From contig NZ_FPCH01000005.1 in assembly GCF_900116175.1 (NCBI RefSeq), forward strand, positions 126,501 to 190,500: DNA of 64,000 nt, given 5' to 3'. This document shows, piece by piece, positions 1 through 64,000 of the stretch. A model generated the notes under the pieces. That model was not told the DNA's origin, did no database searches, and was given only the letters and a program-made list of their open reading frames with translations. The DNA is from Hyphomicrobium facile. Its GTDB lineage: Bacteria; Pseudomonadota; Alphaproteobacteria; Rhizobiales; Hyphomicrobiaceae. Made by a program: the position numbers and the translations under genes. Position 1 is the first letter of the stretch, and each line of letters starts with the position of its first letter.

Positions 1-60
1 CCGGCGATTGCAAATAACGATCAGCGTATTCGCCGCGATGCTTCGAGCCATTGAACGGCT

Positions 61-519
61 CTACTCGATCTTCACGATCTCGGCTTCGCCTGTGCCCGCT
101 TGAACGACGTCACCGACGCTCTTCTCCATCAGCGCCTGCGCTAATGGCGAGGTGTAGGAAATCTTGCCCTTCGCCGGGTTCGATTCATCTTCACCGACCA
201 GGCGGTATTTCTGGACGCGGCCGTCGTCCCTCTCGAGGGTCACGAGTGATCCAAACGAGACGACCGATGAGCCGGTCGGCGGGTTCTGAACCTCGGCACT
301 GCCGAGACGTTGATTCCAGTAGCGGAAATCGCGCGAAGCCCGTTGGATCGCATCCCGGTCGCCCGAACGCTGCGCCTCAGCAAGCTCCGCCTGCAGCCTT
401 CCCACCTCGGCCTCGATGTGAGCCAAGCCTTCCGGCGTTACCAGATTACGATGCTCAGAGACGAGCTTCTCGGGAAGCTCCTCTACGGCGTCCGATTCTT
501 TGACGAATGCTCTGCTCAT
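61..519 (-). CDS. GreA/GreB-family transcription elongation factor (short paralog)
   Basis: The 152-residue protein has the two-part Gre layout. An N-terminal helical region (about residues 25-75, LVTPEGLAHIEAEVGRLQ) should form the coiled coil that enters the RNA polymerase secondary channel. The C-terminal FKBP-like domain (about 83-152) contains the family signature SYTSPLAQALMEKSVGD. Gre proteins stimulate transcript cleavage by backtracked polymerase. The usual acidic tip ENAEY of GreA is not present; the equivalent stretch reads RSGDRDAIQRASRDFRY, so it may be a specialised paralog rather than the housekeeping GreA. I chose the ATG at 519 because a GGGGG ribosome site lies just before it; a longer open frame upstream crosses the divergent yjbQ-like gene. 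The divergent start at 557 is only 37 bp away. Confidence 0.85.
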   Translation of the reverse strand: MSRAFVKESDAVEELPEKLVSEHRNLVTPEGLAHIEAEVGRLQAELAEAQRSGDRDAIQRASRDFRYWNQRLGSAEVQNPPTGSSVVSFGSLVTLERDDGRVQKYRLVGEDESNPAKGKISYTSPLAQALMEKSVGDVVQAGTGEAEIVKIE

Positions 520-556
520 CCCCCTTATATAGGCTCTCTCGGAGGCAGGCACCAGA

Positions 557-976
557 ATGCGACAGCACCAGGAAACGCTGGAAATCAAAACCAATGGCCC
601 GGGCCTCGTGGAATTCACGGAGGCGGTGGTCCGGGTCGTTGAAGAGGCGGGCGTTTTGACCGGCTTGGTCCATGTTTTCTGCCGGCACACGTCGGCCTCG
701 CTGCTGATCCAGGAGAACGCCGATCCGGACGTCCAGCTCGATCTCGCGGCCTTTTTCAGGCGTCTGGTGCCGGATGGCGATCCGCTCTTCTTGCACCAGT
801 CGGAAGGTCCGGATGACATGGCGGCGCACGTTAAGAGTGCGCTAACCCAGACGACGCTCGCTATCCCCGTCGCGGATGGGCGAATGGCGCTCGGCACGTG
901 GCAAGGCATCTACCTATTCGAGCACCGCCGACGGCCGCATACCCGGCAGGTCGTCATCCACGTGCTTGGAGCGTAG
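557..976 (+). CDS. YjbQ/UPF0047 family protein
   Basis: The 139-residue product is full length for the YjbQ (UPF0047) family. Family marks are HVFCRHTSASLLIQENADPD near residues 39-58, the histidine in LFLHQSEGPDDMAAHVKSAL (about 77-96) and the C-terminal LGTWQGIYLFEHR followed by RQVVIHVLG. Members are small trimeric proteins with a conserved His/Cys pocket; a weak thiamine-phosphate synthase activity has been reported for some, but the cellular role is not settled. A strong GGAGG ribosome site sits at 541-545. It is transcribed away from the Gre-like gene, and both promoters must fit in or beyond a 37-bp gap. Confidence 0.9.
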   Translation: MRQHQETLEIKTNGPGLVEFTEAVVRVVEEAGVLTGLVHVFCRHTSASLLIQENADPDVQLDLAAFFRRLVPDGDPLFLHQSEGPDDMAAHVKSALTQTTLAIPVADGRMALGTWQGIYLFEHRRRPHTRQVVIHVLGA

Positions 977-1014
977 CGGACACGCTTTTCGCGCCCCTCA
1001 CCCGAGGCGATCGA

Positions 1015-1635
1015 TCAATCGAGACGATAATTGAAGCTAACCGACACGCGCTCGTCCTTGGCGTGATTGACGGGCACCTCGTGGCGGAGCCAGCTTTCCC
1101 AGAGCAACAGTGTCCCCGTGGCCGGGGCGAGCGCGACAAACGTCTTGTTCTTCTCTTTTGCCGATGGCTTGCGCGTGGGCGCGGCCATCATCATTGGCAA
1201 CCGCGGATCTTCATATTTGATCGCGCTCGCGTCCTTGGGGACGGCGAGGTAAAGCGTGCCGCTGATCACCGAATGCGGGTGGATGTGCGCGGTGTGAAAG
1301 CCGCCCGGCTTCAGGACGTTGATCCATAGGCTGTCGAGGGCGAGGCGCTTTCCCGTCAGCTCGAATTCGAGCGTTTTCGCGAAGGCGCTCGCATGCCGAT
1401 CCAACACCCTGACGAGATCGGCGAATGCCGGGTGCCTGTCTGGCAGGTCGTTTAGCGAAGCATAAGATGTATATCCCGCATAGTCGTTGGCCTTCGACCA
1501 TGCCTGCCCTGCCCGGTCTTGGGTGGAGATTTCGCGCGCCGCCTCCCCAAGTTCTTGGATGAGCGACGATGTTGGGCCGCGCTGGAGCTCTTCCCGGTAG
1601 ATCTGGGTGACGAAAAGCTCTTGAAGGCGCGCCAT
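1015..1635 (-). CDS. Putative 2OG-Fe(II) oxygenase (TIGR02466-like)
   Basis: The 206-residue protein resembles the TIGR02466 family of putative 2-oxoglutarate/iron oxygenases. Visible marks are a histidine-rich strand, FHTAHIHPHSVISGTLYLAVP (about residues 126-146, quoted here only by key residues H, H, H and SG), which would supply iron ligands. Near the C-terminus LLLWESWLRHEVPVNH precedes RVSVSFNYRLD, where the last His and Arg fit the distal iron ligand and the 2-oxoglutarate anchor. The substrate is unknown. I chose the ATG at 1635, which has a GGGGAG ribosome site; the open frame extends 21 codons further upstream without a better site. It converges on the yjbQ-like gene with a 38-bp gap. 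Confidence 0.75.
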   Translation of the reverse strand: MARLQELFVTQIYREELQRGPTSSLIQELGEAAREISTQDRAGQAWSKANDYAGYTSYASLNDLPDRHPAFADLVRVLDRHASAFAKTLEFELTGKRLALDSLWINVLKPGGFHTAHIHPHSVISGTLYLAVPKDASAIKYEDPRLPMMMAAPTRKPSAKEKNKTFVALAPATGTLLLWESWLRHEVPVNHAKDERVSVSFNYRLD

Positions 1636-1767
1636 TGACTTCTCCCCGCTGCGCAATCGAAGGTGAAATGTCGCGTTTACCCCAGCACGCTTGCGCATGG
1701 AAGGGCCGGTTCCGACCTGCTAAACACCGCGGCAAATCAATCGTAGAGCCTTCCGGAGAGACAACCG

Positions 1768-2202
1768 ATGTCCGACACTTCGCCTGAATCGCAAGCACGC
1801 GCCGCAACGGCTGCCCTGATCCGCGACTACTACGCGGCGTTCAATCGCGGCGATACCGACACCATGCTGGACTTCCTGACCGACGACGTGATTCACGACG
1901 TCAACCAGGGTGAGCGGCGCCAGGGCAAAGAGAAGTTCCGCGCCTTCAACGCGCGCATGACACACAATTACAAGGAAGAGCTGAAGGACATCGTCGTCCT
2001 CGTCTCCAAGGACGCGACGCGCGCGGCCGCCGAATTCAACGTGCATGGAACTTACAAGAACACGGAAGAGGGTTTGCCGGACGCCGTTGGCCAGAAATAC
2101 GTTCTGCCGGCGGGCACGTTCTTCGCGATCCGCGACGGCAAGATCGCCCGCGTCACCACCTATTACAATCTGACGGATTGGATCGCGCAGGTCGCGGGCT
2201 GA
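1768..2202 (+). CDS. SnoaL/ketosteroid-isomerase-like (NTF2 fold) protein
   Basis: The 144-residue protein matches the cone-shaped NTF2/SnoaL fold: an N-terminal helix with the typical YYAAFNRGDTDTMLDFLTDD (about residues 26-45), followed by strands with VLPAGTFFAIRDGKIARVTT and a final YYNLTDWI. SnoaL-like proteins bind or isomerise small hydrophobic molecules; nothing in the sequence fixes the ligand. A GGAGAG ribosome site precedes the ATG. The GNAT gene starts 14 bp after the stop and the nitrilase-like gene follows with an overlap, so the three probably form one transcript. Confidence 0.8.
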   Translation: MSDTSPESQARAATAALIRDYYAAFNRGDTDTMLDFLTDDVIHDVNQGERRQGKEKFRAFNARMTHNYKEELKDIVVLVSKDATRAAAEFNVHGTYKNTEEGLPDAVGQKYVLPAGTFFAIRDGKIARVTTYYNLTDWIAQVAG

Positions 2203-2216
2203 GGAATCGACGAGAC

Positions 2217-2831
2217 ATGACGACTGCCGCAGGCGACAAGAAAAAACTCGACGTCAAATCGGTTACCGGGGAGGACATTCTCAAGGTCCTTCCCGATCTC
2301 AGCCGCCTGCGGATGATCGTCTTTCGCGATTGGCCGTATCTCTACGAGGGCACGCTCGAATACGAACAAAAGTATCTCGAGAAGTTCGCCAAGTCCAAAG
2401 GGGCCGTCGTCATCGCGGCCTATGATGGAGACCAGATGGTCGGCGCCTCGACCGGTGCGCCGATGATCGAGCACGCGGACGAATTCGGCGAGCCCTTCAG
2501 AAAAGCCGGCTACGACATCACGAAGATCTTCTATTGCGGCGAGAGCGTGCTGTTGAAGAGCCACCGTGGCCATGGACTGGGGCACGCTTTCTTCGATGGC
2601 CGTGAGGCTCAGGCGAAGAAGCTCGGCGGGTTCACCCATTCGACATTCTGCCGCGTCGTTCGGCCTGACGATCACCCGTTGAAGCCGGCGGATTATGCCC
2701 CACTTGATCCGTTCTGGCGCAAGCGCGGATATGCTCCTGTCGACGGGATCATCGCAACGTACGACTGGCAAGACATCGATCAACCCGGCGAGACGTCCCA
2801 CAAGATGCAGTTCTGGATGAAGACCCTCTGA
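2217..2831 (+). CDS. GNAT-family acetyltransferase (YhcX-type partner)
   Basis: The 204-residue protein reads as a GNAT acetyltransferase. The N-terminal stretch RMIVFRDWPYLYEGTLEYEQ (about 31-50) is characteristic of the acetyltransferase half of proteins in which a GNAT domain is fused to a carbon-nitrogen hydrolase, such as Bacillus YhcX. The acetyl-CoA loop is represented by SHRGHGLGHAFFDGREAQA (about 117-135). The next gene is such a hydrolase and overlaps by one base (TGA/ATG at 2829-2833), so this looks like a split version of that fusion. I chose the ATG at 2217; the frame is open 13 codons further up inside the previous gene, but there is no reason to prefer that start. Substrate unknown. 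Confidence 0.8.
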   Translation: MTTAAGDKKKLDVKSVTGEDILKVLPDLSRLRMIVFRDWPYLYEGTLEYEQKYLEKFAKSKGAVVIAAYDGDQMVGASTGAPMIEHADEFGEPFRKAGYDITKIFYCGESVLLKSHRGHGLGHAFFDGREAQAKKLGGFTHSTFCRVVRPDDHPLKPADYAPLDPFWRKRGYAPVDGIIATYDWQDIDQPGETSHKMQFWMKTL

Positions 2832-3739
2832 TGACCCCGAAGCATCTTAAAGTTGCGAGCTCGCAATATCCGATCGGCCAGCCGAAGACGCTTGCCGAAT
2901 GGGAGAAGAAGATCGCGCTGTGGGTGAAAAACGGCGCGGCCACCGGCGCGGAGCTTCTCGTATTCCCGGAATACGCGGCAATCGAGCAGGCTGCCTGCTT
3001 TGGCCCCGAGATCTACGAAGATTTGCAGGCGACGCTTACGAAAGTGGCGGAGCTGAAAGAGAGCCGCGTCCAGTTCCATCTGGAGCTCGCGGCGAAGCAT
3101 AACGTGCATATCCTCGTTGGTTCGGGACCGACGAAGAAGATCGATGGCCGCTTCGTCAACGCCGCCCAGCTCGTTACGCCCAAAGGCTCAGTCGGCGAGC
3201 AGGAAAAGCTCGTGATGACGCCGTTCGAGCATGGTTGGGGCGTCACCGCAGGCGGCCCGGTGCGCGTGTTCTCGACATCGCTCGGCACCATCGGCGTCGC
3301 GATCTGTTATGACAGCGAATTCCCCCTCATCACGCGCGCAATGGCGGAAGCGGGAGCGGAAGTGTTGCTCGTTCCCTCATGCACGGAGCGGGTCTCCGGA
3401 TATCACCGCGTTCGCACCGGCTCGATGGCGCGCGCGCTCGAGAATACGATTGCCGCCGTCCAGAGCCCGACCGTCGGCGACGCGCCTTGGTCGCCCGCGG
3501 TCGACTTCAATGCCGGCGCGGCAGGCATTTATGTGCCCTCCGAACATGGCGTATCGGATACCGGCGTGCTCGCCGAAGGCACATTGAACGCCGCTGAGTG
3601 GGTGACGGCCAGCATCGATCTCACCCGTCTCGCGCGCGTTCGCGAGACAGGCGAGATGCACAACTACGGCGACTGGTTGAAGCAGCCCGGCGGCGGAACG
3701 ACGGCGAAGGTCGACGTCGAAATCGTCAAACTGATCTGA
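2831..3739 (+). CDS. Carbon-nitrogen hydrolase (nitrilase superfamily), YhcX-like half
   Basis: The 302-residue protein carries the complete nitrilase-superfamily triad: Glu in LLVFPEYAAIEQA (about residue 42), Lys in GEQEKLVMTPFEHGWG (about 131), and Cys in GVAICYDSEFP (about 165). These enzymes cleave non-peptide C-N bonds of amides or carbamoyl compounds in the cytoplasm. It overlaps the GNAT stop by one base, so translational coupling is likely, and the pairing mirrors known GNAT-nitrilase fusions. The downstream gene is convergent, 12 bp away. The actual amide is not known. Confidence 0.88.
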   Translation: MTPKHLKVASSQYPIGQPKTLAEWEKKIALWVKNGAATGAELLVFPEYAAIEQAACFGPEIYEDLQATLTKVAELKESRVQFHLELAAKHNVHILVGSGPTKKIDGRFVNAAQLVTPKGSVGEQEKLVMTPFEHGWGVTAGGPVRVFSTSLGTIGVAICYDSEFPLITRAMAEAGAEVLLVPSCTERVSGYHRVRTGSMARALENTIAAVQSPTVGDAPWSPAVDFNAGAAGIYVPSEHGVSDTGVLAEGTLNAAEWVTASIDLTRLARVRETGEMHNYGDWLKQPGGGTTAKVDVEIVKLI

Positions 3740-3751
3740 TGGCGGTGGGCG

Positions 3752-4480
3752 CTACTTCAGCGCCCAGGTGACAGTCACGCGGGCCTCGAGCGTGCTCGTT
3801 CCGGCTTCGATCGGAACGGACATTTCGGCCTTTGCCAATCGCGGGGCGTAGGTCACAGGGCCGGTCGCCTGCGTTTCTTCCGATATCTGCAAGACGTTGC
3901 CGACTTCGGCTCCGGCGGCTGCGGCGAGAAGCTTGGCGCGCCGCAATGCGTTCGCGATGGCTTCCTTGCGGGCATCGTCCTTCAGCGTATCCTCTTTGGA
4001 AACCACGAACGACAATCCCTGAATTTGGTTGGCGCCTGCGCTTACGATCTCGTCGAGGACCTCGCCCAGTTTATCAAGAACGCGAACGTACACGACGACC
4101 TGATTGGTGACGCGATATCCCCTGAGCTGCGGCGGTTGTCCGTCCTTGGAATAATCCATCACCGGCTCGACGTTGAAAGCTGCGGTCTGGATATCCTTCG
4201 GGTTGATGCCTTTCGCTTTGAGCTCCGAGATGACCTTGCTCATCGTCTCGCTGTTGCCGGTCAAAGCTTCGCGCGCGGTCTTGGCTTCCGTCGTGACGCC
4301 TGAGGTGATGCGAGCGCTGTCGGGTTCGGCCTCGGCGGTGCCGGTTGCGGAGACCGTGATCGAGCGTTCGATAGGCATCTGCTGGGCCTGCAATCCTGTT
4401 GCCTGTGCCATGAGGAAACCCGTCACGACGGCGCCCGAGAGCGCCGAAACGAGAAATCGAGAACGCAGAGCTGTTGGCAT
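3752..4480 (-). CDS. SIMPL-domain (DUF541) periplasmic protein
   Basis: The 242-residue protein starts with a signal peptide (MPTALRSRF then a hydrophobic run ending at LQAQQMP). The remainder is a SIMPL/DUF541 domain: ITVSATGTAEAEPDSARITSG (key residues G-x-G-x and P-D near 40-60), a long variable middle, and the closing LEARVTVTWALK. SIMPL proteins form large periplasmic ring assemblies in some species, and the E. coli member YggE lowers oxidative stress. The chosen ATG at 4480 has a GAGGAG ribosome site; a 28-codon upstream extension lacks one and would bury the signal peptide. Confidence 0.88.
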   Translation of the reverse strand: MPTALRSRFLVSALSGAVVTGFLMAQATGLQAQQMPIERSITVSATGTAEAEPDSARITSGVTTEAKTAREALTGNSETMSKVISELKAKGINPKDIQTAAFNVEPVMDYSKDGQPPQLRGYRVTNQVVVYVRVLDKLGEVLDEIVSAGANQIQGLSFVVSKEDTLKDDARKEAIANALRRAKLLAAAAGAEVGNVLQISEETQATGPVTYAPRLAKAEMSVPIEAGTSTLEARVTVTWALK

Positions 4481-4672
4481 GTTGGTCTCCTCACCTTTTC
4501 CCTGGTCGCTATAAGCGGTTCGCGGGCAAAAGAGGGCAAAATCCTGTATTTCAGCTGAACGCACGGCATTTAGCGCCGGTATGCGCTCTTGGGTTGTCTT
4601 GCGACCTTCGGTTCTCCTGATATAGCATTCACGTCAGGCAGCATGAACTCCCGAAGGCACTGAGACCAAGGA

Positions 4673-5437
4673 ATGACTGAAACGCATCTTCGCGAGCGCG
4701 CCGCAAACAAGGCTGACGATTCAGACATTCGTCATTTCTTCGCAACGGACTTTCTCGTCGTCGGATTTTTCACTCCGAACTACGAGCCGGCCGCACGGGC
4801 CTTTGCGCAAAACCTCGCCGAGCATCAAATCTCGCATCACCTTTACGCGCGTCCGATCGTCGAAGGCGACTGGTACTCGCAGACCCGTCAGAAGCCGACT
4901 GTCCTGGCTCACGCCCGTCGCGATTATCCAGATGAAAATCTCATTTTCATGGATGTCGATTGCCGGGTCCGCGGTGATATCAGCGGGATACTGAACACGC
5001 GTGGTGACGTCGTCATGCGAACGAAGGGCACCGCAAAAGGAACGCAGCGCGCGCTGAAACCGACGACTCGCGTCCTGCTCCTTCGCCCGACGCCAGGGGC
5101 TGACGCCTTCGTTGCCGGATGGGAAGCCACGTGCCGCAGCGCGGGCCCCGGCCAATCAGCGGAATTCATGCTGATCCATGCGATGTCGGATAGTCCTGAG
5201 ATTTACTCTGTCGGAACGCTGCCGATCAGGCTTGCAGGCATAGAACTGCACGATGCTCTTCCCGACGCCGTCATCGTGCACGACAGCATTCGCGACCCGA
5301 CGCGTCGCGCCTGGGCGCTCCGCCGGGCCTTGCAGAAATATTTCCGCGCGGGACGTAACGCGGCTTTTCGTTTGGCGACCGGCAAAACCTATGATGAATT
5401 CCATGGCAAGCGCCGCGGGGGGCAGAAAATCCAGTAA
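4673..5437 (+). CDS. Nucleotide-diphospho-sugar transferase-like protein (GT-A type)
   Basis: The 254-residue protein has no signal peptide and looks like a small GT-A glycosyltransferase. A strand-turn IFMDVDCRVRGDI (about residues 91-103) provides the DxD metal/nucleotide-sugar motif. The N-terminal VVGFFTPNYEPAARAFAQNL fits the first nucleotide-binding strand, and PIVEGDWYSQTRQKPTVLAHA resembles the acceptor-side segment of putative nucleotide-diphospho-sugar transferases. The C-terminus is basic. It stands alone, 84 bp before the tRNA gene, so context gives no acceptor. The family call is moderately sure; the donor sugar cannot be read. Confidence 0.6.
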   Translation: MTETHLRERAANKADDSDIRHFFATDFLVVGFFTPNYEPAARAFAQNLAEHQISHHLYARPIVEGDWYSQTRQKPTVLAHARRDYPDENLIFMDVDCRVRGDISGILNTRGDVVMRTKGTAKGTQRALKPTTRVLLLRPTPGADAFVAGWEATCRSAGPGQSAEFMLIHAMSDSPEIYSVGTLPIRLAGIELHDALPDAVIVHDSIRDPTRRAWALRRALQKYFRAGRNAAFRLATGKTYDEFHGKRRGGQKIQ

Positions 5438-5521
5438 AGTTGCGTCGGCGACAGAATGCCAACGCAGAATCGCCAGCCGGCACTGGTCCTTCTGCGAACA
5501 TCTGTTAAGAGAAGCGCGCGC

Positions 5522-5597
5522 GGGCCCGTAGCTCAATGGTTAGAGCTGACGGCTCATAACCGTCTGGTTCCAGGTTCGAGTCCTGGCGGGCCCACCA
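5522..5597 (+). tRNA. tRNA with CAU anticodon (probably tRNA-Ile2, else elongator tRNA-Met)
   Basis: A complete cloverleaf can be drawn. The acceptor stem GGGCCCG (5522-5528) pairs with CGGGCCC (5587-5593), followed by discriminator A and an encoded CCA. The D arm is AGCTCAATGGTTAGAGCT, the anticodon arm GACGG-CTCATAA-CCGTC has anticodon CAT, and the T arm is CCAGG-TTCGAGT-CCTGG. The short D loop and the GGGCCC acceptor resemble the lysidine-type tRNA-Ile2 more than typical elongator tRNA-Met; this is judged by eye and would need an identity-element check. The 3' half is duplicated in damaged form at 18572-18613. Confidence 0.92.
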
Positions 5598-5598
5598 A
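5556..5598 (+). repeat. Direct repeat, tRNA-side copy (candidate attachment site)
   Basis: This is the 43-bp anticodon-loop-to-CCA part of the tRNA that recurs at 18572-18613 on the same strand. The two copies differ at three substitutions and one deleted C. Tyrosine-recombinase islands commonly use exactly this part of a tRNA as attB and leave a displaced copy at the far end. No integrase gene remains between the copies. Confidence 0.65.
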
Positions 5599-5715
5599 TG
5601 AAATCAACAACTTAACTCAAGTTCTGGCGCTCGTTGCTGCCTAATATGCGCTGGTGATCTTCGCATCGCTTATGGCGCGCTCGATCGCGGTGATCGATGC
5701 AGATGCCCAAAGTGA

Positions 5716-5814
5716 CAGGCCGGACTGACGATCATCGATCTGGCTCAAGCTGCGGGGGTCACTGAGCGCACAATTCGAAGGATCGAGGCTTGCCATTCAG
5801 AGTTAGTCCGCTGA
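5716..5814 (+). pseudogene. Relic of a helix-turn-helix (XRE-like) regulator
   Basis: A short open stretch between in-frame stops at 5713-5715 and 5812-5814 reads QAGLTIIDLAQAAGVTERTI followed by RRIEA. This is the recognisable helix 2-turn-helix 3 of an XRE/Cro-type DNA-binding domain (pattern LA..AGV...TI.RIE). No start codon, ribosome site or remainder of the protein is visible on either side. It lies about 120 bp inside the tRNA-side boundary of the putative island, where integrase/regulator genes normally sit. The rest of 5598-5999 shows no other gene. Confidence 0.5.
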
Positions 5815-5999
5815 CCGTACAAAAGCGGACTTCATGCAAATCGGTTTATGGCGCTTCTGACGCGGAACTGACCTTAGCGTCGGAGCGTGGGACGATGTGC
5901 ACTGTCGTTATTCGTGATCAATCTGGGGGCGCCCCTTCTTACCCCTTCCTCCGGAGGAATTTTTACCTGGGCCGTTCTCGGTGCTCTTCGGTACGGTGA

Positions 6000-7130
6000 C
6001 TATGCGGATCGCTGCCAATCTTCGATGATCAGCTTGTACATCGCGCACGCCTCTTCGATCCTGTCTACGCTGCACCATTCGTCCGTCTGGTGCGCCAGAG
6101 AAGGTTCGCCTGGGCCGAGCAGGATCGTCGGCGCCAAGTCGAAGGCTTCGCGCAGTATCGCGCCATCGGTAAAGAAGGTTGCAGCGCTCGGCTTTTGACT
6201 TGCGCCCGTCACCGATTCAACGAGTTGCTCGACGCGCTTGACCCAAGGATCGTCGATATCGGTCGCCAAGCTCGGGACGGAGAGCTGCTGCGAAATATCG
6301 ATGTCGGGGCCGATCGCGCTCGCAATCTGTTTCAGAATGCGATCCGTGCTCCTTGGCCATACCGTTCTGAGATCCAGCATGAGGCTGGCGGTATCGGGAA
6401 CCGAATTGACGTTCTGTCCTCCGGTGATCGTACCGACGTTGAGGCTCGGGACACCGAGAAGCGGGTGCGGGTCCTCCGAAAATCTGAAGGCTCGGATGAT
6501 CCTCACCGCATCCGCGAGTTTGTAAATAGCATTGACGCCCAAATCGGGCATCGAGCCATGAGCGGTTCTGCCCTTGGCGCTGAGGCGGGCCCAGGTCGCG
6601 CCCTTGTGTCCATGCATCACGGCGTTCGCCGTCGGTTCGGCGACGACGAATGCGCCGATTTTCCCGTATTTCCCGCGGCTCTCGGCGATTGCAGCCGCGC
6701 CCTGGCAGCCGGTTTCCTCAGACGCGCTCAGCATGAGGACGATATCGGCGACACGTTCCGTGGCGCCGGCGTAAGTCTCAGCCGCCACGATAAAGGCGGC
6801 GATGCCCCCCTTCATGTCGGTTGTTCCGCGACCCGATATCCGGCCGTCGTGAATTTCTCCGGCGAGCGGCGGTCGCGTCCAGCTCTCGGCGCCCAGTGGC
6901 ACTGTGTCGAGGTGTCCGCTGAAGCATAACGCCGGTTTGCACGACGTGCCGCGCAGACGCGCGACGAGGTTGGGACGGCCGGGCGCAATTTCGCTGAGCT
7001 CTATCTCGAAGCCGGATTTAGCGAGGCGCTCAGCGAGAAGCCGCGCGCAGGCTTCTTCTTGTCCGGGCGGATTGACGGTGTCCACCCGAACCAGATCCTG
7101 GGTCAGTTGGACAGCCGGATGGGATGACAT
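6000..7130 (-). CDS. M20-family amidohydrolase (ArgE/DapE-like deacylase)
   Basis: The 376-residue protein is a complete M20 metallo-amidohydrolase. Zinc and catalytic residues are present in order: His and Asp in FSGHLDTVPLG (about 74-84), Asp in GRGTTDMKGGIAAF (about 103), the Glu pair in ASEETGCQGA (about 135), Glu in VVAEPTANAV (about 162), and the C-terminal His in EPSLAHQTDEWC (about 347). A dimerisation insert (about 180-290) is also present. Relatives remove acyl groups from ornithine or diaminopimelate; here the position 14 bp after an ABC ATPase makes it the last gene of a catabolic operon, probably cleaving an acyl or carbamoyl amide of the imported compound. Substrate is inferred only. 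Confidence 0.85.
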   Translation of the reverse strand: MSSHPAVQLTQDLVRVDTVNPPGQEEACARLLAERLAKSGFEIELSEIAPGRPNLVARLRGTSCKPALCFSGHLDTVPLGAESWTRPPLAGEIHDGRISGRGTTDMKGGIAAFIVAAETYAGATERVADIVLMLSASEETGCQGAAAIAESRGKYGKIGAFVVAEPTANAVMHGHKGATWARLSAKGRTAHGSMPDLGVNAIYKLADAVRIIRAFRFSEDPHPLLGVPSLNVGTITGGQNVNSVPDTASLMLDLRTVWPRSTDRILKQIASAIGPDIDISQQLSVPSLATDIDDPWVKRVEQLVESVTGASQKPSAATFFTDGAILREAFDLAPTILLGPGEPSLAHQTDEWCSVDRIEEACAMYKLIIEDWQRSA

Positions 7131-7144
7131 GGGTGAGGCCTAAC

Positions 7145-7942
7145 TCAGATGGATTTGAAAACTTCTATGAGGCGCCGCTTGTTTTGCACGAATGCATCCG
7201 ACACCTTGGTTGCGGCATCGCGCGGATATGGCAGCTCTATTTTGAACTCGTGAGCGACGCGGCCCGGCCTTGCCGCCATGATGCCGATCGTCTCCGACAG
7301 CAATATCGCTTCCTCGATATCGTGCGTGATGAACAAGACAGTCATGAACTCTTTGTTCCTGACGTTGAGCAAAAGCTCTTGCATTTGCTCCCGCGTTTCC
7401 GCATCGAGCGCGCCGAATGGCTCGTCCATCAGCAGGACGGCAGGTTTGTTCGCGAGCGCGCGAGCCAAGGCAACGCGTTGGCGCATGCCGCCCGAGAGTT
7501 CCTTCGGATAGGCATCGACGAACGCCGAGAGCTTGACGAGCTCGACGTAGTGCTGAGCGGCTTCTCTGCGCTCCTTCTTGCCCATGCCGCCCATCCGCAT
7601 TCCGAATGCGACGTTCTCGATTACGCTCAGCCACGGGAACAGCGTGTAGCTTTGAAAGACCATGCCGCGATCGGGGCCAGGGCTCCGCCGCACGACACCA
7701 TCGACGGCCACGACGCCGCTGGTCGCTTGGTCGAGGCCGGCCACGATATTCAGAAGGGTCGACTTTCCGCAGCCTGAGTGACCGATGATGGAATAGAAGC
7801 CGCCGCTCGGTACATCGAAAGAAACGCCTTTCAGTGCCTCGACGATTTTGCCGCGCGTTTCGAAGCGCCGGCTGATGTCGCGAACCGAGAGCTTGGCGAC
7901 GCTTTCCGTGGATGTTGCATTTGCTCTTGCGGAAAGGTTCAT
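7145..7942 (-). CDS. ABC transporter ATPase, TauB/SsuB type
   Basis: The 265-residue protein has all ATPase motifs: Walker A GHSGCGKSTLL (about 54-64), the Q-loop in GMVFQSYTLFPWLSV, signature LSGGMRQRVALARAL (about 149-163), Walker B VLLMDEPFGALD (about 170-181) and the H-loop in VLFITHDIEEA. It belongs to the nitrate/sulfonate/taurine class of importers. Its start overlaps the permease stop by four bases (ATGA at 7939-7942), so the two are translationally coupled. It should energise uptake of the substrate of the operon at the inner membrane. Confidence 0.93.
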   Translation of the reverse strand: MNLSARANATSTESVAKLSVRDISRRFETRGKIVEALKGVSFDVPSGGFYSIIGHSGCGKSTLLNIVAGLDQATSGVVAVDGVVRRSPGPDRGMVFQSYTLFPWLSVIENVAFGMRMGGMGKKERREAAQHYVELVKLSAFVDAYPKELSGGMRQRVALARALANKPAVLLMDEPFGALDAETREQMQELLLNVRNKEFMTVLFITHDIEEAILLSETIGIMAARPGRVAHEFKIELPYPRDAATKVSDAFVQNKRRLIEVFKSI

Positions 7943-8745
7943 CGGTCAAACGTCTCCGCCCAAGGCATGGTTTTCGATGAGATCCGCCGCATGATCTGAT
8001 CGGATGCCAGTCCGAGAAGTCCGATGATGGCGATGTAGAGGAAAATCGTATCGGTCTTGAGGAAGCGCTGCGCCTCCATGATTCTGAACCCCAAACCCTG
8101 TTGCGCGGCGATCAGCTCGGCAACGATCACGTATGTCCAGGCCCAACCGAGGGTGATCCGCAAATTCTCCACGAGCCCGGGCAAGCTCGCCGGAACGACG
8201 ACGTTCGTCAGCACCTGACGGCGACTTGCACCGAGCGTGTATGCGACGTTAATGACGTCGATCGGCACCGTCCGCGCGACTGCGGCCACAAGCAGTACGA
8301 GCTGAAAGTAGGTGCCGATGAAGATCATCAGGATCTTGGCCGTTTCGCCGATGCCGACGTAGAGCATGATGAGCGGAATGAACGCCGCCGCCGGCATGTA
8401 GCGAACAAAGTCCGTGAACGGCTCGAAGATCGCGTCGGCGATATGGTAGGTGCCCATCAGAATTCCGATGGGTATGGCGACGATCGCCGCCAGCGTGAAG
8501 CCCGCAAAAACGCGGAACACGCTCCATCCGATGTCGCTCCATAACCGGCCATTCTCAGCCAGAACGACGGCCTGTTTGGCAACGTCCGCAGGGCTCGGCA
8601 AAAAAAGGCGATCGACGTAGCCGCTGCTTGAGGCAAGCCACCAGATCGCAGCAGGTATAACGAATGTCGCCGCGGCAACTGTCCAGTAGAGCGCCGCCGG
8701 AATGGGAGCGCGAATGCGGCCGATTTGGCTCAACCAAGTGGGCAT
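7939..8745 (-). CDS. ABC transporter permease, TauC/SsuC type
   Basis: The 268-residue protein is a BPD-type inner-membrane permease. It has about six hydrophobic segments starting with AALYWTVAAATFVIPAAIWW, and the EAA coupling loop is visible as TLGASRRQVLTNVVVPASLP (about 191-210), which docks the ATPase. The next signature VAELIAAQQGLGFRI is typical of the taurine/nitrate/sulfonate family. It lies between the binding-protein gene (78 bp upstream) and the ATPase (4-bp overlap). Confidence 0.92.
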   Translation of the reverse strand: MPTWLSQIGRIRAPIPAALYWTVAAATFVIPAAIWWLASSSGYVDRLFLPSPADVAKQAVVLAENGRLWSDIGWSVFRVFAGFTLAAIVAIPIGILMGTYHIADAIFEPFTDFVRYMPAAAFIPLIMLYVGIGETAKILMIFIGTYFQLVLLVAAVARTVPIDVINVAYTLGASRRQVLTNVVVPASLPGLVENLRITLGWAWTYVIVAELIAAQQGLGFRIMEAQRFLKTDTIFLYIAIIGLLGLASDQIMRRISSKTMPWAETFDR

Positions 8746-8823
8746 TTAAGCGGATGTTTCCTCGAACCGGAAAAAGGCGGCGAGTGATGCAACTTCGCTC
8801 GCCGCCAAAATGGAGTGTCTACG

Positions 8824-9798
8824 TTATTCCGTGACTGCACCGACAAACTGCGGCGCAACCAGCGAAGGAACGTCCGGTTTGCTATCGATCAACTTGCTCT
8901 TGAGGAGGAAGTCTGCCTGTTCATCAGCGGTCTTGAACAACGGGCCATCCGGAGCTGCGCCGAATTCGCGAACGTTATCGGCGAGCGAGTAGAGTTTGAT
9001 CCCCGCGAGGTTCTGCTCCATCTCTTCCGCGCTGATCTCGGCGCCCTTGGCCATGATCTCCACCGCTTCCTTGCGGTTGGTCTTGATGAAGGCGAGCGCC
9101 TTGTTCCAGGCGGCGATGACCTTTTGGACGTCGGCGGAGCGCTTTTCGATCGTTTCCGCGCGGAAGACCAGAAGATCGGGCACCAAGCCTGGTGTGTCTG
9201 CGGTCGAGAAGACGACGCGGCCTTTGCCGTCCTTCGAAGCCTGGCTGAGATAGGGCTCCCAGGTTACGGCGACGTCGACGGCACCGGCGAGAAATGCCGT
9301 GCCTGCGTCTTCCGCCGACATGTTGACCGAGCTTACATCGTCAAGCGTCAGGCCTTCCTTTTCCAAGGCCCGCATCAGGATCAGCTGGCTGACGCCGCCG
9401 AGTTCATAGGCGACGCGTTTGCCTTTGAAATCCTTGATGCCGTCGATGCCGGTTTTGGCGATAATGCCGTCGGCGCCCGACGACTCGTCTGTGATGAGCA
9501 CAATGCGTCCCGGAACGCCCTTCGATGCCGGTATGATGACGTCGGCAAGGATCATATGGGTGGCGTCGAGCTGCTTGCCGGCAAACGCGGACATATCGTC
9601 CGGATGCCGCTTGAACTTGACGATGTTGGCCTTGACGCCGACTTCGTCGAAGTAACCCTTCTCTTCAACAATCCACCACGGCATCCATCCAGGCCAGATA
9701 GTCACGCCGATCTGCAACGGAGCGTCGGCGGCTTTCGCTGCCGGTAAACCCATCATGGCTGTAGCCAAGGCCAGGGCTGTAAATACTTTCCTGATCAA
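8824..9798 (-). CDS. ABC transporter substrate-binding protein, NMT1/SsuA-like
   Basis: The 324-residue precursor has a signal peptide ending at PAAKAADAP (about residue 24) and then the periplasmic-binding fold typical of the SsuA/TauA/NMT1 class: IGVTIWPGWMPWWIVEEKGY (about 29-48), the hinge GIKDFKGKRVAYELGGVSQL (about 119-138) and VDVAVTWEPYLSQA (about 173-186). Three tryptophans in the first ligand loop (WPGWMPWW) suggest a cationic or aromatic-stacking pocket; this is inference. The same class is used for nitrate, sulfonates and, in some bacteria, guanidine. It is the third gene of the operon, 37 bp after the ureohydrolase-like gene. Confidence 0.9.
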   Translation of the reverse strand: MIRKVFTALALATAMMGLPAAKAADAPLQIGVTIWPGWMPWWIVEEKGYFDEVGVKANIVKFKRHPDDMSAFAGKQLDATHMILADVIIPASKGVPGRIVLITDESSGADGIIAKTGIDGIKDFKGKRVAYELGGVSQLILMRALEKEGLTLDDVSSVNMSAEDAGTAFLAGAVDVAVTWEPYLSQASKDGKGRVVFSTADTPGLVPDLLVFRAETIEKRSADVQKVIAAWNKALAFIKTNRKEAVEIMAKGAEISAEEMEQNLAGIKLYSLADNVREFGAAPDGPLFKTADEQADFLLKSKLIDSKPDVPSLVAPQFVGAVTE

Positions 9799-9835
9799 GT
9801 CGCATGTCCTCCAGTGCTATCGAGAAATGAGCCCG

Positions 9836-10789
9836 TCAACGAGCTTGCAGCCCGTTTGCCGCGTGCGAGGCACCCAGCAAATTGAAGATGATGTAGCAGG
9901 CGAGCCGGGCTGTGATGCCCGAAGGATCGTATGCGGGGCACAGCTCGACGATGTCGAAAATGGTGACGCCGTGCCGCCCGAGCATGCGCGCCGCTGTGAT
10001 GATTTCGCGTGACGTCAAGCCGCCGGGTTCAGGTCCGCTTGTTCCAGGCGCGTAGGCCGCGTCCACGCCATCGGTATCAAAGCTGACGTACAGCGCATCC
10101 GTGCCTGCGCCCGCGATGGCGATTGCTCTGTTCATGACCTCAACGATGCCGAGCTCGATGATATCGCGCATCGCGAAGACGGTGATGCCCTTGGATTTCA
10201 CGTACTCGAATTGCCGGCGCGTATTGAGCGAGCCGCGAATGCCGATCATCACCATGTTCTTGGGATCGAGGTTCGGCAGCTCTGCAAGGCGGCACGCTTC
10301 CGACCAGTTCGAGAAGCGTTCGCCGTCGACCTCTTCTTCGGCGTCCATATTCGCGTCGAAGACGATGTAGCCGATTTTTCCAGGCGTCGCTTCCGAGAGC
10401 GCCTGACCGATGGGGATCGGAATGGAATGATCGCCGCCGATGAAGATGCCGGTGGCGCCGGAGCGGATGATCTCGGACGCGCCATGCTTCATCGCCGCCC
10501 GGCATTTCTCAGGGCTCGCTGGCACCATCGGCGCGTTGCCGCAATCGACGAGCTTGAAGGTCTCCAGCAAGTCGACGTCGTCGTCGAAGAAGTAGGGACC
10601 ATATTGGCGAGAAGCGTCGCGGAGACCGCGCGGCCCATCGGCCGTTCCTGTGCGCCAAATGCCGCCCATGTCGTAAGGCATGCCGAGGAGAGCAGCCTTC
10701 GTGCCTCTCTCCTTCAGAAGCTTGGCGTCAGCTTCAACAAAAGGTGCACCGAGAAATGTAAAAGGAGGCGGACTGCTCGTAAGTTTCAT
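9836..10789 (-). CDS. Ureohydrolase-fold (arginase/agmatinase) enzyme with altered metal motif
   Basis: The 317-residue protein is full length for the arginase/agmatinase/formiminoglutamase family, whose members hydrolyse guanidino groups with a two-metal centre. First ligand motif GGDHSIPIPIG (about 118-128) is intact, and the third, SFDTDGVDAAYAPGTSGPEP (about 230-249), keeps both aspartates. The second motif, canonically DAHxD, reads DANMD (about residues 148-152): the bridging-site histidine is asparagine (AAT codon at 10356-10358, read on the minus strand). The protein is otherwise well conserved, so it is unlikely to be a pseudogene. It may use different metal chemistry, a different substrate, or act as a partner subunit. 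It follows the nitrilase by 15 bp and precedes an ABC importer. Confidence 0.85.
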   Translation of the reverse strand: MKLTSSPPPFTFLGAPFVEADAKLLKERGTKAALLGMPYDMGGIWRTGTADGPRGLRDASRQYGPYFFDDDVDLLETFKLVDCGNAPMVPASPEKCRAAMKHGASEIIRSGATGIFIGGDHSIPIPIGQALSEATPGKIGYIVFDANMDAEEEVDGERFSNWSEACRLAELPNLDPKNMVMIGIRGSLNTRRQFEYVKSKGITVFAMRDIIELGIVEVMNRAIAIAGAGTDALYVSFDTDGVDAAYAPGTSGPEPGGLTSREIITAARMLGRHGVTIFDIVELCPAYDPSGITARLACYIIFNLLGASHAANGLQAR

Positions 10790-10804
10790 GAAGCTAAAGA
10801 TCCA

Positions 10805-11656
10805 TCAAAGATCGTTGTCATACTGGTCTGGCCGGCGGTCGCGCACGACTTGATTGTGATCGTTCCAGCGCCGCTTTCGCCGCGCGTCGGAAACATTGAC
10901 TGTGGCCAAGACGATCTCTTGCCTGTCGGAAGATGCAGGTCCGCCAACCGGCCAGCCGGTGTAGCTGACGATCAGGCTTTGTCCGATGAAAGGCTGGCCG
11001 CGCTCGGTGCCAATGCGGTCGGCAGCGGCCACGTAGATCGAGTTGGTGTGTGCGGCGGCCATTGCGATGATGTTCGCCATGGCTTCGCGCTTCGGATCTT
11101 GACCGGGAATTGGCACCCAGTTCGTTGGAATGCAGACGATGTCTGCGCCGCGCAACGTGCAGGTTCTATACGCTTCCGGAAACCACTGATCGTAACAGAT
11201 CATCATGCCGATCCGGCCGAACGGTGTTGGGAAAACCGGAAACCCAAGATCGCCGGGTTCGAAGTAGAGGTTCTCATCGCCCCAAAGATGAACTTTGCGG
11301 AATGTGCCGATATAGCCGTCGGGGCCGATCATTACCGCGGAATTGAACAACCTCTCACCAGCGCGCTCGGCGATGCCCGCGACAATGTACAAGTCGCGCT
11401 TTTTCGCAGCCGCAGACCATGCCGCGACGGTTGGTCCATCCGGAATGCTTTCAGCTAATGCGAAAGCTTCGGCGCGTGAGTTGAAGACGTATCCGGTGTT
11501 GCAGAGTTCTGGAAGAACGACGAGACGAGCGCCCTTGTCGGCAGCTTCATCAATGAGGCGAATGATGCGCTCGACGTTGCCTGCCGTGTCGCCAAAAATT
11601 GGCTCCATCTGAATGCAAGCGATGCAGAGAGGTGTTTCGCCGGATCCCGCTGCCAT
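10805..11656 (-). CDS. Nitrilase-superfamily amidohydrolase (carbamoyl/amide hydrolase type)
   Basis: The 283-residue protein has the Glu-Lys-Cys triad: Glu in LVVLPELCNTGYVF (about residue 46), Lys in FRKVHLWGDENLYF (about 117) and Cys in IGMMICYDQWFPEAYR (about 151). The surrounding residues are closest in style to aliphatic amidase/N-carbamoyl hydrolases such as N-carbamoylputrescine amidase, but this cannot be fixed by eye. It is the first gene of the operon. The leader contains a hairpin overlapping the GGAG ribosome site, and two operator-like palindromes lie just upstream. Confidence 0.88.
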   Translation of the reverse strand: MAAGSGETPLCIACIQMEPIFGDTAGNVERIIRLIDEAADKGARLVVLPELCNTGYVFNSRAEAFALAESIPDGPTVAAWSAAAKKRDLYIVAGIAERAGERLFNSAVMIGPDGYIGTFRKVHLWGDENLYFEPGDLGFPVFPTPFGRIGMMICYDQWFPEAYRTCTLRGADIVCIPTNWVPIPGQDPKREAMANIIAMAAAHTNSIYVAAADRIGTERGQPFIGQSLIVSYTGWPVGGPASSDRQEIVLATVNVSDARRKRRWNDHNQVVRDRRPDQYDNDL

Positions 11657-11665
11657 GCTTCATCT

Positions 11666-11684
11666 CCACGTCTTTCGTACGTGG
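11666..11684 (-). promoter_or_regulatory. Leader hairpin overlapping the nitrilase ribosome site
   Basis: CCACGT (11666-11671) and ACGTGG (11679-11684) form a six-pair stem, extendable by a T-A pair, around a seven-base loop. In the transcript the 3' arm includes the GG of the GGAG ribosome site about eight bases before the nitrilase ATG. It could limit translation until melted. Only structure by eye supports this. Confidence 0.4.
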
Positions 11685-11691
11685 AAATTAG

Positions 11692-11708
11692 GTTGAGCAT
11701 AGTTCAAC
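11692..11708. promoter_or_regulatory. Operator-like palindrome 1 (GTTGAG-N5-TTCAAC)
   Basis: Interrupted palindrome GTTGAGCATAGTTCAAC with six-base half sites and a five-base spacer. An identical half-site pair occurs 35 bp away at 11727-11743. The position between the XRE-cupin regulator and the first gene of the catabolic operon makes it the likely binding site of that regulator. Confidence 0.6.
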
Positions 11709-11726
11709 TGGGCGTGCAACTCTGAA

Positions 11727-11743
11727 GTTGAGTTCAATTCAAC
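11727..11743. promoter_or_regulatory. Operator-like palindrome 2 (GTTGAG-N5-TTCAAC)
   Basis: GTTGAGTTCAATTCAAC has the same half sites and spacing as the site at 11692-11708. The centre-to-centre distance is 35 bp, a little over three helical turns, which would allow side-by-side cooperative binding. The spacer differs completely, which argues that the half sites rather than the whole stretch are conserved. Confidence 0.6.
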
Positions 11744-11786
11744 TCGTCGCAGCCGCGCGAATTCTAAACTGCGCGGTGCTCGAATG

Positions 11787-12377
11787 TCAGAATGTCGGCG
11801 GCGTGTTGATCCAGATGACCTTCGCGATCTTGCGTCCTGGGTTGCGGTAGGCGTGATCGAGCCCCGATGAGAAAACGAAGCTGTCTCCCTCGGTTAGTCG
11901 AAAGGTTTCTTTGCCAATGGTGAGATCGAGGCGGCCTGCCAGCACGTAGCCGATTTCTTCGCCTTCGTGGGTGATCGAGCCGACGCTGCCATGGCCCGGC
12001 GGGATGATGTGGATATTTCCCTGAAGCTGATGGCCGGCGCCGTGCGGCACCAAACGCTCCAGGACGACCCCTACGGAAGCCCCGTTGGCTGCCGTATTTA
12101 TGAGCGGCCTGCCATTGGCTTTCGACACATGCACCGTACTTGCCGGAACGTGATCGCAGAGTGCGCCAATATTGATGCCGAGAACTTGGACAATACGGTG
12201 CAAGGTCGCGAGAGAGGGCGATGCAGCACCGTGCTCGAATTTCGAGAGGAGGCTCTTTGAGCATCCAACTTGATCTGCCACCTCCCGCAAGAGCAGACCT
12301 TTCGACTTTCGCGCCGACTTCAACCGCTGGCCAAGCTCAATCGGTTGGTTATTCGAACGTTGGCCCCTAGCCGCCAT
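11787..12377 (-). CDS. XRE-family regulator with C-terminal cupin domain
   Basis: The 196-residue protein has an XRE helix-turn-helix (about residues 12-67, LREVADQVGCSKSLLSKFEH as the recognition region) followed by a cupin_2 domain (about 110-195; HEGEEIGYVLAGRLDLTIG and DSFVFSSGLDHAYRN). Regulators of this layout, such as PuuR of putrescine catabolism, usually repress a neighbouring catabolic operon and bind the effector in the cupin barrel. It is co-directional with the nitrilase operon and 130 bp upstream of it; the gap contains two identical operator-like palindromes. Inference: a local, substrate-responsive regulator. Confidence 0.9.
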   Translation of the reverse strand: MAARGQRSNNQPIELGQRLKSARKSKGLLLREVADQVGCSKSLLSKFEHGAASPSLATLHRIVQVLGINIGALCDHVPASTVHVSKANGRPLINTAANGASVGVVLERLVPHGAGHQLQGNIHIIPPGHGSVGSITHEGEEIGYVLAGRLDLTIGKETFRLTEGDSFVFSSGLDHAYRNPGRKIAKVIWINTPPTF

Positions 12378-12843
12378 GCTGTGAACTCACCTTGAGCGCG
12401 AGGTTTTTGAAAATTGATGCCTTCATTTGGCGGCCTTGTCTAACCGACGAGCAACCTAAGAGTAAATAACAGGCCTGCGAACAGCGATTTGCAGTGCGAC
12501 TGAGATGCGCATGAGCACGACGGCGAAGCGCGCTGCGGGGGTTCGCGGCCTGGTCGCTGCGGCCGTCATGACAGCCACGCTCTCCCGATCAGCACCGTCC
12601 AGTGATACTTCGGGGCTCTTCCTCGAAGATAAACTGCGGTCTACTACACCCAAGCTCAAATCCTTGCATCCGTTAGTCCTTTCGAGACAAGCTTCGCCGT
12701 CCGAGAAAAATTTCGTTGATCGTCTGACCGAAAGCCTCGTTGATCGACATTCTTTTCGCGTCGCCGAGAGGGGAAAATCAAGAAGCACCGCACGCCCATG
12801 CGATGAGACGGGCGGTGCACATGGATCGTGCTAAACTTCCGCC
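12378..12843. other. Gene-poor stretch between regulator and dinB relic
   Basis: This stretch has overlapping open frames on both strands of about 110 codons, but none shows a recognisable domain, a convincing ribosome site or neighbour logic. It probably contains the promoter of the XRE-cupin gene and decayed sequence. Confidence 0.4.
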
Positions 12844-13460
12844 ATGAGTGAAGTCGCTGTTCGCAAAATCATTCACGTCGACATGGACGCCTTCTATGCC
12901 TCGGTTGAGCAACGGGATAATCCCGAGCTGCGCGGCAAGCCGGTTGCCGTCGGTTATGGCGCCAAGCGCGGCGTCGTCGCGGCCGCGAGTTATGAAGCAC
13001 GCGTGTTCGGCGTGCGCTCGACGACGGCGCTCCGGCAATGCCCGATCTCATCTTCGTGCCTCCGCGCTTCGAGGTCTATCGCGCCGTCTCGCGCCAAAAC
13101 AGGGAAATATTCGCCGCGTACACACCACTCATCGAACCGCTTTCGCTCGACGGGGCCTATCTCGACGTCACCGTCATCGAGATGGCCGATGAAGTCTGGG
13201 CCTGGTGCGAGAAAAATCAAAACTTCGGCGCGACCGTCACCGTGAAAATAAAATACGCGGATTTCAGAATTGTCACCCGCAGCCGCACCGAATCGCGAGT
13301 TGTCGCAACGCGCGACCGGCTTCACGAGATCAGCTTATCGCTTGTGCGATCCTTCTATCCGTTCACGACCGGCATTCGTCTCGTTGGCGTCGCCGTCTCC
13401 AAATTTGCATCCGACACCGACGGCCGGCTTGATCTCGCTTTAGATACAGAGCGCAGCTAG
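12844..13460 (+). pseudogene. dinB: Broken DNA polymerase IV (dinB) gene
   Basis: The first part reads [20 protein letters not shown] and [15 protein letters not shown], the palm start of Y-family polymerase IV. Near 13040 the frame shifts: the expected [14 protein letters not shown] continues in another frame, consistent with loss of one G. Further on, the catalytic SLDE motif reads SLDGAYLDV, losing the active-site Glu. The sequence then jumps from this motif straight to the little-finger strand [20 protein letters not shown], so roughly 120 residues of palm, fingers and thumb are missing. Four residues are also missing after FGVRS. Total about 205 codons against about 350-360 in intact DinB. 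Several independent lesions make this an old pseudogene. Confidence 0.88.
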
Positions 13461-13554
13461 AAGCGCGGGATTGTCGGGGCACAACCGACGCCCGTATCTT
13501 CTGCTTTGGCCCTTGATGGAAAAAGCCCCGGCGGGTCGAGGTGAGCAAAACGAA

Positions 13555-13596
13555 TAGTGGGAGGCGTCAGGCCATTAGCCCTGACGCCTCCCACTA
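13555..13596 (-). terminator. Long perfect hairpin downstream of the secreted hydrolase gene
   Basis: TAGTGGGAGGCGTCAGG (13555-13571) pairs perfectly over 17 bases with 13580-13596 around an eight-base loop. Read on the minus strand it lies about 30 bp after the hydrolase stop and is followed by the T-rich TTCGTTTTG, so a rho-independent terminator is likely. It could also stop readthrough from the dinB side. Confidence 0.65.
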
Positions 13597-13627
13597 ATCC
13601 AACTCACTAAGTCCTTTGAGCTGCAGA

Positions 13628-14728
13628 TCACTTGATGTTGGAGGTCAGCCAAGTGAGCAGCTTGTTGGCGATCAGGTCGCTGTTTTTGTCCATCATCATC
13701 ATGTGAGTATTTCCCTTCATGCCGCTGTCGGGCAGGAGCCAGAACTTGGCGTTTCCGCCTGCCGCGTTGATCGAAGAAACGGCGGTTTGGCACTGCACGT
13801 TTCGGTCCGATGGACGGTTGTCGCCGATAATTGCCATGTAGGGCGAGCGAACGAAGGCAGAGGCGATTTCGGTTGGTGTTGCAGCGCATGAACCTTCGAG
13901 GAGGACCAGACCCTTCACAAGATTAGGTCTCTGAACCGTTGACGCCGCGCCGTAAGTGCTTCCCTGCGAGTGGGCAATGATGATGGCCGGTCCGATCTTG
14001 TCCAACAGCGCGACCATAGCGTCAGTACTGTTGTTTCCCCCGCCGGCCAGTGTGACCTCGGTATTCGGGACCAGCTGCGCTGCGTAATGCTCGAACTGCG
14101 CGGTAGGGAACTGCGTCCCAGGGTAAGCAACTCCGTACTCAGGTCCGATCCGGAAACCGACCCACGCACCTTCGAGCGTCGTTTTCACTATGCTGGGTAG
14201 GATCGCAGGATTGGAGTCGACTTTAGCCTGATTAATCACGTTAGGATCGAAGCCGGATCGTGCGCGTCCGGAATGATCGACAATGTACACGGGAAAACCT
14301 TGCCGGAGGAAATACGTCGCCCAGCCCTCGCGACCATCCGGAGTTGTCTCAAAGGTAGCCCCGGTATGTCCCGAACCGTGGATCATGATCACGGGCGGCA
14401 CGTTGGTCTTTACCGTCTTCTTGCCGTTCTTCGTCGTGTATTGCCGCACCTTATCCGGGATCATGTACCGGACGTACATCTGATTGACGATCGTCTTGCC
14501 GGGTGCCGGAGAACCAGCCGTCGGGAATTGCGTGTTTTCGACTTTCCCGTTGATGAAAAAGCTACCTTCGTCCGACAGCACCAACGGCGGATTTTTGTGT
14601 GACTTTCCCTTGTCTGAATGTGCTTCGGCAGGAGGCGCCGACATCTGGGTTAAGGCGGTCACGCTGCAGGCAAGCAACATTGACCTCCCAAGCCCGCTTG
14701 AGAGACGTTTCCAAATCTTTTTTTTCAT
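13628..14728 (-). CDS. Secreted alpha/beta-hydrolase (esterase-like)
   Basis: The product is about 366 residues with a positively charged start and hydrophobic signal region (about 12-35, ending near AEAHSDKG). The alpha/beta-hydrolase core shows the oxyanion strand PPVIMIHGSGHTGATFE, the nucleophile elbow IIAHSQGSTYGA (Ser about residue 240), an acid in FWLLPDSGMKGN, and a candidate catalytic His in GNTHMMMMDKN. Substrate unknown; periplasmic or extracellular. I chose the second ATG (14728) because GAGG lies nine bases before it; a start five codons earlier is equally open. It is convergent with the dinB relic, with a strong hairpin between. Confidence 0.8.
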   Translation of the reverse strand: MKKKIWKRLSSGLGRSMLLACSVTALTQMSAPPAEAHSDKGKSHKNPPLVLSDEGSFFINGKVENTQFPTAGSPAPGKTIVNQMYVRYMIPDKVRQYTTKNGKKTVKTNVPPVIMIHGSGHTGATFETTPDGREGWATYFLRQGFPVYIVDHSGRARSGFDPNVINQAKVDSNPAILPSIVKTTLEGAWVGFRIGPEYGVAYPGTQFPTAQFEHYAAQLVPNTEVTLAGGGNNSTDAMVALLDKIGPAIIIAHSQGSTYGAASTVQRPNLVKGLVLLEGSCAATPTEIASAFVRSPYMAIIGDNRPSDRNVQCQTAVSSINAAGGNAKFWLLPDSGMKGNTHMMMMDKNSDLIANKLLTWLTSNIK

Positions 14729-15362
14729 TGTGGCGAACCTCATTCAAGTTCCCGGTTTCTGACCCGGCGAGCTTATGGGTGAGGCACCTTGATAGTAATT
14801 GTTAACAGCCGGCACAGAGTGCACTTGATTGCCCCCTGAGAGAACCAAGCAATCGGGCTCTTCGGCGGATTTACGAAGACGAGGATGTGAGACCGGGAAG
14901 GAGAGCAGCGGACGTTCTATTTCCATTTATGCGACGTTTGCTGGGCATAATGGCGCTTGCGCCGGGAAGAATGGCAATGCGACGTCCATCTCCCCTCAAT
15001 CGGGATCAACACATGTTGTTTTGGGAGCGCAATAGCGATCAGTCAGCGCAGGTAATGATTGATTAGGCGCGCAAAAACGTTGCGCAACGGTGGGCCTTCA
15101 TAAAGATACCGATGTCATCGATGGCGTGGGGCTCTACGAAGGGTGGCGCGCGTTCACTTCTTTAAGGAGCGGACTCTCGTGCGGGCATCAAATCCCCGGT
15201 CGGGGGCGCTGTCCGAGCCTGACATTCTTGGTGGAAAACGTCGAGTCGAAGCACGTTTGCACTAGTGATCTCCAGCAACGAACCCTACCGTTCGAACCCT
15301 CTCGAAAATCGTAGCGGCCGCGTCGGGGCTGTCGTTTAACACCCTTAGCTCCACGGCCCTGC
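14729..15362. other. 634-bp stretch without a recognised gene
   Basis: Short frames on both strands (at most about 90 codons) lack domains and ribosome sites. The stretch separates a minus-strand hydrolase from a plus-strand glycan cassette, so it should hold divergent promoters; none was assigned with confidence. Such long empty stretches fit a decayed island. Confidence 0.4.
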
Positions 15363-16253
15363 ATGAACATCTTCGGTATCATCGCCGTTCGGAACGAAGA
15401 GCGATACCTTCCTGGATTTCTCTATCATCTTGCGCCGTATGTGAACGCAATCATCGCTCTTGATGATTGCTCAACGGATGCGACGGCGGACATACTCCGC
15501 TTGGAACCCAAAGTGGTATCGGTGCTGCGGGAGCACCGACCAGGTCCGGCCCATGCCCATGAAGTCTCAAATCGCCACCGTCTGATCATGGAGGCGGCGC
15601 GACTGGGGGCCGATTGGGTCCTGTGCGCCGACGCCGATGAGCGATTTGAGGAACGGTTCCTTCGACGCCTCCGAGCCGAGGCCCACATCGGCAATGAGCG
15701 CGGCGCGCCGGTTCGTCTCTTGCAACTCGTCAATCTCTGGAATTCGCGGAACCATTACCGCACCGATGGGCTGTGCCAGCCGCGCTGGTCCGCCCGCATG
15801 TTCCGGTTGCCCGACACGATCACCCGCCGAGATCCGGGAATGCACCAGCCTTGGTTCCCACCGGAAATGCAAGACTGTCCGCGCGCCAACATGCGCGCCA
15901 ACCTTTATCATCTGCGGATGATCGAACGGCGCGACCGCGAGGTACGGTTCGAGAAATTCCGGAGCGTCGATCCAGACAACCACGACCAAGCCATAGGCTA
16001 CGGCCACCTGATTGACGAAACCGGGCTGAAGTTGAAGCGTATCCCGCTGGGCAGGGGATATGTGGATTTGCCTGAGAACCGTCGGGCAGACGTTGGTCGT
16101 GCCATGTCATCCCGCCGGCGGTCGTTTTTTGGTTGGCGAAGGCCAGCCAAACTGGCGAAGTGGGTCGCACCAAAGCCCGTGTCAAGCCGTCCGGAACTTC
16201 TCGGCTTCGATTTCAAAGCGATTTTCGCCGATTGGCGGCAGCGCAGTTCATGA
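15363..16253 (+). CDS. Glycosyltransferase family 2
   Basis: The 296-residue protein begins with the GT2 nucleotide-binding fold FGIIAVRNEERYLPGFLYHL (residues 3-22), followed by the ALDDCSTDATADIL motif (about 37-50) and the metal motif DWVLCADADERFEERFLRR (about 81-99). The C-terminal half, with several Trp/His residues (MHQPWFPPEMQD), probably binds the acceptor. There is no membrane segment. The stop overlaps the next start (ATGA, 16250-16253), so it is translationally coupled to an alkaline-phosphatase-fold protein and then a cytidylyltransferase-like protein. Confidence 0.85.
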   Translation: MNIFGIIAVRNEERYLPGFLYHLAPYVNAIIALDDCSTDATADILRLEPKVVSVLREHRPGPAHAHEVSNRHRLIMEAARLGADWVLCADADERFEERFLRRLRAEAHIGNERGAPVRLLQLVNLWNSRNHYRTDGLCQPRWSARMFRLPDTITRRDPGMHQPWFPPEMQDCPRANMRANLYHLRMIERRDREVRFEKFRSVDPDNHDQAIGYGHLIDETGLKLKRIPLGRGYVDLPENRRADVGRAMSSRRRSFFGWRRPAKLAKWVAPKPVSSRPELLGFDFKAIFADWRQRSS

Positions 16254-17653
16254 CGTCGTCCCTTCGATCCAGCGCCCGGCGGAAAAACCTTCTGGTTTTT
16301 CATCTCGAAAGTGTCGCTTGGCAAAGGCTAACAGCCTTCCCGGAAGCGTTTCCGCACCTGCATCGCTTGATGGAGACGTCCCGCGTCTACCGTTCGTACT
16401 TCTCCTCGGCGACGTCGACGCAGATGGCCATATCGGCATTCATGCATGGCAACGACGGCGAATTCGATGCCGCTTCAGGCATTTCGCAGCCTGCAGGCGA
16501 TACAGAGAGTTTGTTCGTGACATTACGGGAGGCGGGATACGAGACGTCCTTCTTATGCGCCACCGCCACCGTCAAACCGATGCTGCCGTTACTCTCCGCC
16601 AGCATACCTGCCGTCTGGAGCACGAACGATTTCCGCGATCTCGTGGGGCAGTTCGAACAGCGCATCGAGGGAATGCCATTCGCGATTTATATTTGGAATC
16701 TCCTGCCACACATTGAAACGAACATTGCACTCGCGCCGTATGCCGAGAGTATTGAGGATCTCATCGGCGGCGCATGCGCTGTCACCGATGCCTTACTCGG
16801 AGAGGTCCTTGATATCCTGCGTCGCCGCGGTCTGCTGGAAGACACGACCATCATCGCCTATGGCGATCATGGCGACGATCATTGGACGCATGGTTTCAAG
16901 AACGGCTTACTGCATGGGCTGGAACCTTTTACCCCGCTAGTGCACACTCCACTGGTGATATCAGATGCCGATGTGTCTGCCGGTATCGACAATAGGCTTG
17001 CCAGCACCGTCGATCTTGCACCGACCTGCCTTCAGCTCCTCGGGCTTTCCGGGATGGCGTCGCAGTACACTGCGGGGGTGAGTCTGATGGGTGCGCCATC
17101 CAGATCCGTCGCCTTTTCTCAGAACTTCGCCGCCAACCAACCGGATGCGCCTCATCTCGACGTGCGAAGGTCATTTGCTGCGATTGATCGAACACACGTC
17201 CTAATGGTCAGTTCGCGTGGACTCGAATTCTACGGCCACAAGCTCGATCCTGGAAACCACAGTAACCTGTTGCATCACTTTGAATTGACTGACGACGGCC
17301 TTCGCCTGCTGGAATTACAGCAACCGCGACATCCGCATTTCAATACGGTTCGTCACATGTGGCTGAGTAATGGCGCATTGCAGAACACATTCGCCAACTT
17401 GCGCCGGGCATTGAAAGATCATGTTGCGGCCAAAAATGCATATGTGAAGGCCCGCAAAAGCCGTCGTGATGCGCTGGAAGTTCTCGATCTTCAAATGTTT
17501 GACCGAGTTAACCGATACGGGCGCGATAGTTTCTTCGGATCGGCTGAGCCGAGACCAGAAGAGACTATCATCGGTGCAGCGCCTCGTCGCTCGCAGGTAG
17601 GTGGCGTGATGGGTTGGATTTGGGGCGCGGCTGCGGTCACGGCCGGAGAGTGA
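16250..17653 (+). CDS. Sulfatase/alkaline-phosphatase-fold protein, soluble
   Basis: The 467-residue protein has the alkaline phosphatase/sulfatase fold without membrane segments or a signal peptide. Key stretches are NLLVFHLESVAWQ (Glu as metal ligand, about residue 20), SSATSTQMAISAFMHG (candidate Thr/Ser nucleophile, about 50-55), IIAYGDHGDDHWTHGF (Asp-His ligands, about 200-215). It resembles the catalytic part of LtaS-type phosphoglycerol transferases more than true Cys-dependent sulfatases, as no CxPxR is present. I chose the ATG at 16250, which overlaps the GT2 stop; the frame extends 39 codons upstream inside that gene. Sitting between a GT2 and a cytidylyltransferase, it may transfer or remove phospho-alditol or phosphate groups on a glycan. 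Confidence 0.75.
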   Translation: MTSSLRSSARRKNLLVFHLESVAWQRLTAFPEAFPHLHRLMETSRVYRSYFSSATSTQMAISAFMHGNDGEFDAASGISQPAGDTESLFVTLREAGYETSFLCATATVKPMLPLLSASIPAVWSTNDFRDLVGQFEQRIEGMPFAIYIWNLLPHIETNIALAPYAESIEDLIGGACAVTDALLGEVLDILRRRGLLEDTTIIAYGDHGDDHWTHGFKNGLLHGLEPFTPLVHTPLVISDADVSAGIDNRLASTVDLAPTCLQLLGLSGMASQYTAGVSLMGAPSRSVAFSQNFAANQPDAPHLDVRRSFAAIDRTHVLMVSSRGLEFYGHKLDPGNHSNLLHHFELTDDGLRLLELQQPRHPHFNTVRHMWLSNGALQNTFANLRRALKDHVAAKNAYVKARKSRRDALEVLDLQMFDRVNRYGRDSFFGSAEPRPEETIIGAAPRRSQVGGVMGWIWGAAAVTAGE

Positions 17654-18303
17654 TCGTTCAGGCCCTCATCCAGGCCGCAGGTAGCGGTGTGCGCCTGGGG
17701 CTTGGTCCCAAGGCATTCGTGCGCTTGGATGACTGCACGCTTTTGGAGCGCGCGGTGCGGCTGGCGAATAGAGTTGCGGCCTCCACGATCGTAGCTGTTC
17801 CAGCGTCTGAGATCGAACGAGCGACTGCTCTTGTCGGAGCCGAAGGAGTCCGGATCATCCCCGGTTGTTCCAGCAGGAGCGAAACCACCCGACGTCTGAT
17901 CGCCGAGGCCACAGCGCCATGGCTTCTACTTCATGACGTGGTTCATCCATTCGTGGACCTTGATCTTGTCGAGCGATTGCTTGGCGAGGCTGCGCGAAGT
18001 GGTGCAGCAGCTCCCGGCCTGCCCAATTCCGAATTTCTATATGATAGATCTGGCGCCTTGCTGCACGGCCCGGAAGACGTTCTGATCGGGCAAAAACCGG
18101 TCGTTTTTTCTCGCGAGGCTGTTCTGGCTGGATATGCTTTCTCTCCGGCGTCCGACGGAAGCTCCGATCCCAGCCTTCTCGATATACTTGAGCGCGGTGG
18201 AGTGCGCACGACTTTCGTCGCCGGAAGATCCACCAACATCAAAATTACCACCGAAGATGATCTGCTCTTGGCTAAGGCACTTATAGAGCGAGAAAAGGCT
18301 TAG
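17650..18303 (+). CDS. IspD/TarI-like cytidylyltransferase
   Basis: The 217-residue protein has the IspD/TarI nucleotidyltransferase fold. The N-terminal LIQAAGSGVRLGLGPKAFVR (key Arg and Lys) and the C-terminal NIKITTEDDLLLA with the catalytic Lys are well kept. The central HDxxRP motif reads HDVVHP. Alphaproteobacteria usually make isoprenoid precursors with a fused IspDF, so a stand-alone protein in a glycan cassette more likely makes a CDP-alditol (glycerol or ribitol type); this is inference. The start is taken as GTG at 17650, overlapping the previous stop in a GTGA arrangement; an ATG at 17614 is the alternative. Confidence 0.75.
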   Translation: MIVQALIQAAGSGVRLGLGPKAFVRLDDCTLLERAVRLANRVAASTIVAVPASEIERATALVGAEGVRIIPGCSSRSETTRRLIAEATAPWLLLHDVVHPFVDLDLVERLLGEAARSGAAAPGLPNSEFLYDRSGALLHGPEDVLIGQKPVVFSREAVLAGYAFSPASDGSSDPSLLDILERGGVRTTFVAGRSTNIKITTEDDLLLAKALIEREKA

Positions 18304-18323
18304 TTCGCAAGCATGGTGACGGG

Positions 18324-18461
18324 ATGACAGATTCGCGTGCAACCCGCCTTACCAGTTTGCCGCCTAACCTCGCCCCCGCGAAGAACCAGCCGCCAGTCAG
18401 AACCTTCGACAATGCGATCGCACTTATGCAGAAGCAGAAGGAGCACCATCGTCCCCTATAA
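18324..18461 (+). CDS. 45-residue ORF, possibly remnant of an excisionase/AlpA-like protein
   Basis: MTDSRATRLTSLPPNLAPAK begins a small frame closed by a stop 26 codons later. The LPPNLAP opening recalls the start of AlpA-like small helix-turn-helix proteins found beside integrases in this order of bacteria, but the helix-turn-helix itself is missing here and the remainder does not match. The ribosome site is weak (GACGGG too close). It sits 111 bp before the damaged tRNA copy, i.e. at the distal end of the putative island. It could equally be non-coding. Confidence 0.3.
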   Translation: MTDSRATRLTSLPPNLAPAKNQPPVRTFDNAIALMQKQKEHHRPL

Positions 18462-18571
18462 GGTGACGGCAAGACCGGTTCGGAACTATCAACAAATGCT
18501 TATTTTATCGGCGTTATTCGTGTTCCTTGGCGATCATGCGAGGTCAGGTGCGATCATGTGATATCAGACGA

Positions 18572-18613
18572 ATAACCGTCGGGTTCCAGGTTCAAGTCTT
18601 GGCGGGCCACCAA
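18572..18613 (+). repeat. Degenerate tRNA 3'-half copy (candidate distal attachment site)
   Basis: The stretch reads ATAACCGTCGGGTTCCAGG and continues to GGCGGGCCACCAA, matching tRNA positions 5556-5598 with three substitutions and one deletion. The 5' half of the tRNA is absent, so it cannot be functional. The copy begins in the anticodon loop and ends one base after CCA, the usual extent of tRNA attachment sites. It marks the boundary between the cassette genes and the Tim44-like gene. Confidence 0.75.
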
Positions 18614-18641
18614 CCGTGTCAGATCCGTTTGAGATGCAAAA

Positions 18642-18667
18642 AAGGCGCTGACCGAAATCAGCGCCTT
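18642..18667 (-). terminator. Rho-independent terminator of the Tim44-like gene
   Basis: AAGGCGCTGA (18642-18651) pairs with TCAGCGCCTT (18658-18667) around a six-base loop. On the minus strand the stem is followed by a run of T residues, 30 bp after the Tim44-like stop codon. This is a clear intrinsic terminator. Confidence 0.85.
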
Positions 18668-18696
18668 GAAATTTGCCCTCGCACGTCGGCTTCGGG

Positions 18697-19635
18697 TCAC
18701 GCCTGCTGGATGGCGGAAAGCTGCCAGCCATCGGCACGAGCACGATCGTCACGACGGAACGTCCAGAGTTCTGTTGCTTCGGTGGGACGGTCAAGATCAC
18801 CGGAGACGACGCGACCCGTCTCCCGTTCTACCGTTGCGTCGATGAGGGAGTAGCGCATCGCAACCGTCGCATAGTCCGAGCCGTTGTCGCGCCAAGCCTC
18901 CGCCAGGTCACCTTGCAGGAGTTTTACGCCGGAGATTTCATTGCGCAGACCCTGCTTTGCCTTTTCCGAAATTTCCTCGCTGAAATAGGAGAGCATCTCC
19001 GGCGTGGTCATGGCTCCCAGCTTGTCAACGTCCTCGCGGCCATATGCGGTTTGAATATCCCCGAGCCGTCTCTCGAACGAATCGAAGTCATCCCCACCGA
19101 TCGTGAGCGCCGGTTCAGACGCACCGGCGCTGGTTGCGGAGGCGCGGGCGAGGCCGGCTTGCGCAAGCGTATCACGCTGCGGCGTCCGCCCAAGGCCCTG
19201 TGGGACGGCGCGCCCAAAAGCCGGCTGGTTGCGAATTCTAAGCAGCATCAGCACGAGGTAGACGATGCCGGCGATAAGCGCGAACTGCAGGAAAAATCCG
19301 AGGACACTCGCCAATGCGCCGAATCCGAAGATGCTTGCGAGGCCGGCTGCGAACAAACCGCCCAGGAGCAGGCCGCGCATTCCACCGAAGCGCGAGGGTT
19401 GCGCTGCCGCTGCGGCGGGCTGTGCGCTCGCGGGAGCGCTTTTCGGAGCCATGGATCTTTCGATCGGCGCGGCCTTCGGAGCCGTATTCGTCGGCGGCGG
19501 CGCCATGAAAGTTTTACCTGCCCTGCTACCGAAGCTTCTGCCGCCCCCAGCGCGTGCATTGGCGACGTCGGCTGCGACAATCGCGAACCCCGCCGCCAGA
19601 GTAAGGATGAGAGCGACTAAACGTGAAAGCGACAT
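18697..19635 (-). CDS. Tim44-like domain membrane protein
   Basis: The 312-residue protein begins with a hydrophobic signal/anchor (about 5-27), followed by a Gly/Ala/Pro-rich linker (AGGGRSFGSRAG), a glycine-rich double membrane segment (about 85-130, GLLLGGLFAAGLASIFGFGA and FFLQFALIAGIVYLVLMLL), and a C-terminal Tim44-like domain (about 180-310) with DFDSFERRLGDIQTAYGRED and TPEMLSYFSEEISEKAKQGL. Bacterial members are inner-membrane proteins whose soluble domain shares the mitochondrial Tim44 fold; the role is not established. It has its own terminator and is monocistronic. Confidence 0.88.
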   Translation of the reverse strand: MSLSRLVALILTLAAGFAIVAADVANARAGGGRSFGSRAGKTFMAPPPTNTAPKAAPIERSMAPKSAPASAQPAAAAAQPSRFGGMRGLLLGGLFAAGLASIFGFGALASVLGFFLQFALIAGIVYLVLMLLRIRNQPAFGRAVPQGLGRTPQRDTLAQAGLARASATSAGASEPALTIGGDDFDSFERRLGDIQTAYGREDVDKLGAMTTPEMLSYFSEEISEKAKQGLRNEISGVKLLQGDLAEAWRDNGSDYATVAMRYSLIDATVERETGRVVSGDLDRPTEATELWTFRRDDRARADGWQLSAIQQA

Positions 19636-20143
19636 ACATATCCCCGAATAGAAATGACTTCAGAGGGTATATGGGTGCGCGATCGCTGAATGTCACGGAT
19701 TTGACCGACGCAAGACCCGTCTTTTTCGGGGTCGCAGCAGCCGCTCAATGGGACGGGTCGCAGATCTTGCGACAAACAAGTCCTCAGAGCGAAAGTGCTG
19801 GTAAGCCGGGATGAAGATTTTGGCGTCCGGCTTTGCGATGAGGTGCTGAGCGAGTGGCCCGGGTGCTGCGCCGCTTCTCGCTTCTTGTTGGCGATGCGAA
19901 CGCGAATGGTCGCCATCCAGCGATCATCGAGCATTTCGATATTTGCTTCGATCCTGGGATATCTATCCCGCGCCCGTGCGTTTGCGGGAATGAGCGCAAC
20001 TCAACCTTGATCCGTCAGTGGCCATAGGCTGCTGACATTCCGATCCGAACGATGCGCACGAATTTCTTTAACCACACAAATCTTGCAACCGTTTGTGTCC
20101 GCGCGTGGTTACAGCCCCGACATCGGTAAGCTGGCAGGCCAAT
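19636..20143. other. 508-bp stretch without a recognised gene
   Basis: No frame in this stretch shows a domain or a ribosome site. It should contain the promoter of the Tim44-like gene and the upstream region of the RlpA-like gene. Confidence 0.4.
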
Positions 20144-20470
20144 ATGCGCACAATCTTTTTTATGGCGGCTTTTGCGATCCTAGTTCCGGAGGGCGTCGCC
20201 GCCGGTCAGGTTGGGATCGCCTCTCGATATTGTCACCACGATAGTGCAAGCGGGCGAAAGATGACGTGCCGGAGCAAGGTGGCTGCGCATCGCACCATTC
20301 CCTTTGGAACGCGCATCAAGGTGAGGAACTTGGCCAATGGCCGCTCAGTGATCGTCACGATCGTCGATCGCGGTCCTTTTGTGAAAGGACGCATCATTGA
20401 TTTATCGGAAGGAGCAGCGAACGCTATCGGCTCCTCCGACTTGATGCGTGTTGAACTTACCCGTCGTTAG
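20144..20470 (+). CDS. Small RlpA-like double-psi beta-barrel protein
   Basis: The 108-residue protein has a short signal peptide (MRTIFFMAAFAILVPEGVAA) and an RlpA-type double-psi barrel: GIASRYCHHDSASGRKMTCR, AHRTIPFGTRIKVRNLANGR, and the catalytic-type VTIVDRGPFVKGRIIDLSEG, where the Asp is conserved in RlpA. RlpA family proteins act on denuded glycan strands of peptidoglycan; here there is no SPOR domain, so septal targeting is not expected. Two Cys residues (about 29 and 41) could form a disulfide. The open frame extends 17 codons upstream, but the signal peptide begins at the chosen ATG. Confidence 0.85.
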   Translation: MRTIFFMAAFAILVPEGVAAGQVGIASRYCHHDSASGRKMTCRSKVAAHRTIPFGTRIKVRNLANGRSVIVTIVDRGPFVKGRIIDLSEGAANAIGSSDLMRVELTRR

Positions 20471-20479
20471 CCGGGGCGA

Positions 20480-22207
20480 TTATCGTGCATCGATGAGGCC
20501 CGAATCCATGAGACGGCGGTGGAACGCTAGGATTTCCTGCGATTTCTTGCACGTGAAGTAGCGTCCGTCGCAGAGACCCAAAAGGCGTAACCGTTCCTGA
20601 TAGGAGTCGGGCAACGGCAACCGTGCGGCCTGTAGCATGATCGTGCCTAGATAAGGCACATCGACAACATCGACCTCCGGCAAGGACGGGGGACGGTAGT
20701 TCACGCCATCAACGGAATAGTACGTCAGCAGGCCCCGGCTTTCAGGGGTCAGCTTGATGTCTTCGGCGAACGAACTCTCGTCGAAGCCGAGCAGCATGCG
20801 CGTTGCGATCGGCTGGTGGTCGCCGTATTGCACGATGAGAAAGCGCTCGTTTGGAAAGCGTTTCGAGAGTGAAGTCCGAAATTCGTCGTAGTCCATGTGC
20901 GCCAACGCGAGACGGCGCAGATATTCATTCATTTCCGGATCGGTTCCCGGGCCGCCGCCCGAAACGTGCACGTTTGGTTCGTACGTCTTGTCGTACGGAA
21001 GGTGGGTCGCCGACGTGATGACGAAAGTGAAGAGCGGGCTGTTCGACACCGCGACGTGGCGCTCGATGTCGTTCAACGCGTTTGCATAGTAGAAGCGATC
21101 CCGCTCGTCGAAGCGCTTTGCGCCCTGCGCCCTGTAATCGAAAATCTCCGGCATTCCGACGGTCGCGTAGAAGCGATCATTGGAAACGAACGCCTTCGGA
21201 ACCGGGTAGAAGACGCTGTTGTGATATCCGCAGCGCGCCAGAACCTGCGGTACGGCGTCGTGGATCTTTCCCTGCATGAGCGATTGGACGAACGTGCGCA
21301 TACCGCCGAACGAATAGGAGGATACGCCGGCGAGAACCGAGAACTCGGTGAGCCAGGACGCTCCGCCGTACGTTTCTACGCGCAGCTTGTGCAGGCGCCC
21401 GTCGAACGACTTGAAGAACGGGTCGAGCCGGTGGTCGTAGTTGATTTCGGAGAAGTATGAGGGAGGAAAAACGCTTTCCTGGTGGATCAGGATAATGTGC
21501 GGCGGCTTCTGCTGCAGAGCGCATGTGGGAATTTTGAAGGGCGGCATTGGCTGCGACTTCAGCGCGTCAAACAATTGGCCTTTCCACAGCGTCTCTAAAG
21601 TCTCCGACCACGAGGAATAGAACGACGAAACGTAGAGATGGTCCCAGTAGAACTGCGTATTCCGCCGTTCTCCTTTCGCGTAGCTCGCCCCGACACTCAG
21701 GGCGACGCAAAGGACGAACAGTCCGCCGCTGAAACGACGCGGAACACGCGAGCTATCAAGGCGCCAAAGCAACAGGCCCGAGACGAGAGCGATCGAAATC
21801 ATCGCCAGAAGCGCGAGCAACATCGACCTGTGGTCCGTCCATAGGTAGACGACGGTCGACCATGACGTCAGGTAAAATACAACGTCGTAGGCATGCAGCA
21901 CCATCTCGATGTAGTGCTGTTTGATATCGGAGGCGATAACGATCGACGCGACCAAGAGCGCGATCAGCGTGATGGAAAAAAGGATGCGCCTGGAAAGAAA
22001 CGTCAGCGCGCATATCAGAGCCGCCGTGATCGCCCCTGCGAAGATGATGGTTTGGAGCCAACCTTCATAACACCAATGGTAATAAGCAAGGCTCGCCGCA
22101 ATTGCGCTCGTTGCGTACCAGACGGCGGCAGCCGAAAGCTGACGCTGAAGCGGTTGGTCACCGATGCGCGTCAGCGACCCGGTCCGATCAATCAGTTCGA
22201 CACTCAT
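20480..22207 (-). CDS. LtaS-like membrane sulfatase-fold transferase
   Basis: The 575-residue protein has about five N-terminal membrane segments (roughly residues 30-200) followed by a large extracytoplasmic alkaline-phosphatase-fold domain. Catalytic marks are HIILIHQESVFPPSYF (Glu metal ligand), GGASWLTEFSVLAGVSSYSF (Thr as candidate nucleophile) and LIVQYGDHQPIATRM (Asp-His ligands), as in LtaS and phosphoethanolamine transferases. It probably decorates a surface polymer or lipid with a phospho-group in the periplasm. The ATG at 22207 is preferred; a 46-codon extension is not membrane-like. It neighbours glycosyltransferase genes and is convergent with the RlpA-like gene (9-bp gap). Confidence 0.85.
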   Translation of the reverse strand: MSVELIDRTGSLTRIGDQPLQRQLSAAAVWYATSAIAASLAYYHWCYEGWLQTIIFAGAITAALICALTFLSRRILFSITLIALLVASIVIASDIKQHYIEMVLHAYDVVFYLTSWSTVVYLWTDHRSMLLALLAMISIALVSGLLLWRLDSSRVPRRFSGGLFVLCVALSVGASYAKGERRNTQFYWDHLYVSSFYSSWSETLETLWKGQLFDALKSQPMPPFKIPTCALQQKPPHIILIHQESVFPPSYFSEINYDHRLDPFFKSFDGRLHKLRVETYGGASWLTEFSVLAGVSSYSFGGMRTFVQSLMQGKIHDAVPQVLARCGYHNSVFYPVPKAFVSNDRFYATVGMPEIFDYRAQGAKRFDERDRFYYANALNDIERHVAVSNSPLFTFVITSATHLPYDKTYEPNVHVSGGGPGTDPEMNEYLRRLALAHMDYDEFRTSLSKRFPNERFLIVQYGDHQPIATRMLLGFDESSFAEDIKLTPESRGLLTYYSVDGVNYRPPSLPEVDVVDVPYLGTIMLQAARLPLPDSYQERLRLLGLCDGRYFTCKKSQEILAFHRRLMDSGLIDAR

Positions 22208-22671
22208 GGGAATGCAGTCGCCTTGGAGACCCCCGGTCGGCGGGCAAAACAACGTAGCTCTCGTCCAGTTTAGTTCAATACGTTTCTTCTCATTCCGCGG
22301 CGGATTTGAGGGTGATGATGAATTAGCCCTCATGCTGCAATGCAACCGCCCGGGGCGACATCCCGGTTGCGCAGGCGCATCTCGTCATCCAGGAAGGCAG
22401 AATCGAGAAAGGCAGAGGATCCGCACGATTGTCCTGGAGAGGGCGCCGGACGGACGCTCGCACTCCGCCCGATGGGGCGCGCGGAATATCCATTTGCCGT
22501 CGAGGATTTTTTCCCGCGGACGGCGCGGATACCCGTTGCCGGCGTCCGTCGCGCAGCGAGCGAAGTCGAAATCATACAAGTCTGTAACTATCCGAACGCA
22601 ACGGAAACGCAGACGCACATTGCGCTCGCGCACGCGACGTTTATATCTTCCGGGCTTTGCGGAGACCGTTT
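22208..22671. other. 464-bp divergent intergenic region
   Basis: Lies between the LtaS-like gene and the first glycosyltransferase of the glycan locus, which are divergent. No coding frame with a recognisable product. A short imperfect tandem (GAAGGCAGAATCGAG then AAAGGCAGAGGATC) is present at about 22393-22424. Promoters could not be assigned. Confidence 0.4.
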
Positions 22672-23487
22672 ATGGACGACGCCGTGTCTCGTCTTCCCAT
22701 TTCTGCTTTTATCATTTGCCTCAACGAAGAGCGCTATCTCGGCAATTGCATAGAGAGCCTCGCCGATTGCGCGGAGATCGTCATCGTCGATTCCGGATCG
22801 ACGGACGGCACGCTCGCGTTGATCCGCACTTACATCGACCAGGGATGGCCGATACGCGTGTTCCAGGAGGCCTGGCGCGGTTACGCGGCGCAGAAGCAGT
22901 TCGCGCTCGATCAATGCAACCAACCTTGGGCTCTCAACATCGATGCCGACGAACGTTTGGATGCGACGCTCGCCAAGGCGTTACCGGAGCTGATCGGAGC
23001 GGACGTCGCCGTCGTCGGCTGGCGTGTGGCGCGCCGGCCCTATTTGATTGGTCTCGGCTACACGCCGGAGCACGTGCGTGAGCGTAAAAACCTTCGTCTT
23101 ATCCGGAAAGGCAAAGGCGCTTACGATCTATCGCAAACGGTTCACGAGGGCATTATCCCCTCGGGGCAGGTCAACGATGCCGGGGCCGGCAGCATCCTGC
23201 ATTTTCGTCCGCTCATCATGGATGAGCAAATTCTGAAGGAAAATCGTTACTCCACCCTAAAGGCTGATCAACAGGTGGCGCAAGGAAAGCCAGCGAGCGT
23301 GATGAAGCTCATCTTCAGTCCGCCAATTTATTTCCTCCGGCTTTATTTTAGACACGGTCTATGGCGCTGTGGCGTTCCGGGCTTCATCCAATCTGCAACC
23401 GGCGCGGTGTATGCGTTTTTGACTCAAGCCAAAATCTATCAACGTCACGCGATGAAGCGCCATCCCACTGTCGACACAGCCGGATAA
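22672..23487 (+). CDS. Glycosyltransferase family 2, LPS-core type (WaaE/KdtX-like)
   Basis: The 271-residue protein matches the GT2 group that includes the LPS-core glucosyltransferase WaaE/KdtX. Motifs are LPISAFIICLNEERYLGNCI (about 7-26), EIVIVDSGSTDGTLALI (about 35-51), GYAAQKQFALDQCNQPWALN and the metal motif NIDADERLDATLAKAL (about 95-110). The C-terminal region (KGAYDLSQTVHEGI, FFLRLYFRHG-like) fits the same group. Start at ATG 22672, with GGAG ten bases upstream; an ATG five codons earlier is an alternative. The next gene begins 14 bp downstream. Confidence 0.88.
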   Translation: MDDAVSRLPISAFIICLNEERYLGNCIESLADCAEIVIVDSGSTDGTLALIRTYIDQGWPIRVFQEAWRGYAAQKQFALDQCNQPWALNIDADERLDATLAKALPELIGADVAVVGWRVARRPYLIGLGYTPEHVRERKNLRLIRKGKGAYDLSQTVHEGIIPSGQVNDAGAGSILHFRPLIMDEQILKENRYSTLKADQQVAQGKPASVMKLIFSPPIYFLRLYFRHGLWRCGVPGFIQSATGAVYAFLTQAKIYQRHAMKRHPTVDTAG

Positions 23488-23501
23488 TTACGGGTTCGCG
23501 A

Positions 23502-24536
23502 ATGCACGTGATGCACTATCACTTTGGCAAGGACGGCGGCGCGGAGCGCTTTTTCGTTCATCTCGTTCGTGCGCTCGCCCGCCGCGGCCTGGAGCAAACC
23601 GTCGTCATTCGCAAAAACAGGAGTTGGCGCAGCGAAATCGAAGGTTCCGCAAACATCATCGAAAGTAACTTCCGCAATCTTTCGCCCGAACGGATTTTAT
23701 TGCCGCTCAAGGTCAAGCGCATCGCTCGCGCGACGAAGCCCGATGCGCTTTTCGCATGGGCAACGAGGGCAAGCCGCCTCATGCCGAATTACAAGGACTG
23801 CATCCGGATCTCGCGGCTCGGCGACTTCCCGACAAATCTCGGCTATTTCAAAAATTGCGATGTTCTCGTCTGCAATACGCCCGCGATTGGCGAGCATGTC
23901 CGAAAGATCGGATGGACGCGCGGCGTCGAGGTCATATCCAACTTCACGAACACCGATCGTTCCGTTTCCGCCGATCGCACGGCACTCGGCACGCCGCCTT
24001 CCGCGCCTGTGGTCATGTCCATGGGGCGCTTTGTTGAGCGCAAGGGCTTTGCGCAGCTCATCGCTGCTGTTTCGCTGCTGCCGGGCGTTCATCTCTGGCT
24101 CGCAGGCGACGGCGAAGAGCGCGCCAATCTTGAAAAGCTGGCAACGGATCTTGGAATGTTCGATCGGACGCGATTTCTCGGCTGGCAATCCGATCCGCGT
24201 CCGTATCTCGCTGCTGCCGACATTTTCGTTATGCCATCGAGCCATGAGCCGCTCGGAAACGTCATCCTCGAAGCTTGGGCGCAACAAAAGCCGGTTGTAT
24301 CAAGCCGTGCGGAAGGGCCGTCCTGGTTCATGCGGGATGGCGAGAACGGATTGCTCGTCGACATCGGCGATGTGAAAGGTCTCTCGAATGCGATCGCGCG
24401 ATTGATCGCCGACCCGGATCTCGCGGCGCGAATTGCCGAGAATGGCAGTAGGACGCTTACCGACTGGTTTTCCGAAGAAGCAGTCGCCAACGCCTACATC
24501 GATCTCTTCAAGCAGAAGCCCTCGGCACTAGCGTAG
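23502..24536 (+). CDS. Glycosyltransferase family 4
   Basis: The 344-residue protein is a GT-B fold GT4 enzyme. The N-terminal loop HYHFGKDGGAERFFVHLVRA (about residues 5-24) binds the acceptor/donor. The C-terminal half has VVMSMGRFVERKGFAQLIAA (about 171-190), LWLAGDGEERANLEKLA and the donor-binding EPLGNVILEAWAQQKPVVSS (about 250-269) with the EX7E-like pair. It probably adds a sugar to LPS or another cell-surface glycan. Start at ATG 23502, 14 bp after the GT2 stop. It ends in a nine-base convergent overlap with the next glycosyltransferase. Confidence 0.88.
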   Translation: MHVMHYHFGKDGGAERFFVHLVRALARRGLEQTVVIRKNRSWRSEIEGSANIIESNFRNLSPERILLPLKVKRIARATKPDALFAWATRASRLMPNYKDCIRISRLGDFPTNLGYFKNCDVLVCNTPAIGEHVRKIGWTRGVEVISNFTNTDRSVSADRTALGTPPSAPVVMSMGRFVERKGFAQLIAAVSLLPGVHLWLAGDGEERANLEKLATDLGMFDRTRFLGWQSDPRPYLAAADIFVMPSSHEPLGNVILEAWAQQKPVVSSRAEGPSWFMRDGENGLLVDIGDVKGLSNAIARLIADPDLAARIAENGSRTLTDWFSEEAVANAYIDLFKQKPSALA

Positions 24537-25877
24537 ACTTGCCTCGCCTAGCTGCCGCTCGCTCAATGCGTGAGGTTGATGATCGAGCCCGCTTGCGCTC
24601 GCTTCCGCGGCCGGCGCCGGGTATCGCAACAAGGCTCGATAAACTTCGAGGATCTTGCCTGCTTCGGTTTCAATCGAGAACTCTGCTGCGACGCGGCCGC
24701 GGCCTGCTGCTCCCATTTCCGCAGCGCGTTCCGGATTGTCCAGCAAGCGGGCCGTTGCTGCCGCGAGTGCCTCCACATCCGATGGCGCGACCAAGATACC
24801 GGTATCATCGACTACGATCTCAGGAAAAGCTCCGACCGTCGTCGCGACGACCGGTAAGCCACTTGCCATGGCTTCGAGCGGGGTCACTCCAAATCCCTCC
24901 CATCGTTGCGGAGCGACAAAGACATCGAGCGCGCGATACCAGCGCGGCATTTCCGACGTTCCGGCTTCCGGCAAAATCAGAAACCGTTCGTCAAGCCCCG
25001 CGGCTGCGATCTTATCCCGAAGCTCCGCCAGAAATTCCGTATGCGCAAAGGTTGCACGGCCTACCAATACTGCGCCGACGCCGGGGCGCGACGGGAGTAC
25101 GCGCAGCATAGCGTCCACGAAAACATCGCTCCCTTTTCCGGGGCGAATGCGGCCAAAGCAGCCAACCAGCTTCAGGTCCGGAAGGCCAAGCTCGTCGCGC
25201 GCAGCAGCCCGACTTTGCGCCGGATGAAACGCGTCGGTGTTGATGCCATGGCCAATCACTGTCGCCGGATATTGGAGGTACGTTGCCGTTTTGGTGGACG
25301 TCGCGATCAAGCCGTCCATGCGGGCGATCAACGAGCGGGTCCAGCGGGTATGATGTCGTTGCGATGCCGAAGTGAACACGAGCCGCAGAGGAAAGCCAAG
25401 CACGTCCCGCAACACGACTCCGGCCAGCATCTCGATATTCCGGCGCGCGTGCCAAATCCGGTAATCTCCGTCGGCTGGCTTTCGCCAGAGCATCGGCAAA
25501 TCGAGAACGCTCATTTTAGGCGTCGAGGGCGCCAACCCAGGACCCAATGCAGCAATTCTCGCGCTGCGCGCCAATACAGGCAAAATCCGTTCGAGCGTGG
25601 ACGTGACGCCCGACAGGCGCCGGGTGAAATTCGGCGCGACGATCTCGAGGTCACGTACGGATACCGGCGTCGAGGGTCCGGCCGCGTTACCGCCTGGCGC
25701 AGTACCACTACTCTTTGTACGTCGGATGGCAGTCAGAATATTTCGGAGTCGGCCCGCCGGCGGTTTATCCTTGTGGAAGCCGCTGCCGCTTCCAGCTTGA
25801 TAACCCTGATAAAGCGACCCGATGTGTCCGGGGGAAAACGCCCGCCTTTGACCACTTCCCATTGTGCCTCCCGGCAA
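24528..25877 (-). CDS. Glycosyltransferase family 4 (LpcC-like)
   Basis: The product is up to 449 residues; the first ~75 are low-complexity and the real start is uncertain. The GT4 core starts at LEIVAPNFTRRLSGVTSTLE (about 78-97). The donor-binding half has VGCFGRIRPGKGSDVFVDAM, the acid EMPRWYRALDVFVAPQRWEG and FGVTPLEAMASGLPVVATTV (about 340-380). This resembles rhizobial LPS-core mannosyltransferases of LpcC type, by eye only. It converges on the previous gene, sharing nine bases at the 3' ends, an arrangement without a terminator between them. Confidence 0.82.
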   Translation of the reverse strand: MPGGTMGSGQRRAFSPGHIGSLYQGYQAGSGSGFHKDKPPAGRLRNILTAIRRTKSSGTAPGGNAAGPSTPVSVRDLEIVAPNFTRRLSGVTSTLERILPVLARSARIAALGPGLAPSTPKMSVLDLPMLWRKPADGDYRIWHARRNIEMLAGVVLRDVLGFPLRLVFTSASQRHHTRWTRSLIARMDGLIATSTKTATYLQYPATVIGHGINTDAFHPAQSRAAARDELGLPDLKLVGCFGRIRPGKGSDVFVDAMLRVLPSRPGVGAVLVGRATFAHTEFLAELRDKIAAAGLDERFLILPEAGTSEMPRWYRALDVFVAPQRWEGFGVTPLEAMASGLPVVATTVGAFPEIVVDDTGILVAPSDVEALAAATARLLDNPERAAEMGAAGRGRVAAEFSIETEAGKILEVYRALLRYPAPAAEASASGLDHQPHALSERQLGEASLR

Positions 25878-26026
25878 GCCACTAAAATGGGCTCGTCAGG
25901 AGTTCTTGGTGGTCAGCAAAGGCTGAATAGCGTTCGTTTTGTTACGGTTTTGTATGCGTTGCGTTACTAACTATTCCGTGATGGCATCCGCGCAACAATA
26001 ACAGCATCCATTGACGGGATCAGACG

Positions 26027-26287
26027 GTGCCTCAAGGCGAACAACCCGATTTTGCGCCGATCGCGCTGGTCTTCCTGGTCGTGCTGGGCATCTTCGGAAT
26101 CGTCCATGCCTTGCTGGGGGATGGCCGCAATCTCGTCGATTACGCAATTGCGGTCGTACTTTGGCTCGGCGCGTGTTTGCTCGTCGTTGCTGCAGTCAAT
26201 CAGGCTTTTCGCGCGACACGGGCCATTGCCGAGTTCATCCGGTCGCGAAAGGCGAAGAGAACCGTCGGCCGTACGATCGATCAATAA
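26027..26287 (+). CDS. Small two-helix membrane protein
   Basis: The 86-residue protein starts at a GTG and has two hydrophobic segments (PIALVFLVVLGIFGIVHALL, about 11-30, and YAIAVVLWLGACLLVVAAV, about 39-57), then a basic tail (RSRKAKRTVGRTID). A positive-inside reading would put both ends in the cytoplasm. No known family is recognised. It sits inside the glycan locus and overlaps the convergent glycosyltransferase gene by seven bases. Confidence 0.6.
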   Translation: MPQGEQPDFAPIALVFLVVLGIFGIVHALLGDGRNLVDYAIAVVLWLGACLLVVAAVNQAFRATRAIAEFIRSRKAKRTVGRTIDQ

Positions 26288-27039
26288 TGCGGCGGGATAC
26301 TGAATTCGGCGCGAATTTCGTCGTTGATGTAAATACGGCTGAGGAGTCGGCGAACGAGATTTCTTGTCTTTCGGAACCGCAGAATTGATTTCCTCGCCAG
26401 ACTGACATTGTCACCGTGATGTCTAAGATAGATCGCCGCAGGAAACGGAACTGCTTCTAACCTCCGCCCCATTGCTGCGCTGTGTTTTGCGTACTCGGTG
26501 TGTTTTCCGTTTTCTATGATCGCGCAGACGCCGACGCCCGGCGTCAGATCATTTTCTCCAAGGTAGAAGACGCCGCATGTGCCGCAATGGCTTGGGAAAT
26601 CATTCGTCAGGCAAAAATTTTGCCCTGCGACATTGAACAAATATCCGGCCTGAAATAGGTAGCCGATCTTATTGTCCGTGAGCGTTATGTGCCGCGTCAG
26701 ACGATTACTGACGAGATCGTCCGCGTCCATCATCACGACGTACCCGCCACCGCGACGGCAAACTTCATCGGCGATCCTGCGAAGCTTGATCGTCTTATCG
26801 CGTATTTTTTCGCCCCAAGTCTGAGGGACTGCCCCTTGTACGCGAAGAAATTCTAATCGAGGATCATCGATGAACCGGGAAGCCGGAACGTCGTTGCATG
26901 CCACCAGAACCCGAATGTTTCCTTCCTGCGTAAGTACGGACTGAAGGGTCTGGTCCAACAACTCGACGACATGATCCCAATTGTTTGCTGCGAGCCGGCC
27001 AATCAGCGGCATGCAAAAATATATCGTATCTTCGGTCAT
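26281..27039 (-). CDS. GT-A type glycosyltransferase-like protein
   Basis: The 252-residue protein has a GT-A style core: YFCMPLIGRLAANNWDHVVE at the start, LVACNDVPASRFIDDPRLEF, then GGGYVVMMDADDLVSNRLTR (about 97-116) as the DxDD metal motif. This is close to GT2-like families acting on surface glycans. A basic C-terminal tail (about 215-240) may contact the membrane. It is divergent from the pyruvyltransferase-like gene with a 189-bp promoter region between. Confidence 0.7.
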   Translation of the reverse strand: MTEDTIYFCMPLIGRLAANNWDHVVELLDQTLQSVLTQEGNIRVLVACNDVPASRFIDDPRLEFLRVQGAVPQTWGEKIRDKTIKLRRIADEVCRRGGGYVVMMDADDLVSNRLTRHITLTDNKIGYLFQAGYLFNVAGQNFCLTNDFPSHCGTCGVFYLGENDLTPGVGVCAIIENGKHTEYAKHSAAMGRRLEAVPFPAAIYLRHHGDNVSLARKSILRFRKTRNLVRRLLSRIYINDEIRAEFSIPPHY

Positions 27040-27228
27040 TCAAAAATCGCTTCTGCTCACCGCAGGAAGGGGGCGCAAGTCCCATCCAATGCGTTGTCCT
27101 ATCCCGGCTTGAATAGTCGATGACATGGGCAGCCGCCAACGGCTTCGTGGCGCTCGACAGGATTCATTGCTATCGAGTATTTCACAGGGAACTTTGGTGA
27201 TATTCGAGCAGGACAGTTCAGAAGGCCA

Positions 27229-28317
27229 ATGCGGAAAGTAGGAATCGTATGCGCGTTCAACCCCGGCAACACAGGCATGTTCTCGGTTGATCTCGCGGCC
27301 AGCCGGGTGTTCGACGCGTGGAACATCGAACACACCCTGATCAACTTTCAAAAGCGACGCTGGCGACTGCCCTTGAAGTATCAGGTCTCCAGGACTCCAA
27401 ACAAGCTTGCACAGTACTCACACCTCCTCTTTTGGGGCGATTTCCAAAACAATCCCGTATACGGCACGCGGGACTTTGCGAACCGGGAAGTCAAGTTCGG
27501 GTACGCGCGCACAGCCACTGAGGGCGTGGCCAACTGGATTGGTCTGCATCTCGAACTTTCCAGTGTTTTGCCGAAGACCACGGTCGTCGCCTCCATCGGC
27601 AACTGCTTTCTTGGATCACGCGAGGCGGCGACACGGCACAACCTCTCCGCATCGCTGGCGACCTTTGCCGACACTGCAACACGGATCTTGCCGCGAGAAT
27701 CCCAGTCCGGGGCGGAACTTGTGGAGGCCGCGGGGGGCTCACCACGCAGCAACATTTCAACCGGCCTTGACCCGGCATTTTTGCTGGATCCCCAGAAGAG
27801 AGAGGATTTTCGGGAGAGCAAATATTTCGGATACTGCTTTGCGAGATCCAAGGTCCAAGATGTCGCCGAGGGGCTCGACGCTATCAGCAAGGCGACGGGA
27901 TTGACCGCTATTGAAGTGCCGTGGAGCGTCGGCAAGCGAAGAATATCGCAGAAGAAGATTTTTTCCGGCGCGTTAGAAGCGTTCGCACAATGCCGGTTCA
28001 TCGTGAGCGACGTCTATCATCTTACGGTGAATGCGATCAATCACGGCATCCCCGTCATCGTTCTGAGCCGACGGCAGGAAATGACTCAATCGTCCGTCGA
28101 TGATCAGAAAAAATCTGCACTGACAGATCAAATCGGAGCAAGCGGTTTGCACGTCATGCTGGCCGACGACGCCTCGTTCGTGACGCAGGTTCCGGCAGTC
28201 ATCGAGGCATATGAAGCGCTGATGGACGGCCAGACGTCCTTCGACGAGATCACGGAAGGTCTCATGTCTCAAAAAATGCGCTATCGATCCGCAATCAAAG
28301 AAATCTTGTGCGCTTGA
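27229..28317 (+). CDS. Polysaccharide pyruvyltransferase-family protein (CsaB-like)
   Basis: The 362-residue protein fits the polysaccharide pyruvyl transferase family: GIVCAFNPGNTGMFSVDLAA at the start (nucleotide-binding loop N-x-G), SHLLFWGDFQNN, a mid-region GLDPAFLLDP, and a C-terminal part with AQCRFIVSDVYHLTVNAINH then GIPVIVLSR (about 262-292), where the Asp/His are family-conserved. Such enzymes add ketal-linked pyruvate from phosphoenolpyruvate to sugar residues, giving acidic surface glycans; some relatives have other roles. It is flanked on both sides by glycosyltransferase genes on the opposite strand. Confidence 0.78.
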   Translation: MRKVGIVCAFNPGNTGMFSVDLAASRVFDAWNIEHTLINFQKRRWRLPLKYQVSRTPNKLAQYSHLLFWGDFQNNPVYGTRDFANREVKFGYARTATEGVANWIGLHLELSSVLPKTTVVASIGNCFLGSREAATRHNLSASLATFADTATRILPRESQSGAELVEAAGGSPRSNISTGLDPAFLLDPQKREDFRESKYFGYCFARSKVQDVAEGLDAISKATGLTAIEVPWSVGKRRISQKKIFSGALEAFAQCRFIVSDVYHLTVNAINHGIPVIVLSRRQEMTQSSVDDQKKSALTDQIGASGLHVMLADDASFVTQVPAVIEAYEALMDGQTSFDEITEGLMSQKMRYRSAIKEILCA

Positions 28318-28326
28318 TCACGGCAA

Positions 28327-29268
28327 TTATCTGCCGTCGATGGATCGATAATAAGCGCTGTAAAATCCAAAGCCGCCCAAGATCTGGCCCGCGGCTTTGA
28401 CGATACGGAGAGCTCCACCATAGAACAATGCTTTTCCGGCTGTGGGGAGAATGATCCATACGATCGCGCCGCAGAGCAAAACGAGGCTTCCTAGGACAAG
28501 TCCGCGCGATATCTTTGGGAGCAACGTCAGAAAGCCCCTGACGGCTCCCTGCTGAATTCGTAAAACCTGAGCTTGCGAAGTCGCGACCATGTATGTCCGC
28601 GAAATGCGCTTTTTGACGGAAAGGCGAGACGCCGGCAGCTCCTCGCGGAGCCGAGCTTCGGCCACCCAGATGATTTTTGCACCATTGCGTGTTGCCCGCC
28701 GGAAGAACTCGACATCTTCCGAACCGCCCAACAGCCGTTCGTCAAATCGTAGCGCCAAGCCGTCTTTGCGCACCAAATGCGCACGCATCAAAATGTTGTT
28801 GGTTGGCGCTCCTCGCAGAATTTTTCCCGTCGGACGGCACGGCCTGACGCGCGGCGTCCACCAATCGGGGGGCTCTCCCACGCAGATCTGTTCGACGGGT
28901 CCATTTGCTACATCGGCTTCAAATGTAACGCAGGCTTCATAAAGTTTTATCAGCCAGTCAGGTTCGGCATATTCGTCATCGTCGATCAGCGCGATCCAGT
29001 CGGCACCAAGTGCGTTTGCCAAATCAAGCGCTGCGTTACGGGCAAACGGAATTCCCAATCGTTGTTCGAGCCGGTAATGGATTTCTATCGGTGTTTGTTG
29101 CTGTATGGCAGACACGATTTCCGCTGAATCCGGCGTCAACGCGTTTTCGATAACGACAATGCGAATACGCGCATCGGACGGTGCTGTCAGATGTACGAGA
29201 CTTTCCAGACATCTCCTCAGCATTTCCGGTCGCTGCGCTGTGCAAACCGCGACAACAAATTCAGTCAT
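28327..29268 (-). CDS. Glycosyltransferase family 2 with C-terminal membrane segments
   Basis: The 313-residue protein has a GT2 catalytic domain with VVAVCTAQRPEMLRRCLESL (5-24), IVVIENALTPD, RLGIPFARNAALDLANALGA and the metal motif WIALIDDDEYAEPDWLIKL (about 91-109). ILMRAHLVRKDG and LLGGSEDVEFFRRA (about 180-193) supply the acceptor side. The C-terminal 70 residues contain one or two hydrophobic segments (GLVLGSLVLLCGAIVWIILP), so it is probably attached to the inner membrane. It converges on the pyruvyltransferase-like gene (9-bp gap) and lies 144 bp downstream of the Mur-ligase-like gene, same strand. Confidence 0.85.
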   Translation of the reverse strand: MTEFVVAVCTAQRPEMLRRCLESLVHLTAPSDARIRIVVIENALTPDSAEIVSAIQQQTPIEIHYRLEQRLGIPFARNAALDLANALGADWIALIDDDEYAEPDWLIKLYEACVTFEADVANGPVEQICVGEPPDWWTPRVRPCRPTGKILRGAPTNNILMRAHLVRKDGLALRFDERLLGGSEDVEFFRRATRNGAKIIWVAEARLREELPASRLSVKKRISRTYMVATSQAQVLRIQQGAVRGFLTLLPKISRGLVLGSLVLLCGAIVWIILPTAGKALFYGGALRIVKAAGQILGGFGFYSAYYRSIDGR

Positions 29269-29412
29269 CTGCTCGTCACCAGCATAGTCAATGGCATGAA
29301 ATCGATGTCTTAAACTGAAGCGATTCGAGCCTTAAAGCCCGAAATGCCTCTCGCGGTTTCAATATGCTGGGAATACCGTGTTGATAACTCTGCAAGCGTC
29401 AATTCATCGGTT

Positions 29413-30834
29413 TCAGCGACGTCGAGAGCGCGAGCGCCCTTCATGTTCATCGAACGCCGCTCCGAACAATCCGCATTCAAAGCAGGAAGTCTTTTTTCCA
29501 CACTCATTTGCCCAACACCTGACTGGCTCAACGGCATCAAGCATCAGCCGCTCGAGGTGCAAATTTCTCGCAGACTTCAATAAAATAACTTCGCCTTCTT
29601 GAGCGGTATCCGTCAAGTGCCTGGCCAGCGCCTCCATGCTCGCGAACGCCCGGAATTTTCCGGTCTCGACGTCGTGACGTGGCGCATGCGCCTTATGTGC
29701 CCTCGCACCGACAAAGCAAACTTCGTCGGCTACTTTGGCCGCGGCCTGATACGTGTCGCGGTACTTTCTGTCGGAGTTCCCCCTGTAGTCGCTGATCTGA
29801 CCCAGAATGAATCGCTTTTTGGTGGCGGCGATGGTTCTCAAGGTCTCCAAGGGCAATCCGATACTGTGATATGGCGCCTTCTCCGTATCGAGAATAAACT
29901 TCCGTCCATTCACACTGTAGACGCTCATTCGACCGTGCACGGCTGAGAAACTTGCGACTTTCTCGGCAATTGTATCGGCCGACACTCCCAATTCGAGCGC
30001 GCACGTTACGGCTGCGGTCACCGACAGCCAATTGTGCTTGCCGAGCAGCTGAGTTCGAAGAGGCATGCGGCCGTGGCGACTGTGTAGAACGAAATCAAGA
30101 GTGCCATCTGACGATAAATTCAAATCGGTGGCCCGATACTCACCGCCCTCCACTCCGAAAAACACGCATTTTGCACGAGTCATTTCTGCCATCGCGCGAC
30201 AGTGCGGATCGTCGAAATTTAAAATGGCTCTCCCGTTGACAGGCAGAGTCCGAACAAAGCTGGCTTTCTCTTCCGCAACAGCTTCGATCGTTCGAAATGC
30301 CGTGCAATGCTCGATTGCGACGAGTGTGACGATCGCGATATCGGGCTTTATCAGCTCTGCAGCTTTAGGTAATTGACCTGGCGCCTCCGTTCCCTGCTCG
30401 AGCACGACGAAAGCGTCTCTCCGCCTAAGGCGCCGGAGGGTATGAACGGCGTCCCGAAATTGATTGGCAACGAACTGTGACCGAACACTGCCTTTTTCAG
30501 ATAGAATGTGCGCCAACAGAGCGACGGTTGTCGTTTTGCCGCTACTTCCGGTAACCGCGATAACTTTGGCGTTCGTGAGCCGGCGATTAACGCGGGCTCT
30601 GACTTCGCGAATTTTTTTGCGCAGGCGTTTGAAGGCGTGACGAACGGCATTTGGCTTCGCGGTCGTCACCCCATAGCCTCCCCCTGACGGCCCTCGCCGC
30701 ATTAATTCAGTCGCGCTTTTGCGCAGTCGATCTGCGGAAATTGAGCCCAAGAGACGAGCAGCTTTCTGTGTGCCGCTATCGATTTCTGGCTGACGAAATA
30801 GATCTAGCACGTTGAGCCGCGGACGCACAAACAC
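29413..30834 (-). CDS. Mur-ligase-like protein with C-terminal cysteine cluster
   Basis: The 473-residue protein has the central and C-terminal domains of Mur ligases such as MurF. The P-loop reads KVIAVTGSSGKTTTVALLAH (about 88-107); other marks are FVVLEQGTE, HCTAFRTIEAVAEEK, ILNFDDPHC and LLGKHNWLSVTAAV (about 265-278), and the C-terminal domain ILDTEKAPYHSIGLPLETLR. Mur ligases use ATP to join an amino acid or peptide to a carboxylate. The N-terminal UDP-MurNAc-binding domain is replaced by about 80 basic residues, and the C-terminus has CWANECGKKTSCFECGLFG, four cysteines in a zinc-ribbon-like spacing. The glycan-locus context suggests amidation of a surface-glycan acid by an amino acid, which is inference. 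Confidence 0.75.
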   Translation of the reverse strand: MFVRPRLNVLDLFRQPEIDSGTQKAARLLGSISADRLRKSATELMRRGPSGGGYGVTTAKPNAVRHAFKRLRKKIREVRARVNRRLTNAKVIAVTGSSGKTTTVALLAHILSEKGSVRSQFVANQFRDAVHTLRRLRRRDAFVVLEQGTEAPGQLPKAAELIKPDIAIVTLVAIEHCTAFRTIEAVAEEKASFVRTLPVNGRAILNFDDPHCRAMAEMTRAKCVFFGVEGGEYRATDLNLSSDGTLDFVLHSRHGRMPLRTQLLGKHNWLSVTAAVTCALELGVSADTIAEKVASFSAVHGRMSVYSVNGRKFILDTEKAPYHSIGLPLETLRTIAATKKRFILGQISDYRGNSDRKYRDTYQAAAKVADEVCFVGARAHKAHAPRHDVETGKFRAFASMEALARHLTDTAQEGEVILLKSARNLHLERLMLDAVEPVRCWANECGKKTSCFECGLFGAAFDEHEGRSRSRRR

Positions 30835-31017
30835 GCTCGCGCATTACTTCCGCGATAGCGAACAACCACCGCTTCATTGTTTTTGCTCGCCGTTTGACGG
30901 TCAGAGCGGTTCGTACTAAGCCGTCGCGAGGCCACCATTTCCGCGGTCGCTTGAGGCGATCCGTCGCCGCGGAGGCTTCTCGATCGAAATCGCGACGGAG
31001 ACGGCATTAGCCGACCG

Positions 31018-32241
31018 ATGCCACCTGTTATTCTTCCTCAGACGCCGGGCCTTTGGGGCCATAGACCGCTGCAGGTCTTCCTTTGGGCGCGCGGTTTCTC
31101 GAAATTTTCATCGCAAATCCTGACGGTCGCTGTCGGCTGGCAGATCTACGACATGACGAGCAGCGCGCTTGCCCTCGGCATGGCCGGTCTCGCGCAATTT
31201 CTGCCGACTGCAGTTCTGGTCTTCGTCGCCGGACACGTGTCTGATCGATATGACCGCAGGCGGTTGATGCAGCTCTGCCAGCTCATCGAGGCCGTTATCG
31301 CGCTCTTTCTCGCGTGGGGCAGTTACGAAGGCTGGCTGACCGTGCCGCAGATCTTCGCCGCCGTCGCGCTTTTCGGCGTTGCCGCCGCGTTCGAGAGCCC
31401 TTCGACGGCTGCGTTGCTGCCGGCCGTCGCGCCTACCGGCATGCTGCAAAAAGCGACCGCGCTTTCAACCGGGGTCTTTCAGCTCGCGGCCATCACCGGT
31501 CCGGCTGTCGGCGGACTTTCCTACGGTGTCTCCGCAGCATTGCCTTACGCGATCATGGCGGGGTTCTGGGCGACAGCGGCAATCCTCAATGGCGGGATCA
31601 AAATCGAGAGGCCGGTCAGCGCGCGAGAGTCACCGACACCTGGGGCCCTCTTCGCGGGCCTGCATTTCGTTCGCAATAATCCCGCCATCCTGGGCACGAT
31701 CTCACTCGATCTCTTTGCGGTTCTGCTTGGCGGCGCTTCCGCGCTGCTGCCGATCTACGCTCGCGACATCTTGCAGACGGGGCCGTGGGGGCTCGGAATG
31801 CTACGCGGCGCACAGGCCGTCGGCGCCTTATTGATGACGGGGTTTCTCAGCCGCCACGCGATCATCGACCGGGTTGGAATGCGCATGTTCCAAGCGGTCA
31901 TCGTGTTCGGCGTTGCGACCGTGATCTTCGGACTTTCGCATACGCTTTGGCTGTCGGTGCTGGCGCTCGCGGTGATGGGTGCGGCTGATACGATCAGCGT
32001 CATCATCCGGGTTTCGCTGGTCCAACTCGCAACGCCCGACGAGATGCGCGGCCGCGTCGGCGCGGTGAACTTCCTTTTCATCAACGCGTCGAACCAGCTC
32101 GGCGAATTCGAAAGCGGAATGATGGCCGCTCTTCTCGGCGCCGTTCCGGCAGTCGTGTTCGGCGGCGTTGGAACGATTGCGGTGGCGCTGCTGTGGATGA
32201 AGCTGTTCCCGGCCCTGCGCGATCTGAACCGGCTCGAATAG
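31018..32241 (+). CDS. MFS transporter, EntS-like exporter
   Basis: The 407-residue protein has twelve hydrophobic segments and the MFS loop 2-3 signature, AGHVSDRYDRRRLMQLCQLI (about 71-90). It resembles the EntS/DUF894 branch (VGWQIYDMTSSALALGMAGL near the start; RGAQAVGALLMTGFLSRH after helix 7). Branch members export siderophores or drugs by proton exchange; no substrate can be read here. It is convergent with the hydroxyacid oxidase gene, six bases apart. Confidence 0.85.
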   Translation: MPPVILPQTPGLWGHRPLQVFLWARGFSKFSSQILTVAVGWQIYDMTSSALALGMAGLAQFLPTAVLVFVAGHVSDRYDRRRLMQLCQLIEAVIALFLAWGSYEGWLTVPQIFAAVALFGVAAAFESPSTAALLPAVAPTGMLQKATALSTGVFQLAAITGPAVGGLSYGVSAALPYAIMAGFWATAAILNGGIKIERPVSARESPTPGALFAGLHFVRNNPAILGTISLDLFAVLLGGASALLPIYARDILQTGPWGLGMLRGAQAVGALLMTGFLSRHAIIDRVGMRMFQAVIVFGVATVIFGLSHTLWLSVLALAVMGAADTISVIIRVSLVQLATPDEMRGRVGAVNFLFINASNQLGEFESGMMAALLGAVPAVVFGGVGTIAVALLWMKLFPALRDLNRLE

Positions 32242-32247
32242 TCTCGT

Positions 32248-33390
32248 TCAGGTCTCGAGGGTGTTTGGCGTTATCGCGTCGATGGTGCGTACGCCTGCGA
32301 GCGCCATCGTGACGTCGAGTTCCTTGGCGATGATGTCTATGGCTTTGCTGACGCCCGCCTCGCCCGCGGCACACAAGCCGTAGAGATAGGCGCGCCCAAT
32401 AAGGCACGACTTCGCTCCAAGCGCCAACGCGCGGAACACATCCTGGCCGGATCGGATACCACCGTCGAACATGATCTCGATGTCCGATCCGACTGCGTCG
32501 ACAATGCGCGGCAGCATGGAGATCGACGATACGGCACCGTCGAGCTGGCGGCCGCCGTGGTTCGAAACGACGATTGCGCTCGCCCCTGTTTGGACCGCGA
32601 GGCGTGCATCTTCGACGTCGAGGATGCCTTTGATTATGAGCTTGCCCGGCCACTGCTTGCGCACCCAGGCGACGTCGTCCCACGACAGCGCCTGGTCGAA
32701 CTGACTGGCGATCCAATCCCTGTAGGAGGCGAGGCCCTCGGTCCCGGCGATGCGTCCTTGGACATTTCCGAAGGACTTCCTTTTGCCCATGAGGACATTG
32801 GCGATCCAGCCAGGTTTCGAAAGCGTGTTGGCTATCGTGCGCAGGCGGAGGCGCGGCGGCACGGAGAGGCCGCTGTGAATGTCGCGGTGGCGTTGACCTA
32901 AAACCTGAAGGTCGACCGTCAGCACGAGAGCGGAGCACTTCGCAGCTCGCGCGCGGGCAATGAGATCGGCAACGAAGCCGCGGTCCTTCATAAAGTAGAG
33001 CTGGAACCAGAACGGCTGCGTGACTGCGGCGGCTACGTCCTCGATGGAGCAGATCGAGAGCGTGCTGAGCGTATACGGGATGCCGGCTTTCGCGGCGGCA
33101 CGGGCGGCTCTGATCTCACCATCGCGATATGCCAATCCGCTCATGCCGACCGGCGCGAGCGCGAACGGCAGACGAGATTTCTCGCCGAGAATGGTTTGCC
33201 TCAGATTCCGATTGGCAGCGCCTGCGAGAACGCGTTGGCGGATGTTTATATTCGCGAGGTCGCGGAGATTGGCGTGAAGCGTCCGCTCCGAGTACGAGCC
33301 CGATTCGTAATAGCCCATGACGTCGGCCGGCACCCGGCGGTGCGCCAAACGCCGAAGATCTTCGATGCAGGCAACAGTGTCGAGTGTCAC
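32248..33390 (-). CDS. FMN-dependent alpha-hydroxyacid oxidase/dehydrogenase (LldD-like)
   Basis: The 380-residue protein is a complete FMN-dependent 2-hydroxyacid oxidising enzyme. FMN and active-site marks: YYESGSYSERTL near 28, PFALAPVGMSGLAYRDGEIR (about 74-93), FQLYFMKDRGFV, LIIKGILDVEDARLA (Lys about residue 249), AIVVSNHGGRQLDGA (catalytic His about 273) and MFDGGIRSGQDVFRALALGA. Relatives oxidise L-lactate, glycolate or mandelate and pass electrons to oxygen or quinone. The cyclophilin-like gene lies 46 bp upstream on the same strand. Confidence 0.9.
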   Translation of the reverse strand: MTLDTVACIEDLRRLAHRRVPADVMGYYESGSYSERTLHANLRDLANINIRQRVLAGAANRNLRQTILGEKSRLPFALAPVGMSGLAYRDGEIRAARAAAKAGIPYTLSTLSICSIEDVAAAVTQPFWFQLYFMKDRGFVADLIARARAAKCSALVLTVDLQVLGQRHRDIHSGLSVPPRLRLRTIANTLSKPGWIANVLMGKRKSFGNVQGRIAGTEGLASYRDWIASQFDQALSWDDVAWVRKQWPGKLIIKGILDVEDARLAVQTGASAIVVSNHGGRQLDGAVSSISMLPRIVDAVGSDIEIMFDGGIRSGQDVFRALALGAKSCLIGRAYLYGLCAAGEAGVSKAIDIIAKELDVTMALAGVRTIDAITPNTLET

Positions 33391-33436
33391 GCGGTCCGTC
33401 CGAAGAACTCAGCCGCCGAATTTCAGTGAAGCGAAA

Positions 33437-33817
33437 TCATGCATCGGCTTCGCTGACAGAAATGGCTACGCCCGGGTGGACGGATTTGAGCTGGCGAACG
33501 TCATCGAGAGCCTGTGCCCAGACGTTGCAAGGTCCGGCGAGGCGAATTTCTCCGCGCGTTTTCGATAGCGGCGTCGGCCCGAAGCCAATCGAGATCGCAT
33601 CGCCGTCGGGCCAAAAGACGATGTCGCCCGCCTTGACGAGGACGCGCGCGTCAGGCTCAGCCGCGGAGCTAACCGGCGCGTCGAAATAAATTTCTTCGCC
33701 CCACGTGCGCGCCGCGGACTCGATGGGGAGGGCCGCCCAAATGCGCTCGGCGGTGGGCGTGTCGAGCAGCCTCGCTCGAATGGCAACACCCCCGGCCCGG
33801 ATGACGATTTTTCGCAT
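33437..33817 (-). CDS. Cyclophilin-like fold protein (PF04126 type)
   Basis: The 126-residue protein matches the cyclophilin-like PF04126 group: MRKIVIRAGGVAIRARLLDT then PTAERIWAALPIESAARTWG, EEIYFDAPV, GDIVFWPDGDAISIGFGPTP and the closing NVWAQALDDVRQL. Proteins of this group have the cyclophilin barrel, but prolyl isomerase activity is unproven. I chose the ATG at 33817, with GGGA nine bases before it; a TTG three codons upstream is possible. It probably shares a transcript with the hydroxyacid oxidase. Confidence 0.8.
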   Translation of the reverse strand: MRKIVIRAGGVAIRARLLDTPTAERIWAALPIESAARTWGEEIYFDAPVSSAAEPDARVLVKAGDIVFWPDGDAISIGFGPTPLSKTRGEIRLAGPCNVWAQALDDVRQLKSVHPGVAISVSEADA

Positions 33818-34043
33818 ACCGCTCAATCCCGATCATGCCGCGCGACCGGGATCATCTGCGGTCGCAGAGGCGAAGTCTCTCATCGAGGCTCTCCGCCCAC
33901 AAGGGGCTTCACGGCTCCGAACCCGAACAAAATGCCACTCGCTGGCTGAAAGTTGCCTAGAATCGTCCGGCGAGCAATGCATGGCCAATGCTGCAGATGC
34001 GAAAAGCACCTGCGAGGCACTTTCAAGCGCAGAGGATCTGCGA

Positions 34044-35288
34044 TCAGGGAGCGGGTCCGAAGACCAGCGATGTGTTCAGACCACCGAACGCAAGCGAGTT
34101 CGACATCGTGTACCTGAGCTTCATCTCCCGGCCGACATTCGGGATGTAGTCGAGATCGCATCCCTCACCCGGCTCATCGAGCCCGATGGTCGGCGGTGCC
34201 CAGCTCTCGCGCATCGCCATGATGGTCGCGACGGCTTCGATGCCACCGCCTGCACCAAGGGGATGGCCGTGCATCGACTTCGTCGAGGAGATCGCGAGCT
34301 TGTAGGCGTGATCTTTGAAGACGTTCTTGATCGCCTTCGTCTCGTTGATGTCGTTGTCGGCAGTCGCCGTTCCGTGGGCGTTGAGGTAGTCGATCTGGTC
34401 CGGCGTGATGCCTGCTTCCGCGATGGCCGACAGCATGGCGACGCTCGGGCCTTCCACGGTCGGCTTGACCATGTCCTGGCTGTCGGACGCCATGCCGTAT
34501 CCGCAAAGCTCAGCGAGGATTGTCGCTCCGCGCGCCTGAGCATGCTCAAGGCTCTCAAGAACAAGGATACCCGCGCCATCGGCCAGAACCGTGCCGTTGC
34601 GCTTCTTGGCGAACGGGAAGCAGCCTTCCGGCGAAAGAACATGAAGCGCCTGCCAGGCCTTCATCGTGCCGTAGTTGATGACGGATTCGGACGCACCTGC
34701 GATTGCAACGTCGGTCATGCCATCGCGGATGTAGTCGCGGGCAATGCCGATGGCGTGCGTTGCCGTCGAGCACGCCGAGCAGGTTGCGAACGTCGGTCCC
34801 TTGACGCCGAATTCGATGCCGACGTGAGCGGCGGCCGACGAACCGATGATGCGCAGAAGCGTCAGCGGATGTGTCGCGCGCTTATTGTGAATGAAGAGGT
34901 CGCGGTAGGCGGTCTCGAATGTGGTGAGTCCACCGGCGCCCGAACCGATGATGCACGCCGACCGATAAGGATCGGCGAGCGGCATTTCGAGCCCTGCCAT
35001 TTTGATCGCTTCTTCGGCAGCTGCCGCAGCGAACCAGGAATAGCGATCGGCAAGCGTGATGATGCGATCACGTTTGAAATGTTTCAGGCGCTGCTTGGGA
35101 TCGAAATCCTTGATCTGCGCAGCGATCAGAATTTTGAGATCGTCCAACGGAAATCCGGCGAGCGGGGTCACTCCGGATTTCCCCGCCTTCAGACTGGCCC
35201 AGAAATCAGGGACATTCTGCCCAATCGGGGTTACAACTCCGAGACCCGTGACGACGACACGGCGCCCCGGTTTACCATTCGACATCAA
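34044..35288 (-). CDS. Beta-ketoacyl-ACP synthase II-type (FabF/NodE-like)
   Basis: The 414-residue protein has the condensing-enzyme triad: Cys in ATCSACSTATHAIGIA (about residue 170), His in LNAHGTATADND (about 307) and His in KSMHGHPLGAGGGIEA (about 344). VVVTGLGVVTPIG opens the protein and SNSLAFGGLNTSLVF closes it. It should elongate acyl chains on an acyl carrier protein. A dedicated ACP gene lies 89 bp upstream on the same strand, as in rhizobial pairs that make special fatty acids for lipid A or lipid signals (AcpXL- or NodF/NodE-type). It therefore probably serves a specialised product and not bulk synthesis. Confidence 0.87.
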   Translation of the reverse strand: MMSNGKPGRRVVVTGLGVVTPIGQNVPDFWASLKAGKSGVTPLAGFPLDDLKILIAAQIKDFDPKQRLKHFKRDRIITLADRYSWFAAAAAEEAIKMAGLEMPLADPYRSACIIGSGAGGLTTFETAYRDLFIHNKRATHPLTLLRIIGSSAAAHVGIEFGVKGPTFATCSACSTATHAIGIARDYIRDGMTDVAIAGASESVINYGTMKAWQALHVLSPEGCFPFAKKRNGTVLADGAGILVLESLEHAQARGATILAELCGYGMASDSQDMVKPTVEGPSVAMLSAIAEAGITPDQIDYLNAHGTATADNDINETKAIKNVFKDHAYKLAISSTKSMHGHPLGAGGGIEAVATIMAMRESWAPPTIGLDEPGEGCDLDYIPNVGREMKLRYTMSNSLAFGGLNTSLVFGPAP

Positions 35289-35377
35289 TCAATCTTTCTT
35301 GTCTGACGAACGCACAGAAGCCCCATAAGGGGCCTCCGGCATTCATACCCGTTACGTCCGAAGACGCCGCGAGACCG

Positions 35378-35647
35378 TTAAGCTTTGGCTGCGGAAGCCT
35401 GCTTCGCGGCGATCAGCGACTTCACCCGATCCACGACCGAGCCAACAGTCTTGAAGGCTTCGACTTCCTCGTTGGCGTTGTATGGGATCTCGATCCCAAA
35501 GCCATCTTCGATGTCGAATACGATCATCGCAAGATCAAGAGACTCGATCTTGAGATCTGTTAGCTGGGTGTCGAGCGAGATGTCGTCGCGCGGCTCCTTC
35601 ATATGCTTCTTGAGGATTTCGATAACCTTCGTCGCGACTTCGTCCAT
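35378..35647 (-). CDS. Acyl carrier protein (specialised)
   Basis: The 89-residue acidic protein is an acyl carrier protein. The phosphopantetheine Ser is in TDLKIESLDLAMIVFDIED (about residue 36), a variant of the usual DSLD. The rest has helix II/III of an ACP (FGIEIPYNANEEVEAF). The chosen ATG at 35647 has a GGGAGAGG ribosome site; 17 further codons upstream are open but lack a site. It is co-directional with the ketoacyl synthase and divergent from the acyl-CoA ligase. Confidence 0.88.
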   Translation of the reverse strand: MDEVATKVIEILKKHMKEPRDDISLDTQLTDLKIESLDLAMIVFDIEDGFGIEIPYNANEEVEAFKTVGSVVDRVKSLIAAKQASAAKA

Positions 35648-35820
35648 CGGCCTCTCCCACCCTCGCAATGTCTGCGATGGGCCAGTTTTGCTTGGCATCT
35701 ACCTAAGCCAAGACCATTTCTTCAGCAAGCGGGGGGGTCACTTATCCTTAAACAACCGGCAAGTCTAGACGCGGACCGTCGCGCACCATCCGGTACCCCA
35801 CTGTAGGTGCCAAAGTTGTA

Positions 35821-35850
35821 CTATCCTAGAGGGGATAGGTTCGATCGAAC
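35821..35850. promoter_or_regulatory. Adjacent palindromes in the acp/fadD-like divergent region
   Basis: CTATCC-TAGAGG-GGATAG (35821-35838) is directly followed by the perfect 12-bp palindrome GTTCGATCGAAC (35839-35850). They lie in the 317-bp region between two divergent fatty-acid genes and could be regulator sites. The rest of 35648-35964 holds no recognised gene; a further TTCGAA-containing inverted pair occurs near 35848 and 35902. Confidence 0.4.
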
Positions 35851-35964
35851 GCTAGCTTTCGGAAACCTAATTTGACTAATATTGAGCGAGCGCTGCAAGC
35901 GTTCGAAAGTTCAGCGAAGTAAACGGGATCCGGACAACATAAAATCCTAACATACCGGGCGGAT

Positions 35965-37683
35965 ATGAAAGCCGAAACAACTCAGGCGACGATGATATCT
36001 CCCCTGTGGGTCGATCATTACCCGCGCGGCGTCGATTGGCACATGCCAATACCGAAACGGACGGTGCCGGAGCTTCTCGAACGGGCGGCGAACCAGTTTC
36101 CCGGTAAACCCGCCATCAGCTTTCTTGGCCGGACAACGAGCTATTCGATGCTTGCATCGGAGGTCGATCGGGTCGCGGCAGGCCTGCAGTCAATTGGAGT
36201 AAAGCGGGGCACCAAAGTCGGCCTCCTACTTCCAAACACTCCGACGTTCATTGTATATTATTTTGCAATACTGAAAGCAGGCGGCACAGTCGTCAATTTC
36301 AATCCGCTTTATACTCTCGAAGAACTGACATTCCAAGTCAAGGATAGCGAGACTGAGATCATGATAACGCATGATCTCACCCTGCTATTTTCCAAGACTG
36401 AGGCACTGATGCTCAGCGGCGTTATTGCGCGATCGGTCGTCATTCCGTTCGCCAGCGTGCTCCCGCCGCTAAAATCTGTGCTCTTTCGCCTACTAAAAAG
36501 GAAAGATGTCGCGGACGTCCGAGCGTCGCGCGCGGCCAATCGCGTCATCGATGGCGTGGCGCTGGCCGCGACATCCGCGCCGATGACGCCCGTCGCCATC
36601 GATCCGGACGAAGATGTCGCGGTGCTGCAGTACACCGGCGGGACCACGGGCACGCCCAAAGGCGCGATGCTGACGCACGCAAACCTAACCGCCAACACCG
36701 CCCAGATCGCGGCGTGGGCTGTCGATCTCGAGCCCGGAAACGAAAGCATTCTCGGGGCTCTGCCGCTGTTCCACGTCTTCGCGATGACCGTCGTGATGAA
36801 CATGGGCGTCGAACTCGCGGCCAAGATCATATTGATTCCGCGGTTCCAGCTCGTCGAAGTTCTCAAGCTCCTCAATCGCGAGCGGCCGACGGTTTTGCCT
36901 GCTGTCCCGACGATTTTCACTGCGATGCTCAACTATCCCCAATTCAAATCGTACGACGTCTCGTCGCTGCGCTTTTGTATTTCGGGCGGCGCGCCTCTGC
37001 CGATGGAGGTCAAGCTCAAGTTCGAAGCGGTGTCGGGGGCAAAGGTCGTCGAAGGCTACGGACTTTCCGAGGCTTCGCCCGTGCTCACCTGCAATCCCGT
37101 TCAGGGGGAGCCCGTGGCGGGCTCCATCGGGCCACCGATGCCCGGTACCACCATTTCGCTTCGCGATATCGAAGACCCGACCAAGGAAGTCGCGCAGGGC
37201 GAGCGCGGCGAACTGTGCGCCAAGGGCCCGCAGATCATGAAGGGCTACTGGAAAAAGCCTGCTGAGACCGAAAAGCAATTCGTCGGAGAATTTCTGCGCA
37301 CGGGCGATGTCGCGATCATGGACGAGCACGGGTATTTCTCGATCGTCGACCGGATCAAGGATCTGATCATCTGCTCCGGTTACAACGTCTATCCGCGGCG
37401 CATCGAGGAAGCGATCTACACGCACCCGGCAGTCGAAGAAGTGACGGTCATCGGCATCGCCGACGACTACCGGGGCGAAGCGCCCAAGGCTTTCATCAAG
37501 TTGAAAAACGGGATGCAGGCGACTGCGGAAGACATTCTCAAGCATCTGGAGCCGAAGATCTCCAAGATCGAGATGCCGGCTGCGATCGAGTTTCGCGATA
37601 GCTTGCCCAAGACGATGATCGGCAAGCTTTCCAAAAAGGAGTTGGCCGCCGAGGAAGCTAAGCGCGGCCGCCCGGCGTCATGA
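35965..37683 (+). CDS. Long-chain acyl-CoA ligase (FadD-like)
   Basis: The 572-residue protein is an AMP-forming acyl-CoA ligase. Motifs in order: the P-loop LQYTGGTTGTPKGAMLTHAN (about 220-239), FHVFAMTVVMNMG, VEGYGLSEASPVLTCNP (about 365-381), the hinge region YFSIVDRIKDLIICSGYNVY (about 454-473) and the C-terminal catalytic Lys in PKTMIGKLSKKEL (about 554). It activates fatty or dicarboxylic acids with ATP and CoA for beta-oxidation. The MerR gene overlaps its stop (ATGA, 37680-37683). A complete beta-oxidation set is encoded convergently just downstream. Confidence 0.92.
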   Translation: MKAETTQATMISPLWVDHYPRGVDWHMPIPKRTVPELLERAANQFPGKPAISFLGRTTSYSMLASEVDRVAAGLQSIGVKRGTKVGLLLPNTPTFIVYYFAILKAGGTVVNFNPLYTLEELTFQVKDSETEIMITHDLTLLFSKTEALMLSGVIARSVVIPFASVLPPLKSVLFRLLKRKDVADVRASRAANRVIDGVALAATSAPMTPVAIDPDEDVAVLQYTGGTTGTPKGAMLTHANLTANTAQIAAWAVDLEPGNESILGALPLFHVFAMTVVMNMGVELAAKIILIPRFQLVEVLKLLNRERPTVLPAVPTIFTAMLNYPQFKSYDVSSLRFCISGGAPLPMEVKLKFEAVSGAKVVEGYGLSEASPVLTCNPVQGEPVAGSIGPPMPGTTISLRDIEDPTKEVAQGERGELCAKGPQIMKGYWKKPAETEKQFVGEFLRTGDVAIMDEHGYFSIVDRIKDLIICSGYNVYPRRIEEAIYTHPAVEEVTVIGIADDYRGEAPKAFIKLKNGMQATAEDILKHLEPKISKIEMPAAIEFRDSLPKTMIGKLSKKELAAEEAKRGRPAS

Positions 37684-38117
37684 CCGGCAAAACCGCGAAC
37701 GCGCTTCCGTTGCCGCCCTCCGCCCATGAGGATGCGCATCACGAGCCCTCCTACACCATTTCGGCGCTCGCCAAGGAATTCGGAATCACAACGCGGACAA
37801 TCCGCTTCTACGAGAGCCGCGGACTGATATCGCCGGAGCGTATAGGTACCGCACGTCGGTATTCGAAGCGCGACCGGGCGCGGCTCATCCTGATTTTACG
37901 CGGCCGGAACCTCGGCTTCACGGTCGAAGACGTGAGCGATTATCTTTCGCTCTACGATTCAGATCCGGGCCAGCTCGCCCAGACGCGTCACCTTCTCGAC
38001 AAGGTGAAGGCTGCCATCGCGGAGATCGAGACGAAGCGGCACGACATCGAGCGCTCGCTGGCGGACCTCGCCGAGATCCGCGCACGCTGCGAAGCGCATC
38101 TCAAAAAGAACGCTTGA
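37680..38117 (+). CDS. MerR-family regulator (fatty/branched-acid type)
   Basis: The 145-residue protein has an N-terminal winged helix of MerR type, YTISALAKEFGITTRTIRFY then ESRGLISPERIGTARRYSKR (about 25-64), and a C-terminal coiled coil (about 95-140). It lacks the paired Cys of metal sensors. The type resembles LiuR-like regulators of acyl-CoA catabolism. It is coupled by a four-base overlap to the acyl-CoA ligase and faces the fad genes, so it probably controls this block; that link is inference. Confidence 0.87.
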   Translation: MTGKTANALPLPPSAHEDAHHEPSYTISALAKEFGITTRTIRFYESRGLISPERIGTARRYSKRDRARLILILRGRNLGFTVEDVSDYLSLYDSDPGQLAQTRHLLDKVKAAIAEIETKRHDIERSLADLAEIRARCEAHLKKNA

Positions 38118-38121
38118 GCCC

Positions 38122-39441
38122 TTAGCGATAAAGATCGGCGCGCGTTGGCGGCAGAACGGGGTTCGGCTTGGCGGACTTCGATGCGAGCGTCTGGAAGAGA
38201 CGCAGCGTACCGCGCGAAAACGCCAAGCTTACGCCCGCCAGATACGCAACCCAAATCCGGTACTTTTCTTCGCCGACGTAACTGATGGCCTGCTCGCGGT
38301 TGGCGGTCAGGCGTTCGCACCAGAGCTGGCAGGTGCGCGCATAATGAAGACGCCAGCCTTCGACGTCGTGGACCTCGAACCCTGCCCGCTCCATTGCCGC
38401 GATCGAGTGGCCGATGTCGTCCAACTCGCCGCCTGGGAAAATGTACTTCGCGATGGCCTTTTTTTCCGGGCGCATGCGCGACTTCATCCAGCCGGTTTTC
38501 GGTTTGTGCGCGCGCCGTGAGATGGCGTGATTGAGGAACAGGCCGTCGTCGGCGAGCAGCGAGCGAACCTTCCGCATGTATTCCGGGATGTTCTTCAGGC
38601 CGATGTGCTCGTACATGCCGATCGAGGCGATCTTGTCGTAGGTGCCCGTCAGTTTCGAGTAATCGTTCAGTTCGAACGTCACGCGGTCATCGATGCCGAG
38701 GCGCTTGGCCTTGGCGCGCGCAAACGCGAGCTGCTCTTCCGACAGCGTGACGCCGTGCGCCACGACGCCGTAGTTCTTCGCCGCGTGGCAGAGGAGGCCG
38801 CCCCATCCGGCGCCGATGTCGAGCATCCGCTCGCCGGGCTTCAGGCGCAGCTTCCGGCAGATCATCTCGAGCTTGTCGTGTTGCGCCTGCTCGACGCCGT
38901 TCGACCAATCCGTGTAGTACGCGCACGAGTAGACCATCTCGGGGTCGAGGAAGAGCGCGTAAAAGTCGTTCGACAGGTCGTAGTGGAACTGGATGTAGGC
39001 CTTGTTGTCTTCGGTCTTGCGGTTCTTGCCGGTGATCTCGCCCCCGAAGCCGTGAGCGTCGCGTGCGTCCGCGGTTTTGGCGAAGAGGAACGGTGACAGC
39101 TTCAGAGCGAGGCTCGCGAACTCGCCAGGCTTCATCTTTATGGACTTGGCCTTGCGGCCATCCTGGAGGCCCAAACCGAAATCGACGAGGGTACCGCCCG
39201 AAAAGTCGATGCCCTTCTCGACGTATTGGCGAATGATCGAGTCGAGCGATGGACGGCGGAGGATGGCGCCGATGACACCCGGATCGCGGATGGAAATCTC
39301 GAAGTCCGATTTCGGCGCGCTGCCGAGCGGCAGGCGGGTGCCGTCCCACAATCGCACCCAGCCGTCGGCATTGAGGCGGCCTGCGAGATCGCGGACCAGC
39401 GCGCGCGCCGCCTCGAGTTGCCTGTCGTCCTTCGCACTCAT
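38122..39441 (-). CDS. Cyclopropane-fatty-acyl-phospholipid synthase-family methyltransferase
   Basis: The 439-residue protein is full length for the Cfa family. The SAM-binding motif is GERMLDIGAGWGGLLCHAAK (about 201-220). FHYDLSNDFYALFLDPEMVY (about 153-172) and the catalytic-site region SIGMYEHIGLKNIPEYMRKV and the following SRMRPEKKAIAKYIFPGGEL are typical. Such enzymes use S-adenosylmethionine to cyclopropanate or methylate double bonds of membrane phospholipid acyl chains. The start at ATG 39441 is chosen; a 102-codon open extension runs into the thiolase gene. It lies 79 bp downstream of that gene, which is unusual company. Confidence 0.88.
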   Translation of the reverse strand: MSAKDDRQLEAARALVRDLAGRLNADGWVRLWDGTRLPLGSAPKSDFEISIRDPGVIGAILRRPSLDSIIRQYVEKGIDFSGGTLVDFGLGLQDGRKAKSIKMKPGEFASLALKLSPFLFAKTADARDAHGFGGEITGKNRKTEDNKAYIQFHYDLSNDFYALFLDPEMVYSCAYYTDWSNGVEQAQHDKLEMICRKLRLKPGERMLDIGAGWGGLLCHAAKNYGVVAHGVTLSEEQLAFARAKAKRLGIDDRVTFELNDYSKLTGTYDKIASIGMYEHIGLKNIPEYMRKVRSLLADDGLFLNHAISRRAHKPKTGWMKSRMRPEKKAIAKYIFPGGELDDIGHSIAAMERAGFEVHDVEGWRLHYARTCQLWCERLTANREQAISYVGEEKYRIWVAYLAGVSLAFSRGTLRLFQTLASKSAKPNPVLPPTRADLYR

Positions 39442-39520
39442 GCGCGTCCCTCGCTTGCCTTCGGCCGCAAGCTCAATAGCGCATCGAAACGGCCAAGTCT
39501 TCTCTTCCACATCCGGCGCA

Positions 39521-40825
39521 TTACGCCGCGGCGCGGGCCTCGATCGTGGCCGGGGCTTCCATGATTGCCGCGACGCCCATGCCGCCCGCGGTGCAGACCG
39601 AGATGAGGCCGCGGCCGCCCTTGGTCGACAAGAGCTTGGCGAGGTTGGAAACGATACGGGCGCCGGTCGCCGCAAAGGGATGGCCGAAGGCGAGCGAGGA
39701 GCCTCTGACGTTGAGTTTCGCGCGATCGATCGAGCCAAGCGGGGCATCCTTGCCCATGTGCGTCTTGCAGTACGCCGGATCTTCCCAGGCCTTGAGCGTG
39801 CACAGGACCTGCGCGGCGAAGGCCTCGTGGAGTTCGTAGAAGTCGAAGTCCTGCAGCGTGAGGCCGGCGCGGTCGAGCATCTTCGAGACGGCGATCGTCG
39901 GCGCCATCAGCAAGCCATCGCCGCCGACGAAATTGTTGGCGATGTGCTGGCCGAACGTCAAATACGCGAGTACCGGCAGATTGCGCGCCTTCGCCCACTC
40001 TTCGGACGCGAGCAGCACGGTCGCTGCGCCATCGGTGAGTGGCGTTGAATTGCCGGCCGTCAGCGTGCCCCGCTCGGATTTTTCAAAGGCGGGTTTCAGG
40101 CTCGCCAGCTTCTCGAGCGTGATGTCGGGGCGCAAGTTGTTGTCGCGGAAGACGCCGGCGCATGGAACGATCAGATCGTCCATGTAGCCTTCGTCGTAGG
40201 CGGCAGCGCCCTTCTTGTGGCTCTCGTAGGCGAGTTCGTCCTGATCGGCACGCGGGATGTGCCACTCCTGCGCCATCAGCTCGCAGTGCTGGCCCATCGT
40301 CAAACCGGTGCGCGGCTCGGCGACGCTCGGGGGTTGCGGCGCAAGCTCGGCCGGCGAAAGCCCCTTGAAGACCTTGATCTTGTCGAGCGCCGTCTTGCCC
40401 TGCTGCGCGCCGACGAGGCGCTTCGAGAATTTTTTCGAGAACACGATCGGAGCGTCGGATGTCGTGTCGGAGCCGACGGAGATCGCGCTTTCGATTTCGC
40501 CCGTCGCAATCTTGGCAGCCGACATGAGCGCCGATTGCAGCGAGGTGCCGCAAGCCTGGATCAGCGTGACGCCTGGGGTCGATGGCGCGAGCTTCGTCGA
40601 CAAGACGGCTTCGCGCGCTAGGTTGAAATCCTTGGAGTGCGTGACGACCGCACCGCCGACGACCTCGTCGATGTGCTGGCCTTTGAGGCCGAACCGGTCG
40701 ACCAGGCCGTTCAAGGCGGCGGCCATCATGTCGAGGTTCGAGAGATCGGCATAAAGCGTATTCGAACGGCAGAACGGGATGCGGACACCGCCAATCACTG
40801 CAACGCGCCGGAGTTCTCGTGCCAT
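39521..40825 (-). CDS. fadI: Acetyl-CoA acyltransferase (3-ketoacyl-CoA thiolase, FadI-like)
   Basis: The 434-residue thiolase has the acyl-accepting Cys in LIQACGTSLQSALMSA (about residue 91), NSTPLTDGAATVLLASE, the His in FGHPFAATGARIVSNL (about 386) and the second Cys in ISVCTAGGMGVAAIMEA (about 417). Its length suits the longer FadI-type subunit. It performs the last, thiolytic step of fatty-acid beta-oxidation. It follows fadJ on the same strand with a 67-bp gap that contains a GC-rich hairpin repeat. Confidence 0.92.
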   Translation of the reverse strand: MARELRRVAVIGGVRIPFCRSNTLYADLSNLDMMAAALNGLVDRFGLKGQHIDEVVGGAVVTHSKDFNLAREAVLSTKLAPSTPGVTLIQACGTSLQSALMSAAKIATGEIESAISVGSDTTSDAPIVFSKKFSKRLVGAQQGKTALDKIKVFKGLSPAELAPQPPSVAEPRTGLTMGQHCELMAQEWHIPRADQDELAYESHKKGAAAYDEGYMDDLIVPCAGVFRDNNLRPDITLEKLASLKPAFEKSERGTLTAGNSTPLTDGAATVLLASEEWAKARNLPVLAYLTFGQHIANNFVGGDGLLMAPTIAVSKMLDRAGLTLQDFDFYELHEAFAAQVLCTLKAWEDPAYCKTHMGKDAPLGSIDRAKLNVRGSSLAFGHPFAATGARIVSNLAKLLSTKGGRGLISVCTAGGMGVAAIMEAPATIEARAAA

Positions 40826-40842
40826 CAGTATCTCCGTTCATT

Positions 40843-40865
40843 CCCCTCCCCTCGACGGGGAGGGG
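40843..40865. repeat. GC-rich intergenic hairpin repeat between fadJ and fadI
   Basis: CCCCTCCCC (40843-40851) pairs with GGGGAGGGG (40857-40865) around a five-base loop, followed by GTTAGGGGTGGGGTGAGG. This matches a dispersed intergenic repeat common in Rhizobiales genomes. Between two genes of the same transcript it could also act as a processing or attenuation element. Confidence 0.7.
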
Positions 40866-40892
40866 TTAGGGGTGGGGTGAGGTGAATTCGAA

Positions 40893-42917
40893 TTACTCTG
40901 CGGCTGCTGCAGCGTGCGGAGCGGACGCAGGACCGGCCGCATTCAAGCTCTTTTTGTAATGCAGCGGGCCGCCGCGGAACGGCGCGAAGCCGGTGCCGAA
41001 AATCATGCCCGCATCGACGAGGTCGGAGGTTTCGACGACGCCGTCGTCGAGTGATTTCTGCGCTTCCGCGATCATCGGATCGACAAGCTCGCGTCCAAGG
41101 CGGTCGAGATCCGCCTTCTCGAATTTCTTGTCCGACTTGACGGGCTTGCCGTCCTTCCAGACGTAGAAACCTTCGCCGGTTTTCTTCCCGAGACGACCAG
41201 AGGCAACGAGCCGGTCAAGCCTGGAGCCTTCGCTGCTCTGGCCCAGAATTTTCGCGACGTGGGCGCAGATGTCGAGACCGACGTTGTCCGCAAGTTCGAT
41301 CGGGCCCATCGGCATGCCGAATGTGCGCGCGGCTTCGTCGATCTTTTCCTTATCCTCACCCTCTTCGAGACGCTTCATCGCGGCGAACATGTAGGGCGTT
41401 AGCACCTTGTTGACGAGGAAGCCCGGGACGTCCTTCGTGATCAGCGGGAACTTGTCGATCGCGGTGACGAACGCCGCGCCTTTTTTCACTTCCTCGTCAC
41501 GGGTGTTGGCTCCGCGCACCACTTCGACGAGCGGCATCTGCGCGACGGGCGAAAAGAAGTGCAGCCCGATCAAACGGCCCGGGTCTTTCAGCGGACTGGC
41601 GATGTCCTCAAGCTTCAGCGAAGACGTGTTCGTCGCGAGCACGGCACCCGGCTTGATCTTCGTTTCGAGGTCGGCGAAGAGCTTCTGCTTCACATCGAGC
41701 CGTTCGACGATCGCCTCGATGACGACGTCGGCGCGCGAGATGCCCTTGCCTTCGGGGTCCGCAATCAATCGCGCCTTCGCGGCGTCGCGCGCGGGCTTCA
41801 TCTTGAATTTCCGCGCGAAGAGCTTGCCTTGCGCCTTGATGCCCTTCTCGAGCTGTTCGGCGGAGATATCCTGCAACGTCACTTCCATGCCGGATGCGAC
41901 GCAGACGCCTGCGATATCGGCGCCCATGGTGCCGGCGCCAATGACGTGAACGCGGCTCGGCCGCCATTTGAAGCCCTTCGGCGCCTGGCCCTTCAGCAGC
42001 TCCGTCAACCGGAAGACGCGGCGCAGATTGCGCGAGGTATCCGACACCATCAGCGGTGCGAAAGCCTTCGTCTCCTCGCGCTTCATCGTGTCGAGATCGC
42101 CGCCGAATTTCTCGAACAGGTCGATCAGGCGGAACGGTGCGGGATAGTGGTCTTCACGAACCTTTTTCGCCGTCTCCTGACGCATTTTCTTGGCGATGAG
42201 GCCGCGCACGGGCCACCTGGTCAGCAACATCTTGGCGAGACCCGCAGACTTCGAACGGCGGTCCTGCAGCACGGCCTTCCGCGCCGCCCAATGCAGCTCT
42301 CCGGGGCTGCCGACGAGCTGATCGATGAGGCCCTGAGCTTTTGCGACGGTCGCCCGGATCATGCCGCCCGTCAGCATCAGTTGCATTGCCGCCATCGGGC
42401 CGGCCTGCTTGATCGAGCGCGCGGTGCCGTTGAAACCGGGGAAGATGCCGAGCTTCACTTCCGGGAAGCCGACGCGGGTCGAGTCATCGCGCGTCGCGAT
42501 GCGGTAATGGCAGGCGAGGATCAGTTCGAGGCCGCCGCCGACGCACACGCCATGAATGGCCGCAACGACCGGCACGGGAAGTTTTTCGATCCGGTCGAGC
42601 AGATCGTTCACCGGCTTCAGAGCGGCGATGACATCCTGCTCGCTTTGGAACGTCTCGAACTCGCGGATGTCGGCGCCGACGATGTAGCCGCGCTCCTTTC
42701 CCGACATGATGACGAGGCCGCGAACATTCTTCGCGCGAACTTCCGCCTCGACGCGCTCGATGATCGCGTTCAGCTCTTCGATGGGGCGGCGCCCGAGAGA
42801 GTTCGCGCTTTCGCCTTCGCGATCGAAGGTCGCCCAGGCGATATTTTCGCCGTCGATCTTGAAGCGCCAGTCTTTCAACTGCGTTTCATTCGCTTCAGCC
42901 GCTGCGTCCATCATCAC
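40893..42917 (-). CDS. fadJ: Enoyl-CoA hydratase/3-hydroxyacyl-CoA dehydrogenase (FadJ-like)
   Basis: The 674-residue protein joins two domains. The N-terminal hydratase (about 1-290) has the oxyanion strand HGVCVGGGLELILACHYRIA and ARVGF-like TRVGFPEVKLGIFPGFNG with the catalytic Glu. The dehydrogenase domain (about 320-650) begins with the NAD fold VHVIGAGTMGADIAGVCVAS and has the catalytic His in GLHFFSPVAQMPLVEVV, then KDVPGFLVNKVLTPYM. It carries out steps two and three of beta-oxidation. The fadE-like gene lies 31 bp upstream, and fadI follows. Confidence 0.94.
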   Translation of the reverse strand: MMMDAAAEANETQLKDWRFKIDGENIAWATFDREGESANSLGRRPIEELNAIIERVEAEVRAKNVRGLVIMSGKERGYIVGADIREFETFQSEQDVIAALKPVNDLLDRIEKLPVPVVAAIHGVCVGGGLELILACHYRIATRDDSTRVGFPEVKLGIFPGFNGTARSIKQAGPMAAMQLMLTGGMIRATVAKAQGLIDQLVGSPGELHWAARKAVLQDRRSKSAGLAKMLLTRWPVRGLIAKKMRQETAKKVREDHYPAPFRLIDLFEKFGGDLDTMKREETKAFAPLMVSDTSRNLRRVFRLTELLKGQAPKGFKWRPSRVHVIGAGTMGADIAGVCVASGMEVTLQDISAEQLEKGIKAQGKLFARKFKMKPARDAAKARLIADPEGKGISRADVVIEAIVERLDVKQKLFADLETKIKPGAVLATNTSSLKLEDIASPLKDPGRLIGLHFFSPVAQMPLVEVVRGANTRDEEVKKGAAFVTAIDKFPLITKDVPGFLVNKVLTPYMFAAMKRLEEGEDKEKIDEAARTFGMPMGPIELADNVGLDICAHVAKILGQSSEGSRLDRLVASGRLGKKTGEGFYVWKDGKPVKSDKKFEKADLDRLGRELVDPMIAEAQKSLDDGVVETSDLVDAGMIFGTGFAPFRGGPLHYKKSLNAAGPASAPHAAAAAE

Positions 42918-42948
42918 TCACCTCAATCGTTCGAGACTTCAACCCGGC

Positions 42949-45426
42949 TCATTCCGCTGCCAGGCTCTCGGCTCCGCGCGCGTTATGACCGAGCTTCACA
43001 TAGTGTGGTTTCAATTCTTCCGGATCGAAATGATCGACCGCGATCACGCGCGCGACAAGCTGTTCGACCTCGCGGAGCTGATCGGCCTCCGCCGCGGTGA
43101 TGACGCCCTTCGCTTCAGCCTCGGCGAACCAGTCGATGCCGTGATACCGCCGTACGACGCCGTCGCGGATAGCCTTTTCAAGCCGCTTTTCGATGGGTTC
43201 GGCGGCGATCACCTTTTCCAGCGTCACTTCGAGGATGCCGGTCGGATCGTTGACGTCCTTCGATACGAAAATGTGCCGCGTCAGGCGGTCGCGAGCATCT
43301 CCTGGCTGCAACGCGTGGCGCGCCACGAGGTGGCCCTGCACGTCGGACGCGGGTTTAAAGCGGCGTCCGAGCGGGAAGACGACGACGCGCATCAGTGGCC
43401 GCGCCAACCGGACGGGGAAGTTGTCGATCGTGCCGCCGATGGCTTCCTGGAAGCGATACAGCGCGTTCTGTGCGGCGAGATCGACGATGTACTCGTCGCC
43501 TGCCGGGCGGCCATCGTCGTCGTAACGCTTCAGTATCGCCGCGAGCATGTAAAGCTCGGAAAGCGCATCGGCCATCCGGCCGGTGATCTTCTGCTTCGTC
43601 TTGAGGCCGCCGCCGAGCAGCGCAACCGTGAGATCGGCAACGAACGCAAACGAGCGGCTGGCGCGCCCGAGCTGGCGGTACCAGTGGGACATGCGCAGCG
43701 CGCCGGCTGGCGCCGCGACGAAGGCTCCGCCCGTCAGATTGTGGACGAAGCCGCCCGTCGCATTCGAGAGCGAAAAGGCGATGTGATTATTGAACGCGTC
43801 TTCGAAGGCATCGAGGCCACGCTTTCTATCGGTGTCCTGCGCAGCCTGTACCTCCCTGTAGAGATAGGGATGCGAGCGGAGCGCGCCCTGCGCAAACGTG
43901 ATCAGTGTGCGCGTCAGAATATTCGCGCCTTCTACCGTGATGCCGACGGGGACCATCTGGTAGGCCGACTGCAGATAGTTCGCGGGGCCGTCGCAGATGC
44001 CGCGGCCGCCGTGGATGTCCATCGCGTCGTTGACGGCGCGGCGCATCTTCTCGGTCGTTTGGTATTTCATCAGCGCGGAGATGACCGATGGCCGTTCGCC
44101 TCGCGACACCATCGCGGCGGTCATGGCGCGGGCAGCCTCGTTGACGTAAGCGGCTTCGACGATGCGCACGAGCGGTTCTTCGACGCCTTCCATGCGAGAA
44201 ACGGGAAGCCCGAACTGCTTTCTGATGCGGCCATAGGCGGACGTTACGCGCAGCATCATCTTGGCACCCGCCGTCGCCGACGACGGCAGCGAGATCGCGC
44301 GTCCGGCGGAGAGGCATTCCATCAGCATGCGCCAGCCGTGACCGGCCATCGTCTCGCCGCCGATGACCCAATCCATCGGGATGAAGACGTCGTTCCCCCA
44401 GTTGGGGCCGTTCGGGAATGCGGCGCCCGACGGCAGATGTCTGCGTCCGATGTTGACGCCCGGATGGCTCGCCGGGATGAGCGCGAGCGTGATGCCGACG
44501 TCTTCGCCTTTGCCGAGCAGGTTATCCTGGTCGAAAAGCCGGAACGCCAGGCCGACGAGCGTCGCGTTCGGCCCGAGGGTGATGTAGCGCTTGTCCCACG
44601 AGAGGCGGACGCCGAGCGTATCCTTCCCCTGGTAGGTGCCGCGCGTCACGTGGCCGATGTCGCGCATGGTGGCCGCGTCGGAGCCGGAAGTCGGGCCGGT
44701 CAGCGAGAAGCAGGGAACTTCCTCGCCTTTCGCCAGTCGCGGCAAGTAATAATGCTTCTGTTCGTCGGTGCCGTACTTCTCGATCAGCTCGCCCGGTCCG
44801 AGCGAATTCGGGACCATGACGATCGTCACGACGTCGGGCGAGCGCGAGGCGATCTTGCCGAGAATGAGCGATTGGGCCTGAGGCGAAAATCCGAGACCGC
44901 CGTGCTCCTTCGAGATCAGCATGCCGAGAAAGCCGTGCGCCTTGACGAAGTCCCAGATGTTCTCCGGGATTTCGTGCAGGTTATGGCGGATCTGCCAATC
45001 GCTGATGAGGCGGCAGAGTTCTTCGGTCGGGCCGTCGAGGAACGCCTGTTCCTCCGGCGTCAGTTCAATCGGCGGAATGGATTGGAGCTTGTCCCAGTCG
45101 GGCGTGCCGGAAAAAAGCTCGGCGTCGAAGCCGACGGTACCCGCTTCGAGGGCTTGGGACTCGGTGTCGGAGACTTTGGGGAGAATTTTGCGGATGCGGG
45201 CGAAGACGGGCGCGACGACGAGGTTCCGGCGGACGGACGGAATCGAGAGCGCTGCGAGCGCCAAGAACGGGACCCATGCGATCCATGCTAAGAGCCCGGA
45301 GCAACCGCTGGTCGCGAGCCACGTGAAGACGCCGACCGCTGCAGCCCAGCCCCAAAGCGGCGCGCGGATCATTCCCAGCGCCAGGAAGCCGATCAAAGCC
45401 ACCAGTAAAAGTACGACGGGCGCCAT
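42949..45426 (-). CDS. fadE: Acyl-CoA dehydrogenase, FadE-type
   Basis: The 825-residue protein has the length and layout of FadE: two N-terminal membrane segments (MAPVVLLLVALIGFLALGMI and a following Trp-rich stretch), then the acyl-CoA dehydrogenase core (about 80-520; FVKAHGFLGMLISKEHGGLG, PCFSLTGPTSGSDAATMRDI, RGICDGPANYLQSAYQM) and the long C-terminal FadE domain. It catalyses the first oxidation step of beta-oxidation at the inner membrane. I chose the ATG at 45426, with GGGAGG eight bases before it; 41 codons upstream are open without a good site. First gene of the fadE-fadJ-fadI order. Confidence 0.93.
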   Translation of the reverse strand: MAPVVLLLVALIGFLALGMIRAPLWGWAAAVGVFTWLATSGCSGLLAWIAWVPFLALAALSIPSVRRNLVVAPVFARIRKILPKVSDTESQALEAGTVGFDAELFSGTPDWDKLQSIPPIELTPEEQAFLDGPTEELCRLISDWQIRHNLHEIPENIWDFVKAHGFLGMLISKEHGGLGFSPQAQSLILGKIASRSPDVVTIVMVPNSLGPGELIEKYGTDEQKHYYLPRLAKGEEVPCFSLTGPTSGSDAATMRDIGHVTRGTYQGKDTLGVRLSWDKRYITLGPNATLVGLAFRLFDQDNLLGKGEDVGITLALIPASHPGVNIGRRHLPSGAAFPNGPNWGNDVFIPMDWVIGGETMAGHGWRMLMECLSAGRAISLPSSATAGAKMMLRVTSAYGRIRKQFGLPVSRMEGVEEPLVRIVEAAYVNEAARAMTAAMVSRGERPSVISALMKYQTTEKMRRAVNDAMDIHGGRGICDGPANYLQSAYQMVPVGITVEGANILTRTLITFAQGALRSHPYLYREVQAAQDTDRKRGLDAFEDAFNNHIAFSLSNATGGFVHNLTGGAFVAAPAGALRMSHWYRQLGRASRSFAFVADLTVALLGGGLKTKQKITGRMADALSELYMLAAILKRYDDDGRPAGDEYIVDLAAQNALYRFQEAIGGTIDNFPVRLARPLMRVVVFPLGRRFKPASDVQGHLVARHALQPGDARDRLTRHIFVSKDVNDPTGILEVTLEKVIAAEPIEKRLEKAIRDGVVRRYHGIDWFAEAEAKGVITAAEADQLREVEQLVARVIAVDHFDPEELKPHYVKLGHNARGAESLAAE

Positions 45427-45715
45427 TTCCGTGCCTCCCATACGGGCTGCCGCCGCAATCGCGGCGAGCCCAGTCATCAGCGTTAACGTATAGGTCAATC
45501 TAGGGATTTCTCGCGAGCAGTCCAGACGGGGCGCCATAATGGGCGCCACGACGCGTTCCTGGCCTCAGGTATCCTGCAGTCGTTCGGCCATGTCTCGCGC
45601 CCAGTTAATCACGTTTCTGCAACGGAACCTAACTTGCAGGTACATCGCCCTCATCCATCCCGTTCCCAATCCGCCGGAACAGATGCTGCGCGCTAATCCT
45701 TAAGGATTGCAGAAA

Positions 45716-47032
45716 TCAGCGGACGGGCTTCTCGGGGGCCTCGCCGAAAAGATCGGCGACGAGGGTTTGATACCACTCGGCGCTCTCCTGATAGGTCTCG
45801 CGGCGAAGCTCGGCGCTATCGTCAGGTTTGGAAATGAACGGCTCTTTGACTTCGAGATAGGGCTTTCCATCCTTTGTTGCCGGTACGTAGTCGCCGCCGA
45901 TTTTAGCACTGTTGTCGGGCGCGAGCATTGACCAGCACGTATTTCTGTATTTGCCGGGGGCGCGGGGCTTGCCCTCGAGGCTCGCAAGGATGTCGGCTGC
46001 GACGACGCCCGCCTGGCTGACGGCGGAGTATGCGGATTTCGGCATGTCGTTTGCTATCGCGGCATCCCCGAGGACGTAGACGTCCCTCGCCTTGGTCGAC
46101 GCAAAATTCTCCGGGTGGACCGGACACCAGTCGTTCTCGGTGAGGCCCGCGTGGGCCGCAATCGATCCCGCCTTCTGCGCCGGGATGATGTTTGCGAGGG
46201 CGGCCCGTTCCGTGCGGCCGGCCTTCGTCGTCACGACCCCGGTCGCCGCATCCACTTTGACGACCGCGAAATCGTCGATCTCGTTCGTCAGGTTTATCTC
46301 GATGATGCCCTTGTAATACTCCTCGAACGCCTCCTCGAAGACGGCCTGCTTCGAATATGTTTTCTTGGCGTCGAAAAGGATGAGCTTGGCTTTCGGCTTC
46401 TTCGTTTTTAAGAAGTGCGCGATCATGCAGGCGCGTTCGTAGGGGCCCGGCGGGCAGCGGTACGGATTGGGCGGAGCGGACATCACGACGAGGCCGCCAT
46501 CGGGCAGCGCCAGCAGCTTTTCCTTGAGCAGCCACGTCTGCTCGCCCCCTTGCCACGCGTGCGGCATGATCTTGGCGGCTTCCGGCGAGTAGCCTTCGAT
46601 CGTCTCGTATTTGAAATCGATGCCTGGAGCGACAACGAGCCGGTCGTACTTCATGGGCTCAGAGCCGCGCGCCAGCGTCACGGTCTTTGCCTTCGTGTCG
46701 ATTGCCGTCGCGGTATCAGTGACGACGTCGATGCCGCGCTTCTTCACGCCCGCATAATCGTGCGTGATCGATTTGAAGGACCGGAACCCGCCGAGATAAA
46801 GGTTCGAATAAAAGCAGGTCGTATATTTTTCCTTCGGCTCGACCAGCGTTATGTCGAGGCGCGGGTCGGAAGACTTGAGGCGATTTGCGACTGTCACGCC
46901 GCCGGGGCCGCCGCCGATGACGATGATCCTGGCCGGGCCTGAGCCAAGTGCCGGTCTTGGCAGCCCGGACGCCGCAACGAGACTTGCGCCTGCGGTCAGC
47001 AGAGAAAATTCGCGGCGCGTGATCTCGGTCAT
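45716..47032 (-). CDS. soxF: Flavocytochrome c sulfide dehydrogenase-type flavoprotein (SoxF/FccB-like)
   Basis: The 438-residue precursor has a Tat signal, ITRREFSLLTAGASLVAASG. The FAD-binding fold is ARIIVIGGGPGGVTVANRL (about 34-52), and FAD-contacting YDRLVVAPGIDF and VYVLGDAAIANDMPKSAYSA follow. Redox cysteines fit RCPPGPYERAC and NDWCPVHPENF, as in the flavoprotein of flavocytochrome c sulfide dehydrogenase. It oxidises sulfide or a Sox-bound persulfide in the periplasm. It is divergent from soxYZ (191 bp), so a Sox role is likely. No cytochrome partner (SoxE/FccA) gene is in the window. Start ATG 47032 has a GGGGGA site. Confidence 0.87.
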   Translation of the reverse strand: MTEITRREFSLLTAGASLVAASGLPRPALGSGPARIIVIGGGPGGVTVANRLKSSDPRLDITLVEPKEKYTTCFYSNLYLGGFRSFKSITHDYAGVKKRGIDVVTDTATAIDTKAKTVTLARGSEPMKYDRLVVAPGIDFKYETIEGYSPEAAKIMPHAWQGGEQTWLLKEKLLALPDGGLVVMSAPPNPYRCPPGPYERACMIAHFLKTKKPKAKLILFDAKKTYSKQAVFEEAFEEYYKGIIEINLTNEIDDFAVVKVDAATGVVTTKAGRTERAALANIIPAQKAGSIAAHAGLTENDWCPVHPENFASTKARDVYVLGDAAIANDMPKSAYSAVSQAGVVAADILASLEGKPRAPGKYRNTCWSMLAPDNSAKIGGDYVPATKDGKPYLEVKEPFISKPDDSAELRRETYQESAEWYQTLVADLFGEAPEKPVR

Positions 47033-47223
47033 TCCCCCGCCTCTCATTTCAACATCCGGCCTGAAGCCCGGCCCGCGCCTTTTGACCGTCAGCTTAGGCG
47101 TTTCAAAGGCTCATTTGCCACGGGCAGTTACCCGGTGTCAGGAAAATAAATCGTAAGGAAGCTGGAGGTCGCGCGAGCGGGTATCCTATATTACACGCAA
47201 CCTTCAGCTTCGAGGCCCGGCGC

Positions 47224-47712
47224 GTGCCAGATCCCATCGATATTTCAATTCTGAGCCGCCGTGAATTCGTTGCAGCGGGCGCCGCAGCGGCGGCCTTTGC
47301 TCCCTTCGTTGCCCGTGCCGAAGACCCGGCGCCCGGCGCGCCGCTCCCCAGCCAAAAATTCAAGGATGATTTCGCCCGGATCACCGGTTCCGCCACACCG
47401 GTCGAAGGCAAGATCACGGTTGATTTGCCGGAGACCGCCGAGAACGGCAATTTCGTGCCGATCACCATTGTCGTCGACAGCCCGATGACGGACACGGATT
47501 ACATCAAGGCGATCCATCTTCTCTCGACGGAAAATCCCGCCGCGCATGTCGCCACGTTCCATTTGTCGCCGGTCAACGCCGTCGCGCGCGTCCAGTCGCG
47601 GATGCGGCTCGCGAAGACGCAGGACGTCGTGGTCCTGGCGGAGCAATCCAATGGCGAGATGCTGATTTCGACGACGCGCGTCAAGGTCGTCATCGGCGGC
47701 TGCGGGATTTGA
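47224..47712 (+). CDS. soxY: Sulfur carrier protein SoxY
   Basis: The 162-residue protein has a Tat signal (SRREFVAAGAAAAAFAPFVA), a central SoxY domain with GKITVDLPETAENGNFVPIT, and ends with the diagnostic swinging arm VVIGGCGI, whose Cys carries sulfur intermediates of thiosulfate oxidation. It begins at a GTG. soxZ follows after 12 bp. SoxY is exported folded with SoxZ by the Tat system. Confidence 0.95.
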   Translation: MPDPIDISILSRREFVAAGAAAAAFAPFVARAEDPAPGAPLPSQKFKDDFARITGSATPVEGKITVDLPETAENGNFVPITIVVDSPMTDTDYIKAIHLLSTENPAAHVATFHLSPVNAVARVQSRMRLAKTQDVVVLAEQSNGEMLISTTRVKVVIGGCGI

Positions 47713-47724
47713 GGGGCAAGCACC

Positions 47725-48048
47725 ATGGCAGCCAATCCGCGCATCAAGCTTCCCGAGACCGCCGCCATCGGCGACGTCATCGAGATCAAGACGCTCATCA
47801 CGCACGTGATGGAAACCGGCAATCGCCACGACAAGACCGGCAAGCCGATACCGCGCGACATCATCCATGCTTTCGTTGCGAAGTTCGACGGCCGCGAAGT
47901 ATTCCGCGCCGAGTTTGGGCCGGGCATCTCCGCGAACCCGTATCTGGCGTTTCACATGCGCGTTCCGGGCCCCGGCATTTTCGAGATCGCGTGGACGGAC
48001 GATCACGGCGTCACGACGGTTGCGACGGCTCAGCTGAAGTTAATTTGA
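47725..48048 (+). CDS. soxZ: Sulfur carrier partner SoxZ
   Basis: The 107-residue protein is the immunoglobulin-fold SoxZ partner: IKLPETAAIGDVIEIKTLIT, HVMETGNRHDKTGKPIPRDI, VFRAEFGPGISANPYLAFHM and the C-terminal IAWTDDHGVTTVATAQLKLI. It has no signal peptide, as expected because it travels with SoxY. Together they form the carrier on which Sox enzymes act. soxAX, soxB and soxCD are not in the window. Confidence 0.95.
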   Translation: MAANPRIKLPETAAIGDVIEIKTLITHVMETGNRHDKTGKPIPRDIIHAFVAKFDGREVFRAEFGPGISANPYLAFHMRVPGPGIFEIAWTDDHGVTTVATAQLKLI

Positions 48049-48426
48049 TTGTGCGCGTGTTTGATTGTGCTCCGCGACTCGCGTTCCTGCCAAGCCAGCC
48101 GCCGGGCACGGCCGTGTTGAGCGCATTGCTCGATCAAGAAGCAAGTTAGCGGCCGCGGCGTACTCTCGGTGAAAAATTCACCGAGGCAATCTGCGGATGA
48201 GATGCATTCGGATTAAATTCGACGAATTGAGCACAGCCTACAGCAGTCAACATCACGGGATAGGTTTTCCCGGTCCCAGAAACGGCGATAAGAATTCCGC
48301 GCGCCTCAATTGTTTCGACGCGACAAGCCGTGAGGGCGGATTAGCCCCTCAGACTATTTCATCGCCAACGCGCCCAGAATTCGAAGACTGAACCAACTCG
48401 CAGCGAACGCGAAAGGGAAGATCGTC
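48049..48426. other. 378-bp intergenic region after soxYZ
   Basis: Contains hairpin copy C and a second, perfect nine-pair hairpin, CTCGGTGAA-AAA-TTCACCGAG (48165-48185), without a T run. No gene is recognised. The ribosome site GGGAAG of the DUF4331 gene is at its right end. Confidence 0.5.
48068..48110. repeat. Intergenic hairpin element, copy C (degenerate)
   Basis: GTGCTCCGCG (48068-48077) and CGCCGGGCAC (48101-48110) enclose a 23-base loop beginning ACTCGCGTTCC. The arms pair with one wobble and one mismatch. The loop is related to those at 49478-49518 and 55890-55928, so this looks like a worn copy of the same element. It lies 20 bp after soxZ. Confidence 0.5.
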
Positions 48427-49464
48427 ATGTCTCATCATCTCGATTCACCGTTGGCTCGTCAGGACATTCGCCTCGACATTACGGATCTCTATCTTTTCAG
48501 AGGTGAAGTCGGGACTGTCTTCGCCATCAATGTCTGTCATTCGATCTTTGGACCAATTCCGTCGCCCGGCTACCATCCAGAGGGCATGTACGAATTCAAG
48601 ATCGATCTCGATGGCGACGCGGTAGAGGACATCACCTATCGCATCACCTTCGACGAACGCGACACCAACGGTAAACAGCGCTTCGTGCTGGGCCGTATCG
48701 CCGGCGCCGAGGCGACCGACCCCCATGCTTCCGGCGTGGTGGTTGCCGAGGGTGTCACGGGCGACGAGGTGAAGACCAAAACAGGTCTACGCATCTGGGC
48801 CGGAAAGGCAGGAGATCCATTCTGGATCGAACCGGATGTTCTGCACGCCGTAGGACACGCTTTTCAGGATGGAACGACCATCGACTTATCCAAGTGGGAT
48901 GCTGCCCAAGCGAAGAATCTGTTTGCTGGCCATACCGTCTACTCGATCGTGCTGGAGGTGCCGGACAAAGAAATTCTGAACGGTACCGCAGGCGACAATC
49001 ACCTCATCGGGGTGTGGGCCGTTGCGTCACTCGCCACCGATGCGGGTGGTTGGCGTTCGATCAATCGTGTCGGCCTACCGATGATCCACCCGCTATTCAC
49101 GCAATTCAATGAGGACTTGGGAAACAATCTGAATGCTGGCCAGCCTGCCGATGACTTCAAGACACACGGCGAACTCGTCATCAAGTCGATTGCAAACACC
49201 GTCGGCGCGTATGGAACCGCAGATGATCCGAGGGCATATGCAGAGACGGTCGCGCATAGGTTCTGCCCGAATATTCTTCCCTATACGGTCGGTACTCCTG
49301 CGGTGTTTGGCTTTGCCGAATGGAACGGCCGATCACTAACGGACAACGCGCCGGACGTGATGTTCACGATCGCCGCAAATACGCCGATCCGTCTTGGGAT
49401 CGGCAGGGAATCGGTCGCGTCGAAGCCGTCGAAAAAATTCCCCTACGTTCCGGCTGCCATTTGA
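48427..49464 (+). CDS. DUF4331 family protein
   Basis: The 345-residue protein opens with SHHLDSPLARQDIRLDITDL (residues 2-21), the DUF4331 start in which His/Asp residues are conserved, then EFKIDLDGDAVEDITYRITF (about 57-76), HAVGHAFQDGTTIDLSKWDA and NRVGLPMIHPLFTQFNED (about 218-235). The family is of unknown function, often found in proteobacteria; the fold is probably beta-sandwich-like with possible calcium sites. No signal peptide is visible. It stands alone after the sox genes. Confidence 0.8.
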   Translation: MSHHLDSPLARQDIRLDITDLYLFRGEVGTVFAINVCHSIFGPIPSPGYHPEGMYEFKIDLDGDAVEDITYRITFDERDTNGKQRFVLGRIAGAEATDPHASGVVVAEGVTGDEVKTKTGLRIWAGKAGDPFWIEPDVLHAVGHAFQDGTTIDLSKWDAAQAKNLFAGHTVYSIVLEVPDKEILNGTAGDNHLIGVWAVASLATDAGGWRSINRVGLPMIHPLFTQFNEDLGNNLNAGQPADDFKTHGELVIKSIANTVGAYGTADDPRAYAETVAHRFCPNILPYTVGTPAVFGFAEWNGRSLTDNAPDVMFTIAANTPIRLGIGRESVASKPSKKFPYVPAAI

Positions 49465-49477
49465 GACCTTTTGCTTT

Positions 49478-49518
49478 GTGCCCGGCGACACGCGTTCCGC
49501 GATCCGGCCGCCGGGCAC
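49478..49518. repeat. Intergenic hairpin element, copy A
   Basis: GTGCCCGGCG (49478-49487) and CGCCGGGCAC (49509-49518) are perfectly complementary. The 21-base loop begins ACACGCGTTCCGCG and contains an inner CGCG-TTC-CGCG. It lies 14 bp after the DUF4331 stop. The loop matches that of copy B (55890-55928) at 18 of 21 positions while the arms differ. Confidence 0.7.
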
Positions 49519-50084
49519 GGGGGTGCGCGCCAACTCTGCGGAACAGAACCGGTTGAAAATAGAGCGAAGGGGCAGATCGGCGCGGCCTCGTGTTTTTTTA
49601 TTTTTATTCGGGATGCAGCCTTCGCCGATCCGCGACACGCAACGGAGGTGGGCCCCCATTTCGAACCGTCGACACCGCCATCCGCCCGCGCATTCCGATT
49701 TTTCGAACGGGCGTTGAACCACGGCGCCACATAGCGGCTACCGCAGCCGGCAGACGACCCCGGATCCAGCTGATGGGTCCCGGCAGTCCGGCGCGCTCCT
49801 TGCCGCCCTCAGGCGCCCAGCTCGAGCCTTGAGCCCTTCGCACGCGGCAGGATCAGCGGAGTATGCGGCGGGCTGGACAAGCGGGGATAAGTTTTTATCT
49901 CCAGCGCACGCTGCCTATTCGCCACCCACTTCAATGGGGCGCGGGAGGTATTTTTCAGATTGCGGATTTTTACCGGTTCTGCCTGCAAACGCTCCACAAA
50001 CGAGCATTCCTTCGCTTGCGCGGCGCAATACATTCGGGCGACGATTATGCGCAGAGCAAGGGAACTAATCGCGGGGATTTTTCT
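49519..50084. other. 566-bp stretch without a recognised gene
   Basis: Several frames of up to about 90 codons exist on both strands but lack domain features. The stretch precedes an SH3-type exported protein and should contain its promoter. Confidence 0.4.
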
Positions 50085-50768
50085 ATGGATCAGCGTTCGA
50101 AGCGGCTTCTCTTTGGGATCGCCGTGATGGCTGTTGGCTGCCTCGTTCCCTCAGTCGGGCTTTCTCTACTCGCGGGTATCGATACCGGCCGTGCGATTGC
50201 TGAGCCTTCGGAAAGTACCGAAGAGGATGCTTTCAATGCCGCCAAGGAGCTTGGCACGGTTGAGGCGTGGAACGCCTTCCTGAGAAATTATGCTACGGGC
50301 TATCACGCTGATCTGGCCCGCGCCTATCTCAAGAAGCTCGGCGATCCGGCCGCCGACGTTCCCTCGCCTGCGGACGATTTCCCTGTGGCCGCGGGGTCGT
50401 GGGGTGGGATCGTCCGGGACGGGCCTGGCCAGAACTACCGCCGGATCGATACCTTGGTCGAGGGTCGGCGCGTGACCCTCATCGAACGAACAGACGTCGT
50501 ATGGAACGGCTTTCCGTGGTTCAAGATCGCCTACGGGAAAAAGGGACACGGCTATCAATGGGGTGGAATTCTCTGTTCCACGGGAGCTGAACGCGCGGGC
50601 ATCTACGAGACCTGCCCGCCTCCTCCATCCGCAAAGAGCCAGGGGCCCCCCCCCCACGGCGAAACCCGCTGCGCGTTGAATCGGCCTAGGCGGTCGGCTC
50701 CCTGTTTGTCGGAAGCCCGGCGTCCAGCCTGGATCGCGGTGAAAAGAGCGAAGCGTGCCTGTTCATAG
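50085..50768 (+). CDS. Exported SH3-domain protein, 3' end altered by a C-tract
   Basis: The protein has an N-terminal signal/anchor (LLFGIAVMAVGCLVPSVGLS, about 8-27), a short helical region with LGTVEAWNAFLRNYATGYHA (about 56-75), seen in caspase-like/SH3 exported proteins, and a bacterial SH3 domain (about 105-160) with GIVRDGPGQNYRRIDTLVEG and GFPWFKIAYGKKGHGYQWGG. In the given sequence the frame runs through ten Cs (50646-50655) into an Arg/Ala-rich tail ending at 50768. With nine Cs the tail would be PPPTAKPAAR followed by a stop at 50677-50679, which looks far more natural. Function: probably a periplasmic binding module. Confidence 0.7.
   Translation: MDQRSKRLLFGIAVMAVGCLVPSVGLSLLAGIDTGRAIAEPSESTEEDAFNAAKELGTVEAWNAFLRNYATGYHADLARAYLKKLGDPAADVPSPADDFPVAAGSWGGIVRDGPGQNYRRIDTLVEGRRVTLIERTDVVWNGFPWFKIAYGKKGHGYQWGGILCSTGAERAGIYETCPPPPSAKSQGPPPHGETRCALNRPRRSAPCLSEARRPAWIAVKRAKRACS
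50646..50655 (+). other. Ten-C homopolymer in the SH3 protein gene
   Basis: The tract sits four codons before the alternative ends of the protein. Slippage by one base switches the C-terminus between a short Pro-Thr-Ala-Lys end and a 30-residue longer tail. It is either a sequencing/assembly error or a slippage site. Confidence 0.7.
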
Positions 50769-50912
50769 GCGGCTCTAAGATTGTTGGCTTTTTTTCCGAA
50801 ACCTGTGTCGGAGTGGCCCCTCGCCGTTCGTCCTGGTGCGGTGATGGACTTCAAAATGATCTCGGGCGAGGCAATAATCGGGCTTCGCCGGGCAGGATGA
50901 CAGGGAGGCGAC

Positions 50913-52028
50913 ATGACAGGCGTACGGGTCTTGGTTGGAACGCGGAAGGGCGCATTCGTGTTGACGTCCGACGGCACGCGAAAATCCTGGGACGTCAGCG
51001 GCCCGCATTTTCCCGGTTGGGAAATCTACCATCTGAAGGGCTCTCCGGCCGATCCCAACCGTATTTACGCCTCGCAATCCAGCGGTTGGTTCGGGCAGCA
51101 GATCCAGCGATCCGACGACGGCGGCAAGACCTGGGCGCCCGTCGACAACAAGTTCGCCTATGACGGCGTTCCCGGTACGCACCAATGGTACGACGGCACC
51201 CCTCACCCGTGGGAATTCAAGCGGGTCTGGCACATCGAGCCATCGCTCACCGATCCGGATACGGTCTTTGCGGGCGTCGAGGATGCAGCCTTGTTCCGCA
51301 CGAGCGACGGCGGAAAATCGTGGGCCGAAGTTCCGGGTCTTCGCGGTCACGGATCGGGGGCGCATTGGATGCCCGGCGCGGGCGGCATGTGCTTGCATAC
51401 TATTCTGCTCGACCCCGTCGATCCAAAGCGGATGTTCATCGCGATTTCGGCCGCGGGCGCGTTCAGAACGGATGACGGCGGTGAAACGTGGCAGCCGATC
51501 AACAAGGGGTTGCGGTCGGAGTACATACCGGACCCGCACGCCGAAGTCGGCCACTGTGTGCACCGCCTCGCGATGCACCCGTCACGGCCCAACGTTCTTT
51601 TCATGCAGAAGCATTGGGACGTGATGCGGAGCGACGATGCCGGCAATTCGTGGCACGAGGTGAGCGGCAATCTTCCGACGGATTTCGGGTTTGTCATCGA
51701 CGTGCACGCGCATGAACCGGAGACGATCTACGTCGTGCCCATCAAGAGCGACGCCGAGCACTTCCCGATGGACGGCAAGCTGCAAGTCTGGCGCAGCCGC
51801 TCGGGCGGAAACGAATGGGAGGCTCTGACCAAGGGTCTGCCGCAATCGAATTGCTACGTGAACGTCCTCAGGGACGCGATGGCCGTCGATACGCTTGACA
51901 CTTGCGGCGTCTACTTCGGGACGACGGGCGGACAAGTCTATGCCTCGGCGGACGCGGGCGATACGTGGAGCGCCATCGTTCGCGATCTGCCGGCTGTGCT
52001 CTCGGTAGAAGTTCAGGCTCTCAAATGA
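50913..52028 (+). CDS. Asp-box (BNR) beta-propeller protein
   Basis: The 371-residue protein has no signal peptide and contains repeated Asp-box motifs of the S-x-D-x-G-x-T-W type: [11 protein letters not shown] (about 68-78), [11 protein letters not shown] (about 129-139), [11 protein letters not shown] (about 185-195), [11 protein letters not shown] (about 243-253) and [11 protein letters not shown] (about 348-358). Such repeats build a sialidase-like propeller, but sialidase arginines are not evident, so an enzymatic role is uncertain. A conserved [20 protein letters not shown] typifies a bacterial family of cytoplasmic propellers. Its stop overlaps the start of a MoaD/ThiS-like gene (ATGA, 52025-52028). 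Confidence 0.85.
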
Positions 52029-52321
52029 TCCGCGTCGTGCTGCCGTCGCATCTCAGAATGCACGCGAACGTCAACGGCGAGATCCTGCTCGATGTGGACG
52101 GGGAAGCGACGCAGCGGTCGCTGCTCGACGCGCTCGAGGCCCGCTATCCCGTGTTGCGTGGAACGATCCGGGATCACGATACGCAAAAGCGGCGGCCGTT
52201 CCTGAGATTTTTTGCCTGTCAGCGAGATCTTTCGCACGAGCCCGCGGACGCGCCACTGCCCGATGAGGTCAGGAGCGGATCGAAGCCCTTCCTGATCGTC
52301 GGCGCGATTGCGGGAGGGTGA
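52025..52321 (+). CDS. MoaD/ThiS-like ubiquitin-fold protein
   Basis: The 98-residue protein starts in the stop codon of the propeller gene. It has a beta-grasp pattern ([40 protein letters not shown]) and ends in IVGAIAGG, a C-terminal Gly-Gly as in MoaD, ThiS and other sulfur carriers or protein modifiers that are adenylated by E1-like enzymes. No E1 (MoeB/ThiF) gene is nearby. The coupled propeller may be its partner or target; this is inference. Confidence 0.85.
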
Positions 52322-52347
52322 TTGCGCGCGCCGCCAATAAATAAAAA

Positions 52348-52385
52348 GGGGCACCTCCGACGCGATACTTCGGACGAGGTGCCCC
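52348..52385 (-). terminator. Rho-independent terminator of the outer-membrane protein gene
   Basis: GGGGCACCTC (52348-52357) pairs with GAGGTGCCCC (52376-52385), with a further inner CCGA/TCGG pairing. On the minus strand it is followed by TTTTTATTTATT, 24 bp after the stop codon. It also stops readthrough from the MoaD-like gene on the other strand. Confidence 0.88.
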
Positions 52386-52408
52386 GAGTGAATGGTATCC
52401 GGGAGCTG

Positions 52409-53266
52409 CTATTTCAGTGGTTCGATCGGCGTTGCGTCGGCCTGTAACTTCCAGACAAGCACGGCGCGGACCGACTGCACGGTTGCGTCGTCGATATCGA
52501 AGCGGGCCTTTTCGTTGGCGCAATGAAGCACCCACCATTTGTACGCTTCGCTCTTGTCCGAGCCGCTGCCACTTTCACCGTCGAATTGCGAATACCGGTA
52601 TTCGACCTTGAGAGACAGTCTCTTGTCGATCCTGTCGAGCTTGGTCTCGATGCCGCCGCCGACCGTCCAGCCATCGAGATCGCCGGCTTTCAAAGTGACG
52701 CTCGTCGGTAATTTGAAGTTGTCGAACTCAGCAGTCACTTCGCCGTTCTGGTTCATGCGCGAAAAGCCGCCCAAGCCGTAGACCAGGAGATCGGGTCGCA
52801 CCAGGACGCCAAGCCTGCCGCCGACGGTCCAAACCCCCGCGCGGTTAAGCTCGCCGGAGAGCGATCCGTGTTTCGTGCTTCCGGAAGAACTTTCGTCGCC
52901 GTTCGGGTAGAAGTCGTAATCGGCAAAGGCGCCGATCAGGATCCGGTCGCCGAGGAGGCGGTCGTAGCCTACCTGCACGGTGCCGAAGACCTTCCAGGCG
53001 TCATCGTTCATGCCCCCTGAGAGGTAGTCGTCCTTCGGATAGGAGCAACCCCACCAGTACAAGCAAAAAATATCCGTTCGCTTCGCGGCTGCCGAGGCAT
53101 TCTGATCGATGCTGACGCCGCCGATGCCGGCGCCTACGGAAAATCCGGACCAACCGTCGGCTGGCGGTGGAATGGGTGCAGGCGCGTCCTTCAGGCTGCC
53201 GCCCGCAAACGCTCCGGTTGACTGAAACAAAATAAACGCGACCAACGCAACACTCTTACGCATCAC
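52409..53266 (-). CDS. Outer-membrane beta-barrel protein (Omp25/RopB-type)
   Basis: The 285-residue precursor has a signal peptide (SVALVAFILFQSTGAFAGG), a Pro-rich linker (DAPAPIPPPADGWSGFSVGA, about 27-46) and alternating barrel strands such as VGYDRLLGDRILIGAFADYD (about 100-119) and SLKVEYRYSQF. This arrangement, with W-x-G-F at the first strand, is typical of alphaproteobacterial Omp25/RopB/porin-like barrels. Two cysteine-containing stretches (FCLYWWGCSY and VLHCANEK) lie in predicted outer loops and could be disulfide-bonded. Monocistronic with its own terminator. Confidence 0.85.
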   Translation of the reverse strand: MMRKSVALVAFILFQSTGAFAGGSLKDAPAPIPPPADGWSGFSVGAGIGGVSIDQNASAAAKRTDIFCLYWWGCSYPKDDYLSGGMNDDAWKVFGTVQVGYDRLLGDRILIGAFADYDFYPNGDESSSGSTKHGSLSGELNRAGVWTVGGRLGVLVRPDLLVYGLGGFSRMNQNGEVTAEFDNFKLPTSVTLKAGDLDGWTVGGGIETKLDRIDKRLSLKVEYRYSQFDGESGSGSDKSEAYKWWVLHCANEKARFDIDDATVQSVRAVLVWKLQADATPIEPLK

Positions 53267-53612
53267 AATACTCGCTCCCCGTTTAGTCTCCCCGTTTCTT
53301 TTCCCGATGCGGATATCAACAGGTTATCCACGAGTTGTTGCTACCGATGGAGCTTTGCGGCAGCAAGTTGTTCGTACACTGAACACAGTGATTCTAAGTT
53401 TCCGCTGCTTTTTGATCACTATACGGACGGCTTCTATAGCGCAGCATTTCAACGCCGCGATTTAAATAATCCGAGCAATGATAATTGTTTAATCGTCAGA
53501 CCGTTCATTGGATCTGATTTGTGACGCTCGTGCGCGACGAGCTAAGCGCAAGCAGCCGCTTCCGCTCGCATCAGCGGGGTCGCCACATTTCTCCACAGCT
53601 GTGGATGAGGCG
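53267..53612. other. 346-bp intergenic region
   Basis: Holds a single DnaA-box-like TTATCCACG (53324-53332) and a 14-bp palindrome TCCACAGCTGTGGA (53592-53605) just beyond the citramalate synthase stop. No gene was recognised. It should contain the promoter of the outer-membrane protein gene. Confidence 0.45.
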
Positions 53613-55244
53613 TCAGCCGACCTGCGCTTCGTCCTTCAGGAGCTTGTAATTGATGCTGTCGAGAAGGGCCTCGAAGCTCGCATCGATGATGTTCGGCGAG
53701 ACGCCGACCGTCGTCCAGCGTTCGCCGGTGGTTGCATCGTGGCTCTCGACGAGGACGCGCGTCACGGCGTCGGTGCCGCCTTCGTGCGTCTGCGTCAGGA
53801 TGCGGACCTTGTAGTCGACGAGTTCGACGTTCTCGATATGCTTCTGGTAACGGCCGAGATCGCTTCGCAGCGCTTTGTCGAGCGCATTGACCGGGCCGTT
53901 GCCTTCGCCGACCGAGACCAGCGGCGCGTCGTCGCCCGCGATCGATACGGTGACGACCGCGTGCGAGACGGTTCCATTGCCGTTCATCGCTCTCGATCGC
54001 TCTTCGCGCCGTTCGACGGTCACGCGAAAATTGTCGACCGAGAAATAGCGCGGCACGGTTGCGAGCGCGCGGCGCGCGAGAAGTTCGAACGATGCCTCGG
54101 CTGCCTCGTAGGAATACCCCTGATCCTCGCGCACCTTCACCTCGTCGAGGAGCGCTTGCACGCGCGCATCGTCCTTGTCGGACGGCAGGCCCAGCCGCTC
54201 CAGCGCGGACGTCAACGAGGAACGTCCGCCTTGCTTGGAGACGAGAATGCGCCGTTCGTTGCCGACGCTTTCGGGCGGAACGTGCTCGTAGGTTTCCGGC
54301 GCCTTCATCAGCGCGGAGGCGTGAATGCCGGCTTTCGTGGCGAAGGCGCTTTCGCCGACGTAGGGCGCGTGGCGGTTCGGCGCCTCGTTCAGAACTTCGT
54401 CGAGAACGCGGCTCGCGTGCGTGAGGGTGCGCAGCTTGTCGGGCGTGACGCCTGTCGTGAAGGCGTCCGCGAATTCGCTTTTCAGAAGCAGCGTCGGGAT
54501 GATCGATGTCAGATTGGCGTTGCCGCAGCGCTCGCCGAGGCCGTTGAGCGCGCCCTGGATCTGGCGACATCCGGCGCGGATGGCCATCAGCGTGTTGGCG
54601 ACGGCGTTGTCGGTATCGTTGTGCGTATGGATGCCGAGGTTTGCGCCCGGAACGTGCTTCGCGACATCGGCAACGATACGTTCGATTTCGTGCGGCAGCG
54701 TTCCGCCGTTGGTATCGCAGAGCACGACCCAGCGAGCGCCGGCGTCATAGGCCGTCTTGGCGACGGCTAGCGCGTAATCGCGGTTCGACTTGTAACCGTC
54801 GAAAAAATGCTCGCAATCGATCATCGCCTCGCGCTGCGTTTCGACGACGGCGCCGACCGATTGGCGGATCGTTTCGAGGTTTTCCTCGTTCGTGATGCCG
54901 AGGGCGACGCGCACCTGGTAGTCGGACGATTTCGCGACGAGACAGATGCTGTCGGCGGAGGACTGAAGAACGGCCTGCAGGCCTGGATCGTTGGATACGG
55001 AACGGCCCGAGCGCTTCGTCATGCCGAACGCCGTGAAGCGGGCAGACTTCAGGTTCGGACGTGAAGAGAAGAGTTCCGTGTCGGTGGCGTTGGCGCCCGG
55101 AAAGCCGCCCTCGATATAGTCAATCCCGAGGTCGTCCAGCACGCGCATGAGGCGGCGCTTGTCTTCAAGCGAAAAGTCGACACCCGTCGTCTGCGCACCG
55201 TCGCGCAGCGTCGTATCGAAGAGGTAGAGGCGCTCTTTGCTCAT
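53613..55244 (-). CDS. cimA: Citramalate synthase
   Basis: The 543-residue protein belongs to the isopropylmalate/citramalate synthase family. The start LYLFDTTLRDGAQTTGVDFS (6-25) has the metal-binding Asp; the metal HxH is in ANLGIHTHNDTDNAVANTLM (about 197-216). GERCGNANLTSIIPTLLLKS and the C-terminal LeuA-dimer domain (about 395-535) follow. The YIEGGFPGANATDTELF segment is characteristic of CimA-type enzymes, which condense pyruvate and acetyl-CoA to citramalate for a threonine-independent isoleucine route. It is downstream of and overlaps the GNAT gene by four bases. Confidence 0.92.
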   Translation of the reverse strand: MSKERLYLFDTTLRDGAQTTGVDFSLEDKRRLMRVLDDLGIDYIEGGFPGANATDTELFSSRPNLKSARFTAFGMTKRSGRSVSNDPGLQAVLQSSADSICLVAKSSDYQVRVALGITNEENLETIRQSVGAVVETQREAMIDCEHFFDGYKSNRDYALAVAKTAYDAGARWVVLCDTNGGTLPHEIERIVADVAKHVPGANLGIHTHNDTDNAVANTLMAIRAGCRQIQGALNGLGERCGNANLTSIIPTLLLKSEFADAFTTGVTPDKLRTLTHASRVLDEVLNEAPNRHAPYVGESAFATKAGIHASALMKAPETYEHVPPESVGNERRILVSKQGGRSSLTSALERLGLPSDKDDARVQALLDEVKVREDQGYSYEAAEASFELLARRALATVPRYFSVDNFRVTVERREERSRAMNGNGTVSHAVVTVSIAGDDAPLVSVGEGNGPVNALDKALRSDLGRYQKHIENVELVDYKVRILTQTHEGGTDAVTRVLVESHDATTGERWTTVGVSPNIIDASFEALLDSINYKLLKDEAQVG

Positions 55245-55753
55245 GACGCTTCTTGAGGCTCAGCTTTGGCCGGACTTCCGGCGAGACGCTTTACCATGGT
55301 CGTGTTGGAAAGCCATTGATCATCGAGGGGAATGGAATTGCGTTGCGCTGCGACGTAGCCGCGACGCTCAAAAAACGGCACGGCCGTATCGCTCGCATCG
55401 ACTGTGACCCCCTCGGCTCCACGTGCGGCTGCGATCTTCTCGAGCGCGTCGGCAAGCGCGGTGCCAACCCCCTCGCCCGCGAAGTCCGGATGCACATAAA
55501 GCATATCAATGGTTTTATTGTCCTTAAGGGACCCGAAACCGAGGTATTCGCCGTCGAGCTGAACGACGAGCGTCAGCGCCGCCGCGAGCCTGTCGCGGAA
55601 GGCGGCCGCATCCTCAGCTGTCGCGACCCATGCGAGCCGCTGATCCTCGTCGTAGTCATCACCCGTCAGCTCATCGATGCTTTGCGCGAAGAGATCGCGC
55701 AGCACCATGGCATCGGCTGGGAGGAAGGGACGGAGCGGGTAGTCGTCGGTCAT
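55241..55753 (-). CDS. GNAT-family N-acetyltransferase
   Basis: The 170-residue protein is a GNAT acetyltransferase. The acetyl-CoA loop is VHPDFAGEGVGTALADALEK (about 92-111), preceded by GFGSLKDNKTIDMLYV and followed by DTAVPFFERRGYVAAQR, where the Tyr is the usual general acid. The substrate is unknown. Its stop overlaps the citramalate synthase start (55241-55244), so both are probably translated from one transcript. Confidence 0.88.
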   Translation of the reverse strand: MTDDYPLRPFLPADAMVLRDLFAQSIDELTGDDYDEDQRLAWVATAEDAAAFRDRLAAALTLVVQLDGEYLGFGSLKDNKTIDMLYVHPDFAGEGVGTALADALEKIAAARGAEGVTVDASDTAVPFFERRGYVAAQRNSIPLDDQWLSNTTMVKRLAGSPAKAEPQEAS

Positions 55754-55889
55754 GGTTTACCAAAGCGGTTTTGGCGGCCGGTTTTGCCGGCTCGGTTAAG
55801 GTTCTGATGGTCCTCGGGTGCTGCGGCTTCGGCCTATCCCCATGTCGCCATTGGCGCAAGGCCTTGCAAGGTCGCGCTCACTATTGTTG

Positions 55890-55928
55890 GCCTTGGCGAC
55901 ACGCGTGCCGCGCGCCGGCCGCCAAGGC
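55890..55928. repeat. Intergenic hairpin element, copy B
   Basis: GCCTTGGCG (55890-55898) pairs perfectly with CGCCAAGGC (55920-55928). The 21-base loop begins ACACGCGTGCCGCG. Compared with copy A at 49478-49518, three arm base pairs differ by compensatory changes and only three loop bases differ. The rest of 55754-56045 shows no gene. Confidence 0.7.
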
Positions 55929-56045
55929 GGGTGTTCTTCCTGGAGCCGGCCGCCAGCGGGGACGTTCAGCCCTGCATTTGAATGTTGCCCGCTGAACGTG
56001 TAGCAGGGCTGCGAATCGGGATCGTGACCTACGGGGCAAGGAAGA

Positions 56046-56546
56046 ATGCAGAAGATTTTCGCTCTTGCACTGCTGATGTGTTCTTGTTCCTCGCTCGCAC
56101 ATTCAGAAGACGATCAGCCGGGCGCTGACATGCCGAAAGACTGTGTCGCCAAGGCTATGGAAATAGGCCAAGAGACAGATTCCGAATTCAAACGCATGTC
56201 GCACACGGTGATCGCCTTCCAACCGCCGTTAAGGGGCACAAACTTGCTTACCGTTGATTGCGGCCCGGGGTCGGCTATCGGCGGTCCGGGAATAAGCCTT
56301 TATTGGCAGACTGCCTTTCCGCCTGCTGCGTACTACGAACTCTTGGCCAAGGCGGGAGCGGTACTGACAGGCGAAAGTCAATCCGCGCTATTAGCGGCGA
56401 CGAAGTCCTGCGCGAAGCAAGCTCTCGCTGAGGAAACAGAAATGGCCGATCAGCTGACGGCAAAAGCCAAGATCGAGTGTCACGCCTTCGTCCGGAACGG
56501 AGGATCTGTCGGCACCTTCATCTATCTACGCGACAAGGACGATTGA
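56046..56546 (+). CDS. Exported protein of unknown function
   Basis: The 166-residue precursor has a signal peptide (MQKIFALALLMCSCSSLAHS). The mature part has four cysteines (in PKDCVAKAME, LLTVDCGPGS, ATKSCAKQAL and AKIECHAFVR), consistent with two disulfides, and a strand-rich middle (GPGISLYWQTAFPPAAYYEL). I do not recognise the family. It starts shortly after a GGGCAAGGAAG ribosome region and is isolated between repeat-rich intergenic regions. Confidence 0.7.
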   Translation: MQKIFALALLMCSCSSLAHSEDDQPGADMPKDCVAKAMEIGQETDSEFKRMSHTVIAFQPPLRGTNLLTVDCGPGSAIGGPGISLYWQTAFPPAAYYELLAKAGAVLTGESQSALLAATKSCAKQALAEETEMADQLTAKAKIECHAFVRNGGSVGTFIYLRDKDD

Positions 56547-56618
56547 AATTTAATCCAAGTTCGTGGCTGAGGTGGCTAGCATCATTTGGGCAGCGCATGC
56601 GGACGAGCTGCCCGTTGA

Positions 56619-56660
56619 CTGGATCCCGGCTTTCGCCGGGATGACGGTGGGTGGTGATGA
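56619..56660. repeat. Dispersed palindromic intergenic repeat
   Basis: CTGGATCCCGGCTTTCGCCG then GGATGACGGTGGGTGG forms a hairpin (ATCCCGGC/GCCGGGAT). Related copies lie at 59885-59966 and 61427-61494, with partial copies at about 56706-56770 and 59774-59800. It is a non-coding repeat well known in style from Rhizobiales intergenic DNA. All copies lie next to aminoacyl-tRNA synthetase or nadE genes here. Confidence 0.8.
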
Positions 56661-56776
56661 GCGCGGGCTGACTGACACCGTTTGGCATCTTCGGCTTGGC
56701 CCGAAAATGACGGTGGGTGGAGTGGCGCCGTGGGTCCTGGCTCTCCGCCGCGCCGCGGCCGGGATGACTGAGGTTG

Positions 56777-58186
56777 CTAGCGCGCGATTTCCCAGGTGGT
56801 TTCGATCTCGCCGGTTTCCTTGTTCTTCGTGTCCTTGAGGGCAATGCCCATCTTGGCGAGCTCGTCGCGGATGCGATCGGACTCGGCGAAGTCCTTGCGC
56901 TTTCTCGCTTCGAGACGGGCGATGATCATGGGTTCGACGGTGGATGCCACGGATTGCGCGGTTTCCGCCGCGCGCGCGTCCGCCTGTCTCAGCGTTGCGC
57001 CGTCGAAGCCTAGAAAGCCCAGCGCCGCGCCGAGGTTTTTGAAGTCCTTGGCGGCGGCGTAGCCGTGAAGCTCGGCGATGGCTTTCGGCGTGTTGAGATC
57101 GTCTTCGAGCGCTTCGATAACGTCACGCGGCAAGCTTGTGCGGTCGTCGGTATCGAGGCCTTCGTGTGCAAACCAGCCCGTCAGGATCTTCTGACTTTCC
57201 TCGAGCCCCTTCTTCGTCCAGTCGATCGGCTGGCGATAGTGCGTCCTCAGCATGTTGAAGCGCAGCACCTCGCCCGGCCAGCCGTCGGTCAGCAGCTCAT
57301 GAATCGTCACGAAGTTGCCGAGGCTCTTCGACATCTTCTCGCCTTCGACCTGCAGGAAGCCGTTGTGCATCCAGACGTTGGCCATTTTCGACGTGCCGTG
57401 GGCGCAGCGCGATTGTGCGATCTCGTTCTCGTGGTGCGGGAACGTCAGGTCGATGCCGCCGCCATGAATGTCGAATACGGGGCCGAGCAACGCGCCCGCC
57501 ATTGCCGAGCACTCGATGTGCCAGCCGGGGCGGCCCGGAGTCTTGATGCCGCTCGGTGAAGGCCACGCGGGCTCGCCCGGCTTCGAAGGCTTCCAGAGCA
57601 CGAAGTCCATCGGGCCTTTCTTATACGGCGCGACCTCGACGCGGGCTCCGGCCTCCATCTCCTCCAGCGTGCGGTTGGAGAGGCGCCCGTAATCGGGCAT
57701 CGAGCCGACGTCGAAGAGCACGTGATCTTCCGCGACGTAGGCATGGCGGCGTTTCACCAGGGCTTCGATCAGCGAGACCATGTCCTCGCGGCCGTCCTTG
57801 CGGCGGATGTACTCTGTCGCGCGCGGCTCGTAGGTGGGCGGCAGAACGCCTAAGGCTGCGATGTCGGCGTGGAACTGGTTCTCGGTCGCTTCCGTGACTT
57901 TGCGGATCGCTTCGTTCAGCGGCAGGCCGGGGTAATCGCGCGCGGCGCGGGCGTTGATCTTGTCGTCGACGTCCGTGATGTTCCTGACGTACGTGACGTG
58001 ATCGGGGCGGTAGATGTGGCGGAGCAGCCGGAACAGCACGTCAAACACGATCACCGGGCGCGCGTTGCCGATGTGGGCGTAGTCGTAGACGGTTGGACCG
58101 CAGACGTACATGCGGACGTTCGACGGGTCGATCGGCACGAACTCGGCCTTTTGCCGGGTCAGGGTATTGTAAAGTTTGAGCGCCAA
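56777..58186 (-). CDS. cysS: Cysteinyl-tRNA synthetase
   Basis: The 469-residue class I enzyme has zinc-site Cys in [20 protein letters not shown], which also holds the HIGN nucleotide motif, then HIECSAMAG and [11 protein letters not shown] as the other zinc ligands, and [15 protein letters not shown] as the KMSKS loop. It charges tRNA-Cys. The start appears to be TTG at 58186 (preceded by AGAGG), giving [12 protein letters not shown]; 30 further upstream codons are arginine-rich and unlike CysS. An ATG further up would give a poorer N-terminus. Confidence 0.93.
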
Positions 58187-58477
58187 ACTGGACCTCTTGC
58201 GTCGCGTGTCTCTGCGGTTCGGCCGGAAGATATTCCGGAAACGTGAGTATGCCATAGGCCGCCTTGGGCGGCACAAGGGCGCCGTCGCGCCTTAGTCGGT
58301 TGTCCCCTGCCCCGTCAAGCCGCGTCCAAGTTTTTGAAACCCCACGTAAAATGGGTCACGTCGCAATTGCTCCGCATTGACCCGCTAGCAAATCGCTGCT
58401 TAGGGTCCGGAAAGTGCCGGTTCGGATGGCTTCATCCGGAGCGCGAAAGCCGTCAAAAGGGGCGTCGGGGAGCAGGC

Positions 58478-59758
58478 GTGAGCCAAGGGAATTCGATCAA
58501 TATTGCCGCTCGCCGGTTGCTGCTCGTGGCGACGGCGACGCTGCTCGCCCTGCTTTTGGTGTCGGAAGTGGCCTCGGCGCAGAGCTGGTGGCCCTTTGGC
58601 GGCGGAGGCGGCGACCGTGAGGACAGCGAGCGTGCGCCAGTTCCGCAGGAGCCCGTTTACCGAGAGCCGCCGCCACCGGCACAGGCCCCACCGCCCTATC
58701 CCGCTCCCGGCCAGCAGCAATACCCGCCGCAGTCCCAGTATCCGGCTCAGCCGCAATATCCGAATTCTCCGGCAGCGCCTGGTGCGCCTGCCGCTCCGGG
58801 CGCCCCTGGGGCTCCGGCGCAGCCGGCGACGAACTGGTCCGCCAAGAACCCGATTTGCTACCAGCTCGAGCAGCGGCTCGTGCAGGAAGGGCAGAAGAGC
58901 GGTCAATCGCAGAGCGATCTGCCGCGACTCGAAAACGAGATCCGGCAGCTCGAGCGCGTCGCCGACCAGACCGGCTCGCAGCTCGATCGCGGCTGCTACG
59001 AGTATTTCCTCTTCACCAAGTCGCTGAAGAACACTCCGCAGTGCAAGGACCTAGCACGGCAGTCGGACGCGACGAAGCGGCGGCTCGCCGATCTCGACGC
59101 CCGGCGGCGCGATATTCTCGGTTCCGCCGGGCGCTCCTATCAGGACGACATCATCCGCGAACTTGCGCGCAACAACTGCGGCGCGAACTACGTCGACATG
59201 GCGCGCCGCAGCCGCGGCGATAGCGGCATGTGGGAAGACGAGGAATCGAGCGGCGGCAACGTATGGAACCCCAACGCCGCAAACGGGGCGCAAACGTACC
59301 GGACGCTCTGCGTTCGACTTTGCGACGGCTTCTATTTCCCGGTGAGCTTCTCGACGCTGCCGAGCCATTTTGCCCAGGACGCCGATGCGTGCACCTCGAA
59401 ATGCGCGGCGCCGACTGAGTTGTATTACTATCCAAACCCTGGCGGCACGGTCGAGCAATCCGTGGCGCTCAGATCGCAAGAGCCCTACACGCGGCTCAAG
59501 TTCGCCTTCCGCTACCGGAAGGAATACGTGAACGGCTGCTCGTGCAAGACGGCCGAATACGTGCCGCCGCCGGAGGGTGCGCCCGACAAGAAGGCCGACG
59601 CGACGACGCCCGGCTCGAAGACGCCTGCGCGCCGTGCCGAGGGCGCGGGGACGACCGCGATCACGACCGGTTCGACGGCTGCGCGCTCACCGGCCCCCTC
59701 GCCTGTGGCTCAGCCCGGCAACGCCGGTGGATGGCAGACCGAGGCCCAGCCTCAGTAG
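58478..59758 (+). CDS. DUF2865 exported protein, proline-rich
   Basis: The 426-residue protein has a signal peptide (LLLVATATLLALLLVSEVAS), a long Pro/Gln/Ala-rich segment with QYP repeats (about 50-120), a coiled-coil with SDLPRLENEIRQLERVADQT, and the DUF2865 core (about 255-350): YRTLCVRLCDGFYFPVSFST, FAQDADACTSKCAAPTELYY, with paired cysteines. The family is restricted largely to Rhizobiales and has no proven role; it is probably a periplasmic or envelope protein. The GTG at 58478 with a GGGGAGC ribosome site is preferred; the frame is open 48 codons upstream. 58187-58477 contains no other gene. Confidence 0.83.
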   Translation: MSQGNSINIAARRLLLVATATLLALLLVSEVASAQSWWPFGGGGGDREDSERAPVPQEPVYREPPPPAQAPPPYPAPGQQQYPPQSQYPAQPQYPNSPAAPGAPAAPGAPGAPAQPATNWSAKNPICYQLEQRLVQEGQKSGQSQSDLPRLENEIRQLERVADQTGSQLDRGCYEYFLFTKSLKNTPQCKDLARQSDATKRRLADLDARRRDILGSAGRSYQDDIIRELARNNCGANYVDMARRSRGDSGMWEDEESSGGNVWNPNAANGAQTYRTLCVRLCDGFYFPVSFSTLPSHFAQDADACTSKCAAPTELYYYPNPGGTVEQSVALRSQEPYTRLKFAFRYRKEYVNGCSCKTAEYVPPPEGAPDKKADATTPGSKTPARRAEGAGTTAITTGSTAARSPAPSPVAQPGNAGGWQTEAQPQ

Positions 59759-59884
59759 CGCTCCCCACTGACGTCATGCCGACGGAGGTCGGCATCCAGA
59801 CGAGCTTCAACTGACCGGGTGGATGCGGGAGCTGCGGGACGTACCGCCCGCACCGAAGGCGCTGGCCGTTGCCTCTCTCAGCAA

Positions 59885-59966
59885 CGTCATGCCCGCGCAG
59901 GCGGACATCCGACCAAGTCTCTGGCTTGGATGGATCCCGGCCTTCGCCGGGATGACGGTGGGTGGA
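59885..59966. repeat. Dispersed palindromic intergenic repeat, full-length copy
   Basis: This copy has both halves: GTCATGCCCGCGCAGGCGGA at the left and GGATCCCGGCCTTCGCCGGG at the right, ending GATGACGGTGGGTGG. The left half pairs internally (GCCCGC/GCGGAC-like) and the right half forms the ATCCCGGC/GCCGGGAT stem. It is 15 bp before the gltX-paralog stop. Confidence 0.8.
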
Positions 59967-59981
59967 GACGCGCGATGCGCG

Positions 59982-61352
59982 TCAAGCGCGTTTGCCTTCG
60001 AGGCGCGCGAGCACGCGGTCGCGGCCCATCAACGGCAGTAGCGTCTTCAGTTCCGGACCGGCTTCGCGACCGGTCAAGGCGAGCCGCAGCGGATGGAACA
60101 GGGCCCGGCCCTTGGCGCCCGTCTTCGCTTTGACGGCGGCCGTCCACTCCGACCAGGTGTTCTCGCTCCACGGCGCGTCCGGCAAGACGCTCGCGGCGGC
60201 GACGGTCAACTTCGAATCTTCGATCACCGGCTCGATGTCGCCCGCGACCACGTTCCACCAGATGCTGGCGTCGCCGAAGGTCTCGAGGTTGCCGCGGACG
60301 GCATTCCAAAAGTGCTCACGGCCTTCGATGCCGGCGGCGCGCAGACGCTCCGCGACGGCTGCGTATTCGAGCGTGTGAAGGAGCTTGCTGTTCAGCACCT
60401 TCAGCTCGGCGACATCGAAGCGTCCGGGGGCCGTCGAGATTTTCGAGAAATCGAGCTTGGCTGCGAGGTCATCGCGCGACTGCAAGGGCTCGATCGCGTC
60501 CGACGTGCCGACGAGCGCCGCATGGCAGAGGACCGCCATCGGCTCAAGGCCTTCGTCGCGGAAGCTTTGGATCGAGAGCGCGCCGAGGCGTTTCGACAGC
60601 GCCTGTCCGTCGGCGCCGACGAGCAGCGAGTGGTGACCGAATGCGGGAGGCGTCGCGCCCGCCGCTTCGAAGATCGCCATCTGCACGCCCGTGTTCGTCA
60701 CATGATCTTCGCCGCGTACGATGTGCGTGATGGCGAAATCGACGTCGTCGATGACGCTCGTGAACGTGTAGAGGTACGTTCCGTCGCCGCGGATCAGCAC
60801 CGGGTCGGACAGCGAGCCGAGATCGACCGACTGATCGCCGCGGATCAGGTCGTTCCATGAAATGAGCGTCGGCTGCGGTGTGAGCCCGCGTCCTTCGGAA
60901 GTGTTCGGCAGCCTGAAGCGCCAATGCGGCTTCTCACCGGCTGCGATTTTGGCGGCGATCTCTTCCGCTGAGAGCTTCAGCGCGGCGCGGTCGTAGATGG
61001 GCGGCCGGTGCATCGCGAGCTGGCGCTTGCGGCGGCGGTCGAGTTCCTCTTCCGTCTCGAAGCACGGATAGAGCGCCCCTGAGGCTTTGAGCGCTGCTGC
61101 TGCTTCGTCGTAGCGGGCCGTCCGGTCCTGCTGGCGCGCGAAATCGTTCCAGGTGAGTCCGAGCCAGGTCAGGTCATCGCGGATTGCGGCGGCGAATTCC
61201 TCCGTCGAGCGCACCGTGTCGGTATCATCGAGGCGCAGCAGGAAGCTGCCGCCGTGCTTCCTGGCGAACAGCCAGTTAAGCGCGGCCGTCCGGATGTTGC
61301 CGATGTGGAGCCGCCCTGTTGGGCTCGGTGCGAAACGGACGCGGGGTGTCAT
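59982..61352 (-). CDS. gltX: Glutamyl-tRNA synthetase
   Basis: The 456-residue class I synthetase starts RVRFAPSPTGRLHIGNIRTA (4-23) with the HIGN motif. DDTDTVRSTEE, YTFTSVIDDVDFAITHIVRG and ITHIVRGEDHVTNT follow. The KLSKR loop reads GADGQALSKRLGALS, so the first Lys is Ala while the catalytic-loop SKR is kept. The C-terminal anticodon-binding region is present (about 320-456), so this is a full enzyme and not the truncated GluQRS. Many alphaproteobacteria have two GltX proteins, and this variant may be the second. Confidence 0.92.
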   Translation of the reverse strand: MTPRVRFAPSPTGRLHIGNIRTAALNWLFARKHGGSFLLRLDDTDTVRSTEEFAAAIRDDLTWLGLTWNDFARQQDRTARYDEAAAALKASGALYPCFETEEELDRRRKRQLAMHRPPIYDRAALKLSAEEIAAKIAAGEKPHWRFRLPNTSEGRGLTPQPTLISWNDLIRGDQSVDLGSLSDPVLIRGDGTYLYTFTSVIDDVDFAITHIVRGEDHVTNTGVQMAIFEAAGATPPAFGHHSLLVGADGQALSKRLGALSIQSFRDEGLEPMAVLCHAALVGTSDAIEPLQSRDDLAAKLDFSKISTAPGRFDVAELKVLNSKLLHTLEYAAVAERLRAAGIEGREHFWNAVRGNLETFGDASIWWNVVAGDIEPVIEDSKLTVAAASVLPDAPWSENTWSEWTAAVKAKTGAKGRALFHPLRLALTGREAGPELKTLLPLMGRDRVLARLEGKRA

Positions 61353-61426
61353 GTCTGGCCTTTGATCGATTCAGCGCCGCACCCTACTTCCTGCTAGGCC
61401 AAACGCAAGGGAGGGCCGGCGTAACC

Positions 61427-61494
61427 GTCATCCTAGGCGGGCATCCGCCCAAGTCTCTGGCCTGGATCGCTCCCGGCCTTCGCGGGATGACGTT
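61427..61494. repeat. Dispersed palindromic intergenic repeat, third copy
   Basis: Contains GTCATCCTAGGCGGGCATCC at the left and TCCCGGCCTTCGCGGGATGA at the right, the same element as at 59885-59966 with several differences. It fills most of the gap between nadE and gltX. Confidence 0.75.
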
Positions 61495-61505
61495 GGAAGT
61501 AGGAA

Positions 61506-63218
61506 CTACATGCCCTTGCCGCCAGCTTTGGTTGCAGGCGCGGCGATCGCTTGCGCCACATCCTCGCGGAATTTGTTGGTGATCGGATAGCGGCGATCGC
61601 GGCCGAAGTTCCGGGCCGAAATCTTGACGCCGGGAGCCGCCTGGCGGCGCTTGTATTCGGCGAGATAGAGCAGCCGTTCGACCTTCTTCACCGTTTCGAC
61701 GGCGTGGCCGCGAGCGATCACGTCGGCGACCGGCATCTCCTTTTCGACGAGGCATCTGAGGATGTCGTCGAGCGCTTCGTAGGGCGGAAGCGAATCCTGA
61801 TCGGTCTGGTTAGCGCGGAGTTCGGCCGTCGGCGCTTTCGTCAGGATGCGTTCGGGAACGACGACGCCCGAGGGACCGAGCGCGCCTTCCGGCACATGGG
61901 CGTTGCGCCAGCGCGTCAAGTCGTAGACCTCGGTCTTGTAGAGATCCTTGATCGGATTGTAGCCGCCGTTCATGTCGCCGTAGAGGGTCGCGTAGCCGAC
62001 GGACATTTCGCTCTTGTTGCCGGTGGTGACGACCATGCCACCGTACTTGTTCGACACGGCCATCAGGATCGTACCGCGCACACGGCTCTGCATGTTCTCT
62101 TCGGTGATGTCGGCATTGGAGCCGGCGAAAAGATCCTTGAGGCTCCAGGTGAGGCCAGCGACGGTCGGTTCGATCGAAATCTTGTCGTAGCGAATGCCGA
62201 GCGCCTTCGCGCAGGCGGCGGCATCGTGCAAACTGTCGTCGGACGTATATTTCGAAGGCAGCATGATCGCGTGGACGCGCGCGGGTCCCAGCGCATCGAC
62301 GGCGATGGCCGCGACGAGCGCTGAATCGATGCCGCCGGAAAGTCCGAGTACGACGCCCGGGAAACCGTTTTTCTCAACGTAGTCCCTGAGGCCCAGGACG
62401 CAGGCCTGATAGGCGGACGCCGGACCTGCGGGAAGCTTCGCGACGTCTCCCCGCTCGCACCGCCAGCCGTCCGCGGACTTTTTCCACTCGATCAGAACGA
62501 TCGCTTCGCGCCACGCGGGAAGCTGGATGGGCAAACTGCAATCGGCGTTCAGCACGAACGACGCGCCGTCGAATACCAATTCGTCCTGGCCGCCGACCTG
62601 GTTGAGATAGGCGAGCGGCAAGCCGCTTTCCGTCACGCGTGCGACGGCGACGTTCATGCGGTTATCGGGCTTCGGCCAATCAAACGGCGAGCCGTTGGGC
62701 GATACGAGGATTTCGGCGCCGGTTTCGGCAAGCGTCTCGACGACCTCCGAGCCCCAGATGTCTTCGCAGATCGGCACGCCGATGCGGACGCCACGGACGT
62801 TCAATGGCCCCGGCATCGGCCCCGCCGCGAAAACGCGCTTTTCATCGAAGACGCCGTAGTTCGGCAGATCGACTTTCAGCGTCGTTGCCTGGATGCGGCC
62901 GCCATCGAGCAGTGCAACGGCATTATAGACCTTGCCCTCGTGGTTCCAGATCGCGCCGATCAGAATCGCCGGGCCTTCGGCGCAGGCGGCGGCCAACCAT
63001 TCGAGCCGCTCGCGCGTCGCCTGTTGAAACGCTGGTTTCAGGACGAGGTCTTCCGGCGGGTAGCCGTTGAGAAAAAGCTCGGGGAACACGACGACGTCGG
63101 CGCCAAGCTCCTTGGCTCGGGCGTGGGCGGCTGCGGCGCGTTCGGCATTGCCGTTCAAATCCCCGACGACGGGATTGAGCTGAGCGAGGGCGATCTTGAG
63201 CGAATGGGGTGCGGTCAT
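61506..63218 (-). CDS. nadE: Glutamine-dependent NAD+ synthetase
   Basis: The 570-residue protein has two domains. The N-terminal nitrilase-like glutaminase (about 1-270) has Glu in VVFPELFLNGYPPEDLV (about 46), Lys in LKVDLPNYGVFDEKRVF (about 118) and Cys in IGVPICEDIWGSEVVE (about 154). The C-terminal synthetase (about 290-570) has the P-loop GVVLGLSGGIDSALVAAIAV and VVTTGNKSEMSVGYATLYGD. It amidates deamido-NAD with glutamine-derived ammonia, the final step of NAD synthesis. Confidence 0.96.
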   Translation of the reverse strand: MTAPHSLKIALAQLNPVVGDLNGNAERAAAAHARAKELGADVVVFPELFLNGYPPEDLVLKPAFQQATRERLEWLAAACAEGPAILIGAIWNHEGKVYNAVALLDGGRIQATTLKVDLPNYGVFDEKRVFAAGPMPGPLNVRGVRIGVPICEDIWGSEVVETLAETGAEILVSPNGSPFDWPKPDNRMNVAVARVTESGLPLAYLNQVGGQDELVFDGASFVLNADCSLPIQLPAWREAIVLIEWKKSADGWRCERGDVAKLPAGPASAYQACVLGLRDYVEKNGFPGVVLGLSGGIDSALVAAIAVDALGPARVHAIMLPSKYTSDDSLHDAAACAKALGIRYDKISIEPTVAGLTWSLKDLFAGSNADITEENMQSRVRGTILMAVSNKYGGMVVTTGNKSEMSVGYATLYGDMNGGYNPIKDLYKTEVYDLTRWRNAHVPEGALGPSGVVVPERILTKAPTAELRANQTDQDSLPPYEALDDILRCLVEKEMPVADVIARGHAVETVKKVERLLYLAEYKRRQAAPGVKISARNFGRDRRYPITNKFREDVAQAIAAPATKAGGKGM

Positions 63219-63303
63219 GCCCGGTATTTAGAGTGCACCGCAATCCAGGTCCAGGACCACGACGTCCTGGCCAGAACGCAGGATGCGCTCAACCCGAGTC
63301 ATC

Positions 63304-63465
63304 TCAACCCGAGTCATCGTCGCAAGGGACCGGGAATTCGACGTCCGGGTCCCAGCAGATATCGCTCTCGTGGATGCGTTGATCAACCGGCGCCGGTCGC
63401 GCGTGGGCCGTGGCCGCGGAAATTCCCGCGATCGCGGCCAAGATCAGAAGGAGGCGTATTCGCAT
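63304..63465 (-). CDS. Small exported protein
   Basis: The 53-residue product has a clear signal peptide (RIRLLLILAAIAGISAATAH) and a short acidic mature part with two cysteines (ESDICWDPDVEFPVPCDDDS). The ATG at 63465 follows a run of A/G residues. No family is recognised. It lies between nadE and the DAHP synthase gene, same strand. Too short to be certain. Confidence 0.45.
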   Translation of the reverse strand: MRIRLLLILAAIAGISAATAHARPAPVDQRIHESDICWDPDVEFPVPCDDDSG

Positions 63466-63548
63466 TGCCGCAAAACCGAATTGGCGGCTCGCAATCGCAA
63501 GCCGCCAATCAGTATACAGCATTTGCCGCCGGCGGGAAATTTCGCTGG

Positions 63549-64000
<452 letters not shown>

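Follow-up and report, generated by a model that had tools for sequence, protein, structure and literature searches.

A tRNA-borne nitrilase-ureohydrolase operon of Hyphomicrobium facile that probably imports and degrades a small nitrogen-rich compound

The active site of ureohydrolases is a textbook two-metal site built from six highly conserved ligands. Nitrogen sources recognised in recent years include guanidino compounds, among them drugs such as metformin, and few pathways for their use are known. Here, we describe an operon of Hyphomicrobium facile built around a ureohydrolase-fold enzyme (URE), whose nearest solved relatives, of the same fold, are subunits of the metformin hydrolase MefH/MetCaCb and the dimethylguanidine hydrolase DmgH (PMC11399263, PMC11271267). 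For metformin hydrolase, alanine changes of metal ligands are reported to inactivate the enzyme, and N199, S289, and E320 to be important or essential (PMC11399263). In E. coli agmatinase, the change H151N, at the site equivalent to one where URE departs from the canonical ligands, reportedly abolishes activity.

Layout, control, and genomic setting

The window analyzed is a 64,000-nt stretch of H. facile DNA (GCF_900116175.1, contig NZ_FPCH01000005.1, forward strand, 126,501-190,500), and all coordinates are positions in this window. The operon region (6000-12377) holds seven ORFs, all on the minus strand (Table 1), with intergenic gaps of 15, 37, 78, -4, and 14 bp from the nitrilase gene (NIT) to the M20 gene and of 130 bp from the regulator gene (REG) to NIT. 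The 37-bp gap presupposes a TTG start at 9798 for the binding protein, while the ATG at 9756 would widen it to 79 bp. Positions, shared strand, and gaps had been given by an earlier sequence-only reading and were reproduced for all seven genes, and Pfam agreed with the families it had named (M20, ABC_tran, BPD_transp_1, NMT1/NMT1_2, Arginase, CN_hydrolase, and HTH + Cupin_2). The seven genes form a tight, same-strand, operon-like run and are presumably co-transcribed.

Table 1 Features of the operon region and of the island ends, in window coordinates
Feature	Position	Strand	Basis
XRE-HTH + cupin regulator (REG)	11787..12377	-	HTH + Cupin_2 (Pfam)
Predicted operator TTGA-N7-TCAA, REG-NIT gap	11728..11742		motif picked after inspection of regions
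Predicted operator TTGA-N7-TCAA, REG-NIT gap	11693..11707		motif picked after inspection of regions
NIT, nitrilase-superfamily amidase	10805..11656	-	CN_hydrolase; E50, K121, C154; PTNWVP motif
URE, ureohydrolase-fold enzyme	9836..10789	-	Pfam Arginase; nearest metformin hydrolase alpha
NMT1/SsuA-family substrate-binding protein, TTG start	8824..9798	-	SsuA_fam, NMT1/NMT1_2
ABC permease	7939..8745	-	BPD_transp_1
ABC ATPase	7145..7942	-	ABC_tran
M20 family ArgE/DapE-type deacylase	6000..7130	-	TIGR01910; alignment with other M20 proteins
tRNA-Met (CAT), island integration site	5522..5597	+	tRNA call; only Rfam match in window
tRNA-Met 3' end, second copy (37 bp, 92%), far island end	18572..18608	+	direct repeat

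REG scored 87.4 bits against the PuuR model, missing its cut-off of 211, and is 49-50% identical to the regulators that, on plasmids of Shinella (L138) and Neorhizobium (L139), are encoded 5' of GATase1-like genes and NIT. An operator-like motif, TTGA-N7-TCAA, is common to the REG-NIT gap and to both of these loci; its statistics are post hoc, because the motif was picked by eye and counted afterwards. Control by a guanidine riboswitch was rejected, as Rfam gave no match at the gathering score other than a tRNA, either in the window or in five relatives.

The operon sits on a ~13.0 kb tRNA-borne island: the 3' end of tRNA-Met recurs downstream as a direct repeat, with a start-to-start spacing of 13,016 bp, and the empty site is present in a sister genome. 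The functions of the island genes are mixed, and a Pfam scan that covered the larger ORFs of the island detected no integrase gene. Within the genus, the check for URE covered four genomes besides this one. The island and the plasmid-borne relatives of the operon's parts suggest that the operon spreads. Neither the tRNA-bounded island nor the missing canonical metal-ligand His of URE had featured in the earlier reading.

The metal site and pocket of URE

URE matched the Pfam Arginase model at 240.2 bits (cut-off 22), and its closest solved structure is metformin hydrolase alpha (E 2e-71, 243 bits), compared to 170 bits for the solved GdmH chains 7esr/9fek; guanidinopropionase and guanidinobutyrase rank well below it. 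It missed the curated cut-offs for agmatinase (equivalog TIGR01230, 153.2 bits, cut-off 174.3) and for formimidoylglutamase (120.6 bits, cut-off 229). Alpha-like proteins of order-mates are 38-41% identical and plasmid-borne relatives 41-43% (four records at 1e-60), and no relative was found in the viral contigs searched.

Five of the six canonical ligands (2 His, 4 Asp) are retained at the URE metal positions H121, D145, N147, D149, D238, and D240. The metal-B His position (N147) is Asn in all seven members of the URE branch, and each of the 24 other distinct ureohydrolase segments compared has His there, whereas the other five positions and Glu 282 are invariant across the branch (7/7). In the pocket, N161, S251, and E282 align with N199, S289, and E320 of metformin hydrolase. 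Outside the URE branch, Asn at 161 was seen only in 6 alpha-like sequences among 24 compared, two of these six have Ser at the S289 position, and Glu at the E320 position is found in all 24. For the window URE, dN/dS was 0.054 against L005 and 0.049 against L006, below the NIT values in both comparisons, but not for the pair L009-L010 (0.061 vs 0.049 for NIT); judged by these ratios, and with dS near saturation, URE is under strong purifying selection. An AlphaFold2 model built from six sequences had a mean pLDDT of 62, too low for a fold search.

The statement of the sequence-only reading that ureohydrolases cleave guanidino groups cannot simply be transferred to URE, because the branch has Asn where H151N reportedly inactivates E. 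coli agmatinase. URE represents a rare branch; in the explanation we favour (below), this branch lies within the guanidine/dimethylguanidine-hydrolase group, and its metal site has been remodelled. Somewhat more tentatively, URE may be a naturally Asn-liganded, working ureohydrolase with altered metal use or chemistry, acting in series with NIT in a "ureohydrolase-nitrilase" form of a modular mobile pathway, other forms of which, on the same tentative reading, would carry GATase1-like/M24 or urease genes instead. Strongly selected, and with five of the six ligands kept beside a fixed Asn, such a branch would make the one- or two-metal question testable with a natural enzyme and, if URE does use the Asn ligand, a substitution that inactivates agmatinase would be built into a working site.

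Recurrence of gene blocks and a candidate pathway

NIT matched CN_hydrolase at 190.3 bits (Pfam), and E50, K121, and C154, which we take to be the nitrilase Glu-Lys-Cys catalytic triad, are conserved in 20 of 20 aligned rows. M20 exceeded the cut-off of TIGR01910 (ArgE/DapE family deacylase; 221 bits, cut-off 217.6). The binding protein, with an N terminus judged by eye to be signal-peptide-like, exceeded that of TIGR01728 SsuA_fam (196.5 bits, cut-off 163.5), a family named for aliphatic sulfonates; its second-best curated family, the "putative urea" TIGR03427, was missed (146.8 bits, cut-off 333.9). Relatives of the binding protein adjoin ureohydrolases in three order-mates, including guanidinopropionase-like genes, and one adjoins a guanidine-hydrolase-like gene in the H. 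facile genome. Thiamine-pyrimidine salvage, which the NMT1 name had brought to mind and which an NMT1-type binding protein with an M20 deformylase would presumably signify, was set aside, no thiamine gene being among the operon's families.

A gene order conserved in no relative had been named by the sequence-only reading as one outcome that would refute it, and on this point the result is mixed. The whole six-family order was seen in no relative, and no second locus with the full gene set was found among the genomes and plasmids searched, whereas sub-blocks did recur. NIT lies directly upstream of URE in five of six other URE loci, from a 4 bp overlap to a 17 bp gap (starts in L008 and L010 being unsure), L007 having URE without NIT, and NIT stands without URE in 12/12 such NIT regions examined. 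Most deeper forks of the NIT tree are weak or open, so that it gives no order of origin for NIT paired with URE and NIT alone. An M20 gene whose product is 46% identical faces NIT-URE in L006, and related M20 genes (39-43%) overlap NIT in L128 and L141, while NIT was present in 1 of 11 regions around M20 relatives of the order. The Shinella and Neorhizobium clusters, which carry an NMT1-type importer, encode proteins 69-70% identical to NIT and 49-50% to REG; the parts shared with NIT clusters are REG, NIT, and M20, and the operon's importer is no close relative of theirs. Six annotated plasmid loci have NIT next to an importer that the annotation assigns to the branched-chain amino acid or substrate-binding type; three of the six encode an ANTAR regulator and three urease. 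The L140 binding protein, the sole one of this set tested, scored 228 bits against UrtA, below cut-off. Together with the binding-protein relatives beside ureohydrolases, these links bear out the proposal of a regulated operon for uptake and hydrolysis, with parts that are found together elsewhere. Searches of the open-access PMC literature on the gene set or its parts showed no description of it. The idea that a creatinase-like M24 protein replaces URE in the plasmid clusters was dropped, because the M24 proteins seem, in our reading of their alignment, to keep metal ligands of the aminopeptidase type.

Overall, the gene set probably imports and degrades a small nitrogen-rich compound. In our best explanation, which we hold to be about as probable as all else combined, this is an inducible operon, horizontally acquired on mobile DNA, whose small substrate, a substituted guanidino compound or a close amidino relative, is scavenged for nitrogen. 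Import would be the task of the binding protein, permease, and ATPase, M20 would take off an acyl group, URE would split the C-N centre to give urea or a ureido/amide product, and NIT would hydrolyse the remaining ureido/amide nitrogen, with REG controlling the operon, in a mode we can only infer, through the predicted TTGA-N7-TCAA sites. That a single compound passes every enzyme in this order, and the class to which this substrate belongs, are likewise proposed, as are the up to three hydrolyses of the sequence-only reading. Several results sit uneasily with this scheme, namely the Asn at metal B in every URE member, the confinement of the full set to this locus, the scarcity of NIT near M20 relatives, the distant importer, the loci with only NIT or only URE, and the lack of a guanidine riboswitch. 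If it holds, the operon is a candidate for a further guanidino-compound pathway.

Other substrates would fit parts of these data. URE could hydrolyse an N-substituted amidine or formimino compound to a short-chain amide (e.g., formamide) that NIT finishes, in line with its formimidoylglutamase score, the importers and ANTAR regulators of the plasmid NIT loci, and the UrtA score of L140; this is rather unlikely, since the formimidoylglutamase score falls below its cut-off, the pocket aligns with metformin hydrolase alpha, and the urease in three of the six loci also fits urea. Plain guanidine is an unlikely substrate because the H. facile genome has two guanidine-hydrolase-like genes elsewhere, one behind what are likely its own importer genes. 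The same genes make it quite improbable that the operon serves guanidine or a guanidino acid as simple as guanidinopropionate or guanidinobutyrate, with NIT and M20 acting on side products: the guanidinopropionase-like neighbors of binding-protein relatives and the sub-threshold "putative urea" match would suit this, but the corresponding enzymes rank far below metformin hydrolase for URE, and NIT and M20 would be left without a clear role.

Two further readings were weighed. That the importer carries an unrelated compound such as a sulfonate, the genes being together only through island assembly, draws on the name of the SsuA family and the mixed island functions, yet the operon's Pfam and curated-model matches include no sulfonate-cleaving enzyme family, and other taxa also have NIT linked to URE, to M20, and to REG, so that we regard it as quite improbable. 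URE may instead have lost its ureohydrolase function and serve NIT as a structural or regulatory partner, or work with a single metal and a different specificity. This would account for the Asn in 7/7 members and has a precedent in MefH beta, which is without four of the six metal ligands, so that pseudoenzyme subunits exist in this family. We consider this unlikely too, given the invariance of the other metal positions and Glu 282, a dN/dS of ~0.05, which is below that of NIT except in the L009-L010 pair, and the lack of a second URE in the operon to act as partner.

Comparison with described systems

Five clusters share a related NIT with the operon, i.e., Shinella L138, Neorhizobium L139, Paracoccaceae L141, Raoultella L142, and the genome locus L128. 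A related regulator and the operator-like motif are found in L138 and L139, and a related M20 in L128 and L141. Unlike the operon, all five are without URE and carry M24 and, except for L141, a GATase1-like gene. We know of no function described for these clusters, which combine NIT with M24 genes and an importer of the NMT1 type. The best curated and solved relatives of NIT are the N-carbamoylputrescine amidase AguB and PH0642-type nitrilase, but the cut-offs were missed by far (177.7 bits of 410 for AguB; 252 of 500 for the second curated score), and the PTNWVP motif common to the 18 NIT clade members compared is absent from two outgroup rows.

As in GdmH operons (PMC12186494), an ABC importer accompanies a ureohydrolase for nitrogen use. 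However, URE is no GdmH orthologue (170 bits vs 437 for the GdmH-like protein of H. facile itself) and, unlike in riboswitch-controlled guanidine operons, Rfam found no guanidine riboswitch in the window. Inspection by eye of the listed ORFs revealed no hypA or hypB gene. In the pocket, URE shares Asn, Ser, and Glu with metformin hydrolase alpha, where DmgH has Thr at position 289. It differs from metformin hydrolase in being encoded by a single gene with no adjacent beta-subunit gene, in having Asn at the H185 ligand position, and in its nitrilase partner.

The operon and the metal site of its central enzyme

The sequence-only reading had proposed an operon of seven closely spaced genes on one strand, here the minus strand, and both its layout with the claimed gaps (ORF check) and its family names (profile scores) were borne out. 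The run opens with an XRE-cupin regulator (REG); 130 bp further on come a nitrilase-superfamily amidase (NIT), a ureohydrolase-fold enzyme nearest, among solved structures, to metformin hydrolase alpha (URE), an NMT1/SsuA-family binding protein (SBP), a permease, an ATPase, and a terminal ArgE/DapE-type deacylase (M20). M20 and SBP pass the ArgE/DapE deacylase (221 bits vs 217.6) and SsuA-family (196.5 bits vs 163.5) cut-offs, respectively, while the agmatinase cut-off is missed by URE (153.2 bits vs 174.3) and both best models of NIT score below theirs (252 bits vs 500; 178 bits vs 410). The window also holds a separate tight cluster encoding a SnoaL-like protein, a 204-aa protein with no Pfam match, and another member of the nitrilase superfamily, a distant one that scores 84 bits.

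When aligned with metformin hydrolase alpha, URE retains H121, D145, D149, D238, and D240, and the second metal histidine is replaced by N147. This Asn is found in 7/7 branch members, with His in all 24 other distinct ureohydrolase segments, degenerate beta-like ones among them; judged from this alignment, the central enzyme of the operon has an altered metal site. In E. coli agmatinase, the equivalent residue is His151, a ligand of the tightly bound Mn according to passages of PMC8125230, and excerpts of PMC7313459, citing earlier work, report total loss of activity for H151N and a halving for H126N. Likewise, the portions of PMC11271267 that concern metformin hydrolase describe ligand-to-Ala changes as abolishing activity, S289 and E320 as essential, and N199 as unusual, with N199A inactive. 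N199 corresponds to URE N161, which occupies the position of the catalytic histidine of most family members, and S289 and E320 align with URE S251 and E282; among the 24 other sequences, Asn at 161 is restricted to six alpha-like ones and Glu at 282 is universal. With synonymous sites near saturation, dN/dS was 0.054 and 0.049 for URE against two other URE loci, L005 and L006, compared to 0.099 and 0.152 for NIT, although the order was reversed between loci L009 and L010 (URE 0.061, NIT 0.049). By these ratios URE is under strong purifying selection, and we read it as a probable functioning enzyme with a remodelled site.

Distribution and partners of URE and NIT

Six URE relatives were detected among 84,980 species genomes (73–88% identity in best segments) using patterns built from URE alone, which can miss diverged relatives. 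Partly overlapping samples covered 297 genomes of the order, 398 of the phylum, and 385 of the class, all including the own genome and the latter two searched with stricter limits. In these, the own genome was the only one with a branch member; nine others in the order sample passed 1e-60, at 37–41% identity. Within the orders of three relatives, URE occurred in 2/16, 3/36, and 1/17 genomes, every carrier being already known.

NIT directly precedes URE in five of the six other loci, with gaps of 15 bp (L005), 14 bp (L006), and 17 bp (L009), and with about 12 bp or a 4-bp overlap in L008 and L010, where starts are unsure. The sixth, L007, lies on a contig whose title indicates low coverage and has a short deletion in its URE, and the best NIT-like protein of that genome is only 40% identical. 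The adjoining importer varies: L010 carries a peptide-type importer after URE (binding protein SBP_bac_5, other four genes named by eye), whose last gene, intact there, persists in L009 as an 80-residue remnant (64% identical), and L009 also has a binding protein and permease, spermidine/putrescine-like in appearance, oriented divergently from NIT. An M20 gene (46% identical to that of the window) is oriented divergently from NIT-URE in L006, and M20 overlaps NIT in genome locus L128 and the Paracoccaceae locus. Counter to such a linkage, only L128 has NIT among 11 regions around the order's 15 non-self M20 matches. Near another M20 relative, a 31%-identical ureohydrolase lies ~5.4 kb away with other genes between. 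The uptake-and-hydrolysis interpretation is partly supported: sub-blocks recur elsewhere, but the whole six-family order was seen in no relative.

On plasmids, 71 records have a NIT relative that passes 1e-60, and in 14 of these the identity is 60–80%. Eleven neighbourhoods were examined: in four (Shinella, Neorhizobium, Paracoccaceae, Raoultella) NIT is accompanied by an M24 gene and an importer of the NMT1 type, three of these adding a GATase1-like gene; six have another importer type, mostly annotated as branched-chain amino acid, with urease in three; and one is unannotated. L128 represents a fifth cluster of the first kind, and URE was absent from L128 and all 11 plasmid neighbourhoods. 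The Shinella and Neorhizobium regulators are 49–50% identical to REG. Two copies of TTGA-N7-TCAA lie in the REG-NIT gap, with three matches in 64 kb (0.82 expected; at least three in 5/100 shuffles), statistics that are post hoc for a motif first picked by eye. Two further copies occur in the Shinella locus and one in the Neorhizobium locus, the copies of all three stretches being in regulator-flanking gaps, and eight loci that lack a REG relative had none. On this comparison of genes, modular NIT clusters are the closest kin of the operon. A few kilobases separate the Raoultella cluster from CBASS genes.

Coordinates of features in the window and in compared loci
Feature	Locus	Positions	Strand
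Seven-gene operon	window	6000-12377	minus
Three-gene SnoaL-like/nitrilase-superfamily cluster	window	1768-3739	plus
tRNA-Met	window	5522-5597	
tRNA-Met 3' end	window	5556-5592	
Repeat of tRNA-Met 3' end	window	18572-18608	
dinB	window	12844-13460	plus
Distant copies of tRNA-Met 3' end, sister genomes	L134	14835-14875	
	L137	5853-5901	
Importer gene remnant	L009	7816-8055	
31%-identical ureohydrolase	L121	773-1651	
Guanidine-hydrolase-like genes, own genome	L048 (contig C5)	6869-8098	
	L049 (contig C3)	8633-9856	
Importer cluster, own genome	L049 (contig C3)	260-4108	
NIT + urease + another importer type, Ancylobacter/Paracoccus plasmids	L140	13753-16162	
	L143	9304-12705	
	L148	13615-16816	
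CBASS genes, Raoultella plasmid	L142	15329-16846	

A genomic island at tRNA-Met

The operon is borne on a mobile island. The 3' end of tRNA-Met is repeated 13,016 bp away (92% identical), and in sister genome G1085 (L131) window 3500-5599 matches 3-2119 and window 18639-19834 matches 2175-3375; the intervening stretch is absent, leaving an empty site. Distant copies of this 3' end in two further sisters, G1081 and G1075, suggest that the tRNA may be an integration hotspot. Island GC (0.58, vs 0.606 outside) falls inside the range of 65 same-size downstream windows (0.573–0.630), so that composition by itself does not reveal the island. Its other genes include an alpha/beta hydrolase, a glycosyltransferase, a sulfatase-family gene, an IspD-like gene, and a dinB (DNA polymerase IV family) that is spread across two reading frames and probably broken. 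No integrase was recognised among the larger island ORFs by Pfam scan.

Substrate clues and comparison with described systems

The URE pocket would point to substituted guanidines as the substrate class and M20 to an acylated form of the substrate, while the presence of NIT would fit a product with a ureido or amide group. Guanidinopropionase-like genes adjoin SBP relatives in 3/19 non-self loci, viewed with short flanks, and the one compared with solved structures scored 406 bits to 3-guanidinopropionase. Counting URE, the own genome encodes four ureohydrolases, two of which are guanidine-hydrolase-like (96.6% mutual identity; one 437 bits to 7esr), one lying behind an SBP-related binding protein and permease- and ATPase-looking genes. 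Since these two genes lie elsewhere in the genome, plain guanidine is probably handled there and not by the operon. The two copies differ in transporter neighbours (by eye), and the C5 copy starts with a His-rich stretch. Contig C3 also carries an importer cluster with a binding protein 37% identical to SBP, an isochorismatase-like hydrolase, an ATPase, a permease, and a RidA-like protein (all but the binding protein named by eye).

In its working, the operon would resemble a guanidine/dimethylguanidine-hydrolase nitrogen operon. Unlike metformin/dimethylguanidine-hydrolase systems, however, it has neither the two-histidine metal site nor a beta subunit; unlike riboswitch-controlled guanidine operons, it showed no guanidine riboswitch in an Rfam scan of the window and five relatives, where only the tRNA reached the gathering score; and compared to agmatinase and AguB, URE and NIT fall short of the respective cut-offs. 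Taken together, these differences place the operon in none of the described systems, though akin to guanidine/dimethylguanidine-hydrolase operons.
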